Assembly: GCA_002711845.1 (NCBI GenBank)
Contig: PASF01000001.1
Span: forward strand, 361,485-425,484
Source: Gammaproteobacteria bacterium
Lineage (GTDB): Bacteria; Pseudomonadota; Gammaproteobacteria; Pseudomonadales; Pseudohongiellaceae
Length of the DNA: 64,000 bases
Reading direction: 5' to 3'
This document shows positions 1 to 64,000 of the stretch, one piece after another. The translations under genes were made by a program, and so were the position numbers. Within the stretch, counting starts at the first letter, position 1. Each line of letters opens with the position of its first letter. Below the pieces are notes generated by a model. It ran no database searches. It saw only the letters and a list, made by a program, of their open reading frames with translations, and was not told the DNA's origin.

Positions 1-1301
1 CGGCCGAAAGCCACGGACTGCTCCTTGATGGCCTGCCGGATGATGTCAGCGCGGTTCACGGCCTCATCCAGTGGACAGTTGTCCAGCAGCAGAATGAATT
101 CCTCGCCGCCCCAGCGACACAGGGTATCGCTTTGCCGGGTGTGCTGCAGGATGGCGCGTGACACCGCCTGCAGCACCAGGTCGCCAGCGTGATGGCCGTG
201 GCTGTCGTTGATACGCTTGAAGTGGTCAATATCAATACTGACCAGCGCCACCGGGCGCGGGTAACGTTGTGTGCTGCGCGACAGATGCTCAAAAATCATG
301 TCAAACAGGTGCCGGTTGGCAATGCCGGTGAGCCGGTCGCGGGTCGCCATTTCTTCCAGGCGGCGCTGGTAGGAGCGCAGGGTAAAATGCGCAATGATCA
401 GCACCAGCACCATGATGGCCGCGGACAGGCTGAGATTCAGCAGCAGGGTGTTGTCCAGGCGTTGCTCGGAGACGGTGGCATCCTGTTCGACGATCAGGTA
501 CCAGTCGAATTCCGGTACCAGACGGCTGTTGAGGAACACCTTGTGACCCTGTCTGTCGACATATTCCAGGGCGGCACTGGGTGTGCTCAGAATCTGTGTG
601 GCGATCGCGCCCAGTGCGGCGCGATCCTGCAGCCGGGCACTGCGATCATCGCCGCGTCCGGTCAGCGTCACATTGCCCTGCCGGTCGACAAAGTAGATGG
701 TCCGGTCGTAGCGCTGCTGATAGATGTCAATCAGCTCGGTGACGGCCTCCACTGACAGGCCAACTCCAGTGGCGCCCATGTACTGGCCGTTGTAGTCACT
801 GACGCGGTAGTTGATGAAGATACTGACGCGGCTGCGATCGGCCGTGTCGGTATCGACATTGACCTCGTAGGGATCACGCATGCTGCGCACGCGGAAATAC
901 CAGTCGTCGGCAGGATCCTGTTCGCTGACGGTTTTCAGCACACCGGTGGGGTGGTAATACTGGCGGCTCTGCTCGGAGACATAGAACGCCGTGATGGTGT
1001 CGTATTCCTGCTGGATTTCGTTGAGGTAGGCAATGATGCGGTTGGGATCTTCCTCACCGGTCAGCGCCCAGTCACGCACAAAGGTATCGGTGGCCATGAC
1101 CGAGGAGATCAGAATCGGGCGCAGCAGGTCGCGCTGGATCTCGGAATAGATGTTGTCGCTGGTCAGCGGCAGCATCTGCTCGGTGATATTGCGTGACAGC
1201 GAGTCGCGGGCGACAAAATAGCTGGTCAGGCTGGTGGCCATGAAACCAATGACCATCAGGGCCGTCAGCGCGCTGACAAATAACAGTTTTCGCTTGTACA
1301 T
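1..1301 (-). CDS. Membrane diguanylate cyclase, Cache sensor plus GGDEF (3' end outside window)
   Basis: The reading frame starts at the ATG at 1301 and runs off the left edge, so about 433 N-terminal residues are visible. An N-terminal membrane helix (MYKRKLLFVSALTALMVIGF) is followed by a roughly 290-residue extracytoplasmic region of Cache/dCache type, a second helix near residues 300-320 (reading ...LSAAIMVLVLIIAHFTL), and then a GGDEF domain. The active-site motif is an intact GGEEF, and the typical DRLTGIANR entry and DIDHFKRIND motif precede it. By family knowledge it makes c-di-GMP in response to a periplasmic ligand. Whether an RxxD inhibitory site and the final helix are intact can be judged only partly, since the C-terminus is cut. 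It is divergent from the DUF599 gene. Confidence 0.9.
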   Translation of the reverse strand, partial: MYKRKLLFVSALTALMVIGFMATSLTSYFVARDSLSRNITEQMLPLTSDNIYSEIQRDLLRPILISSVMATDTFVRDWALTGEEDPNRIIAYLNEIQQEYDTITAFYVSEQSRQYYHPTGVLKTVSEQDPADDWYFRVRSMRDPYEVNVDTDTADRSRVSIFINYRVSDYNGQYMGATGVGLSVEAVTELIDIYQQRYDRTIYFVDRQGNVTLTGRGDDRSARLQDRAALGAIATQILSTPSAALEYVDRQGHKVFLNSRLVPEFDWYLIVEQDATVSEQRLDNTLLLNLSLSAAIMVLVLIIAHFTLRSYQRRLEEMATRDRLTGIANRHLFDMIFEHLSRSTQRYPRPVALVSIDIDHFKRINDSHGHHAGDLVLQAVSRAILQHTRQSDTLCRWGGEEFILLLDNCPLDEAVNRADIIRQAIKEQSVAFG

Positions 1302-1487
1302 CGCTTCCTGATGGAGATTTCCGTATTGTTTTACTGTCGAGCCTCAACCGATCACCGATTCTAGCATCATATTGGGGCAACGGGCAGTGATTGCCCCGGG
1401 CACCGTCAATCTGTGTGCCGAAACGCTTGTCAGCCTGTTGCGTGTGGTTTACTGTCGACCTGTTAATGTTTATCAGACGATCGATTC

Positions 1488-2207
1488 ATGATTCCATCCA
1501 TTATGACCTACCTGCAGGAGAACCAGCTCAGTGTGCTGGCGCTGGTCTTTTTCCTGAGCTGCTTTCGCGGTTATCTGTATTACACCTCGCTGCGTGCAGT
1601 GGATACGCCGTGTCTGGCCTATGCGATGCATCGCTTCCGCAAACAGTGGATCCGCATGGCGCTGACCCGCGAGAACCGGATAGCCGACACCAACATCGTT
1701 GCCAACCTGGAGCGCAATGTGTCGTTCTTTGCCTCGGCCTCGCTGCTGGTGCTGGCGGGTCTGCTGACACTGCTGAACTCGTCCGATGCGGTGATGGGCA
1801 TGCTGGCCGATTTTCCTTTCTCCGACCAGAGCACCCGGGGGGAATGGGAAGTCAAGGTGATGCTGCTGGTGTTCCTGTTTGTCTACGCCTTTTTCAAGTT
1901 TACCTGGAGCCTGCGCCAGTACGGCCTGGTGTCGGTGATGATCGGCGGGGCGCCCGAGCTCAAGTTGTTGCCCAGCGAAGAAGAAATGGCGCGGCACGTT
2001 GAGTCCATCTCCAAGATGTCATCCAAGGCGTCGGGCAACTTCAACAATGGCTTGCGCAGCTATTACTTCGCGATGGCGGCGCTGAGCTGGTTCGTCAACG
2101 CCTGGTTCTTTATCGCGCTGTCAGCGTTTGTCGTGTTTGTGCTGTATCGTCGTGAGTTCAAGTCCGACACGCTGGCCATCATGATGGAAGATCTGCCCGA
2201 CGCTTGA
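1488..2207 (+). CDS. DUF599 family membrane protein
   Basis: A 239-residue integral membrane protein. Hydrophobic stretches lie at about residues 12-28, 80-100, 125-145 and 200-225. The pattern matches the DUF599 family: an early RGYLYYTSLRA-like loop, the NLERNVSFFASASLLVLAG segment and an FFKFTWSLRQY segment. The biochemical role of DUF599 is not established. An alternative in-frame start lies at 1503 (MTYLQ). The stop is 27 bases before the CHASE-PAS-GGDEF-EAL gene on the same strand, so the two may be co-transcribed. That would be weak contextual evidence for a link to c-di-GMP signalling, and no more. Confidence 0.8.
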   Translation: MIPSIMTYLQENQLSVLALVFFLSCFRGYLYYTSLRAVDTPCLAYAMHRFRKQWIRMALTRENRIADTNIVANLERNVSFFASASLLVLAGLLTLLNSSDAVMGMLADFPFSDQSTRGEWEVKVMLLVFLFVYAFFKFTWSLRQYGLVSVMIGGAPELKLLPSEEEMARHVESISKMSSKASGNFNNGLRSYYFAMAALSWFVNAWFFIALSAFVVFVLYRREFKSDTLAIMMEDLPDA

Positions 2208-2234
2208 CGACATTTCATCCATTGCGGATACCGT

Positions 2235-4793
2235 TTGATGATCAAAACGCTGTTCAAGAAGCGATCCCTGTTGCTGTCTCTGCTGATGCTGGCGGTCATC
2301 GTGATGGCCATCCAGGTGAGTATCGAGCGTCGTTACCTGGAGCAGGTGGAAGCGGTGCAAAGCGAGGCGGTCAGCGAACGTCTGAGTACCATCCGTTACC
2401 AGCTGGAAAGCGAGCTGACCAATAACCTGTCGCTGATCAACGGTCTGGCAGCATTTATTGCATCCTATCCGGATTTCACCGCAGCCCAGTTTGAACTGTA
2501 TGCCAGTACCGTGCTTGCGCGTGAGCCGGCGCTGGTCAACCTGGCGGTAGCGCCGGGACTGGTGATCCGTGATATTTACCCGTACGAGGGCAATGAGGCC
2601 GCCATTGGCCTGGATTACATGCGCCAGGACAATCAGCGTGCTGAAGTGGTGCAGGTGGTGCAGACCGGCAGTCTGGTGATTGCCGGGCCGCTGGAGCTGG
2701 TGCAGGGCGGTGTCGCCTTTATCGGGCGGGCGCCTGTCTATGTGCTGGACGAAACAGGCGAGCCGGTGCTGTGGGGGATTGTGTCAGCGCCCATCCTGGC
2801 TGAAACGGTATATGACAATGCCGGGCTGCTGGACCTGCCTGCCGATCTGGCCTTTGCCATGCGCCGGGCGGGACGATCAGGCACGGGTGATGTGTTTTTT
2901 GGGGTACCTGCCACGTTTGATAACCCGCTGGCGGTGATCATGCCCATCTCTGCCGGTGGCAGCACCTGGGAGATTGCCGCGGCGCCGCCGCCGGCGCTGC
3001 TGCAGGGTGGCACCGCCGTGGTCGTGCTGCGTGCCGGCAGTATTCTGGTGTTTGTGTTGCTGGCGGTGCTGCTGGCTTTGCGTCACCGGCAGTTTGAAAA
3101 CAATCAGGCGCTGAAGAATATCATTTTCCGCAATGAACGTTTCCTGCGGGCCGTGGAAACCGTCTCGCAGGTGGGTGGCTGGCGCTGGTCGGATGATCGC
3201 TTTACCGAGCTGTCGACACAGACCCGGGACATCATGATGTTGCCGCGCAATGACGACACCGTCGACATGACCGGGTTCTGTGTCAGCCTGGATACCCGCA
3301 GTGCCGAGATGCTCACGCACTACATCACCCAGGCCGTCAAACTGCGCCAGCGTATTGACCAGGAGCTGGAGCTGCGTCGCCGCGAGGGACGGATCATCTG
3401 GGTGCATCTGAAGGCTGACGTTGCCGAGCTGGACGGCGACCGGGTGGAGCTGATTGGCGCCATTCAGGACATCACCCAGCAGAAGAAAGTTGATCAGCTG
3501 ATTGAGTACCAGGCCAACTACGACAGCCTGACCGGGTTGCCCAACCGCAGTCTGTTTCAGGACCGGCTGTATACGGCGCTGTTGCATGCCCAGCGCCGCA
3601 GCACGCGGATCGCCGTGCTGTTTGTCGACCTCGACAATTTCAAATCGGTGAACGACAACCTGGGGCATGATGCTGGCGACGAGCTGCTGGTAGAATCCGC
3701 ACAGCGCATTCAGGCCGCCATCCGCACCGAGGATACCGTGGCGCGCTACAGTGGGGATGAGTTTGTCGCGTTGCTGGTGGATGTGTTTGCCGCCAGTGTG
3801 GTATCGCGCATTGCTGACGACATTGTGGCGGCCATGCGTCAGCCGTTTGTGCTGGACGGGCGCCAGGTGTATTGCAGCGTCAGCATTGGCGTGGCGTTTT
3901 ATCCCGATGATGGCGAAAGCGTCGATACCCTGGTGATCAAGGCCGACCAGGCCATGTATGAAGTGAAAAAGGCCGGGCGTAATTCCTGGCAATTCTATAC
4001 CACGGCCATGCAGCTGGAGTCGGAGCAGAAACATCACCTGTACAACGAGCTGGTGGTGGCGCTGGAACTGGGCCAGCTGTCCGTGGTTTACCAGCCGATT
4101 GTGGAGGCTGCCAGCGGACGGGTGGTCAGCTGTGAGGCGCTGGTGCGCTGGCCGCTGGAGGACGGTGGCTGGATTGCACCGGATATCTTCATCCCGATTG
4201 CCGAGGAGCGGGGCCTGATCAACCGCATTGATCTGTTTGTGCTGCTGACCGCGTTGCGTTTTCTCAATGAACTGAACGCAACCTTGCGCGAACCGATTGC
4301 CCTGTCAGTGAATGTGTCGCCGCGTGTGCTGCACCTGCGTGATGATGACGCGCAGGACTGGTTGCGGGCACTGGAGCGGGAGAAACAAGTCAACGTGACC
4401 ATCGAGATCACCGAACGGGTGCTGGTGGAAGACAGCAGCAGTACCCATGAAGTCCTGGACCAGCTGCATCGCGCGGGCGTGCAGATAGCCATTGACGACT
4501 TTGGCACCGGTTATTCGGGGCTGAGTTATTTCTCGCGCTTTCCGGTGTCGTCGGTGAAGATTGATCGGTCGTTTGTGCAGGATCTGGGCCTGCGCACGAC
4601 CGAAACCACGCTGGTGGAAACCATCCTTCTATTGGCCAGCAAGCTCAATATCAAGGTGGTGGCCGAAGGGGTGGAAACGGAAAGTCAGGCAGCTTTTCTG
4701 CGCGACAACCAGTGTGATTATCTGCAGGGGTATCATATTTCCAGGCCGCTTGCCGGGCAGGACTTCCGCGATTTCGTGATGTCACGAGACTGA
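2235..4793 (+). CDS. CHASE-PAS-GGDEF-EAL c-di-GMP turnover protein
   Basis: An 852-residue sensor protein. Domains in order: membrane helix (about 9-28), periplasmic CHASE domain (about 60-240), second helix (about 259-280), a PAS-like region ending in a PAC-like IQDITQQKK (about 300-420), GGDEF (about 425-580) and EAL (about 590-840). The cyclase motif reads SGDEF, a tolerated variant of GGDEF. The phosphodiesterase half keeps its signature residues: EAL in CEALVRW, ITERVLVED, DDFGTGYSG, KIDRSFV and the late VVAEGVE. Hydrolysis of c-di-GMP is therefore likely, while cyclase activity is possible. The gene follows the DUF599 gene closely and is convergent with the decarboxylase gene, only 28 bases away. 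Confidence 0.93.
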   Translation: MMIKTLFKKRSLLLSLLMLAVIVMAIQVSIERRYLEQVEAVQSEAVSERLSTIRYQLESELTNNLSLINGLAAFIASYPDFTAAQFELYASTVLAREPALVNLAVAPGLVIRDIYPYEGNEAAIGLDYMRQDNQRAEVVQVVQTGSLVIAGPLELVQGGVAFIGRAPVYVLDETGEPVLWGIVSAPILAETVYDNAGLLDLPADLAFAMRRAGRSGTGDVFFGVPATFDNPLAVIMPISAGGSTWEIAAAPPPALLQGGTAVVVLRAGSILVFVLLAVLLALRHRQFENNQALKNIIFRNERFLRAVETVSQVGGWRWSDDRFTELSTQTRDIMMLPRNDDTVDMTGFCVSLDTRSAEMLTHYITQAVKLRQRIDQELELRRREGRIIWVHLKADVAELDGDRVELIGAIQDITQQKKVDQLIEYQANYDSLTGLPNRSLFQDRLYTALLHAQRRSTRIAVLFVDLDNFKSVNDNLGHDAGDELLVESAQRIQAAIRTEDTVARYSGDEFVALLVDVFAASVVSRIADDIVAAMRQPFVLDGRQVYCSVSIGVAFYPDDGESVDTLVIKADQAMYEVKKAGRNSWQFYTTAMQLESEQKHHLYNELVVALELGQLSVVYQPIVEAASGRVVSCEALVRWPLEDGGWIAPDIFIPIAEERGLINRIDLFVLLTALRFLNELNATLREPIALSVNVSPRVLHLRDDDAQDWLRALEREKQVNVTIEITERVLVEDSSSTHEVLDQLHRAGVQIAIDDFGTGYSGLSYFSRFPVSSVKIDRSFVQDLGLRTTETTLVETILLLASKLNIKVVAEGVETESQAAFLRDNQCDYLQGYHISRPLAGQDFRDFVMSRD

Positions 4794-4821
4794 AAGGTCT
4801 GCCGGCAGGGCGGCCCGGCGA

Positions 4822-5994
4822 TCAGACAAAGTAGGACTTCAGGGGCGGGAAGCCGTTGAACTCCACCGAGCTGTAGCTGGTGGTATAGGCGCCGGTGGAG
4901 AACCAGTACAGTCGGTCGCCGGTGGCCAGATTCAGCGGCAACTCGTATTTGTACTGCTCATACATGATGTCGGCGCTGTCACAGGTCGGCCCGGCCAGAA
5001 TGACTTCTTCGGACTCACCGGCCTTGTCGGTGTGGATGGGGAACTTGATTGCTTCATCCAGCGTCTCGATCAGCCCGGAGAATTTGCCGACGTCGGTGAA
5101 AATCCAGCGGTGCAGGGCGGTGTGTGACTTGCGCGAAATCAGCACCACTTCGGACACCAGAATACCCGAGTTGGAAATCAGTGAGCGGCCCGGCTCCAGA
5201 ATGATCTGCGGGAAGTCCTCGCCGAAATCTTCCTGGATAAAGCGGGTGATTTCTTCGGCGTAGGTCGGCAGTGTGTTGGCGCGGGTGATGTAGTTGGCCG
5301 GAAAGCCACCGCCCAGATTGATCATCTTGAGCACGATGCCGTCTTCTTCTTTCAGGCGCTCGAAAATGACTTTCACCTTGGCAATGGCGGCGTCCCAGAC
5401 CCCGATATCGCGCTGCTGGGAGCCCACGTGGAAGGACACGCCGTAGGGTTCCAGGCCCAGTTCACGGGCCAGGATCAGCAGATCAATGGCCATGTCGGTG
5501 TGGCAGCCGAACTTGCGTGACAGCGGCCAGTCAGCCGTGTGGCTGCCCTCGGTGAGAATCCGGACGTACACTTTGGAGCCGGGCGCCGCGCGGGCAATAT
5601 TGCGCAGGTCGGCTTCCGAGTCGGTGGCGTACATGCGCACACCTTTCTCGTAGAAATAACGGATATCCTTGCTCTTTTTGATGGTGTTACCATAGCTGCA
5701 ACGCTCGGCACTGACGTCCAGGCCCAGCAGCTTGTCCAGCTCGTAGATGGAGGCCACATCAAAATTCGAGCCTTTGTCACGCAGCAGTGTCAGAATCTCC
5801 GGCGCCGGGTTGGCTTTAACCGCGTAGTAAACATTGGCGTACGGAAAGTATTCAACCAGAGTGTCGTAGTGCTCGCTGATGGTGTTCAGGTCGATCACCA
5901 CAAAGGGTGTTTCCTGGGTGTCGGCGAGGGCCTTTATGCGGTTAAAGGTGGGCAGCGGGTAGAAATCTTCGACTCTGATCGGTTCTGTACTCAT
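4822..5994 (-). CDS. Type III PLP-dependent ornithine/lysine decarboxylase
   Basis: A 390-residue alanine-racemase-fold decarboxylase of the eukaryotic ODC type, which makes putrescine (or cadaverine) in the cytoplasm. The PLP lysine is K60 in YYAVKANPAP. The phosphate-binding GGGFP motif and EPGRSLISNSG are present. The catalytic cysteine is C338 in GPTCDSAD, the motif that distinguishes ODC/LDC from diaminopimelate decarboxylase. A longer frame extends to 6096, but the ATG at 5994 has a good AAGGAGC ribosome site 12 bases upstream and gives the normal family length. Sequence alone does not separate ornithine from lysine as substrate; the closely related Vibrio enzymes use both. It is divergent from the ABC exporter, and a polyamine importer (27.3-31.3 kb) lies in the same window. 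Confidence 0.93.
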   Translation of the reverse strand: MSTEPIRVEDFYPLPTFNRIKALADTQETPFVVIDLNTISEHYDTLVEYFPYANVYYAVKANPAPEILTLLRDKGSNFDVASIYELDKLLGLDVSAERCSYGNTIKKSKDIRYFYEKGVRMYATDSEADLRNIARAAPGSKVYVRILTEGSHTADWPLSRKFGCHTDMAIDLLILARELGLEPYGVSFHVGSQQRDIGVWDAAIAKVKVIFERLKEEDGIVLKMINLGGGFPANYITRANTLPTYAEEITRFIQEDFGEDFPQIILEPGRSLISNSGILVSEVVLISRKSHTALHRWIFTDVGKFSGLIETLDEAIKFPIHTDKAGESEEVILAGPTCDSADIMYEQYKYELPLNLATGDRLYWFSTGAYTTSYSSVEFNGFPPLKSYFV

Positions 5995-6217
5995 GCTAGG
6001 CTCTTGCTCCTTCAGCCCCGGTTGGGGAATGGGTAAGGAATGGTTGTTGCTGTCACTGGCTTGGCCCTGATACGGCCGCTGCAGGCATTGTAGCAAAGGC
6101 TTCGGACGCGGGACACGAAGATTTTTGGGTCGGGATGACTGCCGGCCGGCAAGGGTATATCAGGCGCAATTGACCGCAGCGGGCGGCCCGGATCCACAGG
6201 ACAGTGTAAAACGCATC

Positions 6218-7963
6218 ATGGACATTTTTTTCAAACTGGGCTGGTATTTCCGGGCACAATGGCGTCGTTACGCCGTCGCTGGCCTGTTGCTGGTGGTTGT
6301 TGATGTGCTGGAGCTGATGATTCCCTGGCTGGTCGGGCAGCTGATTGATGATGTGCTGGCTCAGCGGCTGACATCGGCCGACTTGTGGCGCTACGTGCTG
6401 ATCATCGCAGTGCTGGGCGTGGTCATCTATGTCATGCGCTTCCTGTGGCGCATGTATCTGTTCAGTGCCTCCTTTCAATTGGCGGAACTGCTGCGACAGC
6501 GGGTATTCAGGCAGCTTACCTCGATGGCCCCGGCGTTTTATCACCGGCACCGCACCGGTGACCTGATGGCGCGGGCCACCAATGACGTCACGGCGGTGGA
6601 GATGACCGCCGGTGAAGGCGTGTTGTCCGGGCTGGACGGCGTGGTGACCGGGGTGCTGGTGTTACTGGTGATGCTGGTGTTCATCAACTGGCAGCTGACG
6701 CTGGTGGCTTTGTTGCCGTTTCCGTTCATGGCCTGTTTTTTTTATATTCTGGGTACCCGCCTGCATGATGGCTTTCGTGATGCCCAGGAACGTTTCTCCG
6801 ATCTCAATGACCGGGTGCAGGAAAGTGTGTCCGGTATCCGCATGATCCGCGCCTTTGGCCGCGAAGCGCGGGAAGATCAGGTGTTCCTGTCGGTGGCTGA
6901 TCGCGCCTCCGAGGCCAATATGCGCGTGGCGGCAACGGACTCTTTGTATGACCCGGCCATTTTTCTCACGGTGGGGGCGTCGTTCATGCTGTCGATCGGC
7001 ATGGGCGCCTGGCTGGTGACACGCGGGGATATCACCCTGGGTGAACTGACCAGTTTCACCATGTACCTGGGTTTCCTGATCTGGCCGATGTTTGCCTATG
7101 GCTGGCTGCTGAACCTGGTGGAGCGGGGCAATGCTGCCTATACCCGGATCAGTGCGCTGCTGGATGCCCGTTCACCGGTGATCGATGATGGCCGCGAGCA
7201 GCAGGCGCCGTCGTTCGATATTCATTGGCGCGTTGACCGGTTCTGCTATCCCGGCAGTGACCAGCCGGCGCTGGCGAATATTGATCTGATCGCGCGCCAG
7301 GGGCAGATGCTGGGTATTGTTGGCGCCACCGGCGCGGGCAAAACCTCGCTGATCAACCTGTTGCTGCGCTATTACGATGACCCCGCCTGTGAGGTCAGTG
7401 TGGGTGGTATACCGGTGGCGGCGTATCAGCTGCATGCGCTGCGCGGCATGGTGGCCGTGGTGCCGCAGGATGCCTTTCTGTTCACTGCCACCATTGCCGA
7501 AAATATCGCGCTGGGCAAACCTGATGCCACGCTTGATGAGATCCGTGCCGTGGCCCGCCTGGCGGCGGTTGAGCAGGATATTCTGCGCTTTCCGGCAGCC
7601 TACGAGACCTTGGTCGGCGAGCGCGGCGTCACGCTGTCCGGGGGGCAGAAGCAGCGTATTGCCATTGCCCGCGCGCTGCTGCTGGATGCGCCGATTCTGA
7701 TTCTGGACGATGCCCTGTCGGCCGTCGATGTCGGCACCGAGCGCAGCATTCTGGCGCACCTGCGCGCGGCCCGGCAGGGCCGCACCACCCTGGTTCTGTG
7801 TCACCGTCTGTCTGCCGTCGAAGAGGCCGAACAGATTGCCGTGCTCAGTCATGGCGAGCTCGCCGAGTTGGGCACCCATCAGGCATTGTTGGCCCGCAAG
7901 GGCTGGTACGCGCGCATGTTCGATTATCAGCAACTGGAGCAGGCCGTTGTATCAGGACGATGA
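6218..7963 (+). CDS. mdlA: MdlA-like ABC exporter half (permease-ATPase)
   Basis: A 581-residue half-transporter with a six-helix exporter domain (about 1-320) fused to an ATPase domain. The ATPase shows Walker A GATGAGKTS, a Q-loop in VPQDAFLF, an intact LSGGQ signature, and Walker B LILDDALSAVD, where the usual catalytic Glu is Asp. That LDD form is typical of the MdlA/SmdA partner of heterodimeric exporters. An upstream frame reaches 6125, but the ATG at 6218 (MDIFFKLGWYF) gives the family's usual length; its ribosome site is poor. The 3' end overlaps the start of the mdlB-like gene, as expected for coupled subunits. The substrate is unknown: multidrug efflux by family analogy, with peptide export possible from context. 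Confidence 0.9.
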   Translation: MDIFFKLGWYFRAQWRRYAVAGLLLVVVDVLELMIPWLVGQLIDDVLAQRLTSADLWRYVLIIAVLGVVIYVMRFLWRMYLFSASFQLAELLRQRVFRQLTSMAPAFYHRHRTGDLMARATNDVTAVEMTAGEGVLSGLDGVVTGVLVLLVMLVFINWQLTLVALLPFPFMACFFYILGTRLHDGFRDAQERFSDLNDRVQESVSGIRMIRAFGREAREDQVFLSVADRASEANMRVAATDSLYDPAIFLTVGASFMLSIGMGAWLVTRGDITLGELTSFTMYLGFLIWPMFAYGWLLNLVERGNAAYTRISALLDARSPVIDDGREQQAPSFDIHWRVDRFCYPGSDQPALANIDLIARQGQMLGIVGATGAGKTSLINLLLRYYDDPACEVSVGGIPVAAYQLHALRGMVAVVPQDAFLFTATIAENIALGKPDATLDEIRAVARLAAVEQDILRFPAAYETLVGERGVTLSGGQKQRIAIARALLLDAPILILDDALSAVDVGTERSILAHLRAARQGRTTLVLCHRLSAVEEAEQIAVLSHGELAELGTHQALLARKGWYARMFDYQQLEQAVVSGR

Positions 7964-9716
7964 CTTACCCCGACACGTGAACCGCGGTTCACTGAAGCGC
8001 CTGCTGCGCTATGCGCTGGCATACCCGCAGCTGCTCAAGCAGGCGGCGGTGTTTCTGCTGCTGGCGACGCTGGGGCAGGTGCTGGGGCCGGTGCTGATCA
8101 AGGTGTTTCTGGATGATTACGTGACCCAGGGTGTGTATCCGGTGCGGGACATCACGCTGCTGGCGCTGGCCTATGCGGCCATGTACGGGGTCTCCGCCTG
8201 GGCCGGGTACCTGCAGGCCATGCGGCTCAATGAAGTGGCGTTTTCGGTGGTGCGCAGCATCCGCTCACAGGTGTTTGCGACGGTGATGCGCAAGCCCATG
8301 AGTTTCTTTGACCATGAACCGACCGGCAAGCTGGTGTCGCGGATTACCAATGACACCGAGGCCATCAAGGATCTGTTTCTGCATGTGATGGCAACCTTTG
8401 TGCAGAGCCTGGTGTTGATTGTGGCGGTGTTCATTGCCATGGCCTTTCTGGACTGGCGCCTGATGCTGGTGTGCCTGGTGATGATGCCGCTGATGGTGTT
8501 TGTCATGTTCACCTACCAGCGCCTGAGCTCGCCGCGTTATCACCGGGCACGCAGTATCCTCAGTCAGATCAATGGTTCGCTGAGCGAGTCGATTCAGGGC
8601 ATGAAAGTGATTCAGCTGATGAACCAGCAGCGGCGCTTTGATCAGCGTTTCACCGACACCAGCCAGAGCCACTTCAAGGCGCGAATGCGCAACCTCAAGC
8701 TGGACGCCCTGCTGTTGCGGCCGATGCCGGATCTGCTGCGCACATTGACCCTGGCCTGTCTGTTGTTCTTCTTCGGCTGGCAGTCGATGCAGACCGCGAT
8801 CGAGGTCGGTGTGATTTATGCGTTTATCAACTACCTGTCGCGCATCACCGAACCGGTGCTGCAGATGACTCAGCGGCTGAGCATGCTGCAGCAGGCGGTG
8901 GTCGCGGGTGAGCGGGTATTCACTATTCTGGATGATGGCGCTGAGGAACACGCCGCTGCACATCAGCTGATCGAGAGCGGGGAGGTGACCTTTCAGGAGG
9001 TTGCGTTCAGCTATGACGGCGAGCATCCAGTGCTGCGCGACATCAACTTTACCGTCAGGCCCGGCGAGTTTTACGCCATTGTTGGCCATACCGGCAGCGG
9101 GAAAAGCACGCTGATGAGCCTGCTGATGCGGTTCTACGCACCGCAGTCCGGCGACATTCTGCTCGACGGCAAGCACATCAATGAAATTGACCAGAACAGT
9201 CTGCGCGAATCGGTCGGTGTAGTCATGCAGGATCCGTTTATCACCACCGGCACGGTGCGGGAAAATATCACCCTGGGCCAGGACATGCCTGATGATGTGG
9301 TGCTGGCCGCTGCGGAACAGGCGCAGATCCATGACTTCATCATGACCCTGCCGCAAGCGTACAACACGCTGATGGACGAACGCGGCAGCAACTTCTCCAC
9401 CGGCCAGCGTCAGCTGCTGTCCCTGGCACGCACGCTGGCGCACAAGCCGCGCATCCTGATCCTGGACGAAGCCACGGCCAATATCGACAGCCACACCGAG
9501 GCGGTTATCCAGCGCGCGCTGCTGCTGCTGCGGGGGCACACCAGCATCATCGCCATCGCCCATCGGCTGAGCACCATCACCGCGGCAGATCAGATTCTGG
9601 TCTTGCATCAGGGCGAGATTACTCAGCGGGGCACGCACCAGGCACTGCTGGCTGAGGACGGCCTGTATCGCAACATGTATCTGTTGCAGCAGTCACGGGT
9701 GGTTGTCGCCGATTAA
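7947..9716 (+). CDS. mdlB: MdlB-like ABC exporter half (permease-ATPase), probable TTG start
   Basis: A 589-residue partner of the preceding half-transporter. An exporter membrane domain (about 30-330) is followed by an ATPase domain with Walker A GHTGSGKST, Walker B LILDEATANID with the catalytic Glu, and a degenerate signature FSTGQ instead of LSGGQ. Together with the Asp in the partner this gives the asymmetric pair of ATP sites known for heterodimeric exporters. No ATG is available near the expected N-terminus. TTG at 7947 sits 7 bases after a GGAG and gives a 17-base overlap with mdlA; GTG at 7977 is the alternative but has no ribosome site. The frame is open far upstream, but that part merely overlaps the mdlA ATPase. 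Confidence 0.9.
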   Translation: MYQDDDLPRHVNRGSLKRLLRYALAYPQLLKQAAVFLLLATLGQVLGPVLIKVFLDDYVTQGVYPVRDITLLALAYAAMYGVSAWAGYLQAMRLNEVAFSVVRSIRSQVFATVMRKPMSFFDHEPTGKLVSRITNDTEAIKDLFLHVMATFVQSLVLIVAVFIAMAFLDWRLMLVCLVMMPLMVFVMFTYQRLSSPRYHRARSILSQINGSLSESIQGMKVIQLMNQQRRFDQRFTDTSQSHFKARMRNLKLDALLLRPMPDLLRTLTLACLLFFFGWQSMQTAIEVGVIYAFINYLSRITEPVLQMTQRLSMLQQAVVAGERVFTILDDGAEEHAAAHQLIESGEVTFQEVAFSYDGEHPVLRDINFTVRPGEFYAIVGHTGSGKSTLMSLLMRFYAPQSGDILLDGKHINEIDQNSLRESVGVVMQDPFITTGTVRENITLGQDMPDDVVLAAAEQAQIHDFIMTLPQAYNTLMDERGSNFSTGQRQLLSLARTLAHKPRILILDEATANIDSHTEAVIQRALLLLRGHTSIIAIAHRLSTITAADQILVLHQGEITQRGTHQALLAEDGLYRNMYLLQQSRVVVAD

Positions 9717-9728
9717 GTTGCCTGCGGG

Positions 9729-9773
9729 TGCTGGGTGCTGGGTGCTGGGTGCTGGGCGCTGGGTGCTGGGTGC
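9729..9773. repeat. Heptamer tandem repeat TGCTGGG
   Basis: Six head-to-tail copies of TGCTGGG, the fifth changed to CGCTGGG, plus a three-base partial copy. They start 13 bases after the mdlB stop codon. Simple heptamer arrays of this kind are prone to slippage and vary in copy number between strains. Confidence 0.9.
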
Positions 9774-9785
9774 AACGGCCGGCGC

Positions 9786-9851
9786 CAGGGTGTATAGGTC
9801 TCGGAACGGTCGCCTGCGGCGCCCTGATTGTTCCTCGACGTATACACCCTG
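9786..9851. repeat. Palindromic element with 11-bp inverted arms
   Basis: Perfect 11-base arms (CAGGGTGTATA at 9786-9796, TATACACCCTG at 9841-9851) enclose 44 bases that contain a second nested GGAAC/GTTCC pair. The element lies between the mdlB stop and the 4-TM gene. It looks like a mobile-type intergenic palindrome rather than a terminator, since no T-run follows on either strand. Confidence 0.6.
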
Positions 9852-9935
9852 CCACCGTCCTTGACAGTGGTAACTCACCAGCGCGCAGGGTGGCCGGTGC
9901 CAGGTTGTGCTCGCATCTTGCTTTCCGGGTAGTGC

Positions 9936-10466
9936 TCAATCAAGCCTGCGCCTGCGGTCTCTGCGAATTAACAGGTACGTTGACCCTTGAGCGAGAGGCA
10001 TGAAAAGCATCACGGCCGAGAGCCCCGCGAGGAATGCAAGCAACCCATTCAGTAGCAGGTCCACGTCATCGGCGCGAATGTAGAGCAGAAACAGGGTGAT
10101 TGACAAATAAACCAGCGACCATTCGAAGGTGTACAGACAGAAGGCGAACTTTTGGTCGTAGACGGGATCAGCGCACCTCATCTTGGTTTTATGGCGAGCC
10201 AGAAATGAACACATGCGCCATGCCAAAACAAACAAAGCCCCAAGTAGAATGTCAGTGTTGGAAAGGGCGGTGTCCGTCGCGATCAAAATGGAAATGACTA
10301 TGAGCAACATGACAGACACAGCAACGTTCAAGTAGGCCAGCGTCCGACTGGCGGTGTCGCCAATAGCGTTGAGCATGAATACATTATTGCCATTTGACGC
10401 CAGCAATCGGTTCATTGGAAAAAACGGGTTGAACCCCTTTCCTTTGGATGTCTGATAAATAATCAT
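9936..10466 (-). CDS. Small four-helix membrane protein, possible bacteriocin immunity or accessory protein
   Basis: A 176-residue protein (from the ATG at 10466) with four clear hydrophobic segments, at roughly residues 28-53, 60-78, 93-112 and 116-140, and a strongly basic C-terminus (RRDRRRRLD). I do not recognise a family. The frame is open up to 10634, but that would overlap the bacteriocin-like gene; the ATG at 10466 has only a loose AGGGA 12 bases upstream, and the ATG at 10538 lies inside a hairpin, so the start is uncertain. It is downstream of the 71-aa precursor gene on the same strand. Small multi-helix proteins next to class II bacteriocin genes are often immunity proteins, so that role is inferred from position only. 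Confidence 0.6.
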   Translation of the reverse strand: MIIYQTSKGKGFNPFFPMNRLLASNGNNVFMLNAIGDTASRTLAYLNVAVSVMLLIVISILIATDTALSNTDILLGALFVLAWRMCSFLARHKTKMRCADPVYDQKFAFCLYTFEWSLVYLSITLFLLYIRADDVDLLLNGLLAFLAGLSAVMLFMPLAQGSTYLLIRRDRRRRLD

Positions 10467-10500
10467 ACGGGCCAGTGTCCCTATCTGCTCATCAGTTGCG

Positions 10501-10538
10501 ATGCAGACGCCCTCGTTCCGGATCGAGGGTGTCTGCAT
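10501..10538. other. Strong intercistronic hairpin
   Basis: Fifteen-base arms (10501-10515 and 10524-10538) match with a single mismatch around an 8-base loop. The hairpin sits between the stop of the bacteriocin-like gene (10561) and the start of the 4-TM gene (10466). There is no T-run, so it is more likely an mRNA stabiliser, attenuator or processing site than a classical terminator. Confidence 0.65.
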
Positions 10539-10560
10539 GAAGCGTGCGTGTTTTCGAGCG

Positions 10561-10776
10561 TCACGATGTGCTTGCGGAATACAGCCCGAACACAGATGCA
10601 CCCAAGGCCATGACTCCGCTGACGGCGGCTGCAACAGGCGTATGAGGCCCCGGAACCAGGGCGAAGGATCCCGTCATTGCGGCGCCCGATGCAAATACGC
10701 CTGAAACAACACCGGCCTCTTGAGAGGACAGGCCGGCGGAGACAAACTCAATTTCTTTAGGGGTTAATTCACGCAT
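10561..10776 (-). CDS. Bacteriocin/microcin-like precursor with double-glycine-type leader
   Basis: A 71-residue peptide. The first 15 residues (MRELTPKEIEFVSAG) closely follow the class II bacteriocin leader pattern, like the MRTLTLNELDSVSGG leader of colicin V: Leu at -12, acidic-hydrophobic at -8/-7, hydrophobic at -4 and a small-Gly pair at the cleavage site, here Ala-Gly rather than Gly-Gly. The remaining 56 residues are rich in Gly, Ala, Ser and Val and hydrophobic, have no Cys, and contain two GxxxG-like stretches, as expected for a membrane-active unmodified peptide. The start is secure: AAGGAGAG lies 5-6 bases before the ATG. No C39-peptidase transporter is in the window. A 4-TM protein follows and an ABC exporter pair lies about 850 bases away. 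Antibacterial function is inferred. Confidence 0.75.
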   Translation of the reverse strand: MRELTPKEIEFVSAGLSSQEAGVVSGVFASGAAMTGSFALVPGPHTPVAAAVSGVMALGASVFGLYSASTS

Positions 10777-10781
10777 TTTAT

Positions 10782-10793
10782 CTCTCCTTCCTT
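10782..10793 (-). promoter_or_regulatory. Strong ribosome-binding site fixing the start of the bacteriocin-like gene
   Basis: On the minus strand GGAAGGAGAG precedes ATAAA and the ATG at 10776. This is one of the best Shine-Dalgarno matches in the window and argues that the short frame is translated. Confidence 0.8.
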
Positions 10794-11066
10794 GATTAGA
10801 TTAAAGTTCTTATGAGTCTGGCCCAGGCATCATCCAAGATGATTCTGCGATGCATTTTCCGCCAGGCTCAATAATTTTATAGTCCAGAATAGATAAGGAT
10901 GCCGGAATTTTTGGTGTGCGACTTGAGATGTATAGCGAGGAAGGTTGCCGCAACCGGTGAAATGTCCGCACACATCTACCATCGCCACTGACGTGGAGTG
11001 GCTTCAATCGGAATGACAACCGGGACAACATTCAGGTCAATGCGGAGTAATCAGGGGAGGGCGGGA

Positions 11067-11166
11067 TGTCCGGTGCATGAGCCCGGACCGCCGGCGACCC
11101 TGGATGGTCGCCGACGAGCCCTACAGGGATGTATTTACGGGCGTGTCCGGGAACATGCACCGGACA
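11067..11166. repeat. 100-bp palindromic element with 13-bp inverted termini
   Basis: Perfect terminal inverted repeats TGTCCGGTGCATG (11067-11079) and CATGCACCGGACA (11154-11166) enclose a nested GGCGACC/GGTCGCC pair and a TACAGGGATGTATTTACGGG core. The layout suggests a miniature, non-coding mobile-type element. A 14-base segment just beyond it (11173-11186, CCGGTGCCAGGTTG) recurs exactly at 9894-9907, beyond the other palindrome of this island. Confidence 0.7.
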
Positions 11167-11227
11167 GCGCGACCGGTGCCAGGTTGCCATGCATTAACGC
11201 TCGTCAACCTGACATCTGGCCGGATGC

Positions 11228-13972
<2,745 letters not shown>

Positions 13973-14171
13973 GGTTCCCGGGTTCTTAAATCAGCAGAAG
14001 ATGTCGATGTGCGCCTTCCTGGCAACTGAGAGGCAGTCTGGCGAGGGCCGCAAGGATAAAGCATGTATCGGCTAAAATCCAGCTTGCGGGGTGTTTTGAC
14101 TGGGGCTTTCTGTCTGTATTTGTCGGGAAGTCGCAGCCAATGTGCAGCAATTGCGCGGTAATGTAGTAATA

Positions 14172-14948
14172 CTACAAGGATTCACTGCCTGCGGCGGCAG
14201 TTGCGTCGCGATCGGTGTGGATGAAGCGGCCATTACGCAGGAAGTACAGAACCTGGTCGATAACTTCCTGTCGCTGCATGATAAAAGTATGGGTGTAAGG
14301 CACTTCAATAAAGTCATTCATGCCCTCTATTTTGGTGCTTTCCACGCTGACTTTGCCGTCGTCCCGGTCGGGCAGGGCGAGGGAGAAAAACGGGCTGATG
14401 GAGCGTGTGCCGGCGATGATGCCCAGTTCATAATTATGAGCGGGCGGCAGGGATTGCGGGACGCTGTCGTTTTCGGTACCCAGTTGCAGGGCCGGTTCGC
14501 CGCTGAACAGTTCAAACCCGGGGATATCACCGAACACATCAATGACTTCGCTGCCATGGTTGGGGGGCGCCAGCATGACGACACGCCCCAGTTTGCTGAT
14601 GGATTTGCGGGCCAGGTAGTGGCGCACCAGTATGCCGCCCAGTGAATGCGTGGTGAAGTGGATCTTGCGCACCAGGTGCTGTTCACACTGCGCGATTCCT
14701 GACTCCACGGCGCCGTCAACCAGTTCCTCGATGCTGTGGTCACGGGAATCGTAGTGGATGTTGGCGACGGAAAAGCCGTTTTCCTGTAACTCGCGCTCCA
14801 ATCGCTTCATGGAGAAATCGGTGCGGCTGAGACCGTGTAACAAGACTACGCACTCGGGACCATCGGCATGCGCCGACGGCGGCCAGCCCAGGCTGCCGGC
14901 CAGCAGCCCTGTCAACAGTAAGCCACTGCAAACGACAGATCGGATCAT
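14172..14948 (-). CDS. Exported alpha/beta hydrolase (lipase/PGAP1-like)
   Basis: A 258-residue protein from the ATG at 14948 (an upstream ATG at 14975 is possible). A signal peptide of about 28 residues (IRSVVCSGLLLTGLLAG, ending in AHA) is followed by VVLLHGL, the oxyanion-loop strand of the alpha/beta hydrolase fold. The nucleophile lies in THSLGG, a GxSxG-like elbow with Thr in the first position. An Asp in PDRDDGKVS and a His in PYTHTFIM are the likely triad partners. It probably acts on esters or lipids in the periplasm. It is the last gene of an NfeD-slipin-hydrolase set, with 27 bases between it and the slipin, so envelope or membrane quality control is a reasonable but unproven setting. 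Confidence 0.85.
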   Translation of the reverse strand: MIRSVVCSGLLLTGLLAGSLGWPPSAHADGPECVVLLHGLSRTDFSMKRLERELQENGFSVANIHYDSRDHSIEELVDGAVESGIAQCEQHLVRKIHFTTHSLGGILVRHYLARKSISKLGRVVMLAPPNHGSEVIDVFGDIPGFELFSGEPALQLGTENDSVPQSLPPAHNYELGIIAGTRSISPFFSLALPDRDDGKVSVESTKIEGMNDFIEVPYTHTFIMQRQEVIDQVLYFLRNGRFIHTDRDATAAAGSESL

Positions 14949-14975
14949 GTCAGTGCGCGCTCCGATGGATGGCAA

Positions 14976-15785
14976 TCAGGCATGGTCGTCGGGCGCCGGA
15001 CTGGCCGGTTTGGCGGGCGGCGTTTCGGCGCCCGCCAGTGAGGCACCCAGCCGCCCCAGGCCTTCCATGATGTTCATGGGCAGCGGAAACACGATGGTGG
15101 AGTTCTGTTCACCGGCTATTTCGGTCAATGTCTGCAAATACCGCAGCTGGATGGATGCCGGCTGTGTGGCCAGCTGTTTCGCGGCTTCCACCAGTTTCTG
15201 CGAGGCCTCGAATTCGCCCTGGGCGTGAATGACCTTGGCGCGCCGGGAGCGTTCGGCTTCTGCCTGCTGGGCGATGGCGCGGATCATGCTTTCGTCGATA
15301 TCCACGTGCTTGATTTCCACATTGGAGACTTTGATGCCCCAGCTGTCGGTCATGCTGTCAAGAATGTCCTGGACATCACTGTTCAGGCGATCACGCTCTG
15401 ACAACAGCTCGTCCAGCTCATGCTGCCCCAGCACCGAGCGCAGCGTGGTCTGTGCCAGCTGGCTGGTGGCTTCCATGAAGTCCTCGACATTGATCACGGC
15501 CTTTTGCGGGTCAACCACGCGAAAGTAAAGGACTGCGTTGACCTTTACCGAGACGTTGTCCTTGGTGATCAGGTCCTGCGAGGGGATGTCCCAGACCGCG
15601 GTGCGCAGGCTGGTTTTGACCATCTGCTGAATGAACGGAATGACAATGATCAGGCCCGGGCCCTTGACCTTGTGGAAGCGGCCCAGCATGAAGATCACGC
15701 CGCGTTCGTATTCCTTGAGAATATTGAAGGTGCTAAAGAGCAGGCCAATCGTGATGGCTGCCAGTACCAGGCTGAAAATTTCCAT
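14976..15785 (-). CDS. Slipin/stomatin-type SPFH membrane protein
   Basis: A 269-residue SPFH (Band 7) protein with one N-terminal membrane anchor (about 3-20). The stomatin-like core runs [22 protein letters not shown], the [25 protein letters not shown] strands and a helical Ala/Glu/Arg-rich stretch (about 170-215). The tail ([14 protein letters not shown]) is low-complexity. The start has a clear GAAGGAGTTGTC ribosome site. In bacteria and archaea slipins are encoded beside NfeD-type proteases, which cleave the slipin C-terminus, and that arrangement holds here: the nfeD-like stop lies 23 bases upstream. Role: membrane microdomain scaffolding. Confidence 0.93.
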
Positions 15786-15808
15786 GACAACTCCTTCAGT
15801 GTGGGTGC

Positions 15809-17152
15809 TCAGTGTTCGTGGTCTACGTGCAGGATCAGGCCGTCGACCTGATTGATGCGCAATCTGTCGCCTTTGCGCACGGGCGACGTGGTTGTGGCGG
15901 TCCAGGTTTCCCCGCTGACATGAACATGGCCGCGCTCATCGAAGTCTTCCAGGGCCACGGCCGTCATGTGTGTCATCGCCTCATCGCCGGTGACCACGGG
16001 CCGCCGGTGTGCTTTCAGGGCGGCCCCCAGTATCAGTGCCACAAGGCCGCCGGTGGCCACCGCGACGGCGGCAATCAATGGCAGTGAGATCTGCCAGGCG
16101 GCTGAATCGGTGTCCATCAGCATGACCGAGCCTAGCACAAAGGCCGCCAGCCCGCCCAAACCGAATACGCCAAAACTGGGTGAGACCACCTCAAAGGCGA
16201 TCAGTCCGATGCCCACCACCATCAGTGCCAGGCCGGCGTAACTGATAGGCAGCATTTGCAGGGCATAGGCGCCGACCAGCAGGCAGATGATGCCGACAAT
16301 GCCGGGAATGCCCAGACCAGGGTTGTAGAACTCCAGGATCAGGCCGTAAATGCCTACCATCAACAGTATATAGGCGATATTGGGGTTGGTGATGACATTG
16401 AGGAAGTCATGTCGCCAGTCGGATTCGATCAGCGTTATGTTGGCCTCGTCAACGTTGAGGGTGAGCTGGCCAGCGGCGGTTTCAACGACGCGCCCCTGAA
16501 CGGCCTGCAGCAGCTCGTCGGGGCTGCTGGCAATGAGGTCAATCACCTGTTGGGCCAGGGCATCGGAGGCGGTCAGATTGGCGGCATCGGCCACGGTCTG
16601 TTGCGCCCAGTCGGTATTGCGGCCGCGCAGCTCCTGCAGGCCCTGCAGGTAGGCGATGGCATCATTGATGGCTTTTTGTCCGGACGCGGAGTCCGAGTCG
16701 CCTGCCTCGCCAAGACTGACCGGGGTGGACGAGCCGATATTGGTGGCCGGTGACATCGCCGCGACATGACTGGCGGCGGTGATGTAGGCGCCGGCACTGG
16801 CCGCCCGGGCACCGGATGGCGCCACCCAGGTGGCAACGGGAACCGGTGAATCAAGGATGGCACTGACAATATCGCGCATTGAACTGTCCAGCCCGCCGGG
16901 GGTGTTCATGCGCAATATCAGCAGTGCCACATCGTTCTGCGCGGCTCTGTCCAGCGTGCGGACAATGTGGTCCGCTGAGGCAGGGCCCACGGCGCCGTCC
17001 AGGTCGGTCAGCCAGACCTGCGGCTGCGGCTGCGCGAGGCCCGTTGCCGACATCCCCATGAATGCCAGCAAAACCATTAAAAACAGGGGTGTGCGTGACC
17101 TGCCGGAGGTGCCCGGGCGCCGATGTTCGAAACGCTTTCTGATAAGGTGCAT
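15809..17152 (-). CDS. NfeD-type membrane serine protease (ClpP-class)
   Basis: A 447-residue protein from the ATG at 17152; ATGs at 17164 and 17194 are also possible and none has a good ribosome site. A basic N-region and signal helix ([18 protein letters not shown]) lead to a ClpP-like protease domain (about 45-230): [16 protein letters not shown], then [13 protein letters not shown] containing the expected Ser nucleophile, and [14 protein letters not shown]. Several membrane helices follow (about 250-380), and a C-terminal NfeD OB-fold (about 390-445) ends in the [15 protein letters not shown] strand. By family knowledge it processes its slipin partner, encoded next. It is divergent from the first copper-monooxygenase-like gene. 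Confidence 0.9.
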
Positions 17153-17255
17153 TATGCGAGACATAAGCGCATAATACGCCCGCCGGCCAAACAAGTCGAT
17201 CCATGACAGTTGTGTATAACCGACACACTTTGTTGCAAAAATGGCATGGCAAACG

Positions 17256-17285
17256 TTGTACTAGTTTCAAAACTTGGTTTACGAT
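17256..17285 (+). promoter_or_regulatory. Possible sigma70 promoter of the first PHM-like gene
   Basis: TTGTAC (17256-17261) and TACGAT (17280-17285) are separated by 18 bases, about 115 bases before the ATG. The -35 match is weak, so this is only a candidate. Confidence 0.3.
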
Positions 17286-17399
17286 CCATCGCAATGCTGA
17301 AAACCAATGATGCAGATACAAGACAGTAAGGTGGTAGTTGTTGTCAGGGATAGTCTCTGCCAGCGTTCGGCCGCTAAACCCTGCGGGAGGAATTCCATT

Positions 17400-18359
17400 A
17401 TGAAAAAATCCAGTATAGCTATGCTCGCTATGGCAGCTGCAGTCAGCTTTCAGGCTAATGCGGCGACCGGCGTTGACCCACTGACGCAAGTACAGCCAGT
17501 GGACGCTGAGTGGTTCTACAACGGCACTGAGCCTGATCATATCGTTGAAGTGCCAAGCTTCAACGTACCTGCGACCGGTGTTATCGACTACATCGACTCC
17601 GTGATTCCGTTGGAATTCGGCGAAGAGAAGTGGGTAAAAGCGGTTCAGTTCATTCCGGGTGACAAGCGCGTGCTTCACCACCTGCTGAGCTACGTTGTTG
17701 CCGACACGCCTGACGCAGGCGAAGGCATGCTCGACGAAACGGTTAACGATCCGCGTCGTGAATTCCTGGAAGGCTATGCGCCTGGCAAGGAATACGCCAC
17801 TGAGTTCCCCGAAAACACCGGCATCCGCGTTCCGGATGGTTCGGCTCTGCGCATGAGCATTCACTACACGTCGTTCGGTCAGGAAACAACTGACAGCACC
17901 CGTGTGGGTCTGTGGTTCGCTGATGAAAACAATGAGCCTGAGTACGAGTACCACACTTACTCGGTCGCCACGCCCATGAATCAGATCCAGATTCCTGCTG
18001 GCGCCATGAACCACGAAGCCTCATCTTCGCACGTGTTCGAAGATGACATCCTGCTGTACGGCTTCCGTGCTCACATGCACTACCGTGGCAAAGCGATGAG
18101 TGCGCGCGTTGTGTACCCGGACAATACGTCTGAGGACATCATCAACGTAGCAGACTACAACTTCGCATGGCAGCCGACTTACCGCCTGGACGAGCCGATG
18201 GTTCTGCCTGCCGGTTCACGCGTTGTCGTAGAAGGTCTGTTTGACAACTCTCAGTACAACCTGGGCGTGCCTGATCCAACCGTAGACGCCATGGGCGGCC
18301 TGCAGAGCTGGGAAGAAATGTTCATTGGTTACTTCTCTTACACAGATCTGCCGGAGTAA
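17400..18359 (+). CDS. PHM-like type II copper monooxygenase-like exported protein, paralog A
   Basis: A 319-residue protein with a Sec signal (KKSSIAMLAMAAAVSFQANA). The ATG at 17400 is chosen over the longer frame because GGGAGG lies just upstream. The mature part matches the copper-binding C-terminal module of bacterial redoxin-cytochrome-monooxygenase fusions: PATGVIDY, then WVKAVQFIPG, VLHHLL (an HH pair, as at CuH of peptidylglycine monooxygenase), IHYTSFG (a third His), AHMHYRGKAM (HxH, as at CuM), EGLFDNS and a late WEEMFIGYF whose Met matches the CuM methionine. All six expected copper ligands are therefore present. The substrate is unknown. A terminator follows, so it is probably transcribed alone. 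Confidence 0.85.
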   Translation: MKKSSIAMLAMAAAVSFQANAATGVDPLTQVQPVDAEWFYNGTEPDHIVEVPSFNVPATGVIDYIDSVIPLEFGEEKWVKAVQFIPGDKRVLHHLLSYVVADTPDAGEGMLDETVNDPRREFLEGYAPGKEYATEFPENTGIRVPDGSALRMSIHYTSFGQETTDSTRVGLWFADENNEPEYEYHTYSVATPMNQIQIPAGAMNHEASSSHVFEDDILLYGFRAHMHYRGKAMSARVVYPDNTSEDIINVADYNFAWQPTYRLDEPMVLPAGSRVVVEGLFDNSQYNLGVPDPTVDAMGGLQSWEEMFIGYFSYTDLPE

Positions 18360-18406
18360 GGCATAGCTGTTTGGTAAGTAAGTAATTGATTGAGCAGCAC
18401 AACATC

Positions 18407-18441
18407 AAAAGGGGCTGCTTCCCTGAGAAGCAGCCCCTTTT
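18407..18441 (+). terminator. Rho-independent terminator after PHM-like gene A
   Basis: A perfect 14-base stem (AAAAGGGGCTGCTT with its complement) closes a 7-base loop and ends in TTTTGTTT on the plus strand. The A-run before it makes it potentially bidirectional. Confidence 0.93.
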
Positions 18442-18478
18442 GTTTGCGCGCAAGAAGTGATTTAAACGGTCATAAGTT

Positions 18479-18518
18479 TGCGTCAGATTAAGAAATAGTG
18501 ACGCAGATAACGTATACT
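18479..18518 (+). promoter_or_regulatory. Operator-like inverted repeat with adjacent -10 element
   Basis: TGCGTCA (18479-18485) and TGACGCA (18499-18505) form a perfect 7-base inverted repeat with 20 bases between half-site starts, about two helical turns. TATACT (18513-18518) fits a -10 box for the redoxin-cytochrome gene. No good -35 exists and the repeat occupies that position, which would suit an activator- or repressor-controlled promoter. Confidence 0.4.
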
Positions 18519-18670
18519 TGGTGGCCTGAACGATTGTTGTTATTCAGGTTGCATTAATCGAGTCGCTGTAATCTACAAGTCAGAACAAAAATATAACGCC
18601 ATGCGTCACGACCCATAGAACGGTGACGTTCGGCAGAATTATCCAGAGAGAGTATGAGGGTTTGTTCATC

Positions 18671-19534
18671 ATGAAGAAAATTAGCTGGTTGGCGCTGTTC
18701 ACAGCTGCCGCATTCAGTATTAACGCACATGCTGCGCCGGAGCGCGTAGGCGACTTCACCCTGATCGACGATGCAGGCAAGGCACATCAGTTGAGCAAAT
18801 ATGCGTTCAACAAAGCCGTGGTTATCGTTTCGCAGGCGTCCGGTTGCACCATGAACCAGGAAAACATTGCCCGTTACAAGCAACTGCGTACTAACTGGGA
18901 TCACCGCGGCGTCAGCTTCCTGATGCTGAACTCGTCAGTTGATGACGACCGTGCCGCCATTCGTGCGGAAGAAGCTGTCTGGAACTATGACTTCCCGATC
19001 ATGGACGACGATGCACAGCTGGTTGCCAATGCACTGGGTGTGACTCAGGCTGGCCAGGTGGTGGTTGTGGATCCGGTGCGCATGAATGTACTGTACCGTG
19101 GCCCAATGCCGGCACAGTGGGCGCGTGCGCCGCTGGGTCAGGTCCTGGAAGCCATTGTGGCCGACGGTGCGGACTCGCGCCAGATGGACACCGTGACAGT
19201 GGACATGACAGAGGCCGATGGTTGCGCCCTGGAGTTCCCGGTTGCCGAGCAGTACATGGCTGAGGCGCCCGACTATGAGACAGAAATTGCGCCGATCCTG
19301 ATCGAGCGTTGTGTTGGCTGTCACGTTGAAGGTGGTATCGGGCCGTTTGCCATGAACAGCCACATGATGATTCAGGGCTGGAGCCCGATGATTCGTGAGG
19401 TGATCATGACCAACCGCATGCCGCCGATGCAGGTTGACCCTGCCGTGAAAAGCTTCTCCAACTCGGGCAACATTCCGACGGAAGAGCGTCAGAAGCTGAT
19501 TCACTGGATCAATGCCGGTTCGCCACGCGATTGA
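18671..19534 (+). CDS. Exported redoxin-cytochrome c protein
   Basis: A 287-residue protein from the ATG at 18671 (GAGGG ten bases upstream) with a Sec signal ending in AHA. Residues about 22-165 form a thioredoxin-like redoxin (AhpC/TSA-type) domain: GDFTLID, VIVSQASGCTMNQ with a single Cys at the usual position, GVSFLMLNSS and VVVVDP. Residues about 205-285 form a small cytochrome c-like domain with a covalent heme site CVGCH and a Met-containing RMPPMQVDP, ending in IHWINAG. In many planctomycetes and marine bacteria the same two domains are fused to a PHM-like copper module; here the copper modules are separate neighbouring genes. Likely role: electron delivery or redox partner to them in the periplasm. 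Confidence 0.87.
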   Translation: MKKISWLALFTAAAFSINAHAAPERVGDFTLIDDAGKAHQLSKYAFNKAVVIVSQASGCTMNQENIARYKQLRTNWDHRGVSFLMLNSSVDDDRAAIRAEEAVWNYDFPIMDDDAQLVANALGVTQAGQVVVVDPVRMNVLYRGPMPAQWARAPLGQVLEAIVADGADSRQMDTVTVDMTEADGCALEFPVAEQYMAEAPDYETEIAPILIERCVGCHVEGGIGPFAMNSHMMIQGWSPMIREVIMTNRMPPMQVDPAVKSFSNSGNIPTEERQKLIHWINAGSPRD

Positions 19535-19555
19535 TCATAACTAAGTGATTGATTT

Positions 19556-19590
19556 AAAAGGCCGTCCTGCGAAAGCAGGGCGGCCTTTTT
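19556..19590 (+). terminator. Rho-independent terminator after the redoxin-cytochrome gene
   Basis: AAAAGGCCGTCCTGC pairs with GCAGGGCGGCCTTTTT around a GAAA loop. A stable stem with a single internal G-T pair, ending in five T residues. Confidence 0.93.
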
Positions 19591-19704
19591 GCGTTGTGCG
19601 CCCCTTGTATCCTGTGTTCAAAAGGTTTAGCATCAATAGACAACACTAAAAAGGCTGCAGGAAAAGCAGTATGCAAGCCCCCATAACAACAGGACTGTAG
19701 AAGG

Positions 19705-19748
19705 TTCATATAGAGTCCATATAGAGCCCATATACAGTCCATATAGAG
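19705..19748 (+). repeat. Four 11-bp direct repeats upstream of PHM-like gene B
   Basis: Units TTCATATAGAG, TCCATATAGAG, CCCATATACAG and TCCATATAGAG lie head to tail with no gap, ending 51 bases before the ATG at 19800. The 11-base period is about one helical turn, so bound proteins would stack on one face of the DNA. No similar array is seen before genes A or C. Confidence 0.9.
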
Positions 19749-19799
19749 AGTTCACACAAGCCGTCATGTCGACTGGCTTCGAACCGGTGAGAGGTGCTT

Positions 19800-20759
19800 A
19801 TGAAGATCAAAATGATCAAAACGACATTAACGGCCGCTGTGGCCCTTGCCGCAGGCAGTCTGGCCCACGCGGGTGTTGATCCGCTGACACAGATCCAGCC
19901 GCCACAGAGCGAGTGGTCCTACGACGGCACCGCGCCTGACCATATCGTTGATGTCCCGCCCTTTCAGGTGCCCGCCACGGGTGTGATCGACTATATCAAC
20001 TCGGTGATCCCGCTCGAGTTTGAAGATGAGCGCTGGGTCAAGGCCGTCCAGTTCATCCCGGGTGACAAGCGCGTACTGCACCACCTGCTGTCCTACGTGG
20101 TGGCAGACAATCAGGACAACGAAGGCATGATTGACGAGGCCGTCAATGACCCGCGCCGTGAGTTCCTGGAAGGTTATGCGCCTGGCAAGGAATATGCCAC
20201 CGAGTTCCCTGAAAACACCGGGATCAAGGTGCCTACGGGCTCTGCCATACGCATGAGCATTCACTACACCTCCTTTGGTCAGGAAACCATGGACAGCACC
20301 CGTGTTGGCCTGTGGTTTGCCGATGAGGAAAATGAACCAGAGCTGGAATATCACACCCACTCGGTGTCTCCGGGTAACCGGACCGAGAATATTGTCATTC
20401 CGCCGGGTGCGATGAACCATGAAATGGCCGCAACACACGTGTTCGAAAAGGACATTCTGCTGCGTGGTTTCCGTGCTCACATGCATTACCGTGGCAAGGC
20501 CATGGCGGCGCGCGTGATTTACCCGGACAATACCTCGGAAGAGATCATCAATGTGCCGGACTACAACTTCGCCTGGCAGCCCACCTACCAGATGGAAGAG
20601 CCGATGGTGATTCCGGCCGGTTCACGGGTCGTCGTGGAGGGTCTGTTCGACAACTCCGAGTACAACCCGGGTAACCCGGATCCGACCGTGCCTGCCATGG
20701 GCGGTCTGCAGAGCTGGGAAGAGATGTTTATCGGTTATTTTTCATACACCGATCTGTAA
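19800..20759 (+). CDS. PHM-like type II copper monooxygenase-like exported protein, paralog B
   Basis: A 319-residue paralog of gene A with a Sec signal (about 1-25, ending in AHA). The ATG at 19800 follows GAGAGG; a GTG two codons earlier is possible. The ligand motifs are conserved: VLHHLL, IHYTSFG, AHMHYRGKAM and WEEMFIGYF. The opening GVDPLTQIQPP after the signal is shared with gene C and differs slightly from A (TQVQPV), so B and C look like the more recent duplicates. It lacks any redoxin or heme domain. A tandem repeat array and a long leader precede it and its own terminator follows, so it may be controlled separately from its neighbours. Confidence 0.85.
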   Translation: MKIKMIKTTLTAAVALAAGSLAHAGVDPLTQIQPPQSEWSYDGTAPDHIVDVPPFQVPATGVIDYINSVIPLEFEDERWVKAVQFIPGDKRVLHHLLSYVVADNQDNEGMIDEAVNDPRREFLEGYAPGKEYATEFPENTGIKVPTGSAIRMSIHYTSFGQETMDSTRVGLWFADEENEPELEYHTHSVSPGNRTENIVIPPGAMNHEMAATHVFEKDILLRGFRAHMHYRGKAMAARVIYPDNTSEEIINVPDYNFAWQPTYQMEEPMVIPAGSRVVVEGLFDNSEYNPGNPDPTVPAMGGLQSWEEMFIGYFSYTDL

Positions 20760-20793
20760 AAACAGCTTTTAATCAGTAGTTTAAGAGAAAAAT

Positions 20794-20827
20794 AAAAAAG
20801 GCGGTCCAGTGATGGGCCGCCTTTTTT
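20794..20827 (+). terminator. Rho-independent terminator after PHM-like gene B
   Basis: AAAAAAGGCGGTCC pairs with GGGCCGCCTTTTTT around a short loop, with six T residues at the end. Confidence 0.92.
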
Positions 20828-20887
20828 CGTCAAATCTCCTGCCACACTATATTGCAAATAGCCCCGAGCCCATATTGTTTTGCACGG

Positions 20888-20915
20888 TTGACTGGTTTAG
20901 GATCAGACGTAATGC
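20888..20915 (+). promoter_or_regulatory. Possible sigma70 promoter of PHM-like gene C
   Basis: TTGACT (20888-20893) and TAATGC (20910-20915) with a 16-base spacer, about 100 bases before the ATG at 21013. The -35 match is good and the -10 only moderate. Confidence 0.4.
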
Positions 20916-21012
20916 AAGGCGGTTTGTATGCAGATCATAATAAAAATGACAAACAGCATCGCGGCCTTGATGCGGCCGCGCACCCTCACAGGTTGTGACA
21001 GGAGCCGTTATA

Positions 21013-21969
21013 ATGAAAAAAACCACGTTGTCCGCAGCACTTGTGTTGACGGCCGTCTGGGGCATTCAGGCCCAGGCTGGCGTTGACCCCCTGACCCAGA
21101 TCCAGCCCCCTGCCAGTGAATGGACCCACGACGGTTCAGCGCCCGATCACATTGTTGACGTGCCTCCGTTTGCGGTACCTGCTACCGGCGTTATCGACTA
21201 CATCAATTCCGTCATTCCCCTGGAATTTGGCGAAGAAAAGTGGGTGAAGGCGGTTCAGTTCATTCCGGGTGACAAGCGTGTTCTTCATCATCTGTTGTCC
21301 TACGTGGTCGCCGATGATCAGAACAACGATGGCACCATTGACGAAGCCGACAACGATCCCCGTCGCGAATTCCTCGAAGGGTACGCACCGGGCAAGGAAT
21401 ATGCGACCCAGTTTCCCACCAATACCGGCATCAAGGTGCCCGTTGGCTCGGCGCTGCGCATGAGTATCCACTACACCTCGTTTGGCCAGGAAACCGTCGA
21501 TAACACCCAGGTCGGCCTGTGGTTCTACGACGAGGACGAAGCGCCTGAGCTGGAGTTTCATACCTACTCGGTATCGGCCAATGGCGCAGACCGGCTGGTG
21601 ATTCCGCCAGGTGCCATGAATCACGAAATGGCTGCCAGTCACGTGTTCGAGGACAACATTGTGCTGCATGGCTTTCGTGCACACATGCACTACCGCGGCA
21701 AAGCCATGTCAGCCCGGGTGATCTATCCGGACAACACCGTGGAAGACATCATCAATGTGGCAGACTACAACTTTGCCTGGCAGCCAACCTACCGTATGGA
21801 TGAGCCCATGGTATTGCCGGCCGGTTCACGGGTCGTGGTGGAAGGGCTGTTCGACAACTCTGAGTATAATCCGGGTAACCCGGATCCAACGGTGCCTGCT
21901 GTCGGCGGACCACAGAGTTGGGAAGAGATGTTTATCGGCTATTTTTCTTACACAGACCTGCCTGAATAA
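21013..21969 (+). CDS. PHM-like type II copper monooxygenase-like exported protein, paralog C
   Basis: A 318-residue paralog of genes A and B. The ATG at 21013 has an AGGAG nine bases upstream and starts a Sec signal (KKTTLSAALVLTAVWGIQAQA). The copper-ligand motifs VLHHLL, IHYTSFG, AHMHYRGKAM and WEEMFIGYF are all kept. Differences from B lie mainly in the acidic loop after VVAD and in the region before the HxH motif. This fits three isoenzymes with the same chemistry and different substrate pockets or expression, which is inference. An imperfect terminator follows, then an Old Yellow Enzyme gene on the same strand. Confidence 0.85.
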   Translation: MKKTTLSAALVLTAVWGIQAQAGVDPLTQIQPPASEWTHDGSAPDHIVDVPPFAVPATGVIDYINSVIPLEFGEEKWVKAVQFIPGDKRVLHHLLSYVVADDQNNDGTIDEADNDPRREFLEGYAPGKEYATQFPTNTGIKVPVGSALRMSIHYTSFGQETVDNTQVGLWFYDEDEAPELEFHTYSVSANGADRLVIPPGAMNHEMAASHVFEDNIVLHGFRAHMHYRGKAMSARVIYPDNTVEDIINVADYNFAWQPTYRMDEPMVLPAGSRVVVEGLFDNSEYNPGNPDPTVPAVGGPQSWEEMFIGYFSYTDLPE

Positions 21970-22007
21970 GGTAAGTTAGTAAGCTGATTCGATAAGCAGA
22001 CCGTATG

Positions 22008-22042
22008 AAAAGGCTGCTTCCTGACCGGAGCGGCCTTTTTTT
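22008..22042 (+). terminator. Probable rho-independent terminator after PHM-like gene C
   Basis: AAAAGGCTGCTTCC pairs imperfectly with GGAGCGGCC and is followed by seven T residues. Confidence 0.8.
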
Positions 22043-22087
22043 ATGGCCGCGTTTCCATTTCCACTTATTGAGTACGGGTAACAAGAC

Positions 22088-23185
22088 ATGTCGATAGATG
22101 CTTTATTGCGACCTTTTTCCACTCCAAAGCTGACCCTGAAGAATCGCCTGGTCATGGCGCCGATGACGCGGCAATTCTCGCCGAATGGCGTGCCCGGTGC
22201 CAACGTGGCTGAATACTATCGTCGGCGGGCAGAGGGTGATGTCGGCCTGATCATCACCGAAGGCACAACGGTGGGACACAAAGCCGCTTCCTTCGATGCC
22301 GCCATACCCAATTTTTACACCGATGAAGCGCTGGCCGGCTGGGCCGAAGTTGTCAAGGCTGTGCATGCACAGGGTGGCAAGATAGCGCCGCAGCTGTGGC
22401 ATGTGGGCTGTGCCCGCAAACCCGGCTCCGGTCCGTTCCCGGATTACCCCAGCGCCACGCCGTCAGGGTATGCATTGCCCGGCAAGAAGGTGGGTGAGCC
22501 ACTGACAACGGCGGAAATCGACGAGATCGTGAAAGCCTTTGGTGAGGCCGGTCGCAACGCCAAAACACTGGGCTTTGATGCGCTGGAGATTCATGGCGCA
22601 CACGGCTACATGATTGATGACTTCCTGTGGGAAGGCCTGAATACGCGTGATGACAAGTACGGCGGATCGCGTAGCAAACGCAGCCAGTTTGCTGTGGAAA
22701 TCGTGCAGGCAATCCGCTCGGAAGTGGGCGAGGATTTCCCGATCATCTTCCGTTTTTCGCAGTGGAAACAGCAGAACTATGACGCTCGCCTGGCCACCAC
22801 ACCGGACGAACTGATGGAAGTGCTGGCACCGATTTCTGATGCCGGTGTCGATATTTTTCATTGCAGCCAGCGACGTTTCTGGGAACCGGAGTTCGAGGGT
22901 TCAGACCTGAACCTGGCGGGTTGGACCCGCAAGCTGCTCGACAAACCGACCATCACGGTGGGCAGTGTGAGCTTGAATGAAGAGTTTATTACCACCTTCA
23001 TGGGTGGCGAAGCGGGCAGCGCCGATATCGGTGAGTTGCTGCAGCGGATGGAGGCAGACGAGTTCGATCTGGTGGCCGTCGGGCGCGCGCTGATTGCCAA
23101 CCCTGACTGGCTCAAGCAGGTGCAGCAGGGCGATGTGTCGTCCCTGAAAACCTACGATAAATCCTTGTTGGCTGCGCTCGCATAA
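22088..23185 (+). CDS. Old Yellow Enzyme family NADH:flavin oxidoreductase
   Basis: A 365-residue FMN-dependent TIM-barrel oxidoreductase. Visible family marks are LKNRLVMAPMTR near the N-terminus, GLIITEGT, the LWHVG strand, the HGAHGYMIDDFLWEGLNTRDDKYGGS substrate/FMN loop with its paired histidines, and the late VAVGRALIANPDW phosphate-binding region. Such enzymes reduce activated C=C bonds or nitro groups, or open the route to N-demethylation; the substrate cannot be told here. The ribosome site at the ATG is poor. The BCCT transporter gene starts 38 bases downstream on the same strand, which may mean joint transport and catabolism of a quaternary-amine-type compound, but this is only a contextual guess. 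Confidence 0.9.
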   Translation: MSIDALLRPFSTPKLTLKNRLVMAPMTRQFSPNGVPGANVAEYYRRRAEGDVGLIITEGTTVGHKAASFDAAIPNFYTDEALAGWAEVVKAVHAQGGKIAPQLWHVGCARKPGSGPFPDYPSATPSGYALPGKKVGEPLTTAEIDEIVKAFGEAGRNAKTLGFDALEIHGAHGYMIDDFLWEGLNTRDDKYGGSRSKRSQFAVEIVQAIRSEVGEDFPIIFRFSQWKQQNYDARLATTPDELMEVLAPISDAGVDIFHCSQRRFWEPEFEGSDLNLAGWTRKLLDKPTITVGSVSLNEEFITTFMGGEAGSADIGELLQRMEADEFDLVAVGRALIANPDWLKQVQQGDVSSLKTYDKSLLAALA

Positions 23186-23223
23186 GAGCGCATCTGGCAC
23201 CAGAAAAACAAAAACGGAGAACG

Positions 23224-24825
23224 ATGATGTTTGATCGATTAGCCGGGTTTTTGGGTCTGAATGCCATACCCCAGATCTTCTTCAGTGCAGCGGGCATCGC
23301 AATACTGTTTGTCTGCCTTGCCATTCCTTTCAACAGTCAGTTCGCGGCGTTCTTTGGCGCCGTGGGCACGTTTACCTTTCAGTATTTTGGCTGGTTTTAT
23401 GTGCTCAGTGTCAGCGGCCTGCTGATCTTTCTGATCTGGCTGGCACTGAGTCGCTACGGTCATGTGCGCCTGGGCCCTGATGATGAAGGGCCTGAATACC
23501 CGACCGTGACCTGGTTCGCCATGTTGTTCGCGGCCGGTATCGGCACCATCCTGATGTTCTGGGGGGTGGCCGAGCCCCTGTCGCATTTTGCCAATCCGCC
23601 CATCGAAGGCGTCGAAGCCGGTACCGTGGATGCGGCCAAAAACGCCATGAACATCGCGCTGTACCATTTCGGTTTGCATACCTGGACCATCTTCACCATG
23701 CCGGCGCTGGCGATTGCCTACTTTACCTATCGCCAGGGTTTGCCGATGCGCATCAGCAGCATTTTCTACCCGGTGATGGGTGATCGGATTTACGGTCCGC
23801 TGGGGTGGACGATCGACATCATCGCCTTGCTCGGCACGCTGTTTGGGGTGGCGGTCTCGGTGGGTCTGGGTACGCTGCAGCTGAACAGCGGCCTGAACGC
23901 CGTGCTGGGGCTGCCCATCAGCCAGTTGTCGCAGTTGTTGATTGTGGTGGTGATTACCGCTGTGGCCACCATCTCGGTCGCGCTGGGGCTGGATCGTGGC
24001 ATCAAGCGGCTGTCGGAGTTCAACATCGTGCTGGCGCTGATTGTCATGCTGTTTGTCTGGCTGGCCGGGCCGACGCTGTTCATTACCTCGGGCATCGTGC
24101 AGAACTTCGGCAACTACCTGCAGAATCTGCCCTGGATGTCGTTCTGGACCGAAGCGTACCAGGGCACTAGCTGGCAGCAGAGCTGGACCGTGTTCTACTG
24201 GGCGTGGACGATTTCCTGGGCACCTTATGTGGGCATCTTTATCGCGCGCATCTCCAAGGGCCGCACCATTCGCCAGTTTGTCGGTGGTGCGCTGGGGGCG
24301 CCCTTATTGTTTACCGCGGTGTGGTTTTCGGTGTTCGGGCTGGCGGCCATGGACCTGGAGCTGAACCAGGGTGTAGACCTCACCACACAGGTGCAGGCGG
24401 ACGTGTCGGTGGCGCTGTTTGATTTCCTCAGTTACTTCCCGGCGGCGACACTGATATCGGTGCTGAGCCTGGTGGTGATCGTGGTGTTCCTGACCACCTC
24501 GGCGGATTCGGCGGCGCTGGTGGTGGATGTTCTGTCACGCCATGATACGCAGCCCAGCCTGACCTGGCAGCGCATCTTCTGGACGGTGTTGCTGGGCCTG
24601 ATCGCCGCCACCCTGTTGCTGGGCGGTGGCTTGCCGGCGCTGCAGAACGTGATCACCACGCTCGGTTTCCCGTTCTGTGTGTTGCTGGTGTTCATGGCCT
24701 ATTCGCTGCTGCGCTCGCTGCACGCCGATTACCTGGGTTACAGCCTGGAGGAGTCGGCGGCCGGCAAAGTGCCACATATGGACCCGATGGGCTCGAAACC
24801 GTCAGACAGCAAGGGCGCGCAGTAA
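23224..24825 (+). CDS. BCCT family betaine/carnitine/choline transporter
   Basis: A 533-residue membrane carrier with about 12 helices. The BCCT signature region is present: SWQQSWTVFYWAWTISWAPY, followed by VGIFIARISKGRTIRQF, and the MFWGVAEPLSHF motif in the first half. These proteins import quaternary ammonium or sulfonium osmolytes with Na+ or H+. CGGAGA lies five bases before paired ATG codons at 23224/23227. There is no long C-terminal osmosensing tail like that of BetP. The last 24 bases overlap the convergent rlmKL gene. Confidence 0.94.
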   Translation: MMFDRLAGFLGLNAIPQIFFSAAGIAILFVCLAIPFNSQFAAFFGAVGTFTFQYFGWFYVLSVSGLLIFLIWLALSRYGHVRLGPDDEGPEYPTVTWFAMLFAAGIGTILMFWGVAEPLSHFANPPIEGVEAGTVDAAKNAMNIALYHFGLHTWTIFTMPALAIAYFTYRQGLPMRISSIFYPVMGDRIYGPLGWTIDIIALLGTLFGVAVSVGLGTLQLNSGLNAVLGLPISQLSQLLIVVVITAVATISVALGLDRGIKRLSEFNIVLALIVMLFVWLAGPTLFITSGIVQNFGNYLQNLPWMSFWTEAYQGTSWQQSWTVFYWAWTISWAPYVGIFIARISKGRTIRQFVGGALGAPLLFTAVWFSVFGLAAMDLELNQGVDLTTQVQADVSVALFDFLSYFPAATLISVLSLVVIVVFLTTSADSAALVVDVLSRHDTQPSLTWQRIFWTVLLGLIAATLLLGGGLPALQNVITTLGFPFCVLLVFMAYSLLRSLHADYLGYSLEESAAGKVPHMDPMGSKPSDSKGAQ

Positions 24826-26982
24826 CCAGACCTGATGGATGCGGGTATTGCGGGCGAAATCCCGGTCGATGCTGGCGGCGGAAATGTCTTCGATGGCAAA
24901 GCGTTCCGCCAGCGTCGGGTCCAGTTTGAACTTGCGCATATTGGTAGAGAAGATCAGCAGCCCCTGCGGACGCAGGCGCTGCATGCACAGCTCGATCAAC
25001 TCGACGTGGTCGCGCTGAATATCCAGTACGTTGTCCGTGCTTTTGGAGTTGGAGAACGTGGGTGGGTCGAGGAAAATCAGGTCAAAATCCTGTTTGCACT
25101 TCTGCAGGTAGCGCAGGCAATCCATCTCCACCCGTTCATGGGTGCGCAGGTTCAACTGATTCAGTTCCAGGTTACGCTGCGCCCAGCTCAGGTAGGTGTT
25201 GGACAGATCGACGCTGACGGTGCGCCGCGCGCCACCCAGCGCTGCCTGCACACTGACCGAGCCGGTGTAACAGAACAGGTTGAGCACATCCTTGCCGCTG
25301 GCGTGCTGATGCACATAACGACGCATCGGACGGTGGTCGAGAAACAGGCCGGTATCCAGGTAGCGTTCCAGATTGACGATCAGCCTGGCGTCGCCTTCCT
25401 GCACCACAATGTCCTGACCCTGTTCGCGTGATGCCTGGTATTGCTGTTTGCCACGCTGGCGTTCACGTACCTTGATGCTGATGAACTGCGCCGGCAGCTG
25501 CATGACAACCTGAACGGCCAGCAGGCTCTGGCGACGACGCTGTTCGGCGTCCGCCTCGGTCACCGAGGCCGGGGCCTTGTACTCCTGCATGTGGATATGC
25601 ACCTGACCATCGATGTCGTTGTACACGTCAATGGCAAAGGCGTATTCGGGCATGTCGGCATCGTACAGACGGTAGCAGCTGATGCCCTGCTGGCGTGCCC
25701 AGCGCCCGAGGTTCTTGAGGTTCTTGCGCAAGCGGTTGGCCAGCATCTGGCCGCCGTTGTCCAGTGCATCTTCGGTAACCAGCTGGTCATTGCTGACCGC
25801 GGTCTTGCGGGTCTGGTAAACGGACGAGTCATCGACGCGAAACAACAACAGTTTGGCGGGCAGGGCGCCATTAAACAGCGCGTACTGCTTGTGGCTGTGA
25901 ATGCCGATCAGCTTGCCCCATTCCGGCCGGGCAGTGAATACGGCCACGTCGGCGCCCATGGCTTCGCGGCGAATGACCTCGCCCAGTTGCTGATACAGCG
26001 TCATCACCTCGGCATCGTCGCCGAGACGTTCCGCATAGGGTGGGTTGGTGATCAGCAGTGTCGGTGGCTGGCCCAGTTTGACGTCCTGCAGCGCTGCTGA
26101 TGTGAACTCAATATGATCCCAGATGCCGGCGCGCTCGGCATTGCGGCGGGCCATGCCCAGTGCGCGCAGGTCCTGGTCACTGCCCAGCGCCTGGCCGGTC
26201 CAGTGCGCGGCGTCTTGCTTGCGTTTTTCGGCTTGCTGGCGCACGGCCGCGGCGGCGGCCTGGTCATGATGTGGCCAGGCCGACAGCTGGCTGTCGCGCA
26301 GCAGTCCGGGCGCGATGTCCAGCGCCATCAGCACGGCTTCAATCAGCAGCGTGCCCGCCCCACACATGGGGTCGACAACAATGGCATTGTCCTGCTGCAT
26401 CAGCGTTGGCCAGCCAGCCCGCATCAACAGAGCGGCTGCCAGGGTTTCCTTCATCGGCGCTTCGCCCTGTTCCTGACGATAACCACGGCGGTGCAGGCTG
26501 CCGTCAACCAGGTCGATGCCGAGAATCACGCGGCCTTTTTTGATCACCGCATGGATGCGCAGGTCGGGGTCCTGTTTCGAGACATCGGGCCGGTTCTGGC
26601 CACTGTTGCGGAACTGGTCAACCACCGCGTCCTTGATACGCTGGGCAATAAACTGGGTGTGGTTGAGGTTGTGCGTGGTGCCGGCCGCACTGATGGCAAA
26701 GCTGTCGGTGCTGCGCATGTGCTGCGTCCAGTCGATACTGTCCGCGGCGGCATACAGCGCGTCCGCATCGGGCACCAGCTGCTGGTGCAGGATCAGGATG
26801 ATACGGTTGGCAATGCGCGAGAACATCACGGCGCGATAGGCCTCGGTCAGCGAGCCACTGAAATTCACGCCGGCCACGGTCTCGCGGATGTCGCTGGCAC
26901 CGCACTGGCGCAGCTCATCTGCCAGCAGAGGTTCAAGGCTTTTGGCGCAACTGGCGAAGAATAAAAACGGGCTGTCTGACAT
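24802..26982 (-). CDS. rlmL: Bifunctional 23S rRNA methyltransferase RlmKL
   Basis: A 726-residue fusion that makes m2G2445 (RlmL half) and m7G2069 (RlmK half) in 23S rRNA. The N-terminal THUMP region (about 45-155) is followed by the RlmL catalytic domain with VDPMCGAGTLLIEA and the NPPYAERLG motif. The second Rossmann domain has LNLFCYTGSVSVQAALGGA and LDPPTFSNS. Length fits the E. coli enzyme (702). The gene is convergent with and overlaps the BCCT gene by 24 bases, so its final residues (LLRALAV) share DNA with the carrier's tail. Confidence 0.97.
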   Translation of the reverse strand: MSDSPFLFFASCAKSLEPLLADELRQCGASDIRETVAGVNFSGSLTEAYRAVMFSRIANRIILILHQQLVPDADALYAAADSIDWTQHMRSTDSFAISAAGTTHNLNHTQFIAQRIKDAVVDQFRNSGQNRPDVSKQDPDLRIHAVIKKGRVILGIDLVDGSLHRRGYRQEQGEAPMKETLAAALLMRAGWPTLMQQDNAIVVDPMCGAGTLLIEAVLMALDIAPGLLRDSQLSAWPHHDQAAAAAVRQQAEKRKQDAAHWTGQALGSDQDLRALGMARRNAERAGIWDHIEFTSAALQDVKLGQPPTLLITNPPYAERLGDDAEVMTLYQQLGEVIRREAMGADVAVFTARPEWGKLIGIHSHKQYALFNGALPAKLLLFRVDDSSVYQTRKTAVSNDQLVTEDALDNGGQMLANRLRKNLKNLGRWARQQGISCYRLYDADMPEYAFAIDVYNDIDGQVHIHMQEYKAPASVTEADAEQRRRQSLLAVQVVMQLPAQFISIKVRERQRGKQQYQASREQGQDIVVQEGDARLIVNLERYLDTGLFLDHRPMRRYVHQHASGKDVLNLFCYTGSVSVQAALGGARRTVSVDLSNTYLSWAQRNLELNQLNLRTHERVEMDCLRYLQKCKQDFDLIFLDPPTFSNSKSTDNVLDIQRDHVELIELCMQRLRPQGLLIFSTNMRKFKLDPTLAERFAIEDISAASIDRDFARNTRIHQVWLLRALAV

Positions 26983-27280
26983 GGCTTCAAGGTCTGTCCG
27001 GAAGTTTGGGGCGCCATGATAATACGAATCGCGCCCGAATGCCCGGAAATCGCCGGCGAACCCTTATGGTGCAAGGCTTTTGGGGGCAATTCAAAAGCTT
27101 AAAAAATACTTTTCTTTTTGCCAGATTACTCTATTATGCGCGTTTTACGGGGGGCACTCTTGCGCGCGGATTTGCGCCCGGGTTCGTGCCCAGGTTGGCA
27201 GGCAGCATGGCTGGCCTGTTTGCCGCCCCGGAACGACCGGTTGCCTCTCTTTATCGTCGTCTCCCTGGAGGAGTTCCCTG

Positions 27281-28396
27281 ATGAATAATGTTGCTCGTCG
27301 CCTCGCTCTTTTGACTGCCCGGATCACTGCGCTGATATGCGCGGGAAGCGCCGTTAATGCGTTCGCTCAGGGAAGCGTCAATATTTACAACTGGTCGGAC
27401 TATATTGCCGAAGACACCATCAGCCAGTTCCAGGATCGCACCGGTATTGATGTCTCCTACGATGTCTACGATTCCAACGAAGTGCTGGAAACACGCATGC
27501 TGGCCGGGCGCAGCGGTTATGACCTGGTGGTGCCCACGGCGCGGCCTTTTGCCGACCGTCACATCCGTGCCGGTCTGTATCAGCCACTGGACAAGAGTCA
27601 GCTGGACAATCTGGACAATCTGGATCCGGTCATACTGCAGTCGCTGGCCGATATTGATCCGGGCAATCAGTATCTGTTGCCGTATATGTGGGGCACCACC
27701 GGCATCGGTTACAACGTTGATAAAGTGAAAGCGATTCTGGGTGACGACATGCCACTGGATACCTGGCGGCTGGTGTTTGACCCGGCCATTGTGTCGCGAC
27801 TGTCCGAGTGCGGTGTGTCGCTGATGGACGATGTCACCGAGGTGTTTGTGGCCGCCCGTGCCTACCTGGGCGTGCCCACCGATGACTACAGCAGCGCTGC
27901 CGCGCAGGAAGCCGCCGATGTGGTGGCGGCCGCGCGGCCGCACATCCGTTATTTCCACAGTTCGTCCTATATCAGTGACCTGGCCAACGGTGACCTGTGT
28001 GTGGCCCACGGTTACTCGGGCGACGTGCTGCAGGCCCGCGACCGCGCCAGTGAAGCTGACAACGGTGTCAATATTGCCTACGCCGCGCCGTCGGAAGGCG
28101 CCGTGGTGTGGACGGACGTGTTTGCCATGCCGGTGGATGCGCCCAATGTTGCCAGCGCACACGCGTTTCTGAACTACATCATGGAGCCGGAGGTTATTGC
28201 CGATGTGAGCAACTATGTCGCTTACGCCAATGCCAACAGCGCCTCGGTGCCGCTGGTGGATGATGCCGTGCGCAATGATCCGGGCATCTATCCGCCGGCA
28301 TCGACGCAGCAACGTTTTATCGTACTGAAAACGCCGAGCGATGCGCAGATCCGCAGCATGAACCGATTGTGGACGCGGGTGAAAACCGGGCGTTGA
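27281..28396 (+). CDS. potF: Putrescine/polyamine ABC transporter periplasmic binding protein
   Basis: A 371-residue periplasmic binding protein with a signal peptide (about 1-29, ending in AFA). The mature start GSVNIYNWSDYIAEDTI and the GYDLVVPT and YMWGTTGIGYN segments are typical of PotF/PotD proteins that bind putrescine or spermidine. The ATG at 27281 is preceded by GGAGGAG seven bases upstream; the longer frame starting at 27080 is spurious. It heads a potFGHI operon. The 298-base gap before it holds no other gene. The decarboxylase at 4.8 kb would supply the same class of compounds internally. Confidence 0.95.
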   Translation: MNNVARRLALLTARITALICAGSAVNAFAQGSVNIYNWSDYIAEDTISQFQDRTGIDVSYDVYDSNEVLETRMLAGRSGYDLVVPTARPFADRHIRAGLYQPLDKSQLDNLDNLDPVILQSLADIDPGNQYLLPYMWGTTGIGYNVDKVKAILGDDMPLDTWRLVFDPAIVSRLSECGVSLMDDVTEVFVAARAYLGVPTDDYSSAAAQEAADVVAAARPHIRYFHSSSYISDLANGDLCVAHGYSGDVLQARDRASEADNGVNIAYAAPSEGAVVWTDVFAMPVDAPNVASAHAFLNYIMEPEVIADVSNYVAYANANSASVPLVDDAVRNDPGIYPPASTQQRFIVLKTPSDAQIRSMNRLWTRVKTGR

Positions 28397-28439
28397 GCGC
28401 GGGTCAGCATTAGTTGAAAACCAGATGAGAGATTGATGG

Positions 28440-29552
28440 ATGAACAACACTGTCACCAATGCTGACCAGGAGCCGCTGGTCAGGATACAGAATATCTCCA
28501 AGGTTTTCGGCAGCACCTATGCTGTGGACAATATCAGTCTGGATATCGAGGAGAAGGCCTTCTTTTCGTTGCTGGGTTCATCCGGATGCGGCAAGACCAC
28601 GCTGCTCAGAATGCTGGCCGGGTTTGAAACGCCGACCGAGGGCCGTATTTACATCGACGGCCAGGATGTCACCGATCTGCCGCCTTACGAGCGCCAGGTC
28701 AACATGATGTTCCAGAGTTACGCGCTGTTTCCCCACATGACGGTGGCCGACAATATCGCCTATGGCCTGAAGCAGGATCGCATGGCCCGGGCTCAGCGTG
28801 ATGAGCGGGTGCGCGACATGCTGGCACTGGTGCAGATTGAAAAACTTGGGCACCGTAAACCCCATCAGTTATCCGGCGGCCAGCGGCAACGCGTGGCGCT
28901 GGCGCGGGCACTGGCGAAACTACCGAAGATTCTGTTGCTGGATGAGCCGCTGGGGGCGCTGGACCGCAAGCTGCGTGAGCAGACCCAGTTCGAGCTGGTG
29001 AACCTGCAGGAGCGCCTGGGCATCACTTTTATCGTGGTGACCCATGACCAGGAAGAAGCCATGACCATGTCGTCGCGCATTGCGCTGATGCGCGAGGGGC
29101 GTATCGAGCAAGTGGATTCGCCGCGGCGGATGTATGAGTTCCCGCTGAGTCGCTATGCGGCCAGCTTTATCGGCAACGTCAATCTGTTTGAAGGCACCGT
29201 CAGCAGTCAGGACGGCGACCAGGTGCGGGTCGATAGCGAGGAGGCGGGCGGCCAGCTGCTGGTGCGTCACAGTCAGCCCATGACCGTGGGCATGCCGGTG
29301 ACGGTCGCGGTACGGCCGGAAAAGATCCGCATGGCGCAGGCCGGTGACGATCTGCCCAACCAGATGCAGGGGGTGATCCGCGAGATCGCCTACCTGGGCG
29401 ACGAGTCGATTTACCATGTTGAACTGGCCTCCGGCAAACGCGTGAAGTATACCCAGCCCAATGTGCAGGCACTGGCCGAGCTGCCGTTGACCTGGGGGCA
29501 GACCATTGCCCTGGGCTGGTACGCCGATCGCTGCGGGTTACTGGCCCAGTGA
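28440..29552 (+). CDS. potG: Polyamine ABC transporter ATP-binding protein
   Basis: A 370-residue ATPase energising polyamine import. Walker A is GSSGCGKTT, the Q-loop lies in MMFQSYALFPHM, the signature is LSGGQRQRVALARAL, and Walker B is LLLDEPLGALD followed by the switch His in VVTHDQEEAM. A C-terminal TOBE domain (about 270-365) carries the regulatory region (VAVRPEKIRM). The stop TGA overlaps the potH start in a GTGA arrangement, giving tight translational coupling. Confidence 0.96.
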   Translation: MNNTVTNADQEPLVRIQNISKVFGSTYAVDNISLDIEEKAFFSLLGSSGCGKTTLLRMLAGFETPTEGRIYIDGQDVTDLPPYERQVNMMFQSYALFPHMTVADNIAYGLKQDRMARAQRDERVRDMLALVQIEKLGHRKPHQLSGGQRQRVALARALAKLPKILLLDEPLGALDRKLREQTQFELVNLQERLGITFIVVTHDQEEAMTMSSRIALMREGRIEQVDSPRRMYEFPLSRYAASFIGNVNLFEGTVSSQDGDQVRVDSEEAGGQLLVRHSQPMTVGMPVTVAVRPEKIRMAQAGDDLPNQMQGVIREIAYLGDESIYHVELASGKRVKYTQPNVQALAELPLTWGQTIALGWYADRCGLLAQ

Positions 29553-30499
29553 CCGGGGCAAGCGCCAGTGCCGGCGCACTGACGGCGTTGCGCGCGCGCT
29601 GGCGCCGGCTGGCGCCCGGGCGCTGGCTGGTGACAGGCCTTCCCTGGCTGTGGCTGGTGGTGTTCTTCTGCCTGCCGTTTCTGTTTATTCTCAAGATCAG
29701 TCTGTCCGAACCGGCACTGGCACAGCCACCGTACCTGGGCTGGATCCGGGAAACCGCCGATGGCCTGGTCAGTATCGTGGTCAATTTTGGCAACTACGGT
29801 TTGCTGTGGGACGACAGCCTGTACGCCAGCGCGCTGCTGGGGTCTCTCAAAGTGGCGTCCATTTCCACCGGGCTGTGTCTGTTGATTGGCTACCCCATGG
29901 CCTACGCCATTGCCCGCGCGCCATCGCATCTGCGCATGCCGCTGCTGATGCTGGTGATCCTGCCGTTCTGGACCTCGTTTCTGATCCGGGTTTATGCCTG
30001 GATGGGGATTCTCAACACCAATGGCATCCTCAATAATCTGCTGCTGTGGCTGGGTGTCATCGAGCAGCCGCTGGCGATCATGCACACGCCGCTGGCGGTC
30101 TATATTGGTGTCACCTATGCCTACCTGCCGTTTATGGTGCTGCCGCTGTATGCCACGCTGTCGCGGCTGGATCCGGTGTTGCTGGAGGCGGCTGCCGACC
30201 TGGGTGCGCGTCCGCTCCGGCAGTTTCTCACCATCACCTGGCCGCAATCGGTGCCCGGTGTCATTGCCGGCGCCATGCTGGTGTTCATTCCGGTGATGGG
30301 GGAGTTTGTGATACCGGACCTGCTGGGTGGCCCGGACAGCCTGATGCTGGGTAAACTGATGTGGACGGAGTTCTTCAATAACCGTGACTGGCCGGTAGCA
30401 TCTGCGCTGGCCGCGGTGCTGCTGGTGGTGCTGATCGTGCCGTTCCTGTTGCTGCGCCATTATGAAACACGGGCGGCGCTGATGGAGGACGCATCGTGA
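29549..30499 (+). CDS. potH: Polyamine ABC transporter permease PotH
   Basis: A 316-residue permease with six predicted helices. The EAA loop that contacts the ATPase reads EAAADLGARPLRQFLTITWP (about 212-231). The start is a GTG sharing bases with the potG stop. The N-terminal extension (about 25 residues, Arg-rich) precedes the first helix. It pairs with PotI to form the inner-membrane channel. Confidence 0.95.
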   Translation: MTGASASAGALTALRARWRRLAPGRWLVTGLPWLWLVVFFCLPFLFILKISLSEPALAQPPYLGWIRETADGLVSIVVNFGNYGLLWDDSLYASALLGSLKVASISTGLCLLIGYPMAYAIARAPSHLRMPLLMLVILPFWTSFLIRVYAWMGILNTNGILNNLLLWLGVIEQPLAIMHTPLAVYIGVTYAYLPFMVLPLYATLSRLDPVLLEAAADLGARPLRQFLTITWPQSVPGVIAGAMLVFIPVMGEFVIPDLLGGPDSLMLGKLMWTEFFNNRDWPVASALAAVLLVVLIVPFLLLRHYETRAALMEDAS

Positions 30500-31332
30500 G
30501 CGCCATCAAGCCGCACAAACGCCGCCGGTTTCCGTGGTTGTGGACGGCGCTGGCCTTCGGTTACGTGTTTCTGTACGCGCCGATTCTCAGCCTGATTGTC
30601 TACTCGTTTAATGAAAGCCGTCTGGTGACGGTGTGGGCGGGCTTCAGCACGCGCTGGTATGGCGAGCTGATGCAGAATGAACAGCTGCTGTCTGCGGCCT
30701 GGCTCAGCATCAAGGTGGCGGCCGTGGCGGCGACCATTGCCGTGGTCCTGGGCACGCTGGCGGCGATGACACTGGTGCGCTTCCGGCGGCAATGGGGCGC
30801 GCGCTCCATGGGCATCATGGTCGCGGCACCGCTGGTGATGCCGGAGATCATTCTGGGGCTGTCGCTGCTGCTGTTGTTCATGTCGATGGCGGACCTGATT
30901 GGCTGGCCCGCCAGTCGCGGCCAGAGCACCATCATCATGGCGCACGTGACCTTCTGCATGGCCTATGTCACGGTCGTGGTGCAAAGCCGGCTGGCGTATA
31001 TGGATGCCTCGCTGGAAGAAGCGGCCATGGACCTGGGCGCGCGGCCACTGAAGGTATTTTTCACCATCACCCTGCCGGTGATAGCGCCGTCGCTGGTGGC
31101 CGGCTGGTTGCTGGCCTTCACCTTGTCCATGGATGACCTGGTGGTGGCCAGCTTTGTCTCCGGTCCCGGCGCCACGACCTTGCCGATGGTGGTCTACTCC
31201 AGTGTCAGGCTGGGCGTCAGTCCGCAAATCAACGCGCTGGCGACCATTATCATTGCGGTGGTGGTGGTGGCAGTATCGATCGCCGGCTACCTGATGTATC
31301 GTCAGGACAAACTTCGGACCAACAGGCAGTAA
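30496..31332 (+). CDS. potI: Polyamine ABC transporter permease PotI
   Basis: A 278-residue permease with six helices. The EAA loop is EEAAMDLGARPLKVFFTITL. The start GTG overlaps the potH stop by four bases (GTGA), repeating the coupling seen between potG and potH. It completes the four-gene importer in the standard potF-potG-potH-potI order. Confidence 0.95.
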   Translation: MSAIKPHKRRRFPWLWTALAFGYVFLYAPILSLIVYSFNESRLVTVWAGFSTRWYGELMQNEQLLSAAWLSIKVAAVAATIAVVLGTLAAMTLVRFRRQWGARSMGIMVAAPLVMPEIILGLSLLLLFMSMADLIGWPASRGQSTIIMAHVTFCMAYVTVVVQSRLAYMDASLEEAAMDLGARPLKVFFTITLPVIAPSLVAGWLLAFTLSMDDLVVASFVSGPGATTLPMVVYSSVRLGVSPQINALATIIIAVVVVAVSIAGYLMYRQDKLRTNRQ

Positions 31333-31382
31333 TTCACCATGACTGACTCAACATCTGAGATGCGATTCGCCGGACGGGTCGC

Positions 31383-32201
31383 ATGCTGAGCTATCGCCAT
31401 GCCTACCATGCCGGCAATCATGCCGATGTGCTCAAACACCTGACACTGCTGGCAATACTGCAGCAGTTGCGCATCAAGGATAAACCCTTTGTCGGGCTCG
31501 ACACGCACTGTGGCAACGGTTTCTACAACCTTGGCAGCGACCCTGCGCGCAAGACCGGTGAGGCCGCACAGGGGTTTCTGCGCCTGTGGCAGCAGCGGAC
31601 AAAACTGCAGGACACGGATCTGGTCGGCGATTATCTGGCCCTGGTGGCCGGACTGAACCCGGTTGACACCGGCGCCACCATTGGCAACTATCCGGGCTCA
31701 CCCGCCATCATGCAGTCGCAGTTGCGTGATGACGACCAGCTGATTCTGATGGAGCTGCACAGCACCGAGATCGACCATCTGCGCGACAACTTCAAACGTG
31801 ATGCACGTATCAGTATCCATCACCGTGACGGCTTTGAAGGCGCGGTGGCCCTGACACCCCCGATGCCCCGGCGGGGACTGTTGCTGATGGACCCGGCCTA
31901 CGAGAACAAGGCCGACTATCAGCAGGCCATCAGGACGGTCCAGGCCGTGCATCGGCGCTGGCCCACGGGTATCATTGCCTTGTGGTATCCGATGCTGGGG
32001 CAATCGCGTGACCTGAGCGGTCTGGTCAAACAGAAGCTGGGCAATGTCGCCGACAGCGTCAGCCTTGAGTTGACGGTGGCACCGCAATCCGATGAATTTG
32101 GCATGCACGGCTCCGGCATGCTGATTCTCAACCCGCCCTGGCAATTGACCGAGCGCGTGAACGCTGCGCTGAAAAAAATCGGGCCGCTGTTACAGGTTTG
32201 A
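31383..32201 (+). CDS. rlmJ: 23S rRNA (adenine2030-N6)-methyltransferase RlmJ
   Basis: A 272-residue methyltransferase that modifies A2030 of 23S rRNA. The N-terminal LSYRHAYHAGNHADVLKH is characteristic of RlmJ, and the SAM-binding region follows (GLDTHCGNGFY). The catalytic motif IV reads DPAY instead of the DPPY found in E. coli RlmJ, a one-residue departure at a normally proline position. The gene starts 50 bases after potI; joint transcription is possible. Confidence 0.94.
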   Translation: MLSYRHAYHAGNHADVLKHLTLLAILQQLRIKDKPFVGLDTHCGNGFYNLGSDPARKTGEAAQGFLRLWQQRTKLQDTDLVGDYLALVAGLNPVDTGATIGNYPGSPAIMQSQLRDDDQLILMELHSTEIDHLRDNFKRDARISIHHRDGFEGAVALTPPMPRRGLLLMDPAYENKADYQQAIRTVQAVHRRWPTGIIALWYPMLGQSRDLSGLVKQKLGNVADSVSLELTVAPQSDEFGMHGSGMLILNPPWQLTERVNAALKKIGPLLQV

Positions 32202-32211
32202 GGCACAACAA

Positions 32212-32712
32212 GTGATGAGAGATATCATGAGCAGATTGAATGCAGAACCACGGGCTGTGGCACTCACGCTGGCGCTGCTCGCGGCAGTCGCCGTATCGCC
32301 TGCCGCGGGACAAGAGCCCTCAGCGGCACAAGAGCTGCAATACAGTGGCAACGAGCTCACCCCCGGCACCGAGCACACCGGCGAGCTGGCCGACTTTCAC
32401 CCGCAGATGAACGACGGCACCTACGCCGACTGCTTCCAGCTGCGTCCCCGGCCGGGCATGGAGTACACCCTGACCCTGCGCTCCGATGCGTTTGACAGCT
32501 TCTTGCTGGTGGGTGTCGGCACCTGCGATGACGTGCTGATTCAGTTCGAGAATGATGACTTTGAAGAAGAAGGACTGGATGCCCGGCTGGTGTTTGCGGC
32601 TGAATATGACCTGTATTCAGTGTATGTGAACACCTACAACCCGGGCAGCACGGGCGCCTACACGCTGTCGGTAGAGGCCCGTCTGCTGCCCTTGGCGCCC
32701 GCTGCCAACTGA
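32212..32712 (+). CDS. Exported small protein with PPC-like beta-sandwich domain
   Basis: A 166-residue protein with a signal peptide (LTLALLAAVAVSPAAG). The mature part resembles bacterial pre-peptidase C-terminal (PPC) domains: FQLRPRPGMEYTLTLRSDAFDSFLLV, an acidic loop ENDDFEEEGLDARLVF, and VYVNTYNPGSTGAYTLSV near the end. PPC domains usually sit on secreted proteases; here the domain stands alone, so its function is not known. The start may instead be the ATG at 32227 (MSRLN), which has a fair GAGAG upstream. It begins ten bases after rlmJ. Confidence 0.75.
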   Translation: MMRDIMSRLNAEPRAVALTLALLAAVAVSPAAGQEPSAAQELQYSGNELTPGTEHTGELADFHPQMNDGTYADCFQLRPRPGMEYTLTLRSDAFDSFLLVGVGTCDDVLIQFENDDFEEEGLDARLVFAAEYDLYSVYVNTYNPGSTGAYTLSVEARLLPLAPAAN

Positions 32713-32716
32713 CGGC

Positions 32717-34327
32717 TCAGCGTTTATCCTCAGCGCCGATGTCGTCTGATACCTGCCGGGCCTGGTCAGTCGGGTCCGCTTCGGTGTTTGCAGGTCCGAT
32801 CCAGCGCACTTCATACAGGTCGTGACGTTGATCCTTGGCGTTGGTGACCGAGCCTTCGTGACGCACCTGCACCAGTTTGTCCAGATCCAGGTCGGCGACC
32901 AGCGCCATTTCGGTGTTGGGCGTGCTCTCCGCCATGATGGCATCATGCGGGAAGGCAAAGTCAGACGGTGAATACACCGCCGACTGCGCATACTGAATAT
33001 CGACGTTGTGCACCTGTGGCAGGTTGCCGACACTGCCGCCAATGGCCACGTAGCACTCATTTTCAATGGCCCGCGCCTGGGCGCAGCGTTGCACGCGCAG
33101 GAAGCCGTTCTTGGTGTCAGTCCAGAACGGCACAAACAGGATGTCCATGCCGCCCTTGGCGAGCATGCGCGACAGTTCAGGGAACTCCACGTCGTAACAG
33201 ATCAGAATGCCGATGCGGCCGGCGTCGGTATCAAATACCTGCAGGCTGTCACCGCCATCAATCACCCAGTCCCGGCGTTCGTGTGGCGTGATGTGCAGTT
33301 TGGCCTGCGAGTCCACGGTCCCGTCGCGGCGGCACAGGTAAGCCTTGTTGAGCAGCTTGTCACCTTCCATCACCGGGATACTGCCCGCGATGATGTTGAT
33401 GTTGTAAGTGATCGCAAACTCCGACAGCGCTTCAATGGAGCGGGTGGCAAAGGTCGACAGAAAGCGGATCGCTTCAAACTGGTTGGTCTGGTCACCCAGG
33501 CCCATCAGCGGCGCATTGAAGAATTCCGGGAACAGGACAAAGTCGGCCTGGTAATCGGCCATGGTGTCGACGAAATATTCCACCTGCGACAACCAGGCAT
33601 CAAAGGAGCTGGTCAGGCGCATCTGCCACTGCAGGATGCCGATACGCACCACGGCCTTGCGGCGCTGGCTGAGATCGCTGGTTTCGGGCTCATACAGGAT
33701 GTTGTTCCACTCCAGCAGCGTGGCGTACCCCTGGGACTTTTCATCCTGCGGGTTGTAATCCTTGAGCAGGCGCTTGACCTCAAAATCATTGGCCAGCTGA
33801 AAGCTTAGGATGGGGTCGTGCGCGTCTTTGCGATCCACGGCAGCGATGTACTGCATCGGTGTCATGTCGTCAGCGAACTTGTGATAGCTGGTGATGCGGC
33901 CGCCGGCCAGAATGGCGCGCAGGTTCAGGTCCCGGCACATGTCCTTGCGGGCATCGTACAGGCGACGGCCCAGGCGCAGATCGCGATATTCGGGGTCGAC
34001 AAACAGGTCCATGCCGTACATGGCGTCGCCTTCGGGGTCGTGCTTGATCTGTTCTCGCCGGCCGATGAGGTCTTCGTAGGTATGCTGCCGGCTGAAGCGG
34101 TCGTAGTCACAGCGGATGGTCAGCGCTGCGGCCACCAGGTTGCCGTAGTCTTCAATGGCGATCTGACCCTCGGGAAAGTCCTTGATCAGCCGGCGAATGG
34201 ACGATTCCGGCCAGGCGCCGCCGATATCCGGGTACACCGCCTCCATCAGCTTTGCCAGCTGTGGATAGTCGGCTTCGGTGAGATTGCGGAGTTTCAGGTG
34301 AACATCAGAGGGTGTATCGGGGGTCAT
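32717..34327 (-). CDS. GNAT acetyltransferase fused to carbon-nitrogen hydrolase
   Basis: A 536-residue two-domain protein. Residues about 10-215 form a GNAT-like N-acetyltransferase: the acetyl-CoA loop region lies around LFVDPEYRDLRLGRRLYDAR. Residues about 225-515 form a nitrilase/amidase-type hydrolase with an intact Glu-Lys-Cys triad: Glu in FPEFFNA, Lys in AKLHITPHER and Cys in ILICYDVEFPEL. The longer frame starting at 34396 is not used because the ATG at 34327 gives the normal domain boundary. The same fusion occurs in other proteobacteria; no substrate is established. It is convergent with the PPC-like gene, four bases away. Confidence 0.92.
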   Translation of the reverse strand: MTPDTPSDVHLKLRNLTEADYPQLAKLMEAVYPDIGGAWPESSIRRLIKDFPEGQIAIEDYGNLVAAALTIRCDYDRFSRQHTYEDLIGRREQIKHDPEGDAMYGMDLFVDPEYRDLRLGRRLYDARKDMCRDLNLRAILAGGRITSYHKFADDMTPMQYIAAVDRKDAHDPILSFQLANDFEVKRLLKDYNPQDEKSQGYATLLEWNNILYEPETSDLSQRRKAVVRIGILQWQMRLTSSFDAWLSQVEYFVDTMADYQADFVLFPEFFNAPLMGLGDQTNQFEAIRFLSTFATRSIEALSEFAITYNINIIAGSIPVMEGDKLLNKAYLCRRDGTVDSQAKLHITPHERRDWVIDGGDSLQVFDTDAGRIGILICYDVEFPELSRMLAKGGMDILFVPFWTDTKNGFLRVQRCAQARAIENECYVAIGGSVGNLPQVHNVDIQYAQSAVYSPSDFAFPHDAIMAESTPNTEMALVADLDLDKLVQVRHEGSVTNAKDQRHDLYEVRWIGPANTEADPTDQARQVSDDIGAEDKR

Positions 34328-34620
34328 AGGTGTAATCCGGTAAAAAGGGCGGCATTTCGAGCGTCTAAAGTAGCAAAATGGCTGCGTTAAATCCATGACA
34401 GGCGCCTATATGGACTTGGCGCAGGTGTTGCGGTATCCTCGGAAGTCCTTCCCTCTGAGTGCGAGTCTCAGTAAGCCAGCGGTTCAGTAAGCCTGTAGAA
34501 GGGGGGCTGCGGAGCTGCATAGCCGGCGTGGGTGGGGTACGTCCTGGCGAATGCTGACAACAAGAAAACCACAAAAGCCTGAATATTGTTTTTGGCTTGA
34601 TGAGGAGAGTGCAAGTGAAT

Positions 34621-36684
34621 ATGAAAAGAAAATTACTGGCAGGCGGCTTTGCCAAAAAGCCCGCGCTGACCGGCCTGATGTCCCTGGTGGCTGGGGTGGC
34701 GATGGGTGCTCCCGCGTTGCTGTCTGCTCAGGGATCGCCTTCCGCGAATGGAGAGTCCATTGAATGGCTGACCCTCGGGTCGGACTACGCGCATACCCGT
34801 TATCTGCCGGCGTCACAGATCAACGCTGACAACTTTGAATCCCTTCAGACGGCCTGGGTCTGGGACGGTGCCAGCTTTGATGCCAGCAGCGGTCGCTCAA
34901 CGCCCAGCTACATCGACGGTATCGTGTACACGGTCGCCGGCGACCGTCGCCATGTCGTTGCTCTGGATCCGGTTACCGGCGAGACCATCTGGTCTTACCG
35001 CGAACCGCATACCTTCCGCCACGAATACTCCATGCGTAAAGACTACGGCAAGGGCGTAGGCTACGGTGAAGTTGACGGCAAAGGTGTCATATACATTATC
35101 AGCCCGGGTTTCTTCCTGACCGCGCTGGACGCCAAGACCGGTGCGCCGCTGGAAGGCTTTGGCCATGAGATCGGTGTAGAGGGTTTCCCGGAGACCGGCG
35201 TTGTTGACCTGCAGAAAATCCTGGCCGAAGCCAATGGCTACGAGTTTGACCCGTACTATGGCATTCCGCTGGAAGAAGGATACATCACGGCATCATCGCC
35301 GCCCATCGTGGTCAATGGCACCGTCGTCGTGCCAAACTCTGCCGAGCAGGGTTACAACCAGACCCGTATTGAAAATATCCCGGGTGACATCCTCGGTTTT
35401 GACAGTAAAACCGGCGAGCACAAGTGGACCTTCAACATCATCCCGGACAAAGGCGAATTCGGCTGGGATACCTGGCAGGATGGTGATGGCAATCAGCTCG
35501 AAGATCCACGCGCTTACACCGGCGAGATCTCTTCCTGGGCGCCAGTGGCCGCCGATCCGGAGCTGGACATGGTCTATATTCCGACCAATGCCGCCTCCAT
35601 CGACTTCTATCGCGGCCACACGCAGGGCGATAACCTGTACGGTACCAGCCTGATCGCGTTGAATGCCTCCACCGGTGAGCGTGCCTGGCACTTCCAGCTG
35701 GTGCACAAGGACATCTGGAACTACGATACGCCAACAGCACCGGTGCTGCTGGATATCACCCAGAATGGCCAAACCATCCCTGTGGTGGCTCAGGTCTCCA
35801 AGCAGGCCTTCACCTATGTGTTCAACCGCGAAACCGGTGAGCCCATCTGGCCGATCGAAGAACGTCCGGTACCCCAGTCCAAGATACCCGGTGAAGTTCT
35901 GGCGGCGACGCAGCCGTTCCCGACCAAGCCAGCGCCCTACGACATGCAGGGTCTGACCCATGATGAGCTGATCGACTTTACGCCTGAGTTGCGTGCACAG
36001 GCGATTGAGGCGATTTCATCGTTCGAGATCGGCCCGTTGTTTCATCCGCCACTGCACCGCGACAACGAACTGGGGTACCAGGCTGCCTTGTGGTGTCCGG
36101 GTGATATCGGTGGTGTCAACATTGACGGGCCTGCGGCCGGTGACCCGACCACGGGTACGCTGTTCGTGACCTCGCGCAAGGGTTGCACCAACCGCATCAT
36201 CGCGCCGGCGCAAGAGCGTGATGCCATGCTCGAGCTGCCTACAGGCACGACATTCACCGGCTATGCACCGCTGCGTTCAGCGCTGGTGCGTGGTCCGCAG
36301 GGCCTGCCCCTGTTCAAGCCACCGTTCAGCCGCATCACCGCGATCGACCTGAACACCGGTGATCACAAATGGTGGATCCCTGTGGGTGAAACACCTGACC
36401 GCATCAAGAACCATCCGGCACTGGAAGGTATCGATGTGGGCAATACTGGCAGTGGTACGGTTGCGCCGATGACCGTGACTGACACCATGCTGATGTATGC
36501 CAGCGCGATGAGCGACGGCACGCCAGCGCTGTTTGCGGTCAACAAAGAGACCGGTGAGCAGCTTGGCAGAGTTGCCGTGCCCGAGTTCAGCCGTTATGGC
36601 ATGATGAACTACCAGCACGACGGCGTTCAGTACGTGGTATTGCAAACCGGTGGCACACTGACAGCACTGGCACTGCCTAACTGA
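34621..36684 (+). CDS. Exported PQQ-dependent dehydrogenase (quinoprotein, beta-propeller)
   Basis: A 687-residue quinoprotein with a long N-terminal signal (PALTGLMSLVAGVAMGAPALLSAQ) and no membrane helices of the Gcd type. Propeller blades end in the tryptophan-docking style repeats: ALDPVTGETIWSY, ALDAKTGAPLEGF, GFDSKTGEHKWTF, ALNASTGERAWHF and AIDLNTGDHKWWI. The HKDIWNYDTPTAPVL stretch is a conserved mark of the soluble glucose/alcohol/quinate dehydrogenase group. No heme motif is present. The substrate is not known. Start choice is loose: GAGGAG suits the GTG at 34615 or the ATG at 34621 about equally. A terminator follows, then the Tat-exported amidohydrolase. Confidence 0.9.
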   Translation: MKRKLLAGGFAKKPALTGLMSLVAGVAMGAPALLSAQGSPSANGESIEWLTLGSDYAHTRYLPASQINADNFESLQTAWVWDGASFDASSGRSTPSYIDGIVYTVAGDRRHVVALDPVTGETIWSYREPHTFRHEYSMRKDYGKGVGYGEVDGKGVIYIISPGFFLTALDAKTGAPLEGFGHEIGVEGFPETGVVDLQKILAEANGYEFDPYYGIPLEEGYITASSPPIVVNGTVVVPNSAEQGYNQTRIENIPGDILGFDSKTGEHKWTFNIIPDKGEFGWDTWQDGDGNQLEDPRAYTGEISSWAPVAADPELDMVYIPTNAASIDFYRGHTQGDNLYGTSLIALNASTGERAWHFQLVHKDIWNYDTPTAPVLLDITQNGQTIPVVAQVSKQAFTYVFNRETGEPIWPIEERPVPQSKIPGEVLAATQPFPTKPAPYDMQGLTHDELIDFTPELRAQAIEAISSFEIGPLFHPPLHRDNELGYQAALWCPGDIGGVNIDGPAAGDPTTGTLFVTSRKGCTNRIIAPAQERDAMLELPTGTTFTGYAPLRSALVRGPQGLPLFKPPFSRITAIDLNTGDHKWWIPVGETPDRIKNHPALEGIDVGNTGSGTVAPMTVTDTMLMYASAMSDGTPALFAVNKETGEQLGRVAVPEFSRYGMMNYQHDGVQYVVLQTGGTLTALALPN

Positions 36685-36702
36685 TCAGGGTCTGACCACA
36701 AT

Positions 36703-36740
36703 AAAACCCGCCGCACCGATCAGGTCCGGCGGGTTTTTTT
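36703..36740 (+). terminator. Rho-independent terminator after the PQQ dehydrogenase
   Basis: AAAACCCGCCG pairs with CGGCGGGTTTTTTT across a loop of about 13 bases and ends in seven T residues. Confidence 0.92.
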
Positions 36741-36910
36741 ATGCCTGTTTGTTGATGTCACTGTGGCGGCGGATGCGGCAGACAGAGCGTCAATGGCGTC
36801 CGGTATTGATGTTCAGGCGACAGGATTCTTGTTACATTCCAGAGTGAATGTTCAGCGATCGACCCGCCAATAATGCCAATAAGAATTCCAAAGTAAGAGG
36901 TTGCCGCACC

Positions 36911-38377
36911 ATGAACCACGATATCGATAAAGACGGAACCCGTCTGCCCATCAAGATAGACACCACCTCCAACGGCGAATATGCACCGATGCCGCTGTCA
37001 CCGGTCAATGTCGAAGCCAATATCCTGGCTCACCGCAATGCCACTGCCAATGCCAAAAAACGTGGTTGGGATCGGCGCAAATTTCTGATCTCCAGCTGCG
37101 GTGCCGCCAGCACGCTGCTGGCCTTCAATGCGGCCAATGCCGCCGTTGGCAAGCGAGGCGGTTTCTACCAGATCAGCGACGACGCAGCTGTCGACATGCA
37201 ACTGGCGCAGGCCGAGGTAGACGGTACGGAATTCATTTTTGATGTGCAGGGCCACTATGTGAACCCCAACGGGGCCTGGCTGAACCTGCTGCCGGAAAAT
37301 GCCAGGCCTTATGCCGGCATGGAAAAAGCCAGCTGCGAGCTGGCCGATACGCCCGGCGACCGCAGCTACCTGAACTGCCTGAGCGCCGACGAGTTCATCA
37401 AGGATGTGTTTCTGGACAGCGACACCTCCATCATGGTGCTCAGTTTTGTGCCCTCGACGCAGGAGCGTGAGCCAGTCACCATTGAAGACGCCAACGAGAC
37501 CCGCAACATCGTTGCACAACTGGACGGCAGCAAACGCCTGATGATTCATGGTCGCGTCAACCCCAATCAGGACGGGGACCTGGAAGCCATGGACGAGCTG
37601 GCGGAGCGCTGGGATATCTGTGCCTTCAAAACCTACACCCAGTTCGGTCCCGGTGGTGTCGGCTACTGGTTAAGTGATGATCCCGGTCTGGCGATGATCG
37701 AGCGCGCCCGCTCGCTGGGCGTGCGCAACATCTGTATCCACAAGGGGCTGCCATTTGGGCCGGTGTCACTGGAGCACAGTCGCTGCGACGATGTGGGTGT
37801 GGTGGCAAAAATGTACCCGGACATGAACTTCCTGATCTACCATTCAGGCTATGACAACTCCATCACCGAACAGGCCTTTGCGCCCGGCGAAAACCGCATG
37901 GGGATCGACACGCTGATACAGTCATTGATCGACAACGATGTCGCGCCCAACAGTAATGTCTATGCCGAGCTGGGCAGCACCTGGCGCCTGCTGATGCGCG
38001 ATCCGGACAATGCAGCGCACTCGCTGGGCAAGCTGTTCAAGTATGTGGGACACGACAACGTGCTGTGGGGCACCGATTCGATCTGGTATGGCTCGCCGCA
38101 GGACCAGATCCAGGCCTTCCGCACCTTCCAGATCTCGCCGGAATTCCAGGAGCGCTTTGACTACCCGGAGATCACGCCCGAGTTGCGGCGCAAGGTATTT
38201 GGTCTCAATGCGGCCGTGCCGTACAACATCTCGGCCGCGGAAATTCAGGGTTTTCTGGCCGGCGACAGTGTCAGTCAGCGCAAGCTGGCGTATATGAATA
38301 ATCCGCAGCCGCACTTTAAAACCTACGGACCCAAAACCCGGCGTGAGTTTCTGAATTTCCTGAAACTGGGCGGATGA
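36911..38377 (+). CDS. Tat-exported amidohydrolase-family protein
   Basis: A 488-residue protein from the ATG at 36911 (AGAGG 11 bases upstream; a longer frame from 36848 is less likely). A twin-arginine signal is visible unusually far in: DRRKFLISS at about residues 54-62, followed by a hydrophobic stretch and ANA. The mature part is a TIM-barrel metal hydrolase of the amidohydrolase superfamily: FDVQGHYVN, later IHKGLPFGP, FLIYHSGYDN and WGTDSIWYG give candidate metal-binding His and Asp residues; the usual first HxH is reduced to a single His. Decarboxylase or hydrolase activity on an aromatic or lactone substrate is typical of the group. It follows the exported PQQ dehydrogenase, so the pair may act in sequence. 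Confidence 0.85.
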   Translation: MNHDIDKDGTRLPIKIDTTSNGEYAPMPLSPVNVEANILAHRNATANAKKRGWDRRKFLISSCGAASTLLAFNAANAAVGKRGGFYQISDDAAVDMQLAQAEVDGTEFIFDVQGHYVNPNGAWLNLLPENARPYAGMEKASCELADTPGDRSYLNCLSADEFIKDVFLDSDTSIMVLSFVPSTQEREPVTIEDANETRNIVAQLDGSKRLMIHGRVNPNQDGDLEAMDELAERWDICAFKTYTQFGPGGVGYWLSDDPGLAMIERARSLGVRNICIHKGLPFGPVSLEHSRCDDVGVVAKMYPDMNFLIYHSGYDNSITEQAFAPGENRMGIDTLIQSLIDNDVAPNSNVYAELGSTWRLLMRDPDNAAHSLGKLFKYVGHDNVLWGTDSIWYGSPQDQIQAFRTFQISPEFQERFDYPEITPELRRKVFGLNAAVPYNISAAEIQGFLAGDSVSQRKLAYMNNPQPHFKTYGPKTRREFLNFLKLGG

Positions 38378-38399
38378 GGGTGCGACGTCTTTAGTGATC

Positions 38400-38456
38400 A
38401 ATAATGGTATTGATAATTATTATCGTTAAGATAGAAATTAACAAATTTCCATTATT
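38400..38456. promoter_or_regulatory. Fur-like palindrome within a larger AT-rich inverted repeat
   Basis: The centre GATAATTATTATC (38412-38424) is a perfect 13-base palindrome and resembles the GATAAT-rich Fur box. Outer arms AATAATGG (38400-38407) and CCATTATT (38449-38456) are also complementary. The region is strikingly AT-rich for this window and lies 83-139 bases before the DUF2061 gene. Confidence 0.45.
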
Positions 38457-38538
38457 AATCACCTGCCTTATGCTCTGACCATCGAAGAAGCCGCCCGCGC
38501 CGCAGGCGGCGATGCTTCCGACGCATGAGGACAGGGAT

Positions 38539-38745
38539 ATGAAACAGGTACAGAAAACCGCCAGCTTTGCCGTATTGCACTTCTTCACCGCCTTCACGGT
38601 GGCCTGGGCCATGACTGGCAGCGTGCTCATTGGCGGAGCGGTGGCGCTGGTGGAACCGGCCATCAACACCGTGGTGTATTTTCTGCACGAGAAGTTCTGG
38701 CAGCGCAAAATGGTGGCGGCGACGACACAGGTATTCAGTGCATGA
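38539..38745 (+). CDS. DUF2061 small membrane protein
   Basis: A 68-residue membrane protein. The KTASFAVLHFF, TGSVLIGGAVALVEPAINTVVYFLHEKFW pattern matches DUF2061 (two short helices and a conserved EPxxNT...HE motif). The ATG at 38539 follows AGGACAGGGAT; the longer frame from 38512 has no support. The function of DUF2061 is not established. The Fur-like palindrome upstream suggests iron-dependent control, which is inference. Confidence 0.85.
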   Translation: MKQVQKTASFAVLHFFTAFTVAWAMTGSVLIGGAVALVEPAINTVVYFLHEKFWQRKMVAATTQVFSA

Positions 38746-38838
38746 AGACGCGTGCCGCGATGGATAAATGTTTGTGGCCGCAGCGCTTAGTGTAGTAGCA
38801 TTTGATTCCCTTGTTTTCTGGAGATTAAAAGACCCTCT

Positions 38839-39903
38839 ATGGGCCTACTTCTGGTATTTGCACTCTTATCCATTTGTGTCTCATTTGTCTGTTCATTGCT
38901 GGAAGCGGCGCTTCTGTCACTGACCCCCAGTCATGTCACCCGATTCCGTCACTCCAATCCGGAGTTGTACCGGAAACTGCGCAAGCTCAAGGACCGTATT
39001 GATCAGCCCCTGGCGGCGATTCTGACGCTCAATACCGTGGCGCATACCTTCGGTGCCGCCGGTGTGGGTGCCCAGGTTGGGGTCGTGTTTGGCGATGGTT
39101 ACCTGGCTGTGGCTTCGGCCGTGATGACCTTTCTGGTATTGATTCTCTCGGAGATCATCCCCAAAACGCTGGGCGCGCGTTACTGGCAGACGCTGGTGCC
39201 CTGGCTGCCGGCCACGCTGAATTTTCTGATTCTGATCCTGAAACCCTTCATCATGCTGTCGGACAAGATCACCGAGTGGATGGGTGTGGGCGAAACCGAC
39301 GTGGACCTGCGCTCGGAAATCAAGGCACTGACCAATCTGGGCCGCGATACCGACCAGCTGGACGAGGACGAGCGCCGGGTGATTGCCAATATTCTTGACC
39401 TGCATGAAGTGCAGATCAAGGACGTCATGACCCCGAAGACGGTCTGTGAGTATCTGCTGGCCGATTCAGCGGTCGGGGATATTCTCGATGCCATGCGCGA
39501 TACCGCGTTTTCGCGTTATCCGGTGGTCGACCAGGAAGAGCATCCACACGGTGTCGTGTTCCGCGCCGAGCTGCTGGATGCGGCGCCCGACGCCAGGGTT
39601 GCCGACCTGATCAAACCGGTCAAGATTGTCACCGACGAGATCAGCGCTGAGGCGCTGCTGGGCGCATTCCTGAAGGAACACCAGCACATGGCCCTGGTTT
39701 ACGACCAGTACGGCACCTGGCTGGGGCTGGTGACCATGGAGGATGTGCTGGAGACCATCCTGGGACAGGCGATCATGGACGAGACCGACGATATCCCCAA
39801 TATGCGCCGCTTTGCCCGCAAGCGCTGGGAGAACCGGCTTAAGTACCAGAGCGGCAAACCGCAGAGTCAGGCGTCAACGGATGCCGGTGCGACCGGGAAG
39901 TAG
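38839..39903 (+). CDS. CNNM/HlyC-CorC family membrane protein with CBS pair
   Basis: A 354-residue protein. An N-terminal DUF21 (CNNM) membrane domain (about 1-165) shows four hydrophobic segments and SEIIPKTLGARY. A CBS domain pair (about 195-310) follows, with DVMTPKTVCEYL opening it and LVTMEDVLETILGQAIMDE closing it. The usual CorC_HlyC C-terminal domain is missing; the tail is short and polar. The family is linked to Mg2+ or Co2+ efflux, with the CBS pair sensing nucleotides. GGAG sits 15 bases before the ATG, rather far. Confidence 0.93.
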   Translation: MGLLLVFALLSICVSFVCSLLEAALLSLTPSHVTRFRHSNPELYRKLRKLKDRIDQPLAAILTLNTVAHTFGAAGVGAQVGVVFGDGYLAVASAVMTFLVLILSEIIPKTLGARYWQTLVPWLPATLNFLILILKPFIMLSDKITEWMGVGETDVDLRSEIKALTNLGRDTDQLDEDERRVIANILDLHEVQIKDVMTPKTVCEYLLADSAVGDILDAMRDTAFSRYPVVDQEEHPHGVVFRAELLDAAPDARVADLIKPVKIVTDEISAEALLGAFLKEHQHMALVYDQYGTWLGLVTMEDVLETILGQAIMDETDDIPNMRRFARKRWENRLKYQSGKPQSQASTDAGATGK

Positions 39904-39936
39904 TTGGCCGCACACGGCGTCAGCACACAGGGATTT

Positions 39937-39965
39937 TTGAGCGCCGCGTCGGAATCCGCTATACT
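39937..39965 (+). promoter_or_regulatory. Probable sigma70 promoter of aroA
   Basis: TTGAGC (39937-39942) and TATACT (39960-39965) lie 17 bases apart, an optimal spacing, about 35 bases before the aroA ATG. Four of six -35 and five of six -10 bases match consensus. Confidence 0.6.
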
Positions 39966-40000
39966 CCGCGCATTCCCGTCTGTTAACGCGTGTTTCCATT

Positions 40001-41296
40001 ATGTCTTCGCAAAGCAATGATTCCCTGGTGCTGACGCCGGTCAGCACCGCCCATGGTGAAATTACCCTGCCCGGCTCCAAGAGCCTGTCCAATCGAATAT
40101 TGTTGCTGGCAGCGCTGGCAGAGGGTGAGACCCGCATCAGCAATCTGCTGGACAGCGATGATGTGCGCTACATGCTGCAGGCACTGACGGCACTGGGCGT
40201 GAGCACAACCCTGAGTGATGATAGAACCGGCTGCGTCGTGCAGGGCGGCAACGGCCGTCTGACCTGTGAAGGCGCACTGACGCTGTTCCTGGGCAATGCC
40301 GGTACCGCCATGCGCCCGCTGTGTGCGGCGCTGGCAGCCAGCGAGGGTGAATTTACCCTGACCGGTGAACCGCGCATGTACGAACGGCCCATCGGTGATC
40401 TGGTCGACTGTCTGCGTGCCACCGGGGCGGATATCACTTATCTGGGTGAAGAGTCGTTTCCGCCGTTACTGATTCGGGGTTCGCGACTGCGTGGCGGTCG
40501 GGTCAGCATTCGTGGCAACATCTCCAGCCAGTTTCTCACCGCCATGCTGATGGCGGCGCCACTGTGTGACGACGATCTGGAAATTGTCGTTGACGGCGAG
40601 CTGGTTTCCAAACCCTATATTCGTATTACCCTGGATGTGATGCAGCGCTTTGGCGTGACGGTCGACAACCACGGCTATCAGCGTTTTGTGGTGCGTGCAG
40701 GGCAGCGCTACCGTGCGCCGGGCGACATCATGGTCGAAGGCGATGCGTCCTCGGCATCGTATTTTCTGGCGGCGGCGGCGATTGCCGGTGGCCCGGTGCG
40801 GGTGCACGGTACTGGCCTGAGCAGTGTACAGGGCGATGCGAAGTTTGCCGATGTTCTGGAACAGATGGGGGCAAAAGTGGCCTGGGGTGATACCTGGATA
40901 GAAGTCAGCCGAGGCCAGCTCAAAGGCATCGACGTTGATCTGAATCACATTCCCGATGCCGCCATGACCATCGCCACAACAGCACTGTTTGCTGAAGGCC
41001 CGACTGCGATTCGCAATATTTATAACTGGCGTGTGAAGGAAACTGACCGGCTGTCTGCCATGGCGACAGAGCTGCGCAAGGTGGGTGCCACGGTAGAAGA
41101 AGGGGAGGACTACATCGTGATTACGCCCCCAGCCAAAATCTCGTCGGCCGAGATTGATACTTACGATGACCACCGTATGGCGATGTGTTTTTCTCTGGCC
41201 GCGTTTGGTGACAGCCCGATCACCATCAATGATCCGGGCTGCACGGCAAAAACCTTCCCTGGTTACTTCGATCTGTTCCAGCGTCTCACGCGCTAG
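40001..41296 (+). CDS. aroA: 3-phosphoshikimate 1-carboxyvinyltransferase (EPSP synthase)
   Basis: A 431-residue enzyme of the shikimate pathway that joins shikimate-3-phosphate and PEP. Conserved class I motifs are present: [59 protein letters not shown] and [14 protein letters not shown]. The leader between the promoter and the ATG is short and shows no clear ribosome site. The stop lies inside a hairpin (41283-41306). It stands alone between a CNNM protein and a TonB receptor. Confidence 0.98.
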
Positions 41297-41306
41297 GGCG
41301 TGAGAC
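41283..41306. terminator. Hairpin spanning the aroA stop codon
   Basis: GTCTCACGC (41283-41291) and GCGTGAGAC (41298-41306) pair perfectly around a 6-base loop that holds the TAG stop. Only a weak T content follows. It may act for both aroA and the convergent TonB receptor gene. Confidence 0.55.
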
Positions 41307-41324
41307 TGTATTGGATCTGACTGC

Positions 41325-43646
41325 TTACTGCCAGTCGTAAGACACGTTCAGATAAACGGTGCGACCTGGCCATGGGTGTGCAACAAAGTCGATATCGTTG
41401 CCAATGTTGTCGACACCGGCACCCAGCGAGAAGCCATTACCAAAGCGGTAGTCGGTTTTAATCCCCACACGTGAGTAACCATCCTGTGCGCCGTACACGT
41501 TCTGTTCTGTGTCGCGGTTATCATTACGGCCGAAGCTGGTGTCGGCGTACTGATAGTTCAGGCCAACGTTCCAGTCGTCACTGATGTGGTAGGTGGCCAG
41601 CAGGTTGGCGCGCCATTCCGGCAGTCTTGGGTAGACATTGCCTTCGATGCTGGGATCAACCCGGTTGCGGACAATCTCGTTGTCGGTGAACGTGGTGTTG
41701 AAGCGTACATCCAGGTTATCCAGCCACAGGTCAGTGGCGTTGACGATAAACTCAGCGCCCAGGGTATCCACCTGGTCGATCGGAATAAACGTGCGCACAG
41801 AGATGCCGCCCGGCAATGTTTCGGCCTGCGCCTCAATCACGTCATCAATGCTTTCCTGAAATGCGTTGACACGAATATAGCCGCCGTCAAAACCGTACTC
41901 TACGCCAATGTTGTGATGCAGCCCGGCTTCGGGCTTCAATGACGGATTGGCCTGATTGATGGTGTTGTAGGCCTGATACTGGCTGAACAGCTCTTCCACA
42001 ATCGGGAAGCGATAGGCTTCAGCCACGGCGTAGCTCAGCGTCCAGTTATCCGTCGCCTGGTAAGCTGCCGTGAACTTGGGTGAAAACGCACTGCGTGATT
42101 GACCCGGCACCGCCACCGGCTGCACGACACCGCCGACCGAGGTGGTGTAGTAGCCACTGTCGCTGTTGAATGACTCATAACGTCCACCCAGAGTCAGCGC
42201 CCATTGTTGCGTTGGCAGCCAGCTCAGTTCGGCAAATGCGGCACTGACATCCGTTTCGCCGCCACTGCTGCTGTTGAGTCGATCCTTGTCGCCTGCCCGG
42301 TAATCACTGGAGTCGTAAACGTCAATGTTCAGCTCGTAGGCATCGTAGCGCAGGCCAGTGACCAGGCTGAGATTGTCGACGCCCAGTTGATTGAAGGTCA
42401 GCTTCACCTCGGCACTCTGCCAGCCGGTGTCACCAAAGTCGGTGACCTGGCCCGCGGGTGTGTAGGCAGGGTCGGCCGGGTTGCGCAGTGAATCGCGGCT
42501 TTCATCACGGACAATGGCAAACTGGTTGAGATTGCTTTCCAGGTCAATGGTGTCAGTTAACGGGCCGCGTACACGCAGGCCCAGCGACAGGCTGTCACGT
42601 TCCTGCTCACCGACACCCAGACGCCCTGCGGGGATGCTGATGCCGTTGCCGTCCTGACGAACATTGCCGCTCCAGATCAGCTCGCCGCCGCTGTCGCGCA
42701 TATAGGCGTTGGGCTGGTTGCCCGAAGCACGGTCTTCATAGGCGATATTCAGCAGCCCGGACCAGGCGCCGATATCATGGCCGATCTTGACCTTGTAGTT
42801 CTGGGTTTGCGTATCGACCACGCCGGTATCACCAAACCAGAGCCTCGAGGTGCCGAACTGGTCATTGCCCATGACGCCGCCAGTGACGTTGGTGGCGGTC
42901 GGGCTGCTGTTGTTGGCGCCAAAATAGAAGGTCTGTGGCTGCGAATCGTTCTCCAGGCGGTTATAGGAGAAATACAGGCTGGTGTCGCCAATCTTGTCGC
43001 CGACTGAAAAGAAACTTTTGTAACCGTTGACGCGGTCACTGAATCCGTACGCATCGAACTCCTGCGAATAGTAAGAGCTGTCGAAATGGAATTCGCGCTG
43101 CTGGGGAATGGCCGACTCTATCAGCACCACACCGCCCATGGCGTTGCCGCTGTACTCAGCTGAGAAAGGCCCATAAAGCACTTCCACCTGAGCGATTTCG
43201 CTGGCCGACACCATGGACCAGCGCGGTGATCCGTTCCAGCGTGATTGCAGCAGGTAGTGCAAGGGCACACCATCGGCAAATACCATGGAACGTGAGGTTT
43301 GGAACATGTTGGCGCCGCGCATGCCCATGGTGCCATTGGAGTCGCCGATAAAGCGGCGACGGATCACCAGGCTGGGTTCGAATTTGACTACATCTTCGGT
43401 GGTGGCGATATTGATACTGGCCAGGTCGGCCTGTGTCAGTACGCTGGCCGGATGGCTCAGGCTGGAGCGCTGGCCCGCCTCGCTGCCCCAGATCAGAATC
43501 TCTTCGATGGGCGTGGCGGCGCTGTTACTGGTCTGCGCAGTTGATTGCGCCAGTGCCACCGGGCTTTGCCCGGCGGCTGCAATCAGCGCGATGGCGCAAC
43601 CGAGAACCTGTTTTGTGAATATCGGGCGAGTTTGTGTCGTGCGCAT
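41325..43646 (-). CDS. TonB-dependent outer membrane receptor
   Basis: A 773-residue receptor. A signal peptide (about 1-33, QVLGCAIALIAAAG...) is followed by a TonB-box-like EEILIWG, a plug domain (about 60-175: VLTQADLASINIATTEDVVKFEPSLVIRRR, GMRGANMF and VEVLYGPFSAEYSGNAMGGVV) and a 22-strand barrel ending in VYLNVSYDWQ with an aromatic near the C-terminus. The ligand cannot be read from sequence; siderophores, vitamin B12, copper and organic nutrients are all possible. No clear Fur box precedes it. No TonB/ExbBD or periplasmic partner is adjacent. Confidence 0.93.
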   Translation of the reverse strand: MRTTQTRPIFTKQVLGCAIALIAAAGQSPVALAQSTAQTSNSAATPIEEILIWGSEAGQRSSLSHPASVLTQADLASINIATTEDVVKFEPSLVIRRRFIGDSNGTMGMRGANMFQTSRSMVFADGVPLHYLLQSRWNGSPRWSMVSASEIAQVEVLYGPFSAEYSGNAMGGVVLIESAIPQQREFHFDSSYYSQEFDAYGFSDRVNGYKSFFSVGDKIGDTSLYFSYNRLENDSQPQTFYFGANNSSPTATNVTGGVMGNDQFGTSRLWFGDTGVVDTQTQNYKVKIGHDIGAWSGLLNIAYEDRASGNQPNAYMRDSGGELIWSGNVRQDGNGISIPAGRLGVGEQERDSLSLGLRVRGPLTDTIDLESNLNQFAIVRDESRDSLRNPADPAYTPAGQVTDFGDTGWQSAEVKLTFNQLGVDNLSLVTGLRYDAYELNIDVYDSSDYRAGDKDRLNSSSGGETDVSAAFAELSWLPTQQWALTLGGRYESFNSDSGYYTTSVGGVVQPVAVPGQSRSAFSPKFTAAYQATDNWTLSYAVAEAYRFPIVEELFSQYQAYNTINQANPSLKPEAGLHHNIGVEYGFDGGYIRVNAFQESIDDVIEAQAETLPGGISVRTFIPIDQVDTLGAEFIVNATDLWLDNLDVRFNTTFTDNEIVRNRVDPSIEGNVYPRLPEWRANLLATYHISDDWNVGLNYQYADTSFGRNDNRDTEQNVYGAQDGYSRVGIKTDYRFGNGFSLGAGVDNIGNDIDFVAHPWPGRTVYLNVSYDWQ

Positions 43647-43748
43647 GAATCATTCCTGAGTCTGAGTACCTTGATAATGGCAGTTTACTCAGACCCGGGG
43701 TTCGTTCAATGTGACATAGTGTCGCAGCGCCGCCGGGCCACAGGTTCC

Positions 43749-44627
43749 TTAACGCAGCACCAGCAGCGACACCCGGGTGCGCTTGATCATGGCCGTGGTT
43801 GTGCTGCCCAGAATCAGCTGACGGATGCGCGAATGGCCGTAAGCCCCCATGACCAGCAGATCGATGCCCTGTTGCTCTTGATACTCGGCCAGCGCCGTCT
43901 CGGCATCGCCGGGAATGATGGTGCCGGTTACCTCAAAGCCTGCTGCCGAGAGCACGTCAGTGGCTTCTCGCAGTTGCTCGCGGGCCACCTCGGTATCAGC
44001 GCCCACCATCACCACGTGATGCGGTATGCCGCGTCCCAACGGGCTGGCTGCGACAATCTGAATGCCCTTGCGCATGGTGGCACTGCCATCATAGGCGACC
44101 ATGATTTTTTGCGGTGGGGCGAAGGCCTGCTGGGCGATCAGAATGGGTTTGTGCAGGGCGCGGATGATGCTTTCCAGGTGGCTGCCAATGTGACCGTGTG
44201 CAGACTCGGTGTCAGCGCCGCGTTTGCCGACCACCAGAATACGGGTTTCCGGTTCCAGCTCAATCAGCGTATCCACCAGTTCGCCATGACGCTGGCGCGA
44301 CTCGGCGTCAACAATACCCTTGTCCTGCGTGCGGGTCATGGCAGCCTGCAGCATCAGCTTGCCTTTTTCCATCTCCAGCCGGGCGCGCTTCTGGTCGAGC
44401 TCGGCTAACTCCTGCATCAGGTTTTCCTGGGCGCCCAGGCCCAGGCTGCCGCTGAGGTTGTGGGCCGTGGTGCTCTCGGTCTTATCCAGCACATGCAGCA
44501 GACTGAGCTGCGTGTTCATGCGGCTGGCGCTCCAGGCGGCGTAGTCACAAACGGCCTCGGCATAGATCGAATCATCTATACAGGCCAGGACCTTGCCTGC
44601 CATTTCCGGAATCTGACTGTCTGACAT
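43749..44627 (-). CDS. Tandem universal stress protein (two Usp domains)
   Basis: A 292-residue protein made of two UspA-like domains (about 8-150 and 160-292). The second ends with an ATP-binding style VMGAYGHSRIRQLILGSTTTAM, matching GxxG-x9-G(S/T). The first has a more altered VVGKRGADTESAHGHIGSHLES. E. coli UspE has the same two-domain plan. It lies 58 bases downstream of the SulP carrier on the same strand, a common pairing, and is likely co-transcribed. Confidence 0.93.
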   Translation of the reverse strand: MSDSQIPEMAGKVLACIDDSIYAEAVCDYAAWSASRMNTQLSLLHVLDKTESTTAHNLSGSLGLGAQENLMQELAELDQKRARLEMEKGKLMLQAAMTRTQDKGIVDAESRQRHGELVDTLIELEPETRILVVGKRGADTESAHGHIGSHLESIIRALHKPILIAQQAFAPPQKIMVAYDGSATMRKGIQIVAASPLGRGIPHHVVMVGADTEVAREQLREATDVLSAAGFEVTGTIIPGDAETALAEYQEQQGIDLLVMGAYGHSRIRQLILGSTTTAMIKRTRVSLLVLR

Positions 44628-44685
44628 GTCGGCGGCTCCTTGTGGTTTTGGGTGGTTGCAGGCGGTTGTGCCGCTGGGTCTGGAT

Positions 44686-46170
44686 CTAGTGCCCCATCAG
44701 GCGTTCAACAGCATCGGGTTTGTCATGCACCGCAAACCGGTCTACCAGTGTCGCGCTGGCCTCGTTCAGCCCCACGATATTGATGTCGGCGCCCTCGCGC
44801 CGGAATTTGATGACGACCTTGTCCAGCGAGCTGATCGCCGTGATGTCCCAAAAGTGTGCGCGGGTCAGGTCGATAGTAACCTTATCCACCGCCTCTTTGA
44901 AATCAAAGCCGGCAATAAACTGGTCTGCGGAGGTGAAAAACACCTGGCCGACGACCTGGTACTGGCGATGATCACCGTCATCCGACAATGAGGAGCCGAT
45001 GTACAGAATATCGCCGACTTTGCGGGCAAAGAACAGGGCGCTGAGCAGCACGCCCAGCAGCACGCCGAGCGCCAGATTGTGGGTAAAGACCACGACCACG
45101 ACGGTGGAGATCATCACGATACTCGAGCTTTTAGGGTTTTTGCGCAGATCCGCGACGGACGACCAGCTAAAGGTGCCGATGGAGACCATGATCATCACCG
45201 CTACCAGCGCGGCCATGGGAATCTGCCCGACCCAATCACCCAGAAACACCACCAGGATCAGCAGCACGCTGCCGGCCGTAAACGATGACAGGCGTTTGCG
45301 GCCGCCGGATTTAACGTTGATCACTGACTGTCCGATCATGGCACAACCGGCCATACCACCGATGAAGCCGGTACCGATATTGGCCACGCCCTGACCGACG
45401 CACTCGCGATTCTTGTTGCTGGGGGTGTCGGTCAGATCATCAATGATGGTGGCGGTCATCATCGACTCCAGCAGGCCGACAATTGCCAGCGTGACGGAAT
45501 ACGGGAAGATGATCTGCAGCGTTTCCCAGGTGAGCGGGATATCGGGAATCAGGAATACCGGCAAACTGTCCGGCAGTTCACCCATGTCGCCCACCGTGCG
45601 CATGTCGATGCCGAAATACATGGCCACACCGGTCAGTACCACAATACAGATCAGGGGTGAGGGCACGGCTCGGGTGATATAGGGCAGGCCGTAGATAATC
45701 GCCAGCCCGGCCGCCAGCACGGCGAACACCGGCAGGGTGGCATTGTCGCCGGTGATTTCCGGCAACTGCGCCAGAAAGATCAGGATGGCCAGGGCGTTAA
45801 CAAAACCGGTCACCACCGAGCGCGATACAAAGCGCATCAGCAGGCCCAGCCGGAATACCCCCGCCAGAATCTGCAGGACACCCGTCAGCACGGTGGCGGC
45901 AAGCAGGTATTCCAGGCCGTGATCACGGACCAGGGTCACCATGACCAGCGCCATGGCGCCGGTGGCGGCGGAAATCATGCCTGGCCGGCCACCAACGATG
46001 GCGGTGATGACGGCGATGGAGAATGAGGCGTAGAGACCGACCTTGGGATCGACCCCGGCGATCACGGAAAAGGCAATGGCCTCCGGGATCAGTGCCAACG
46101 CAACGACGATACCGGCGAGCACGTCGCCACGGATATTGGAAAACCAGCTTTGTTTCAAGGCATGTAACAT
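44686..46170 (-). CDS. SulP family anion transporter (SLC26-like) with STAS domain
   Basis: A 494-residue carrier. The first half shows the SulP opening [35 protein letters not shown], and the transmembrane block extends to about residue 385. A C-terminal STAS domain (about 395-490) follows, with [23 protein letters not shown]. Members move sulfate, bicarbonate or dicarboxylates; the relatively short length and Usp partner resemble bicarbonate/sulfate types, but the substrate is uncertain. Confidence 0.93.
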
Positions 46171-46486
46171 GAATGAGGCCCTGGGTAATCATTAACGGGA
46201 ATGGCTGCACAAGACGAAGGCCGTCTGGCCATACGACGTCAGGCACAGACCGGGTGCGCAGTCTGCCATCAAAAAATGACGGGCGTTTGTCGGCGGAAAC
46301 TTAAGGTGGCGTGGCCAAAGGGCGATGCACCGCGGATCTGAGAGCTGCCATGATGGCTTTGGTGTCCGGTGTCTGCTTTAAAGAGGGGGCGTACTCTAGC
46401 ACAGTCGGCAAATGAAAACACCCGCCCGCGTCCGGCGCCGGGAAGGCAGCCCTGGCGCAGGCGGGGTCAGGACGGGCGGGTCGCGT
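46171..46486. other. 316-bp intergenic region
   Basis: It holds the upstream region of the SulP gene and, at its right end, a GC-rich hairpin that probably terminates the hydrolase pseudogene. I see no further gene. Confidence 0.5.
46420..46481 (-). terminator. Probable terminator downstream of the CocE/NonD gene
   Basis: ACCCGCCCG (46420-46428) pairs with CGGGCGGGT (46473-46481) over a long GC-rich inner part. On the minus strand the stem is followed by GTTTTCATTTG. Confidence 0.55.
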
Positions 46487-48174
46487 TCAGTCCAGCGGCG
46501 TGGTGACCACAGGCAGGACGATCGCCGATGGCCGGTTGGCATCAAAATAAACGGTGTTGTGCGCTTCCTGCGCGGGCGTGCTGCTGTCGTCCAGTGCCGC
46601 GCCGTTGTTGGGGTTGACGGCAAAGCGCGGGTAGTTGCTGGAGGTGACATGCACACCAATGCGATGGCCGGCTTCAAAGGTCTGCGCCGTGCTCCACATG
46701 TTAATCACCAGGCGTTCAACCTCGCCCGGCGTCATCATTTTCACATCTCCCGGATTCTGACCGTCACGAAAGCGCGCCCGGATCGGGTAGTCCAGGATCA
46801 GGGCTTCGTAACCATCCGGGTAGATGTCCACCAGTTTGACCACAAAATCGGTATCCAGCACATCCGTGGAAACAAACAGCTCCATGTCGATATGCCCGGC
46901 CACCACAACATCTTCCTCCAGCACCGGCGTACTGAAACGCAGATAGTCCTGACGCGGCCCGATTTCACGCTGGTCGCGGGGGCCAACGTCGGCGCCCAGG
47001 TTCTGGCCGCCCACAGTCGGTACCGGGTTGGCCGGATCGAAGGTGTAGGTCTCACTGGCATTGGCCGCCACCGGTGGGTCAGTGGCCAGGCTCATGTCGG
47101 GCTGCAGGTAATAACGGGTTTCGATATTCTCCGGCGGCCAGCTGTCCATGTGGATGACGCGGTTCTTGTCGGACACATTGCCCTTGCGGGCGGAGGCCAT
47201 CATGTAGATGCTGACCGGCGGTTCATCCATGATGCCGTTGTCGATGTCCTTGAGCCAGAAGTCCCACCAGCGCATCTGTTCTTCCAGATCGCCATTGATG
47301 AAGCCGCCGCCGGGGTAGGCCAGATCGCCCTGCAGCGTGCCATGGCCGAAGGCGCCCATGAACAGCTTCTGCTTGCCGCGCGCCTGCGGGTTGCCTTCGT
47401 TCTGCAGGTAAACAAAGTTGTGCAGCGAGCCTTCGGCATAGATGTCATGCCAGCCGCCGACATTGTAGACGGGGATTTCGACATTGTGGCGGTGAAACAG
47501 GAAGTCAGTGGCACGCCACTGATCATCCAGCACGGCGCGAGCCTTATACGCGTTGATGGCTTCTTCGCGACGCCCTGGCCGCGCAGCCAGCCGCCGGAAT
47601 GGCTTTCCTTGAACACCCCACCGACAAAACGCGAGCGATAGAACAGGCTGTCGGGGGCGACCGTGACGTACGCTGCCGTCAGGTTGGGTGGCGCCGCCGC
47701 GGCGGCCAGGTTGGAGGTAATGCCGGGCGCCGAGGTGCCGAAAATGCCGATGTTGCCATCACTGAAAGGCTGTGAGGCGATCCATTGCACGGTGTCGTAA
47801 CCGTCCTCGATATCATTTTCGAAAGGGCGATTTTCCCCTTCGGAGTCATAGCGGCCACGCACATCCTGGGACACCACCGCATAACCACGGTCGTTATAGG
47901 CAGCCACACTGCGATCGATACCGTCCTTGTCATAGGGCGTGCGGGTAAGCACGACCGGCCAGGGGCCTTCGCCTTCAGGCACATAGACATTGGTGGCCAG
48001 TTGCACGCCATCGCGCATGGGCACCATGACCACGGTTTTGTTGTCCGGTGCCAGGGGCTGGGCGAGGGCTGCAGTCATGCCGCATAGCAGCCACAGTGAA
48101 ATCAGGCATTGCGCTGCCAGGCGATGGGGCAGGCGCGTCAGGGAGCTGATGGAAAGGTCTCGAAGCGTTGGCAT
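46487..48174 (-). pseudogene. CocE/NonD family hydrolase with a frameshift near 47573
   Basis: Two overlapping frames make one family-length product. From the ATG at 48174 (GAGG ribosome site) the first frame gives a signal peptide and an alpha/beta-hydrolase core: VPMRDGVQLATNVYVP, TRTPYDKDG, and the nucleophile region FGTSAPGITS. It loses homology just after GGWLRGQG. The other frame then continues with EEAINAYKA, VGGWHDIYAEGSLHNF (acid residue), FMGAFGHGT (histidine) and the C-terminal jelly roll. Adding one base near 47571-47576 restores about 562 codons. It could be a genuine pseudogene, programmed slippage or a sequencing error; the rest of the coding sequence looks unworn. Members hydrolyse esters or alpha-amino-acid esters in the periplasm. 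Confidence 0.85.
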
Positions 48175-48216
48175 GACGTTTACCTCATATTGTTTTTTTG
48201 ATGCGTCAGCAAGTTC

Positions 48217-48290
48217 TGGAGCGGGTGAAGGGAATCGAACCCTCGTCGTAAGCTTGGGAAGCTTCTGCTCTGCCATTGAGCTACACCCGC
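48217..48290 (-). tRNA. tRNA-Gly (anticodon CCC)
   Basis: A 74-base cloverleaf. Acceptor GCGGGTG pairs with CACCCGC and a CCA end is encoded. The T-arm has GGTTCGATTCC, and the anticodon loop is TTCCCAA, giving CCC. It closely resembles the E. coli CCC isoacceptor. One pair at the end of the anticodon stem is unpaired. It lies just upstream of the hydrolase gene on the same strand. Confidence 0.95.
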
Positions 48291-48344
48291 AGAGGCCTCA
48301 AGCTAGCCGAATTGCGGCATTTTGTCGAGCAGCCATTGTCTGTG

Positions 48345-49610
48345 TCAGGCGTCTGCGAATCCGGATCGGAAGCAGCCAGTGACCAGCCGGAATCGCGACG
48401 GGTCCCAGGTCACGGGTTTGCCCAATGTGCTGAGCGGCAGTGCCGGGGCGACGGTCACCGAGCGAGGTGCTGGTATGTTACCGAGTTGGGCGGCCAGCCA
48501 GTCGCTGTACGTCAGGCACCAATGTTTTATATCGACAGGTACCCGATCCACAACAACAAAATAGTGCAGCCCGGTGGCAACGCCGTTGGCGGCACTGCCC
48601 GTATCGACGTGCACCAGGGCGTCATTCACTTCGGCATGGGTTTTTAACAGGGCGGCCAGTTTGGTCAGGTTGATGTTGTTGCCATGGATCTGCACCACCG
48701 GGTCGGTCCGTCCCAGGATGAAGAATTGTGAGTTGTCGTGCAGCTGTAACTGGTCGCTCAGCGGATATTGATGACCATCGTCCGTGTCTTGCACCAGCCA
48801 CTGTCCGTCATGTTGCAACAGCATCCAGAACGGCAGCAGGGTATACGGGGCATGATCCTGCCGTCGCCAGGCCAGGCCGGCAGTCTCACTGCTGCCATAG
48901 ATTTCGGTCAGGGTGGCGTGGGGATATAGCCGCCGGATGGCGGATGCAGTGGCGGCCGGCAGCGGGGCCGTTGAGCTGATGCCGGTAAATCTGTCGGGCA
49001 GTTGTACCTGATGCGTGAGCAACAGGGACCAGATATCGGGTGTGGCAATGATCAGGTCATCGTCCTGTAACTGTTGCGACCAGGTTTCCGGCAGCGAGCG
49101 CGCCGGGTGCAGTCTCAACTGCTCGCAGCCCAGTGTCGAGGGCAGCAACAGGCTCCAGATAAATCCGTAAATGTGATGCGCCGGCACGGTGCTGACAATG
49201 CGTTTCGGTGCAGGAAGCAGCGTCTGAAAAAAATCTGTTTCACGTTGCAGTTTCTGCAGCGTGTGGGGGCTTGCGGTGGGGGCACCGGTTGAGCCGGATG
49301 AGTAGAAACACAGCGTACTGTCGTCAATCGCCAGGCTTCGTCTGGCAACACCCAGCCAGCCGTCTGCAGAGCGCCGGGCCAGGAGCAGATCGGAAACGCC
49401 GGTGCGGTCCAGGCCCAGTGAGTGTGCAAAGCGCCGCGCCAGCTCCACCATGTCCAGTGAGCTGAAACCGAAATGGCGGGGATTGGCGAGCAGGTCAGCG
49501 ACCCGGGTGTCTGCGTCCAGCAGCAGATCACTCAGGCCGCGACGGTGCAGGGCGTCGCTGAGAAAATCATCGAGATAACGTTCCAGGAGCCCTGGTTGTT
49601 GCCACCACAT
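48345..49610 (-). CDS. pcl: AMP-forming ligase, probable p-coumarate ligase for PYP chromophore
   Basis: A 421-residue AMP-binding enzyme. The P-loop is FYSSGSTGAPTA (about 102-113), then EIYGSSETAG and the hinge FFILGRTDPVVQIHG. Before the ligase core, residues about 30-67 (LDADTRV..., GFSSLDMVELARRF) resemble a carrier-protein helix bundle around the usual DSL position. It begins three bases after the photoactive yellow protein stop, and the pairing of PYP with a p-hydroxycinnamate ligase is known from Halorhodospira. It would activate p-coumarate as a thioester before transfer to the PYP cysteine. No tyrosine ammonia-lyase gene is in the window. Function is set mainly by context. Confidence 0.83.
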   Translation of the reverse strand: MWWQQPGLLERYLDDFLSDALHRRGLSDLLLDADTRVADLLANPRHFGFSSLDMVELARRFAHSLGLDRTGVSDLLLARRSADGWLGVARRSLAIDDSTLCFYSSGSTGAPTASPHTLQKLQRETDFFQTLLPAPKRIVSTVPAHHIYGFIWSLLLPSTLGCEQLRLHPARSLPETWSQQLQDDDLIIATPDIWSLLLTHQVQLPDRFTGISSTAPLPAATASAIRRLYPHATLTEIYGSSETAGLAWRRQDHAPYTLLPFWMLLQHDGQWLVQDTDDGHQYPLSDQLQLHDNSQFFILGRTDPVVQIHGNNINLTKLAALLKTHAEVNDALVHVDTGSAANGVATGLHYFVVVDRVPVDIKHWCLTYSDWLAAQLGNIPAPRSVTVAPALPLSTLGKPVTWDPSRFRLVTGCFRSGFADA

Positions 49611-49613
49611 GGT

Positions 49614-49994
49614 TCAGAGTCGTTTAACGAAGATCCAGAAACTGCCGCCGACCAGTGCCGGTTTCATGTGGACTTTAACCTTGGTGGGCGACATCTGGTA
49701 ATCGAAGGTGTACTCCAGCATGACACTGCCACGCTCGGCCACAACCTTGTCGAACGCACCCTTGAACTTGGGCGTGTTGGTGCAGGGTGCGACATCGGTG
49801 AAAAAGTTTTTGCCGATAACCTGGGCGGGTGAGCGGCCGGTGATGGCGCCCTCTGCCTCATTGTATTGTTGAATGATGCCGTTGGCATCCAGCTGGATGG
49901 CGCCAAAGGCCAGGTCGTCGATTTGTGACGCATTCATGTTGGCCAGTTTGTTGTCGATATCCGACGCGCCAAAATCAATTACTTCAAGGGACAT
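49614..49994 (-). CDS. pyp: Photoactive yellow protein (PYP), blue-light receptor
   Basis: A 126-residue PAS-fold photoreceptor, one residue longer than Halorhodospira halophila PYP and alignable end to end. The chromophore cysteine is C71 in VAPCTNTP (C69 in the reference). The chromophore-pocket residues are kept: Y44, E48, T52 and R54 (reference Y42, E46, T50, R52), as is the late FDYQM Met (M101 for M100). [23 protein letters not shown] and PTKVKVHMK are near-identical to the reference. The protein needs p-coumarate attached to the cysteine; the adjacent ligase gene would supply it. Downstream signalling partners of PYP are not known here. Confidence 0.96.
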
Positions 49995-50114
49995 ACTGTT
50001 TTTCTCCGATCTTCGCCGTCATGTCTGGCGAGTGTTAATAATGCTGTGTGTCTGATTCGTGATGGATGGCCTGGCGCCATGCGCAACACTTTACGCCGTG
50101 GTCTCAGGTTCGGA

Positions 50115-51254
50115 TCACTCTTCCGGCATCCGGGTAATGCGCACCGAGTCGGGGTTCTGCTCGGCGTAAGCGCGCATCCAGCGGGCGGCCATCAAGCGTG
50201 ATTGCAGGATGGTTTCTTCATCCATCTCTGCGCTTAAGCGCTCCAGCGAGCTGACGGCGTGTTCATAACCGAAACGGTAGGCCAGTTCATACCACATGTG
50301 TGCGATGGCGGGGTTCTGCTCCACGCCCAGTCCATCGGCAAAAATACGCGCCAGAAAATACTGGGCTGTCGCATCGCCGCGGTGTGCTGCCCGGTTGAAC
50401 CAGTATCTGGCCTGCTCATAATCGCGCGCTACCCCCGACGGATCGCTGGTGGCATAAAGAATTCCCAGCCGGGTTTGTGCGTCACGCAGACCCTGTTCGG
50501 CTGCCTGGGCAAAATAGTCCCGGGCTTTGGCTGCGTCGCGGGCGACGCCCTGGCCGGTGGCATACATCAGGGCGGCATTGTATTGTGCATCCGCGCTGCC
50601 GTTATCTGCCGCCAGGGTGAACCAGGTCAGTGCTGCGGTGGGGTTGGGCTCTCCCACCAGGCCACTGATCAGCAGTACCCCCAGGTTGTATTGTGCATCG
50701 CGGTGCCCCTGACGTGCCGATTCCTGATACCAGCGCATGGCTTCGGGGAAATTCTCCGCGCGACCCTGACCATAGAAGTTCATGGTGCCCACGGCGTACT
50801 GGGCATCGGCATCCCCCGCGGAGGCCGCCTGTTCGTACCAGTAGTAGGCTTCGCGGTAATCCTGTTCAACGCCCTGGCCCTGGTCGTACATGACGCCCAG
50901 GCTGAACTGGGCGCGCACGATACCCTGCTGCGCAGACAGGGCATACAGCTGCATGGCGCGCTCGAAGTCCTGCTCGGTGCCGATGCCCTGGTGATACATC
51001 AATGCCAGGTTGTATTGCGCGATGGCATGGCCAAGCATGGCGCCTTCGGTAAACACGCTCAACGCTGTGTCATAGTCTTCGGCCTGAAAAGCTTCCAGGC
51101 CGGTCTCGACATTGTAGCGGCTGGCGGCGGGCGCGTCGGCGGCAGGCGGGCGCGGGTCCTGGCTCTGCTGGTCTTGGGCCGCATGCGCCAGCGTGCCGCA
51201 AAAAAGCAGCATCAGAGAAACACGTAGGGAAAAGCGGACGATTGGTAACATCAT
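50115..51254 (-). CDS. Exported Sel1-like repeat protein
   Basis: A 379-residue protein from the ATG at 51254 (the next codon is also ATG) with a signal peptide (about 1-24, ending in AHA). The mature part is a chain of seven or more Sel1-like repeats of about 36 residues, with the A(Q/E)Y.LG.MY..GQGV..D...A..W...AA..G consensus visible at AQYNLALMYHQG, AQFSLGVMYDQG, AQYNLGVLL and AQYNAALMY. Such solenoids bind other proteins. The long upstream frame runs through the tRNA-Pro gene and is not coding. Confidence 0.92.
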   Translation of the reverse strand: MMLPIVRFSLRVSLMLLFCGTLAHAAQDQQSQDPRPPAADAPAASRYNVETGLEAFQAEDYDTALSVFTEGAMLGHAIAQYNLALMYHQGIGTEQDFERAMQLYALSAQQGIVRAQFSLGVMYDQGQGVEQDYREAYYWYEQAASAGDADAQYAVGTMNFYGQGRAENFPEAMRWYQESARQGHRDAQYNLGVLLISGLVGEPNPTAALTWFTLAADNGSADAQYNAALMYATGQGVARDAAKARDYFAQAAEQGLRDAQTRLGILYATSDPSGVARDYEQARYWFNRAAHRGDATAQYFLARIFADGLGVEQNPAIAHMWYELAYRFGYEHAVSSLERLSAEMDEETILQSRLMAARWMRAYAEQNPDSVRITRMPEE

Positions 51255-51294
51255 GATCCGATTGTAGCTTGGCGCATGGATGATAGCCAATAGT

Positions 51295-51371
51295 TGGTCG
51301 GAGTGAGAGGATTCGAACCTCCGACCCCTGCCTCCCGAAGGCAGTGCTCTACCAGGCTGAGCTACACTCCG
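51295..51371 (-). tRNA. tRNA-Pro (anticodon CGG)
   Basis: A 77-base cloverleaf with CGGAGTG/CACTCCG acceptor arms and an encoded ACCA end. The anticodon stem CTGCC/GGCAG closes a TTCGGGA loop with anticodon CGG. The T-arm GGAGGTTCGAATCC is standard. It precedes the Sel1-repeat gene on the same strand. Confidence 0.96.
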
Positions 51372-51480
51372 AAGGGGTCTTGTTGCATGAATCAGCGCCG
51401 GGCCGTGACCGCGCCTCGGGCGCTGGTTCCGGCGATAGCGCTCGGGGCGCATAATATGTCAGAAACGCATGCATTTTCCA

Positions 51481-51510
51481 AGACCCGGGCCCAATAAAAT
51501 CCCCGGGTCT
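51481..51510. other. Hairpin between tRNA-Pro and the doxX-like gene
   Basis: AGACCCGGG (51481-51489) and CCCGGGTCT (51502-51510) pair perfectly around a 12-base loop. No T-run follows on either strand, so a terminator role is uncertain. Confidence 0.4.
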
Positions 51511-51589
51511 GATAAAAACGTCGCCTCCCTTCAGCCGGTCCGGGACAGACCTGACGCTGCCTCGGTAACCGCAACCGGGGTCAGACCGA

Positions 51590-52009
51590 TCAGGCAGCCG
51601 CCCGCCGGTTGTCCACGCTGAAGGCGCCCGCGCCGGCACCGCTCAGTGCCAGCAGCCCCGCCATGATGCCCATGTTCTTGAAGAAGTTCTGGGTTTCGTG
51701 GGACCGCTGCAGACCTTCGGCCATGGTCCAGAAGTCGTGCATGACCAGGCTGATCACCAGCGTCAGGCCGGCCAGCACAAAGGCCACCAGTCTGACCTGG
51801 TAGCCGGCGAACAGCGCCACGGCACCGCCGACCTGGATCACGCCGGACAGGATCAGGAAGAACGGGATCAGGAACATGCCATGTGAGGCCATGTACTCAA
51901 CATGCATGTCGTACTGGGTAAACTTCATCAGGCCGGGTAACAGAAAGTAAACGGCCAGAATAAGGCGGCTGGCTGGGGTGAACAGTCGGGCGAGGGTGTC
52001 GGGGATCAT
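51590..52009 (-). CDS. DoxX family membrane protein
   Basis: A 139-residue protein with four helices (about 9-27, 46-66, 70-92 and 110-130). SRLILAVYFLLPGLMKF matches the DoxX opening, and later VGGAVALFAGYQVRLVAFVLAGLT fits the central repeat. The ATG at 52009 has AGGA six bases upstream; the frame extending to 52075 adds a non-homologous tail. DoxX-like proteins are associated with quinol or thiosulfate oxidation or oxidative stress, but the function here is unknown. Confidence 0.88.
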   Translation of the reverse strand: MIPDTLARLFTPASRLILAVYFLLPGLMKFTQYDMHVEYMASHGMFLIPFFLILSGVIQVGGAVALFAGYQVRLVAFVLAGLTLVISLVMHDFWTMAEGLQRSHETQNFFKNMGIMAGLLALSGAGAGAFSVDNRRAAA

Positions 52010-52052
52010 GAGGCGTCCTGTGATCAGTGCAACGTTAGGTTCATATTGATGC

Positions 52053-53792
52053 TCATGGTCGGCGGATGGCATCAACGGCGGCTAACAGTAGCTTCCGGCT
52101 AAAGGGTTTGTCCAGTGTTACTGCCGGTTTTAGCGCCAGGATCGCTTTGCGCTCGGTCTCGCTCAGGTTGCCGGACACCAGCAGGACAGGCAGCGAAGGC
52201 CTGAACGCACGCGCCTGGGTTGCCAGCTGGATGCCGGTCATGCCCGGCATGGTCTGGTCGGTGATCAGCAAATCAATGCTGGCGTCGCTGTCGTCCATCA
52301 GGTGCTGCAGGGCCGCAGCCGGTGAGGCATGCTCCAGGACCTGCATGCCTTCACGTTGCAGCGTCATGCGGATTGTGGCCCTGACCAGTTCCTGGTCGTC
52401 AACAACCAGCACATGGTAGGCGGCGGTCAGGTCGGTTGCCGCGATAACGGCGCCGTCATCGTCTGTCAGCGTGGTTGGCGCTGATGAAACCGTTCTGAAT
52501 TTCAGGGCAAACTCGGCACCCTGCTTTGGCCGCGAGCTGACACGAATGCTGCCGCCGAGCTGGCTGACCAGTTTGTGTACTATGGCCAGACCCAGGCCAG
52601 TGCCGTCACCGGTTGCCCGGGTGGTGAAAAAGGGTTCAAAAATACGGTGCTGGATGGCGGGCGGGATGCCGGGCCCGGTGTCGCTGACGGTCAGCAGAGC
52701 CTGGTCGCCGGAGCCCAGCAGGTCCAGCCTGAGTTCAAGCGTGCCGCCGTCGGGTTTCATGGCGAGACAGCCATTGGTGCCCAGGTTCATGATGATCTGG
52801 TGCAGCATGTCTGGTGTTGCCATGATGAACACATCCGGCGCGTTGATGGTCTCCCGAATGGTGATGTTGGCGGGCATGGTACTGCGCAGCAACGCCGCAG
52901 CTTCGTGCAGCACCGGTGCAATCGGGGTGCTGCTGGCATTGGCATCATGCGGCTGGCTGAAACTCAGGATCCGTTTGACCAGATGCGCCGCGCGCTCTGC
53001 CGAGGTGATGGCGTTGTGCAGGTGCTGTCGCTGAATGCTGTCCGGCGGCGCCAGCTCACGGGCTTCTTCGCTGGCCATCAGAATGGGTTGCAACAGATTG
53101 TTGAAGTCGTGGGCGATACCGCTGGCCATGGTGCCCAGCGCGCTCAGTTTCTGTGAATGCAGTAATTGCTCCTGCAACTGTTCACGTTCTTTCAGCGATT
53201 CGGCGATGCGCTGGCGGGACGATTCCAGCTCGATCATGTTGGCTTCCAGGCTGGCCAGCACGCGGGCGGAGGTCAGCGAGCCCAGTACGCACAGAAACAG
53301 CATGGTGCCACTGACACCAAACCAGGATTCGACTGTGTACACCAGCTCGCCGTAAACCGGGTTGGGTGACTGTGCGAGTGCCACCAGCGCCCCATAGACC
53401 AGCACGACCAAGACCGCAAAGGCGATGCCGGCGAAGGCGCCGCGAAAACCGAAGAACAGCGCGGACAGCAAGGGCACCGTCAGCAGCCACTCGGTACCAG
53501 CGCCGACAGGTCCCAGGATCCATAGCAAAAACACGCCGACCGCTGACCACAGGGCCAGGAACAGCCCGGCACGCAGGTAAAAGGACATCTGCCTGGCCAT
53601 GGCCAGCGCGATGACCGAAGCCCAGGCGATGTTATCGACAATCAGCAGGCTCCAGATTTCCAGCTGATAGGCCAGGATGACACTGGGAATGTAAGCAATA
53701 CTGACCAGCGCAGCGGTTGCCCAAAGGGTTGTCTGTAAAATGCGCTGGCGGATGCCAAGCATGCTGCGACTGATATTGATGACGGCGGACAT
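52053..53792 (-). CDS. Membrane hybrid sensor histidine kinase with C-terminal receiver
   Basis: A 579-residue signalling protein. About six helices fill residues 20-185 (unclassified membrane sensor). A short coiled coil follows (LEANMIELESSRQRI...LQEQLLHSQKL), then HisKA with the phospho-His in GIAHDFNNLL, and an HATPase with NLGTNGCLAM (N-box), DTGPGIP (G1), FFTTRATGDGTGLGLAIV (F and G2). A C-terminal receiver (about 455-575) has VLVVDDQELV and its phospho-acceptor Asp in LLITDQTMPGMTG, with Lys in LDKPFS. No HPt domain or partner regulator is encoded nearby. Confidence 0.93.
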   Translation of the reverse strand: MSAVINISRSMLGIRQRILQTTLWATAALVSIAYIPSVILAYQLEIWSLLIVDNIAWASVIALAMARQMSFYLRAGLFLALWSAVGVFLLWILGPVGAGTEWLLTVPLLSALFFGFRGAFAGIAFAVLVVLVYGALVALAQSPNPVYGELVYTVESWFGVSGTMLFLCVLGSLTSARVLASLEANMIELESSRQRIAESLKEREQLQEQLLHSQKLSALGTMASGIAHDFNNLLQPILMASEEARELAPPDSIQRQHLHNAITSAERAAHLVKRILSFSQPHDANASSTPIAPVLHEAAALLRSTMPANITIRETINAPDVFIMATPDMLHQIIMNLGTNGCLAMKPDGGTLELRLDLLGSGDQALLTVSDTGPGIPPAIQHRIFEPFFTTRATGDGTGLGLAIVHKLVSQLGGSIRVSSRPKQGAEFALKFRTVSSAPTTLTDDDGAVIAATDLTAAYHVLVVDDQELVRATIRMTLQREGMQVLEHASPAAALQHLMDDSDASIDLLITDQTMPGMTGIQLATQARAFRPSLPVLLVSGNLSETERKAILALKPAVTLDKPFSRKLLLAAVDAIRRP

Positions 53793-53810
53793 AATATTCC
53801 GGTGCTTGGC

Positions 53811-54356
53811 TTACCAGCGTTCGGGGCGTAACAGGCGACGCATGTCGGGCGTGAAGGGCACCGCATAATCATGCGATGCCAGGATGATGCTGTCACGGGT
53901 GCGGATCAGGCGGGCAGTGACATAGATGTTGCGCTCGGCCACGGCATAGGTGCCCACCAGCACCACATCGGCATTGTGCTCGGCACTGATATCCGACAGC
54001 GTGCGGGACAGCAGGAATTCACCCTGCTTCTGATCCACATACACATTGTTGCGCAGCAGCATTTCCACAAATTGATATCCTTCGGCGGCAAACGATGACA
54101 CCAGTTGTTGCGAGGCGATCCGGCCGAACGACGATGACTGCGACAGGTTGTCGATATTGGCAAAGCTGGCAGCCAGCATCCTGGAGGCGGGATCGAGCTG
54201 GTCGCTGGCGATGTCGATCAGGTTCTGTGCGGCCTGATGGTTGTTGGTGATTACCGGGTTACCAAGGGTTCTGGCGACGGTTTGGCAACCCGTCATACTG
54301 ATGATGGCCAGTAGCAACAAGGCGCTTAACGGATGATGGGGAATCAGGCGTGTCAT
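53811..54356 (-). CDS. FlgO-like outer-membrane lipoprotein
   Basis: A 181-residue lipoprotein with a lipobox ending in MTGC (about residue 24). The mature part follows the FlgO pattern: ASFANIDNLSQSSSFGRIASQQL, GEFLLSRTL, and ADVVLVGTYAVAERNIYVTARLI. In Vibrio, FlgO belongs to the outer-membrane ring of the flagellar basal body. No flagellar genes are adjacent here, so a non-flagellar role is possible. It is encoded four bases after another lipoprotein gene. The frame reaching to 54467 is longer, but the ATG at 54356 starts the signal peptide. Confidence 0.85.
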   Translation of the reverse strand: MTRLIPHHPLSALLLLAIISMTGCQTVARTLGNPVITNNHQAAQNLIDIASDQLDPASRMLAASFANIDNLSQSSSFGRIASQQLVSSFAAEGYQFVEMLLRNNVYVDQKQGEFLLSRTLSDISAEHNADVVLVGTYAVAERNIYVTARLIRTRDSIILASHDYAVPFTPDMRRLLRPERW

Positions 54357-54360
54357 GTCA

Positions 54361-55029
54361 CTAACTCCCGACCACATCAAAGGTTTTGCCGCGGGTCTGG
54401 TAATTGGCCAGGTCGGCATCACGCACATAATAAATGCGGGCATCCGAGCGCAGCAGTCGGTCGCCATCGTGCAAGGTGGTGGTTACGATCACTTCCGACA
54501 TGGTCTCCCGCGCATCGCGCCAGAGGTCGCTCAGAATATCCAGGCCCAGCGCCAGCGGGATGATGGCCAGCTCATTGTCTTCCCAGTTGGGCACATTGCC
54601 GGCGATGGCGGCAATGGCAAATGCGGTGGAAAAGAAACCGGGTCGCGGTCGCAGGCTGCGGCCATTGTCATGGTTGACGACCATGATGTCGTAATCCAGA
54701 CGCAGGCCGGCGGTGCCAGGCTGGCGGCTGACATTGGCGCCAGCGGCCAGCAATTGTGCGGTCAGCAGGCGCTGGTAGGCCTGTTCAAAGGGGCTGTCGG
54801 TGTCATCAGCCTGAGCAACGAACAGGGACGGTGATGCCTCCATCTGTTGGGTAATCAGGCTGGCTTCATTGGCGGCCATCAGGTTCCAGTGTGCGGCAGA
54901 GCGGGCCACTTCCTGCTCGACACCGGCAAATGTCACGGCGCGGGGAAATGCCTGGTAACGGTTGTTGCAGGCACCCAATGCGCAGCCTGCCAACAGGGCG
55001 AAGCAGATTAGTTGATGATAACGCGTCAT
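54361..55029 (-). CDS. Predicted lipoprotein of unknown function, partner of FlgO-like gene
   Basis: A 222-residue lipoprotein; the lipobox is either LLAGC (Cys 16) or LGAC (Cys 21). The mature part has no family I recognise. It contains a hydrophobic stretch (AFAIAAIAGNVP) and a moderately conserved-looking ELAIIPLALGLDILSDLWRD segment. It lies directly upstream of the FlgO-like gene and is probably translated with it. It might act with the FlgO-like protein at the outer membrane, which is inference from adjacency. Confidence 0.75.
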   Translation of the reverse strand: MTRYHQLICFALLAGCALGACNNRYQAFPRAVTFAGVEQEVARSAAHWNLMAANEASLITQQMEASPSLFVAQADDTDSPFEQAYQRLLTAQLLAAGANVSRQPGTAGLRLDYDIMVVNHDNGRSLRPRPGFFSTAFAIAAIAGNVPNWEDNELAIIPLALGLDILSDLWRDARETMSEVIVTTTLHDGDRLLRSDARIYYVRDADLANYQTRGKTFDVVGS

Positions 55030-55179
55030 GTAGAGTTCCGGCCGACAGTCAGGGTTGAATCACAATGCCTGTTAAGGCTATCGACACACGGGCGCAATAC
55101 CTTAGCCCGGTGGTGGCGCAAAGCACTGCTGGCGTCCGTCGCCGGAACTGCTATAGTCAGCAGTAAAAACAGGTGCACA

Positions 55180-56397
55180 ATGAATCTGATCCTCTACGCC
55201 ATCCCGGCTTTCATGCTGTTGCTGTTGATTGAGCTGAGCGTGGACATCCGGCGCAAAACCGGTTTTTACCGCCTGAACGATGCCATTGCGTCGCTGAGTA
55301 CCGGTATGCTCAGCCAGACCCTGGGGTTTGCCACGCGCTTTCTGGGATTTCTCGCCTACGCCACGCTATGGACGGTGTTGCCGCACGGTGAGCTGACCAT
55401 GACACCGTGGCTGTGGGTGGTGGCTTTTGTGTTGTACGATTTCTGCTACTACTGGAGTCACCGCTGTCAGCATACCGTCAATGTGCTGTGGGGCATCCAT
55501 GTGGTGCACCATCAAAGCGAAGAGTACAACCTGACCACCGCCTTGCGTCAGCCCTTTAACGGTTTTCTGATCGGGGCGGTCTTCTACCTGCCCATGTTGT
55601 TTGCCGGGTTCCCGCCCGCCGTGGTGGTGACTGTCGGGTCACTCAATCTGATTTACCAGTTCTGGGTGCATACCCGGTTCATCAAAACCCTGGGCTGGGC
55701 CGAACAGGTCTTTGTCACGCCGATGAATCATCGTGTGCACCATGCCATCAATGACCCGTATATCGACAAGAATTTTGGCGGGGTATTTATTCTGTGGGAC
55801 CGTCTGTTTGGCACCTACCAGCATGAACTGGATGATGAGCCCTGTGTGTATGGCGTGCGCAAGCCCCTGCAAAGCTGGAATCCGTTTTACGCCAATCTGC
55901 ATGTGCACTGGCAGTTATTGCAGGACTGCTGGCATGCCGAACGCTGGCGGGACAAGCTGCGTTTGTGGTTCATGCCGACCGGCTGGCGGCCGGCGGATGT
56001 GGACGCACGTTATCCGCTGGCACGTTGTCTGCCCGACAGCCAGCAGAAGTATGACCCGCGACCGCCTGTGCCGCTGGCCATGACAGTGCTGGCGCTGCAC
56101 ATCATGCTGATGGGTTTCACGGTCTGGTTTCTGATCAATGTCACGGTGTCTGACGTTGGCCTGGCGCTGGCGCATTTTGTGCCGTTGGGCGGCGGTCTGT
56201 GGCTAAACAGTCGCCTGCTGGAGCAGAAACCCCATGCGGTTTGGCATGCCATGTTGTTCTGGACCAGCTGCGCGGTGCTGCCTTGGGTGGTGTCGGGCTG
56301 GTTGCTGACGGTTCAGCTGTCATCTGCCCTGTTGTTGCTGCCCGCTGTCGTGTTGCCGCTGGTCTCCGGCCGCCGGTTGCTTAACCAGACTGTTTGA
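55180..56397 (+). CDS. Sterol desaturase/fatty acid hydroxylase family membrane protein
   Basis: A 405-residue integral membrane di-iron protein. The histidine boxes of the fatty acid hydroxylase superfamily are all visible: SHRCQH, HVVHHQSEE and NHRVHHAIND, with a further His in NLHVHW. Helices surround them, and an extra C-terminal block of helices (about 300-400) is present that many members lack. The ATG at 55180 (AGGT upstream) is used because the region from 55012 is not homologous. The lipid substrate is unknown. Its 3' end overlaps the convergent phosphorylase gene by 85 bases. Confidence 0.9.
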   Translation: MNLILYAIPAFMLLLLIELSVDIRRKTGFYRLNDAIASLSTGMLSQTLGFATRFLGFLAYATLWTVLPHGELTMTPWLWVVAFVLYDFCYYWSHRCQHTVNVLWGIHVVHHQSEEYNLTTALRQPFNGFLIGAVFYLPMLFAGFPPAVVVTVGSLNLIYQFWVHTRFIKTLGWAEQVFVTPMNHRVHHAINDPYIDKNFGGVFILWDRLFGTYQHELDDEPCVYGVRKPLQSWNPFYANLHVHWQLLQDCWHAERWRDKLRLWFMPTGWRPADVDARYPLARCLPDSQQKYDPRPPVPLAMTVLALHIMLMGFTVWFLINVTVSDVGLALAHFVPLGGGLWLNSRLLEQKPHAVWHAMLFWTSCAVLPWVVSGWLLTVQLSSALLLLPAVVLPLVSGRRLLNQTV

Positions 56398-58115
56398 TAA
56401 GGCGCCATGACTATTTCATTTGTGTCCAATGCTATGTGCTGACCACTGATCAGGTCATACCAGTCCTCCGTGTCGATCAGGTTGATATCGGACAGTGGTA
56501 TGTGATGCGTCTCCAGGGAGATATTGTTGAGTGCAAAAATACTCTGTTCCCGGTTGATGCTTTGCCGCCAGAAGGCAAAAATGCCATCGCCCAGGTGCAG
56601 GGTAAACTGGGTGGCGTTGGGATGAAACGCCGGTTGTTGCTGCCGGATGGCAATCAGTGATTTCAGGGCTGACAATATCTGTGCATGCCGGCTGTCAGGG
56701 TCTGCCAGCAGGTTTTCCAGTGCCGGCTGCGACCACCGGTGGCGGTTGATGTGGCGGTTGTGACCGCTCTGTGCCAGGCGCTGCTCATCATTGCCGGTGC
56801 CCAGAAAGCTGTGAATGTAAAACGCCGGCACGCCTTCAAGTGCCAGCAGGATGGCATGCGCGCAGATGAAGCGTTGCAGCTGCCATTGATCAGGCGTGGC
56901 CGACTGATCCGCCAGTGTGCTCGCCAAGGCGTCCCACAAGCTGATATTGATTTCGTAAGGGCGCCGCTCCAGCGCTGAGGTCGCGCGCCAGGAAATGCGG
57001 CCGCCGGCGCGCTCCATGCCGGCCAGCAGGGCTTCGATTTCGTGTTCACTGAGCAGCCCTTCCGCGGGACGCAGGCCGATGCCATCATGGGAGGCGATGA
57101 AGTTGAAATAGAATGTACCCAGCTGCGCCGGCGGCATGCTCATCAACCAGTTCTTCAGGTGCCGGCAGTTACCATTGAGCAAGGTAAACAATAGCAGCGG
57201 CGGCAAGGAAAAGTTGTAAATACTGTGTGCTTCGTTGGCATTGCCGAAGTAACTCAGGTTTTCGCGTTTGGGGATGTTGGTTTCGGTAATGATCAGTGCT
57301 TCCGGTTCGGCATGTTCAATCAATGCCCGCAACAGGCGAACGATTTCATGGGTCTGCAGCAGGTTCAGGCAATTGGTGCCAGGCTCCTTCCAGATAAAGG
57401 CAACAGCATCCAGGCGGAATACGCGCACCTGGTGATCCAGGTACAGCCGGATGATACGCACGAACTCCAGCAGCACATCAGGGTTGCGGAAATCGAAATC
57501 GACCTGGTCGTGACCAAAGGTACACCATACGTGCCTGACACCTTCTGCGGTCGCCACCGGCCGCAACAGTTCACTGGTGCGTGGCCGGGTCACAGCGCTC
57601 AGGTCCAGCCCGGGGTCGGCTGTGTAGAAGTACTGTCTGCCGGGTTCCTGGCCGGCAATAAACTGCTGAAACCAGGTGTGTGACGTGGAGCAGTGGTTGA
57701 TGACCAGGTCGGCCATCAGTTTGAAATCACCGGCCAGTGCCTCGATGTCCTGCCAGTCACCCAGTGCCGGGTGTACCGTGTTGTAGTCACTGACCGCGAA
57801 ACCGTCGTCAGAGCTCCACGGGAAAAAGGGCAGCACATGCACGCCGGTGACCGTGCCTTGCAGATGCTGGCACATGAACTGCTGCAGGGTATGCAGGGGC
57901 CTGCCACCTGCTGCCGGCTTGATGCTGTCGCCGTAGGTAATCAGGTAGACATCACGTTGATCCCATATTTGCTGTTGCCGGCCGGCGTGAACCTGCGCCG
58001 GATCCAGGCGCATGGTTGCCATCAGTGCATCGGCCAGCTGTTGTGAGTCGGCGCTGCTCAGCGCCGGGTAGATGTGCTGCAGATGATTGCCAACACGGGT
58101 GTTCAGATCTGCCAT
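56313..58115 (-). CDS. GH13_18-type sucrose/glucosylglycerate phosphorylase
   Basis: A 600-residue GH13 enzyme of the sucrose phosphorylase subgroup. Marks: GVHVLPFFPWSSDDGFAVSDY, LMADLVINH, FRLDAVAFIWKEPGT (Asp nucleophile), LIITETNIP (Glu) and FIASHDGIGLRP. The gene follows the glucosylglycerate synthase stop by two bases. Family knowledge links a glucosylglycerate phosphorylase (GGaP, as in Meiothermus and E. coli YcjM) to this setting: it splits glucosylglycerate with phosphate into glucose-1-phosphate and glycerate. Sucrose phosphorolysis is the alternative. The last ~17 residues (ETSGNTTAGSNNRADDS) overlap the desaturase gene and look like a non-homologous tail. A TTG at 58121 is a weaker start. 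Confidence 0.87.
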   Translation of the reverse strand: MADLNTRVGNHLQHIYPALSSADSQQLADALMATMRLDPAQVHAGRQQQIWDQRDVYLITYGDSIKPAAGGRPLHTLQQFMCQHLQGTVTGVHVLPFFPWSSDDGFAVSDYNTVHPALGDWQDIEALAGDFKLMADLVINHCSTSHTWFQQFIAGQEPGRQYFYTADPGLDLSAVTRPRTSELLRPVATAEGVRHVWCTFGHDQVDFDFRNPDVLLEFVRIIRLYLDHQVRVFRLDAVAFIWKEPGTNCLNLLQTHEIVRLLRALIEHAEPEALIITETNIPKRENLSYFGNANEAHSIYNFSLPPLLLFTLLNGNCRHLKNWLMSMPPAQLGTFYFNFIASHDGIGLRPAEGLLSEHEIEALLAGMERAGGRISWRATSALERRPYEINISLWDALASTLADQSATPDQWQLQRFICAHAILLALEGVPAFYIHSFLGTGNDEQRLAQSGHNRHINRHRWSQPALENLLADPDSRHAQILSALKSLIAIRQQQPAFHPNATQFTLHLGDGIFAFWRQSINREQSIFALNNISLETHHIPLSDINLIDTEDWYDLISGQHIALDTNEIVMAPYQTVWLSNRRPETSGNTTAGSNNRADDS

Positions 58116-58117
58116 GA

Positions 58118-59350
58118 TCAACCTGCCTGCGTGATGAATTCCTGAGTGTCCGCCTCGACCGCTTCTTTGAGCTCCTCGAGGATGTTGGGCTGCGCGCTGC
58201 GCACGCGGTTCCAGCTGGGAATGAAGGGCGTCTCCATGGGGTTGTCGAGGAAATACTCGCCGGCAGCCTTGATATTGCGGGCAAACAGTTCCACGGCCTG
58301 CTCTTCCTTGTGGATATCCAGCGTCAGGCCGTTGATCAGCGCGTCGTTGCGGTAGGTTTCCACAAAGTCCAGGGCGATGCGAAAGTAGCTGGCCTTGAGG
58401 GTGCGGAAGGTCTCGCTGGACAGCACGACACCGTTGGTGGCCAGTTTGCGGAAGATGGCCTTGGCAATGTCGATGGACATCTTGGACAGGCCGGCTTCGG
58501 CGTTGTCGGCTGACAGGTCCTGGTGCTTGTGGTCATAGTTGTCGGCAATGTCGACCTGGCATAAACGGTTGGTGGCGTTGTTGCGGTACATTTCCGACAG
58601 GATGCCGATTTCCAGGCCCCAGTCGCTGGGTATGCGCAGGTCATTGACGGCTTCGGTACGGAAGGAGAACTCCCCGGCCAGGGGGTAACGGTAGCTGTCC
58701 AGATAGTCCAGGTAGTCGCTGGGCGGCAGCACTTTTTTCAGCGCCCGCAGCAGCGGCGTGACCATCAGGCGGCACACGCGGCCATTGATCTTGCCATCGG
58801 CGACACGCGCGTAATAACCCTTGCAGAACTGGTAATTGAAACCCGGATTGGCCACCGGGTAGATCAGCCGGGCCAGCAGTTCGCGCTTGTAGGTCAGGAT
58901 ATCGCAGTCGTGCAGGGCTATCGCCTGGCTTTTGCGCGAGGCCAGGGTGTAGCCCAGGCAATACCAGACATTACGTCCCTTGCCGGCCTGCGTCGGCGCC
59001 AGTCCCATGCCCTGCAGGCGTTCATCAATGGCGCGCAAGCGCGGACCATCGTTCCACAGGATGCGGTGGTGTTGCGGCAGCGCCGAAAAGAATTCCCGGG
59101 CGTGACGGTACTGGGCTTCGTCGGCACGATCGAGGCCGATCACGATCTGGCTGAGGTAAGGCACCTGCTTGAGTTCGTTGATGATATTGGGCAGTGCCGG
59201 CCCCTGCAGTTCCGAGAACAGCGAGGGCAGAATCAGTGTCATCGGACGCATTTTGGAAAATACTTCCAGTTCGTATTCCAGCTCGGCCAGAGGGCGGTTG
59301 CTCAGATTGTGCAGGGTGGTGATAACACCATTCTGGTGGAAGTCGCCCAT
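58118..59350 (-). CDS. gpgS: Glucosyl-3-phosphoglycerate synthase (GT81)
   Basis: A 410-residue GT-A glycosyltransferase that joins NDP-glucose and 3-phosphoglycerate. The N-terminal GDFHQNGVITTLHNL is characteristic of the marine-bacterial/Persephonella GpgS group. Nucleotide-sugar binding residues include ALHDCDILTY (DxD-like), with GKGRNVWYCLGY before it. The ribosome site GAGGAAACAGAC fits the ATG at 59350. It lies between the phosphatase (upstream) and the phosphorylase (downstream), forming a four-gene operon with glycerate kinase. Mannosyl-3-phosphoglycerate synthase is less likely given the motif set. Confidence 0.93.
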   Translation of the reverse strand: MGDFHQNGVITTLHNLSNRPLAELEYELEVFSKMRPMTLILPSLFSELQGPALPNIINELKQVPYLSQIVIGLDRADEAQYRHAREFFSALPQHHRILWNDGPRLRAIDERLQGMGLAPTQAGKGRNVWYCLGYTLASRKSQAIALHDCDILTYKRELLARLIYPVANPGFNYQFCKGYYARVADGKINGRVCRLMVTPLLRALKKVLPPSDYLDYLDSYRYPLAGEFSFRTEAVNDLRIPSDWGLEIGILSEMYRNNATNRLCQVDIADNYDHKHQDLSADNAEAGLSKMSIDIAKAIFRKLATNGVVLSSETFRTLKASYFRIALDFVETYRNDALINGLTLDIHKEEQAVELFARNIKAAGEYFLDNPMETPFIPSWNRVRSAQPNILEELKEAVEADTQEFITQAG

Positions 59351-59390
59351 GTCTGTTTCCTCTTTTGGGTGTTCATTAAAACGGCTTTGT

Positions 59391-60221
59391 TCAAATCGTT
59401 GCGAGCAGGTGTTTGATGCTGGCAGCCCATCCGGCAGGTCCGGTCTCGTCGCTGATGATCACCGGGCGGGCACTGTTCAGCCTGGGCAGGGCATGGGCCG
59501 GGGAGCGGATCAGCACCGGGTAGTCAGCAGCCTGCAGCATGGCGATGTCATTGTCACCGTCCCCCAGGGCAATAGAGACCACGTCGTTTTGAGTCTGCCG
59601 GTACACATCCTGTATGGCCGTCAGTGCCTGGCCTTTGTCGGTCTCGCCCAGCACATGCAGGAAGCGCCCGCCGCGCAGTGTCGTCAGGCCCAGGCCGGCC
59701 AGTGCTTGCCGAAAGCGGGCCAGGGCGTCGTCGCTGTCCCGCCAGATCAGGGGTTCGCTGAAATGGCGGTTTTGCGCCCGTTGGGCCGCCGTCATGTTCA
59801 GGCCTGTGGCAGCACAGATATCGCCAAGGCTGCAGTCACTCAGTGCCACCATCTGGTAGTCGGACTTGAGCGGTGCCAGCCGTGCCTGGATGTCATCATG
59901 GCGCAACCCCGCGACCACCTGCCAATACACGCCGTGTGACGTGGCACCCGATGGTGCGGTTCTGAACCGGCGCTTGGGATAGTAGGTGGCTGAACCGTTC
60001 TCAACAATAAAGGGGTCTGACAGGCCCAGTTTTTCGCTGAGCGCTTCGCATTCTGCCAGGGTTTTACTGGTATTGAAGATCAGGGGTATCCGGCGTTTTT
60101 GCAGTTTCCGTATGGTGGCCAGCGCCGGCTCTGCGGAATAGTTGTAATGATCGAGCAGGGTGCCGTCGAGATCGGTCACCACGATGATCTTGCTGTCATT
60201 GTTGCTGGTTGCGGTAGTCAT
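59391..60221 (-). CDS. HAD-IIB phosphatase, glucosyl/mannosyl-3-phosphoglycerate phosphatase type
   Basis: A 276-residue HAD hydrolase of the MPGP/GpgP family. Motif I is VVTDLDGTLLD (both catalytic Asp), motif II is FNTSKT, and motif IV is ALGDGDNDIAML. VENGSATYYPKRRF matches the family's substrate loop. It would remove the phosphate from glucosyl-3-phosphoglycerate to give glucosylglycerate. It is eight bases after the glycerate kinase stop and 40 bases before gpgS. Confidence 0.92.
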   Translation of the reverse strand: MTTATSNNDSKIIVVTDLDGTLLDHYNYSAEPALATIRKLQKRRIPLIFNTSKTLAECEALSEKLGLSDPFIVENGSATYYPKRRFRTAPSGATSHGVYWQVVAGLRHDDIQARLAPLKSDYQMVALSDCSLGDICAATGLNMTAAQRAQNRHFSEPLIWRDSDDALARFRQALAGLGLTTLRGGRFLHVLGETDKGQALTAIQDVYRQTQNDVVSIALGDGDNDIAMLQAADYPVLIRSPAHALPRLNSARPVIISDETGPAGWAASIKHLLATI

Positions 60222-60229
60222 CTGTCTGG

Positions 60230-61156
60230 TTAATGTACCTTGTAGGTGCAGTCGCTGATTCGGTGGTCTGCGTTCAGGCTCAGTACCGCATCGGCCTGCC
60301 CCGGCAGCGTGGCAAATGCGTGGCGTGTCAGGCGTTCATAGTGCTGGATGAAACGCCCGATAGCGTCGGGTGTCATTATTCCGCTGCTGCCCGTTTGCAG
60401 CGTGCAGTGCTTCGCTGCCAGTTTGGCCTCCTGCAAGCTGCGCCATGCCAGCACGCAGTCGAAAGAGGGGGCCTTCAGCATCACCAGGTAATCGATGAGG
60501 GCGAACAGATCCTGATATTCGTGGGCCAGCCGGTCATTGACATGGCGGCGCCAGCGGCCATCGGTGTCTTCCTCGGCTTCCAGTACGTTCACCGGATCGC
60601 GGAGTGCCCCGCTGTCCTGTGGTGGCACGCCGATACACCAGCCTTCCAGTATGACGACATCGCGGGGCGCCAGGGTACGCTGGCGGCTTGCCGGTGCCAG
60701 ACAGTCGTCGGTGGCTTTGTCAAAACCCGGCAGCGTCACTTCGCCGCGCGTGCTGCACAATTGCTGCAGGGTAGAAATGGCCTGGGGAATATCATGCGTC
60801 CCCGGCACGCCGCGGGTGACCAGCAACGGATGCACGTTTTGCCCGAGTTGCAGGCGGGCCTGACGACCCAGATAAAAATCATCCAGCGACAGGACAGTCG
60901 TTTTCAGGCGGAACTGGTTTTCGAGCATGATTGCGATCGTCTTTGCCAGTGTTGATTTACCTGTACCCTGTGCACCGTTTATGCCAACCACCAGCGGTTG
61001 TTGCTGCTCAGTATGCCGGGCGGCCAGCCTGGTGGCCAGCGCCGGGACATACTGCAGGGTATCTGCAAGCCACTGAGGTGGCAGCCGGTCAGTGTGGGCA
61101 AGGTTCTGCCATTGGCTGAGCACCTGGTCGTCCGGCGCTTGTGTGGTTGCTGGCAT
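60230..61156 (-). CDS. P-loop glycerate kinase (D-glycerate 3-kinase type)
   Basis: A 308-residue P-loop kinase. Walker A is GINGAQGTGKSTLAK, and SLDDFYLGRQARLQLG, HPLLVTRGVPGTHD and ILEGWCIGVPPQ are typical of the plant-type glycerate 3-kinase (GLYK) family, also called uridine-kinase-like. It would convert the glycerate released by phosphorolysis into 3-phosphoglycerate, which GpgS can reuse. The ATG at 61156 is chosen; the frame reaching 61210 has a non-homologous tail. It heads the glucosylglycerate operon. Confidence 0.9.
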   Translation of the reverse strand: MPATTQAPDDQVLSQWQNLAHTDRLPPQWLADTLQYVPALATRLAARHTEQQQPLVVGINGAQGTGKSTLAKTIAIMLENQFRLKTTVLSLDDFYLGRQARLQLGQNVHPLLVTRGVPGTHDIPQAISTLQQLCSTRGEVTLPGFDKATDDCLAPASRQRTLAPRDVVILEGWCIGVPPQDSGALRDPVNVLEAEEDTDGRWRRHVNDRLAHEYQDLFALIDYLVMLKAPSFDCVLAWRSLQEAKLAAKHCTLQTGSSGIMTPDAIGRFIQHYERLTRHAFATLPGQADAVLSLNADHRISDCTYKVH

Positions 61157-61363
61157 GGCATGGTCCTGTGTCTGCGTCGGTGACGCCCAAGGCGGCAAAA
61201 AACGCACCAAAATAGTGCGATGCGTGAACGGGTCAACCTGCGGATGGCCCTTGTGCTGGTCGTGTGCAGGCGCGGTGATGTGGTAAGCTGCTTTGCAGAT
61301 TCATCGCCGGTATCACCGGTGGTGCCTTTCCGTAGATTTGATAATGCAAACTCTGGTCCAGAC

Positions 61364-62545
61364 ATGCAATCTTCCCTGATTCCCGAGCGTCCCCTGATTA
61401 TTTCGCCGACGCTGGCTGCCACGATTGGCCTTGAAGAGGCGGTGCTGCTGCACGTGCTCAGTGAGCTGATGGTGCATCGCCCGGGCATTGAGCGCAAGGG
61501 GCTCAACTGGTTGCTGCTGGAACAGCAGGAACTGCTGGATGCGTTGCCATTCTGGGCCTGGATAGATATCCGGCGGGTGCAGAAAAATCTTCAGGACCTG
61601 GGGCTGATCCTGGTGGATGCACGGACCGATCATGAGGATGGCTGGTATATCGCCATCAATCAGCGCCACAGCGGCAGTGCTGCCGCCGACCTACGTCGGC
61701 AGGCACCGGCCCCGGCTGAGTCGGCCCCGGTGGCGTCATCGCCCCAGGTGGCTCTGGTTACCGCCGGCAAGACGTCAGCGGCAGGCAACGGTTCGGCCGG
61801 TTACATCGCGCCGGACTGGCAGCCCGGGGAAGAGTGGCTCAGTCTGTGTCGCCAGCACGGGGTGCCCGATGCCTTTGCCCGGGAACGGGTGCCGGGGTTT
61901 GTCATGTACTGGCGTGATCGCGCGCAGTCGCGCTTCTCGTGGGGTAATGCGTTTTACAAACACGTGCTGCGCGAGTGGCGTCAGGAGCAGACACGGCGGG
62001 GCGCCGCCGAGCTGGAAACCACCATGTCGGCCCAGTGGCAACCCAGCCAGGATGCGATTGATATCCTGTGTAATGCCGGGATCAATGAGGCGTTTATTGA
62101 GGATGCAGTACCGGAGTTTGTGCTTTACTGGCGCGAGCGCGGCGCGCAGAATGGCACCTGGAATACCCGTTTTATCGAGCACATTCGCCGGCAGTGGGCG
62201 CGGTACAAGGCTTCGGTCATCAATGACGGGGTGCCTCGGCCAATCAGTGAGAACTGGCAGCCCAGTGCAGAAGTCTTTGATGTCCTGCGGCTGGCCGAGA
62301 TAGATGAGGATTTTGCCCGCAGCAAGGTGCCCGAGTTTGTGCTGTATTGGCGCGATACGGGGCAGCCGCAGGCTTCCTGGAATACCCGCTTTCTGCAATT
62401 CATTAAATATTCCTGGGCGCGGCGTCTGGACGCTGGCGCGGCAACGGGGTTGACGCATGCACGAGATAAACAATCTGCTGAGCGAGGCGGGCAAAGCCTT
62501 GAAGCCACGTTCCGGCGCTTCACAGACCGAAGCTGGGCAGAGTAG
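61364..62545 (+). CDS. Primosomal DnaT-like protein with three DnaT domains
   Basis: A 393-residue protein from the ATG at 61364 (MQSSLIPERPLI). The N-terminal ~110 residues form a helical region with an ISPTLAATIGLEEAVLLHVLSEL start typical of phage/chromosomal replication initiators. After a Pro/Ala linker come three successive DnaT-type ssDNA-binding modules of about 60 residues each, beginning DWQPGEEW, QWQPSQDA and NWQPSAEV; each has a (P)xF(V)xYWR and a final W or WAR. DnaT in E. coli carries one. It probably works with the P-like protein to load or restart the replicative helicase. The last 89 bases overlap that gene in another frame. Confidence 0.88.
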   Translation: MQSSLIPERPLIISPTLAATIGLEEAVLLHVLSELMVHRPGIERKGLNWLLLEQQELLDALPFWAWIDIRRVQKNLQDLGLILVDARTDHEDGWYIAINQRHSGSAAADLRRQAPAPAESAPVASSPQVALVTAGKTSAAGNGSAGYIAPDWQPGEEWLSLCRQHGVPDAFARERVPGFVMYWRDRAQSRFSWGNAFYKHVLREWRQEQTRRGAAELETTMSAQWQPSQDAIDILCNAGINEAFIEDAVPEFVLYWRERGAQNGTWNTRFIEHIRRQWARYKASVINDGVPRPISENWQPSAEVFDVLRLAEIDEDFARSKVPEFVLYWRDTGQPQASWNTRFLQFIKYSWARRLDAGAATGLTHARDKQSAERGGQSLEATFRRFTDRSWAE

Positions 62546-63137
62546 GCAGCGCACTGGCGCCGACAACAAGGGCGGGCCTGATCGGGTCGATGCCATCAAT
62601 CAGCTGTTCACCGAGTTCGAGCTGGCCTACCATAATCAGTACCATAAGGCCTATGGTGATCCGGATCGCCTGATGCTGGCCAAAAAATACTGGCTGGAAT
62701 GCCTGGGCGATTTTCACCCGCAGCAATTGGTGACCGCTGCCCGGCGGCTGGTGAAGAGCCAGGATTACCTGCCCACCATTTCCGCCGTGATTCGGGCCTG
62801 CGAGGAGTCCTACGGACTGTTCGGCCTGCCGTCCGAACGCGATGCCTACACTGAAGCCTGCCGCGCGCCGGCTCCGAAATCGGCCTATGCCTGGTCGCAT
62901 CCGGCGGTGTATCAGGCAGGCAAGGCAACGGACTGGTTTTTTCTGGCAACAGAGGCCGAAGACAAGGTGTTCCCGGTGTTTGCCTACTACTACCGGCAAC
63001 TGTGTCAGCGCGTGATCCGCGGAGAGGATCTGCAGGCGCCGGTGCCGCCGGCGCTGGAGAAGGATCCGTCGCGGCCCTTGACGTTTGCCGAACGGGAAAA
63101 AAAGCTGGCGCAACTGCGTGCCAGTCTGGACATCTGA
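62457..63137 (+). CDS. Lambda P-like replication protein
   Basis: A 226-residue protein of the phage replication protein P family, carried on the chromosome. After a low-complexity N-terminus come AINQLFTEFELAYHNQYHKAYGD, AKKYWLECLGDF and TISAVIRACEESYG, then a helical C-terminus ending in LTFAEREKKLAQLRASL. P proteins bind DnaB and help load it. The start overlaps the DnaT-like gene by 89 bases; no later ATG precedes the conserved core, so the overlap is likely real. The pairing with DnaT-like proteins resembles DnaT/DnaC. Confidence 0.85.
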   Translation: MHEINNLLSEAGKALKPRSGASQTEAGQSRQRTGADNKGGPDRVDAINQLFTEFELAYHNQYHKAYGDPDRLMLAKKYWLECLGDFHPQQLVTAARRLVKSQDYLPTISAVIRACEESYGLFGLPSERDAYTEACRAPAPKSAYAWSHPAVYQAGKATDWFFLATEAEDKVFPVFAYYYRQLCQRVIRGEDLQAPVPPALEKDPSRPLTFAEREKKLAQLRASLDI

Positions 63138-63144
63138 ACAGCGC

Positions 63145-63525
63145 TCAGTTCAGTGCCGACAGCTCCCGCTCCAGCAGGCTGGTATCCCCCATATTGAGTT
63201 CAACCAGGCGGCGCAGATGCGTCATGCTGTCCACGTCAATGTGTTCGCACGCCAGCCCCACTTTGTCTCCGGTGTGGTTGGCAACCCGGGCGGTCATGCA
63301 GATCTGGATGTCGCCGCCCAGATGGATGGTGATATCGACGGGTTTGCTGTCAATGATCTTCTGGTCTGGCAGAACATTGATGAGAATACCGCGCAGGGAG
63401 ATGTCAATCAGCTGGACAGGCCAGAAGTGATCGTCCTGGGTAACGACGGTCTCTGCATCAAAAAAGATGCGCGTGAACGAGCGTTGGGATACTGGCGCTG
63501 TCGTGTAGCCGTTATCGTCGGTCAT
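63145..63525 (-). CDS. PilZ domain c-di-GMP-binding protein
   Basis: A 126-residue single-domain PilZ protein. The two ligand motifs are recognisable: an RxxxR-like QRSFTRIFFD and DISLRGILI matching (D/N)xSxxG, with a later GLACEHID strand. It would change conformation on binding c-di-GMP and act on a partner protein that cannot be named from sequence. It is convergent with the P-like gene, seven bases away. Confidence 0.9.
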   Translation of the reverse strand: MTDDNGYTTAPVSQRSFTRIFFDAETVVTQDDHFWPVQLIDISLRGILINVLPDQKIIDSKPVDITIHLGGDIQICMTARVANHTGDKVGLACEHIDVDSMTHLRRLVELNMGDTSLLERELSALN

Positions 63526-63562
63526 GGTATTGGCGTTATGCTCCTGGCGACTGGTTTGGGTG

Positions 63563-63590
63563 AGTGCAGCAGTTTCCCCTCTGCTGCACT
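63563..63590. other. Hairpin upstream of the PilZ gene
   Basis: AGTGCAGCAG (63563-63572) and CTGCTGCACT (63581-63590) pair perfectly around an 8-base loop. It lies in the short gap between ettA and the PilZ gene and has no T-run, so it may end ettA transcription weakly or protect mRNA. Confidence 0.4.
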
Positions 63591-63640
63591 ATCGGCCAAT
63601 ACCACAAAACCTTGAAACGTCCGGCGAAAATAAATGACCG

Positions 63641-64000
63641 CTACGACGCCAGCTTACGATACTTGATGCGCGTGGGCTGGGCGTTGTCGCCCAGACGTTT
63701 TTTGCGATCCGTCTCGTAGTCAGAGTAATTGCCTTCGTGGAACACGACCTGGCTGTCGCCTTCAAAGGCCAGAATATGGGTGCAGATGCGGTCCAGGAAC
63801 CAGCGATCGTGCGACACCACAATCACGGAGCCGGGGAAGTTCAGCAGGCCTTCCTCCAGCGCGCGCAGGGTTTCCACGTCCAGGTCGTTGGTCGGTTCGT
63901 CGAGCAGCAGCACATTGGCGCCGCGCTTAAGCAGCTTGGCCAGGTGCACGCGGTTCCGCTCACCGCCGGACAGGTCCTTGATGTACTTCTGCTGGTCACC
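63641..64000 (-). CDS. ettA: EttA, ABC-F translational throttle ATPase (5' end outside window)
   Basis: Only the last ~120 codons are visible. They include the signature [18 protein letters not shown], Walker [13 protein letters not shown] and the [19 protein letters not shown] block of the second ATPase domain, ending in TRIKYRKL, which is typical of EttA. EttA binds the ribosomal E site and gates entry into elongation according to ADP/ATP. The gene continues to the right of the window. Confidence 0.95.

Follow-up and report, generated by a model that had tools for sequence, protein, structure and literature searches.

A Pseudohongiella-type bacterium with a probably split bacterial redoxin-cytochrome c-PHM enzyme

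PHM and dopamine beta-hydroxylase (DBH), which use ascorbate, are textbook copper enzymes of animals. Several disulfides are present in animal PHM, DBH includes a DOMON domain, and Arg240, Asn316 and Tyr318 of PHM are the residues for the carboxylate of the substrate. A 2020 metalloproteome review places both enzymes under eukaryotes only (PMC7435645). Among titles and abstract beginnings of the open-licence literature, including the topics of the genus and of PAL-type lyases, we found no characterised bacterial PHM. The lyase of PMC12508155, described in that paper as having no homology with PAL, was for this reason not counted as support.

In the window (the whole analysed stretch of 64,000 nucleotides), four neighbouring genes encode three PHM-like proteins and one redoxin-cytochrome c protein. 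We are somewhat more confident than doubtful that these genes represent the bacterial redoxin-cytochrome c-PHM enzyme in split form, with one periplasmic cytochrome feeding several two-copper monooxygenase copies. Judging from the sequence, this marine-type bacterium apparently exports its PHM-like enzymes and keeps separate an electron carrier that in relatives belongs to the same chain. Among named records, those of Pseudohongiella are the closest. The features of the locus are as follows.

17400..18359, + strand: PHM-like copper monooxygenase copy 1 (319 aa, apparently exported, no Cys; PF03712 E 9.5e-7)
18406..18442, + strand: terminator-like hairpin 3' of copy 1 (16-pair stem, z -5.33, 56-base stretch)
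18671..19534, + strand: redoxin-cytochrome c protein, likely the shared electron donor (287 aa; AhpC-TSA E 7.8e-8, over cut-off)
19556..19589, + strand: terminator-like hairpin 3' of the redoxin-cytochrome gene (15-pair stem, z -6.10, 56-base stretch)
19800..20759, + strand: PHM-like copper monooxygenase copy 2 (319 aa; PF03712 E 1e-6; 80% identical to copy 1)
20794..20827, + strand: terminator-like hairpin 3' of copy 2 (15-pair stem, z -6.30, 56-base stretch)
21013..21969, + strand: PHM-like copper monooxygenase copy 3 (318 aa; PF03712 E 1.8e-6; 78% identical to copy 1)
22007..22040, + strand: terminator-like hairpin 3' of copy 3 (14-pair stem, z -5.41, 54-base stretch)
22088..23185, + strand: Old Yellow Enzyme-type flavoprotein (PF00724 E 2.3e-62; linkage only)

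Proteins and gene layout of the cluster

The PHM copies each apparently carry a signal-peptide-like N-terminus, as judged by eye, and all three match Cu2_monoox_C (PF03712) over the curated Pfam cut-off (E 9.5e-7 to 1.8e-6). PF01082, the N-terminal PHM family, was matched by none of them in Pfam. Copy 1 is predicted to adopt the PHM/DBH fold (AlphaFold2 model, pLDDT 88.5), and the 31 best matches of this model in a Foldseek search of the PDB were PHM or DBH only. According to Foldseek and profile alignment, the predicted fold covers almost the whole PHM core, and the ligands of the N-domain align too.

The original prediction was that three tandem, apparently exported paralogs retain every copper ligand of PHM, and alignment to the rat enzyme bears this out. 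In copy 1 numbering, H93, H94 and H155 correspond to the CuH ligands H107, H108 and H172, and H225, H227 and M307 to the CuM ligands H242, H244 and M314; all six are colinear with rat PHM and common to the three copies. Arg223 and Tyr311 of copy 1 match Arg240 and Tyr318 of PHM and are identical across the copies, while the position of Asn316 is occupied by Ile. Structure prediction had been proposed as a further check; fold and colinear ligands agree with PHM, with the placement of the two sites judged by alignment. A sequence search of the PDB with copy 1 or a 26-row profile as query returned nothing up to E 10, so the link to the PHM family rests on the fold, PF03712 and pairwise profile alignment. 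The hhalign comparison with PHM was of modest strength (probability 61), and without realignment it ends ahead of the Met ligand.

The protein encoded between copies 1 and 2 indeed combines a redoxin domain with a CVGCH motif, as had been claimed. It contains a redoxin Cys pair (C59/C185), the heme motif at 214-218, with C, C and H conserved in 25 of 25 rows, and a candidate axial Met at 240 or 250; a weak Pfam match to Cytochrome_CBB3 (E 0.044) is under the cut-off. In Foldseek, its AlphaFold2 model (pLDDT 82.1) is redoxin/ResA-like and closest to thiol-disulfide and thioredoxin-like proteins. A PDB sequence search gave weak matches at best.

Purifying selection acts on all four genes, with dN/dS between species of 0.02-0.12 where dS is unsaturated, which argues that the cluster is not a chance pattern.

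Each of the three PHM copies was predicted to have its own ribosome site and terminator. A terminator-like hairpin follows all four genes: the hairpins have a U-rich 3' arm, and 0 of 200 shuffles were equally stable (z -0.45 and -2.72 for control folds of two other intergenic stretches). In 12 further loci of the Pseudohongiella type, a stable best fold (60 bases, computed without shuffle control) and a T run likewise lie just downstream of these genes. None of the four hairpins came up in a pattern scan for terminators, because the scan requires Ts past the stem and here they belong to the 3' arm. By eye, copies 1, 2 and 3 are each preceded by a purine-rich ribosome site, and the redoxin-cytochrome gene by a weaker-looking one. 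Since the four genes look separately terminated, co-expression is not required. A codon-usage index was discarded as an expression proxy, as the ribosomal-protein reference (23 frames) has a mean of 0.72, below the window median of 0.74; the redoxin-cytochrome scores 0.83, top of the window frames, and the PHM copies 0.77, 0.80 and 0.74.

An Old Yellow Enzyme gene adjoins the split cluster in 11 of 11 Pseudohongiella-type loci, window included, that have a downstream flank of >1 kb, and was not seen in 2 further such loci with flanks of <0.9 kb. Compared with solved structures, its product resembles ene-reductases of several kinds, with no telling closest relative.

Split and fused forms in related genomes

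The fused form had been taken to be the usual state. The window's own genome agrees, with seven fused redoxin-cytochrome-PHM proteins, as do four other genomes matching at E 1e-20 in a class sample of 369, with frames of 627-725 aa (frame length only). In the window the modules occupy frames of their own, and stops and terminator-like hairpins intervene. The neighbourhood search that had been suggested for split versus fused forms identified split PHM in 15 of 15 genomes of the genus Pseudohongiella and in 7 further genomes of the family among the matches listed; the family searches yield best rows, so that weak split forms may be hidden. One standalone redoxin-cytochrome (E 1e-75 or better) lies beside a PHM gene in 15/15 genus genomes and 6/7 of the others, hence in 21/22. 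In a genome with split PHM on a short contig of 5.6 kb (G033), no standalone redoxin-cytochrome was detected at E 1e-75. The number of oxygenase copies varies, with copy 3 broken by in-frame stops in 2 of the 15 genus genomes and four PHM copies in one.

PF03712 detected 2 of 398 genomes in a phylum survey (the window's own and one other). At E 1e-5 it finds 4 of 10 known PHM-like frames in the own genome and therefore misses most bacterial forms. A plasmid collection gave no match at E 1e-5.

The surroundings of the two forms were also compared. A PAL-like propeller and a HupE gene accompany 42 of 45 fused loci of relatives (those with >4 kb before the fused gene). No PAL-like match or lyase gene was found within the flanks of the split loci L126-L144 and L207.

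The trees fit a single origin of the split. The PHM tree contained 73 of 83 rows (for a small or clean tree, L027 was excluded as distant and L069 as N-truncated, together with eight rows from L043 and L050-L053, which include further copies of genomes G014 and G010); the redoxin tree contained 53 of 55 (a lone redoxin and a truncated row were excluded). Both trees were built without loci L001-L020 and L092 onward. Split PHM proteins form one group (100/97), and so do split redoxin-cytochromes (98/95, with 4 of 6 sequences of the g6 group included). Their nearest fused type is A of OM182-like relatives, taken together with L090/L091, and not B; the support for this is 99/94 in the redoxin tree and 92/97 in the PHM tree. 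Grouping of the split forms with B is rejected for the PHM half (p-AU 0.029), and for the redoxin half an origin from this neighbouring type is disfavoured (p-AU 0.079). Grouping with A alone is a supported clade in neither tree: it has 85/59 in the redoxin tree and is absent from the best PHM tree (p-AU 0.374).

Fission of a fused gene at a stop codon was ruled out as a sufficient account of the split. In six g6 genomes the gene order is the reverse of the domain order in fused proteins, with PHM upstream and the redoxin-cytochrome downstream, and a stop mutation by itself does not account for this. A single origin of the split is probable, in an ancestor of Pseudohongiella and two sister genera, through duplication of a fused gene with loss of a different half from each duplicate. 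In Pseudohongiella the oxygenase would then have multiplied while the donor stayed single.

Proposed function and alternative readings

In the proposed mechanism, the cytochrome c domain would draw electrons from the respiratory chain in the periplasm and hand them to CuH (H93, H94, H155) of whichever PHM copy docks, standing in for the ascorbate of the animal enzymes. CuM (H225, H227, M307) would bind O2 and hydroxylate a C-H bond of a small substrate, and the redoxin domain with Cys59/Cys185 may handle thiols or peroxide. Because Arg223/Tyr311 match Arg240/Tyr318 of PHM, the substrate probably bears a carboxylate and may be N-acylglycine-like or peptidyl-glycine-like. Retention of this pair and the PAL-like propellers beside fused relatives hint at PHM/PAL-type N-dealkylation, and the latter linkage makes for a concrete substrate guess.

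That the redoxin-cytochrome reduces the PHM copies is inferred from the fused architecture and the single-copy co-occurrence. It might instead have another partner, with the PHM copies receiving their electrons from a small reductant or a general periplasmic cytochrome. The apparently separate termination of the genes, the genome with PHM and no detected redoxin-cytochrome (G033), and the thiol-disulfide and thioredoxin-like nearest folds would all suit such an arrangement, and other donors are conceivable among the seven fused relatives and other cytochromes of the genome. We nevertheless regard it as rather unlikely, given that both modules in one chain are the common state in genome and family, and that the single redoxin-cytochrome adjoins a PHM gene in 21 of the 22 split genomes. 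It is still less likely, to the point of being improbable, that the PHM-fold proteins are copper carriers or peroxide handlers with retained copper sites and not monooxygenases. The family does tolerate non-standard sites, since in L026, a fused relative from the same genome, two CuH ligands are replaced (S for H94, R for H155) and CuM is intact; in the split-PHM clade, however, six ligands and the Arg240/Tyr318 equivalents are conserved in 19 of 19 aligned rows.

The original prediction of a separate redox partner and three isoenzymes stands in its first half, as the redoxin-cytochrome is a protein of its own; the isoenzymes are unproved. With ligands and the Arg223/Tyr311 pair identical, and with copy 3 broken in 2 of 15 genomes, gene dosage is an equal reading, to which we give an even chance: three copies would do one job, multiplied for the amount of enzyme. 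The 78-80% identity of the copies, their variable number (up to the genome with four) and the hairpin behind each one are compatible with dosage. On the other side, dN/dS is under 0.12 for all copies where measurable, and copy 1 sequences from across the genus fall into a well-supported clade of their own (13 rows, 100/100). Copies 2 and 3 of the window, with those of its three nearest relatives, likewise stay distinct (100/98 and 100/99), which suggests that the copies were maintained separately for some time.

A wider reading of the split enzyme is speculative, and we consider it improbable: the family would run a periplasmic, animal-style amidation with a cytochrome-fed PHM, a PAL-like propeller and CstA-type carriers. 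PHM would hydroxylate an N-acylglycine-like or peptidyl-glycine-like compound, the propeller would cleave the product to amide and glyoxylate, and the carriers would import the 2-oxoacid; Pseudohongiella would have removed the oxygenase from this fused, clustered setting, separated the donor and multiplied the oxygenase.

These observations matter because a bacterial clade combines the complete copper set with two PHM substrate-binding residues, and because an apparent cytochrome donor replaces ascorbate and is naturally separated from the oxygenase. As both proteins are separate and look soluble, the heme-to-copper transfer that is hidden in fused proteins could be open to direct measurement.

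Comparison with known systems

The window copies share with animal PHM (PDB 1opm, 1phm) the two-domain beta fold (best entry Foldseek E 1.3e-13, TM 0.62), the six copper ligands and the Arg240/Tyr318 equivalents. They differ from it in being bacterial, in the absence of Cys from all three copies, and hence of the conserved disulfides, in the replacement of Asn316 by Ile, in an identity of 16-20% in structural alignments, and in the absence of a lyase domain or lyase gene at the window locus. The fold is also that of DBH (PDB 4zel; Foldseek E 2.1e-13 and 2.4e-13), but the window copies have no DOMON domain in Pfam and 319 aa versus 544-550 modelled residues. As for PAL (PDB 3fvz), the propeller profile of the fused loci matches most of its propeller (E 3.5e-10), whereas other NHL propellers (Thin, TRIM71) match better; unlike in PAM-type amidation, no PAL partner was found beside the split cluster. 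The fused redoxin-cytochrome c-PHM proteins (seven in the same genome and many in OM182-type relatives) consist of the same kinds of modules, their PHM module reaching 63% identity to copy 1 among the matches listed. The window differs from them in that donor and oxygenase are encoded as two proteins, with one PHM gene ahead of the donor's, and in that the oxygenase occurs in three copies.

The split cluster and its PHM-like proteins

The cluster outlined in the original prediction is real and conserved, and its description there is good in outline. It is a new, split form of a domain architecture of bacteria, with a module resembling peptidylglycine alpha-hydroxylating monooxygenase (PHM) and a redoxin-cytochrome encoded as separate proteins; fused relatives carry redoxin, cytochrome and PHM in one chain.

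17400-21969, + strand: cluster of four genes, in the order PHM-like, redoxin-cytochrome c, PHM-like, PHM-like
17400-18359, + strand: PHM-like copy 1, 319 aa
18671-19534, + strand: redoxin-cytochrome c, 287 aa, predicted structure with pLDDT 82.1
19800-20759, + strand: PHM-like copy 2, 319 aa, 80% identical to copy 1
21013-21969, + strand: PHM-like copy 3, 318 aa, 78% identical to copy 1
22088-24825: Old Yellow Enzyme-type gene and BCCT transporter, following the split cluster

All three PHM-like copies reached the curated Pfam cut-off for PF03712; the N-terminal half (PF01082) was undetected by sequence in Pfam, no NCBIfam model matched at E 0.1, and a PDB sequence search returned no chain up to E 10. 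Structure prediction, proposed as a check in the original prediction, gave a fold of the PHM/dopamine beta-hydroxylase type for copy 1 (mean pLDDT 88.5, 26 rows in the alignment). The best 31 Foldseek matches in the PDB, mostly entries of one rat enzyme, were exclusively PHM or dopamine beta-hydroxylase, with E values of 1.3e-13 to 2.6e-9, TM reaching 0.66 and alignments spanning 283-316 columns, and the match after these had E 3.4e-5 and TM 0.2. The full set of copper ligands claimed from the sequence was also recovered, in a colinear profile alignment with rat PHM of modest probability (61; pair E 8e-5): H93/H94 pair with H107/H108, H155 with H172, H225/H227 with H242/H244, and M307 with M314. 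The comparison without realignment stopped past the HxH pair, and residue numbering was checked there.

In PHM, the carboxylate of the peptidyl-glycine substrate is held by Arg240, Asn316 and Tyr318. The profile alignment places R223 and Y311 of copy 1 at Arg240 and Tyr318, and Ile replaces Asn316. Among the 26 aligned rows, which are kin and not independent events, R223 and Y311 occur together in all 19 of the split type, of A and B (tandem neighbouring fused types in OM182-like relatives) and of L090/L091 (fused rows grouping with A), and in none of the seven other fused proteins of the own genome, one of which has the Tyr alone. The PHM-like copies are very probably two-copper enzymes of the PHM type.

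Two related proteins of the own genome deviate. The fused L026:2465-4246 has lost two ligands of the CuH copper site (H94 to S, H155 to R) and kept CuM, possibly a one-copper or non-enzymatic form. A distant 510-aa cytochrome-PHM-like protein (L027:2423-3955) has neither redoxin nor a PF03712 match and is directly followed by a 316-aa protein (L027:1473-2423) with zero Pfam or NCBIfam matches.

The redoxin-cytochrome as partner

The best structural matches of the redoxin-cytochrome in Foldseek were redoxin/thioredoxin-like proteins such as SMc02350 and ResA, with CcmG lower down. CVGCH is present, and the invariant M240 and M250 are candidate sixth heme ligands. The redoxin part contains a C59/C185 pair, found in all 18 rows that belong to this clade (split, A, B, L090/L091) and complete in none of the seven other fused proteins of the own genome (C59 alone in one). 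Since all PHM copies lack Cys, these thiols serve no PHM disulfide; thiol relay and peroxide removal are candidate roles. Lone redoxins of the same type (L028:2153-4588 and L024:1922-2776) have a Cys near the C-terminus (GCLVGFFLS), and a protein beside the former has two CxxCH motifs and, by its sequence, looks like a di-heme peroxidase.

In the fused relatives, donor and oxygenase belong to a single polypeptide. Read most simply, the split leaves the cytochrome in its donor role: it would still pass electrons to the copper protein, but as a soluble partner common to the copies, much as cytochromes serve other periplasmic enzymes. We regard the redoxin-cytochrome as the likely shared donor of the PHM copies, and on balance we favour the two-copper PHM-type enzyme and the shared donor jointly. 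No publication on the biochemistry of this architecture was found in the literature searched.

Occurrence and origin of the split

The closest named records to copy 1 are from Pseudohongiella (95% identity in an unclassified species, 80% in P. nitratireducens); judged by such record titles, the window is probably Pseudohongiella and group g8 probably OM182-like. Split PHMs were found in 15/15 genus genomes, with three copies in 12 (the third cut by a contig end in two), four in one, and, in the remaining two, a pair of intact copies beside a third that in-frame stops interrupt (G012:C21:24943-25635 and G013:C54:2378-3312, two species). Elsewhere in the family (137 genomes searched), the matches listed include split PHMs in seven genomes, one of genus-level group g5 and six of g6. 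One standalone redoxin-cytochrome adjoins a PHM gene in all 15 genus and all six g6 genomes (E 1e-75 or better); the g5 genome yielded none at this threshold. A split cluster of Pseudohongiella type (81% identity) also lies on a contig whose title reads Rhodoferax sp. OV413 (MAG), probably a wrong bin name. That these modules are usually fused, as originally stated, agrees with seven fused redoxin-cytochrome-PHM proteins in the own genome and with a class sample of 369 genomes (own included), where four further genomes reach E 1e-20 or better, with proteins that are fused as judged by frame length (627-725 aa).

Split redoxin-cytochromes form one group (98/95, redoxin-half tree), as do split PHMs (100/97, PHM-half tree). 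Both group with fused A (plus L090/L091) and not with B (99/94 and 92/97, respectively); a topology that unites split and B is rejected by the PHM half (p-AU 0.029), and the redoxin half speaks against it more weakly (p-AU 0.079). The grouping of split plus A alone was weak in the redoxin tree (85/59) and missing from the best PHM tree, and was not rejected there (p-AU 0.374). The g6 genes run PHM, then redoxin-cytochrome, the reverse of the fused order, with about 85-110 bases between match ends. A stop codon within a fused gene cannot by itself yield this order; it could arise if a fused gene was duplicated and the two copies then lost opposite halves, which is the probable route. By the PHM-half tree, copies 2 and 3 either arose within the Pseudohongiella lineage or were homogenised there.

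Between the window and relatives, with PHM copies matched by position, dN/dS was 0.02-0.12 for all four genes (8 relatives for copy 1, 8 for the redoxin-cytochrome, 7/8 for copy 2, 5/7 for copy 3, the rest saturated). The terminators originally assigned to each gene find support in a strong predicted hairpin at each of the four gene ends. At 12 other loci, the best 60-base folds within 110 bases 3' of these genes, computed without shuffle control, had -18.9 to -45.6 kcal/mol, and T runs of 4-9 are present. Such separate termination suggests that the four genes may be regulated separately. Codon usage was uninformative on expression. The evidence does not favour the original view of the copies as isoenzymes over one of gene dosage.

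Neighbouring genes and PAL-like propellers

An Old Yellow Enzyme-type gene follows the split cluster in 11/11 loci of Pseudohongiella type whose downstream flank exceeds 1 kb, window included, and a BCCT transporter in 8/11, the flank ending within 3 kb in two of the other three. In four g6-type loci (L141-L144), a 214-aa gene, presumably for an iron superoxide dismutase by its motif, precedes the split pair.

A lead beyond the split cluster is that fused PHM relatives are linked to propellers like peptidyl-alpha-hydroxyglycine lyase (PAL). The lead comes from 57 fused loci of relatives (L145-L201), closely related because they were picked as top matches of the split PHM. Where the flank before the fused gene exceeds 4 kb, 42/45 loci have a HupE/UreJ-type gene together with an NHL propeller of PAL-like type; where the flank after it exceeds 2.2 kb, 45/52 have a CstA-type carrier, counting presence anywhere in the locus. 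Propeller, HupE/UreJ, fused PHM and CstA form a conserved cluster in these OM182-type relatives, and the own genome has the same set, differently arranged, around one fused gene (L202:2359-8881, C12). Against the link, that fused protein (L025) lacks the Arg/Tyr pair, and no PAL-like propeller was found by the split cluster. Rat PAL is matched by the propellers along most of the blade circle (E 3.5e-10), and counterparts of its catalytic residues (Arg of the active site, the first zinc His, Tyr) are aligned and invariant in 10/10 rows; the NHL propellers of Thin and TRIM71, however, are better matches than rat PAL.
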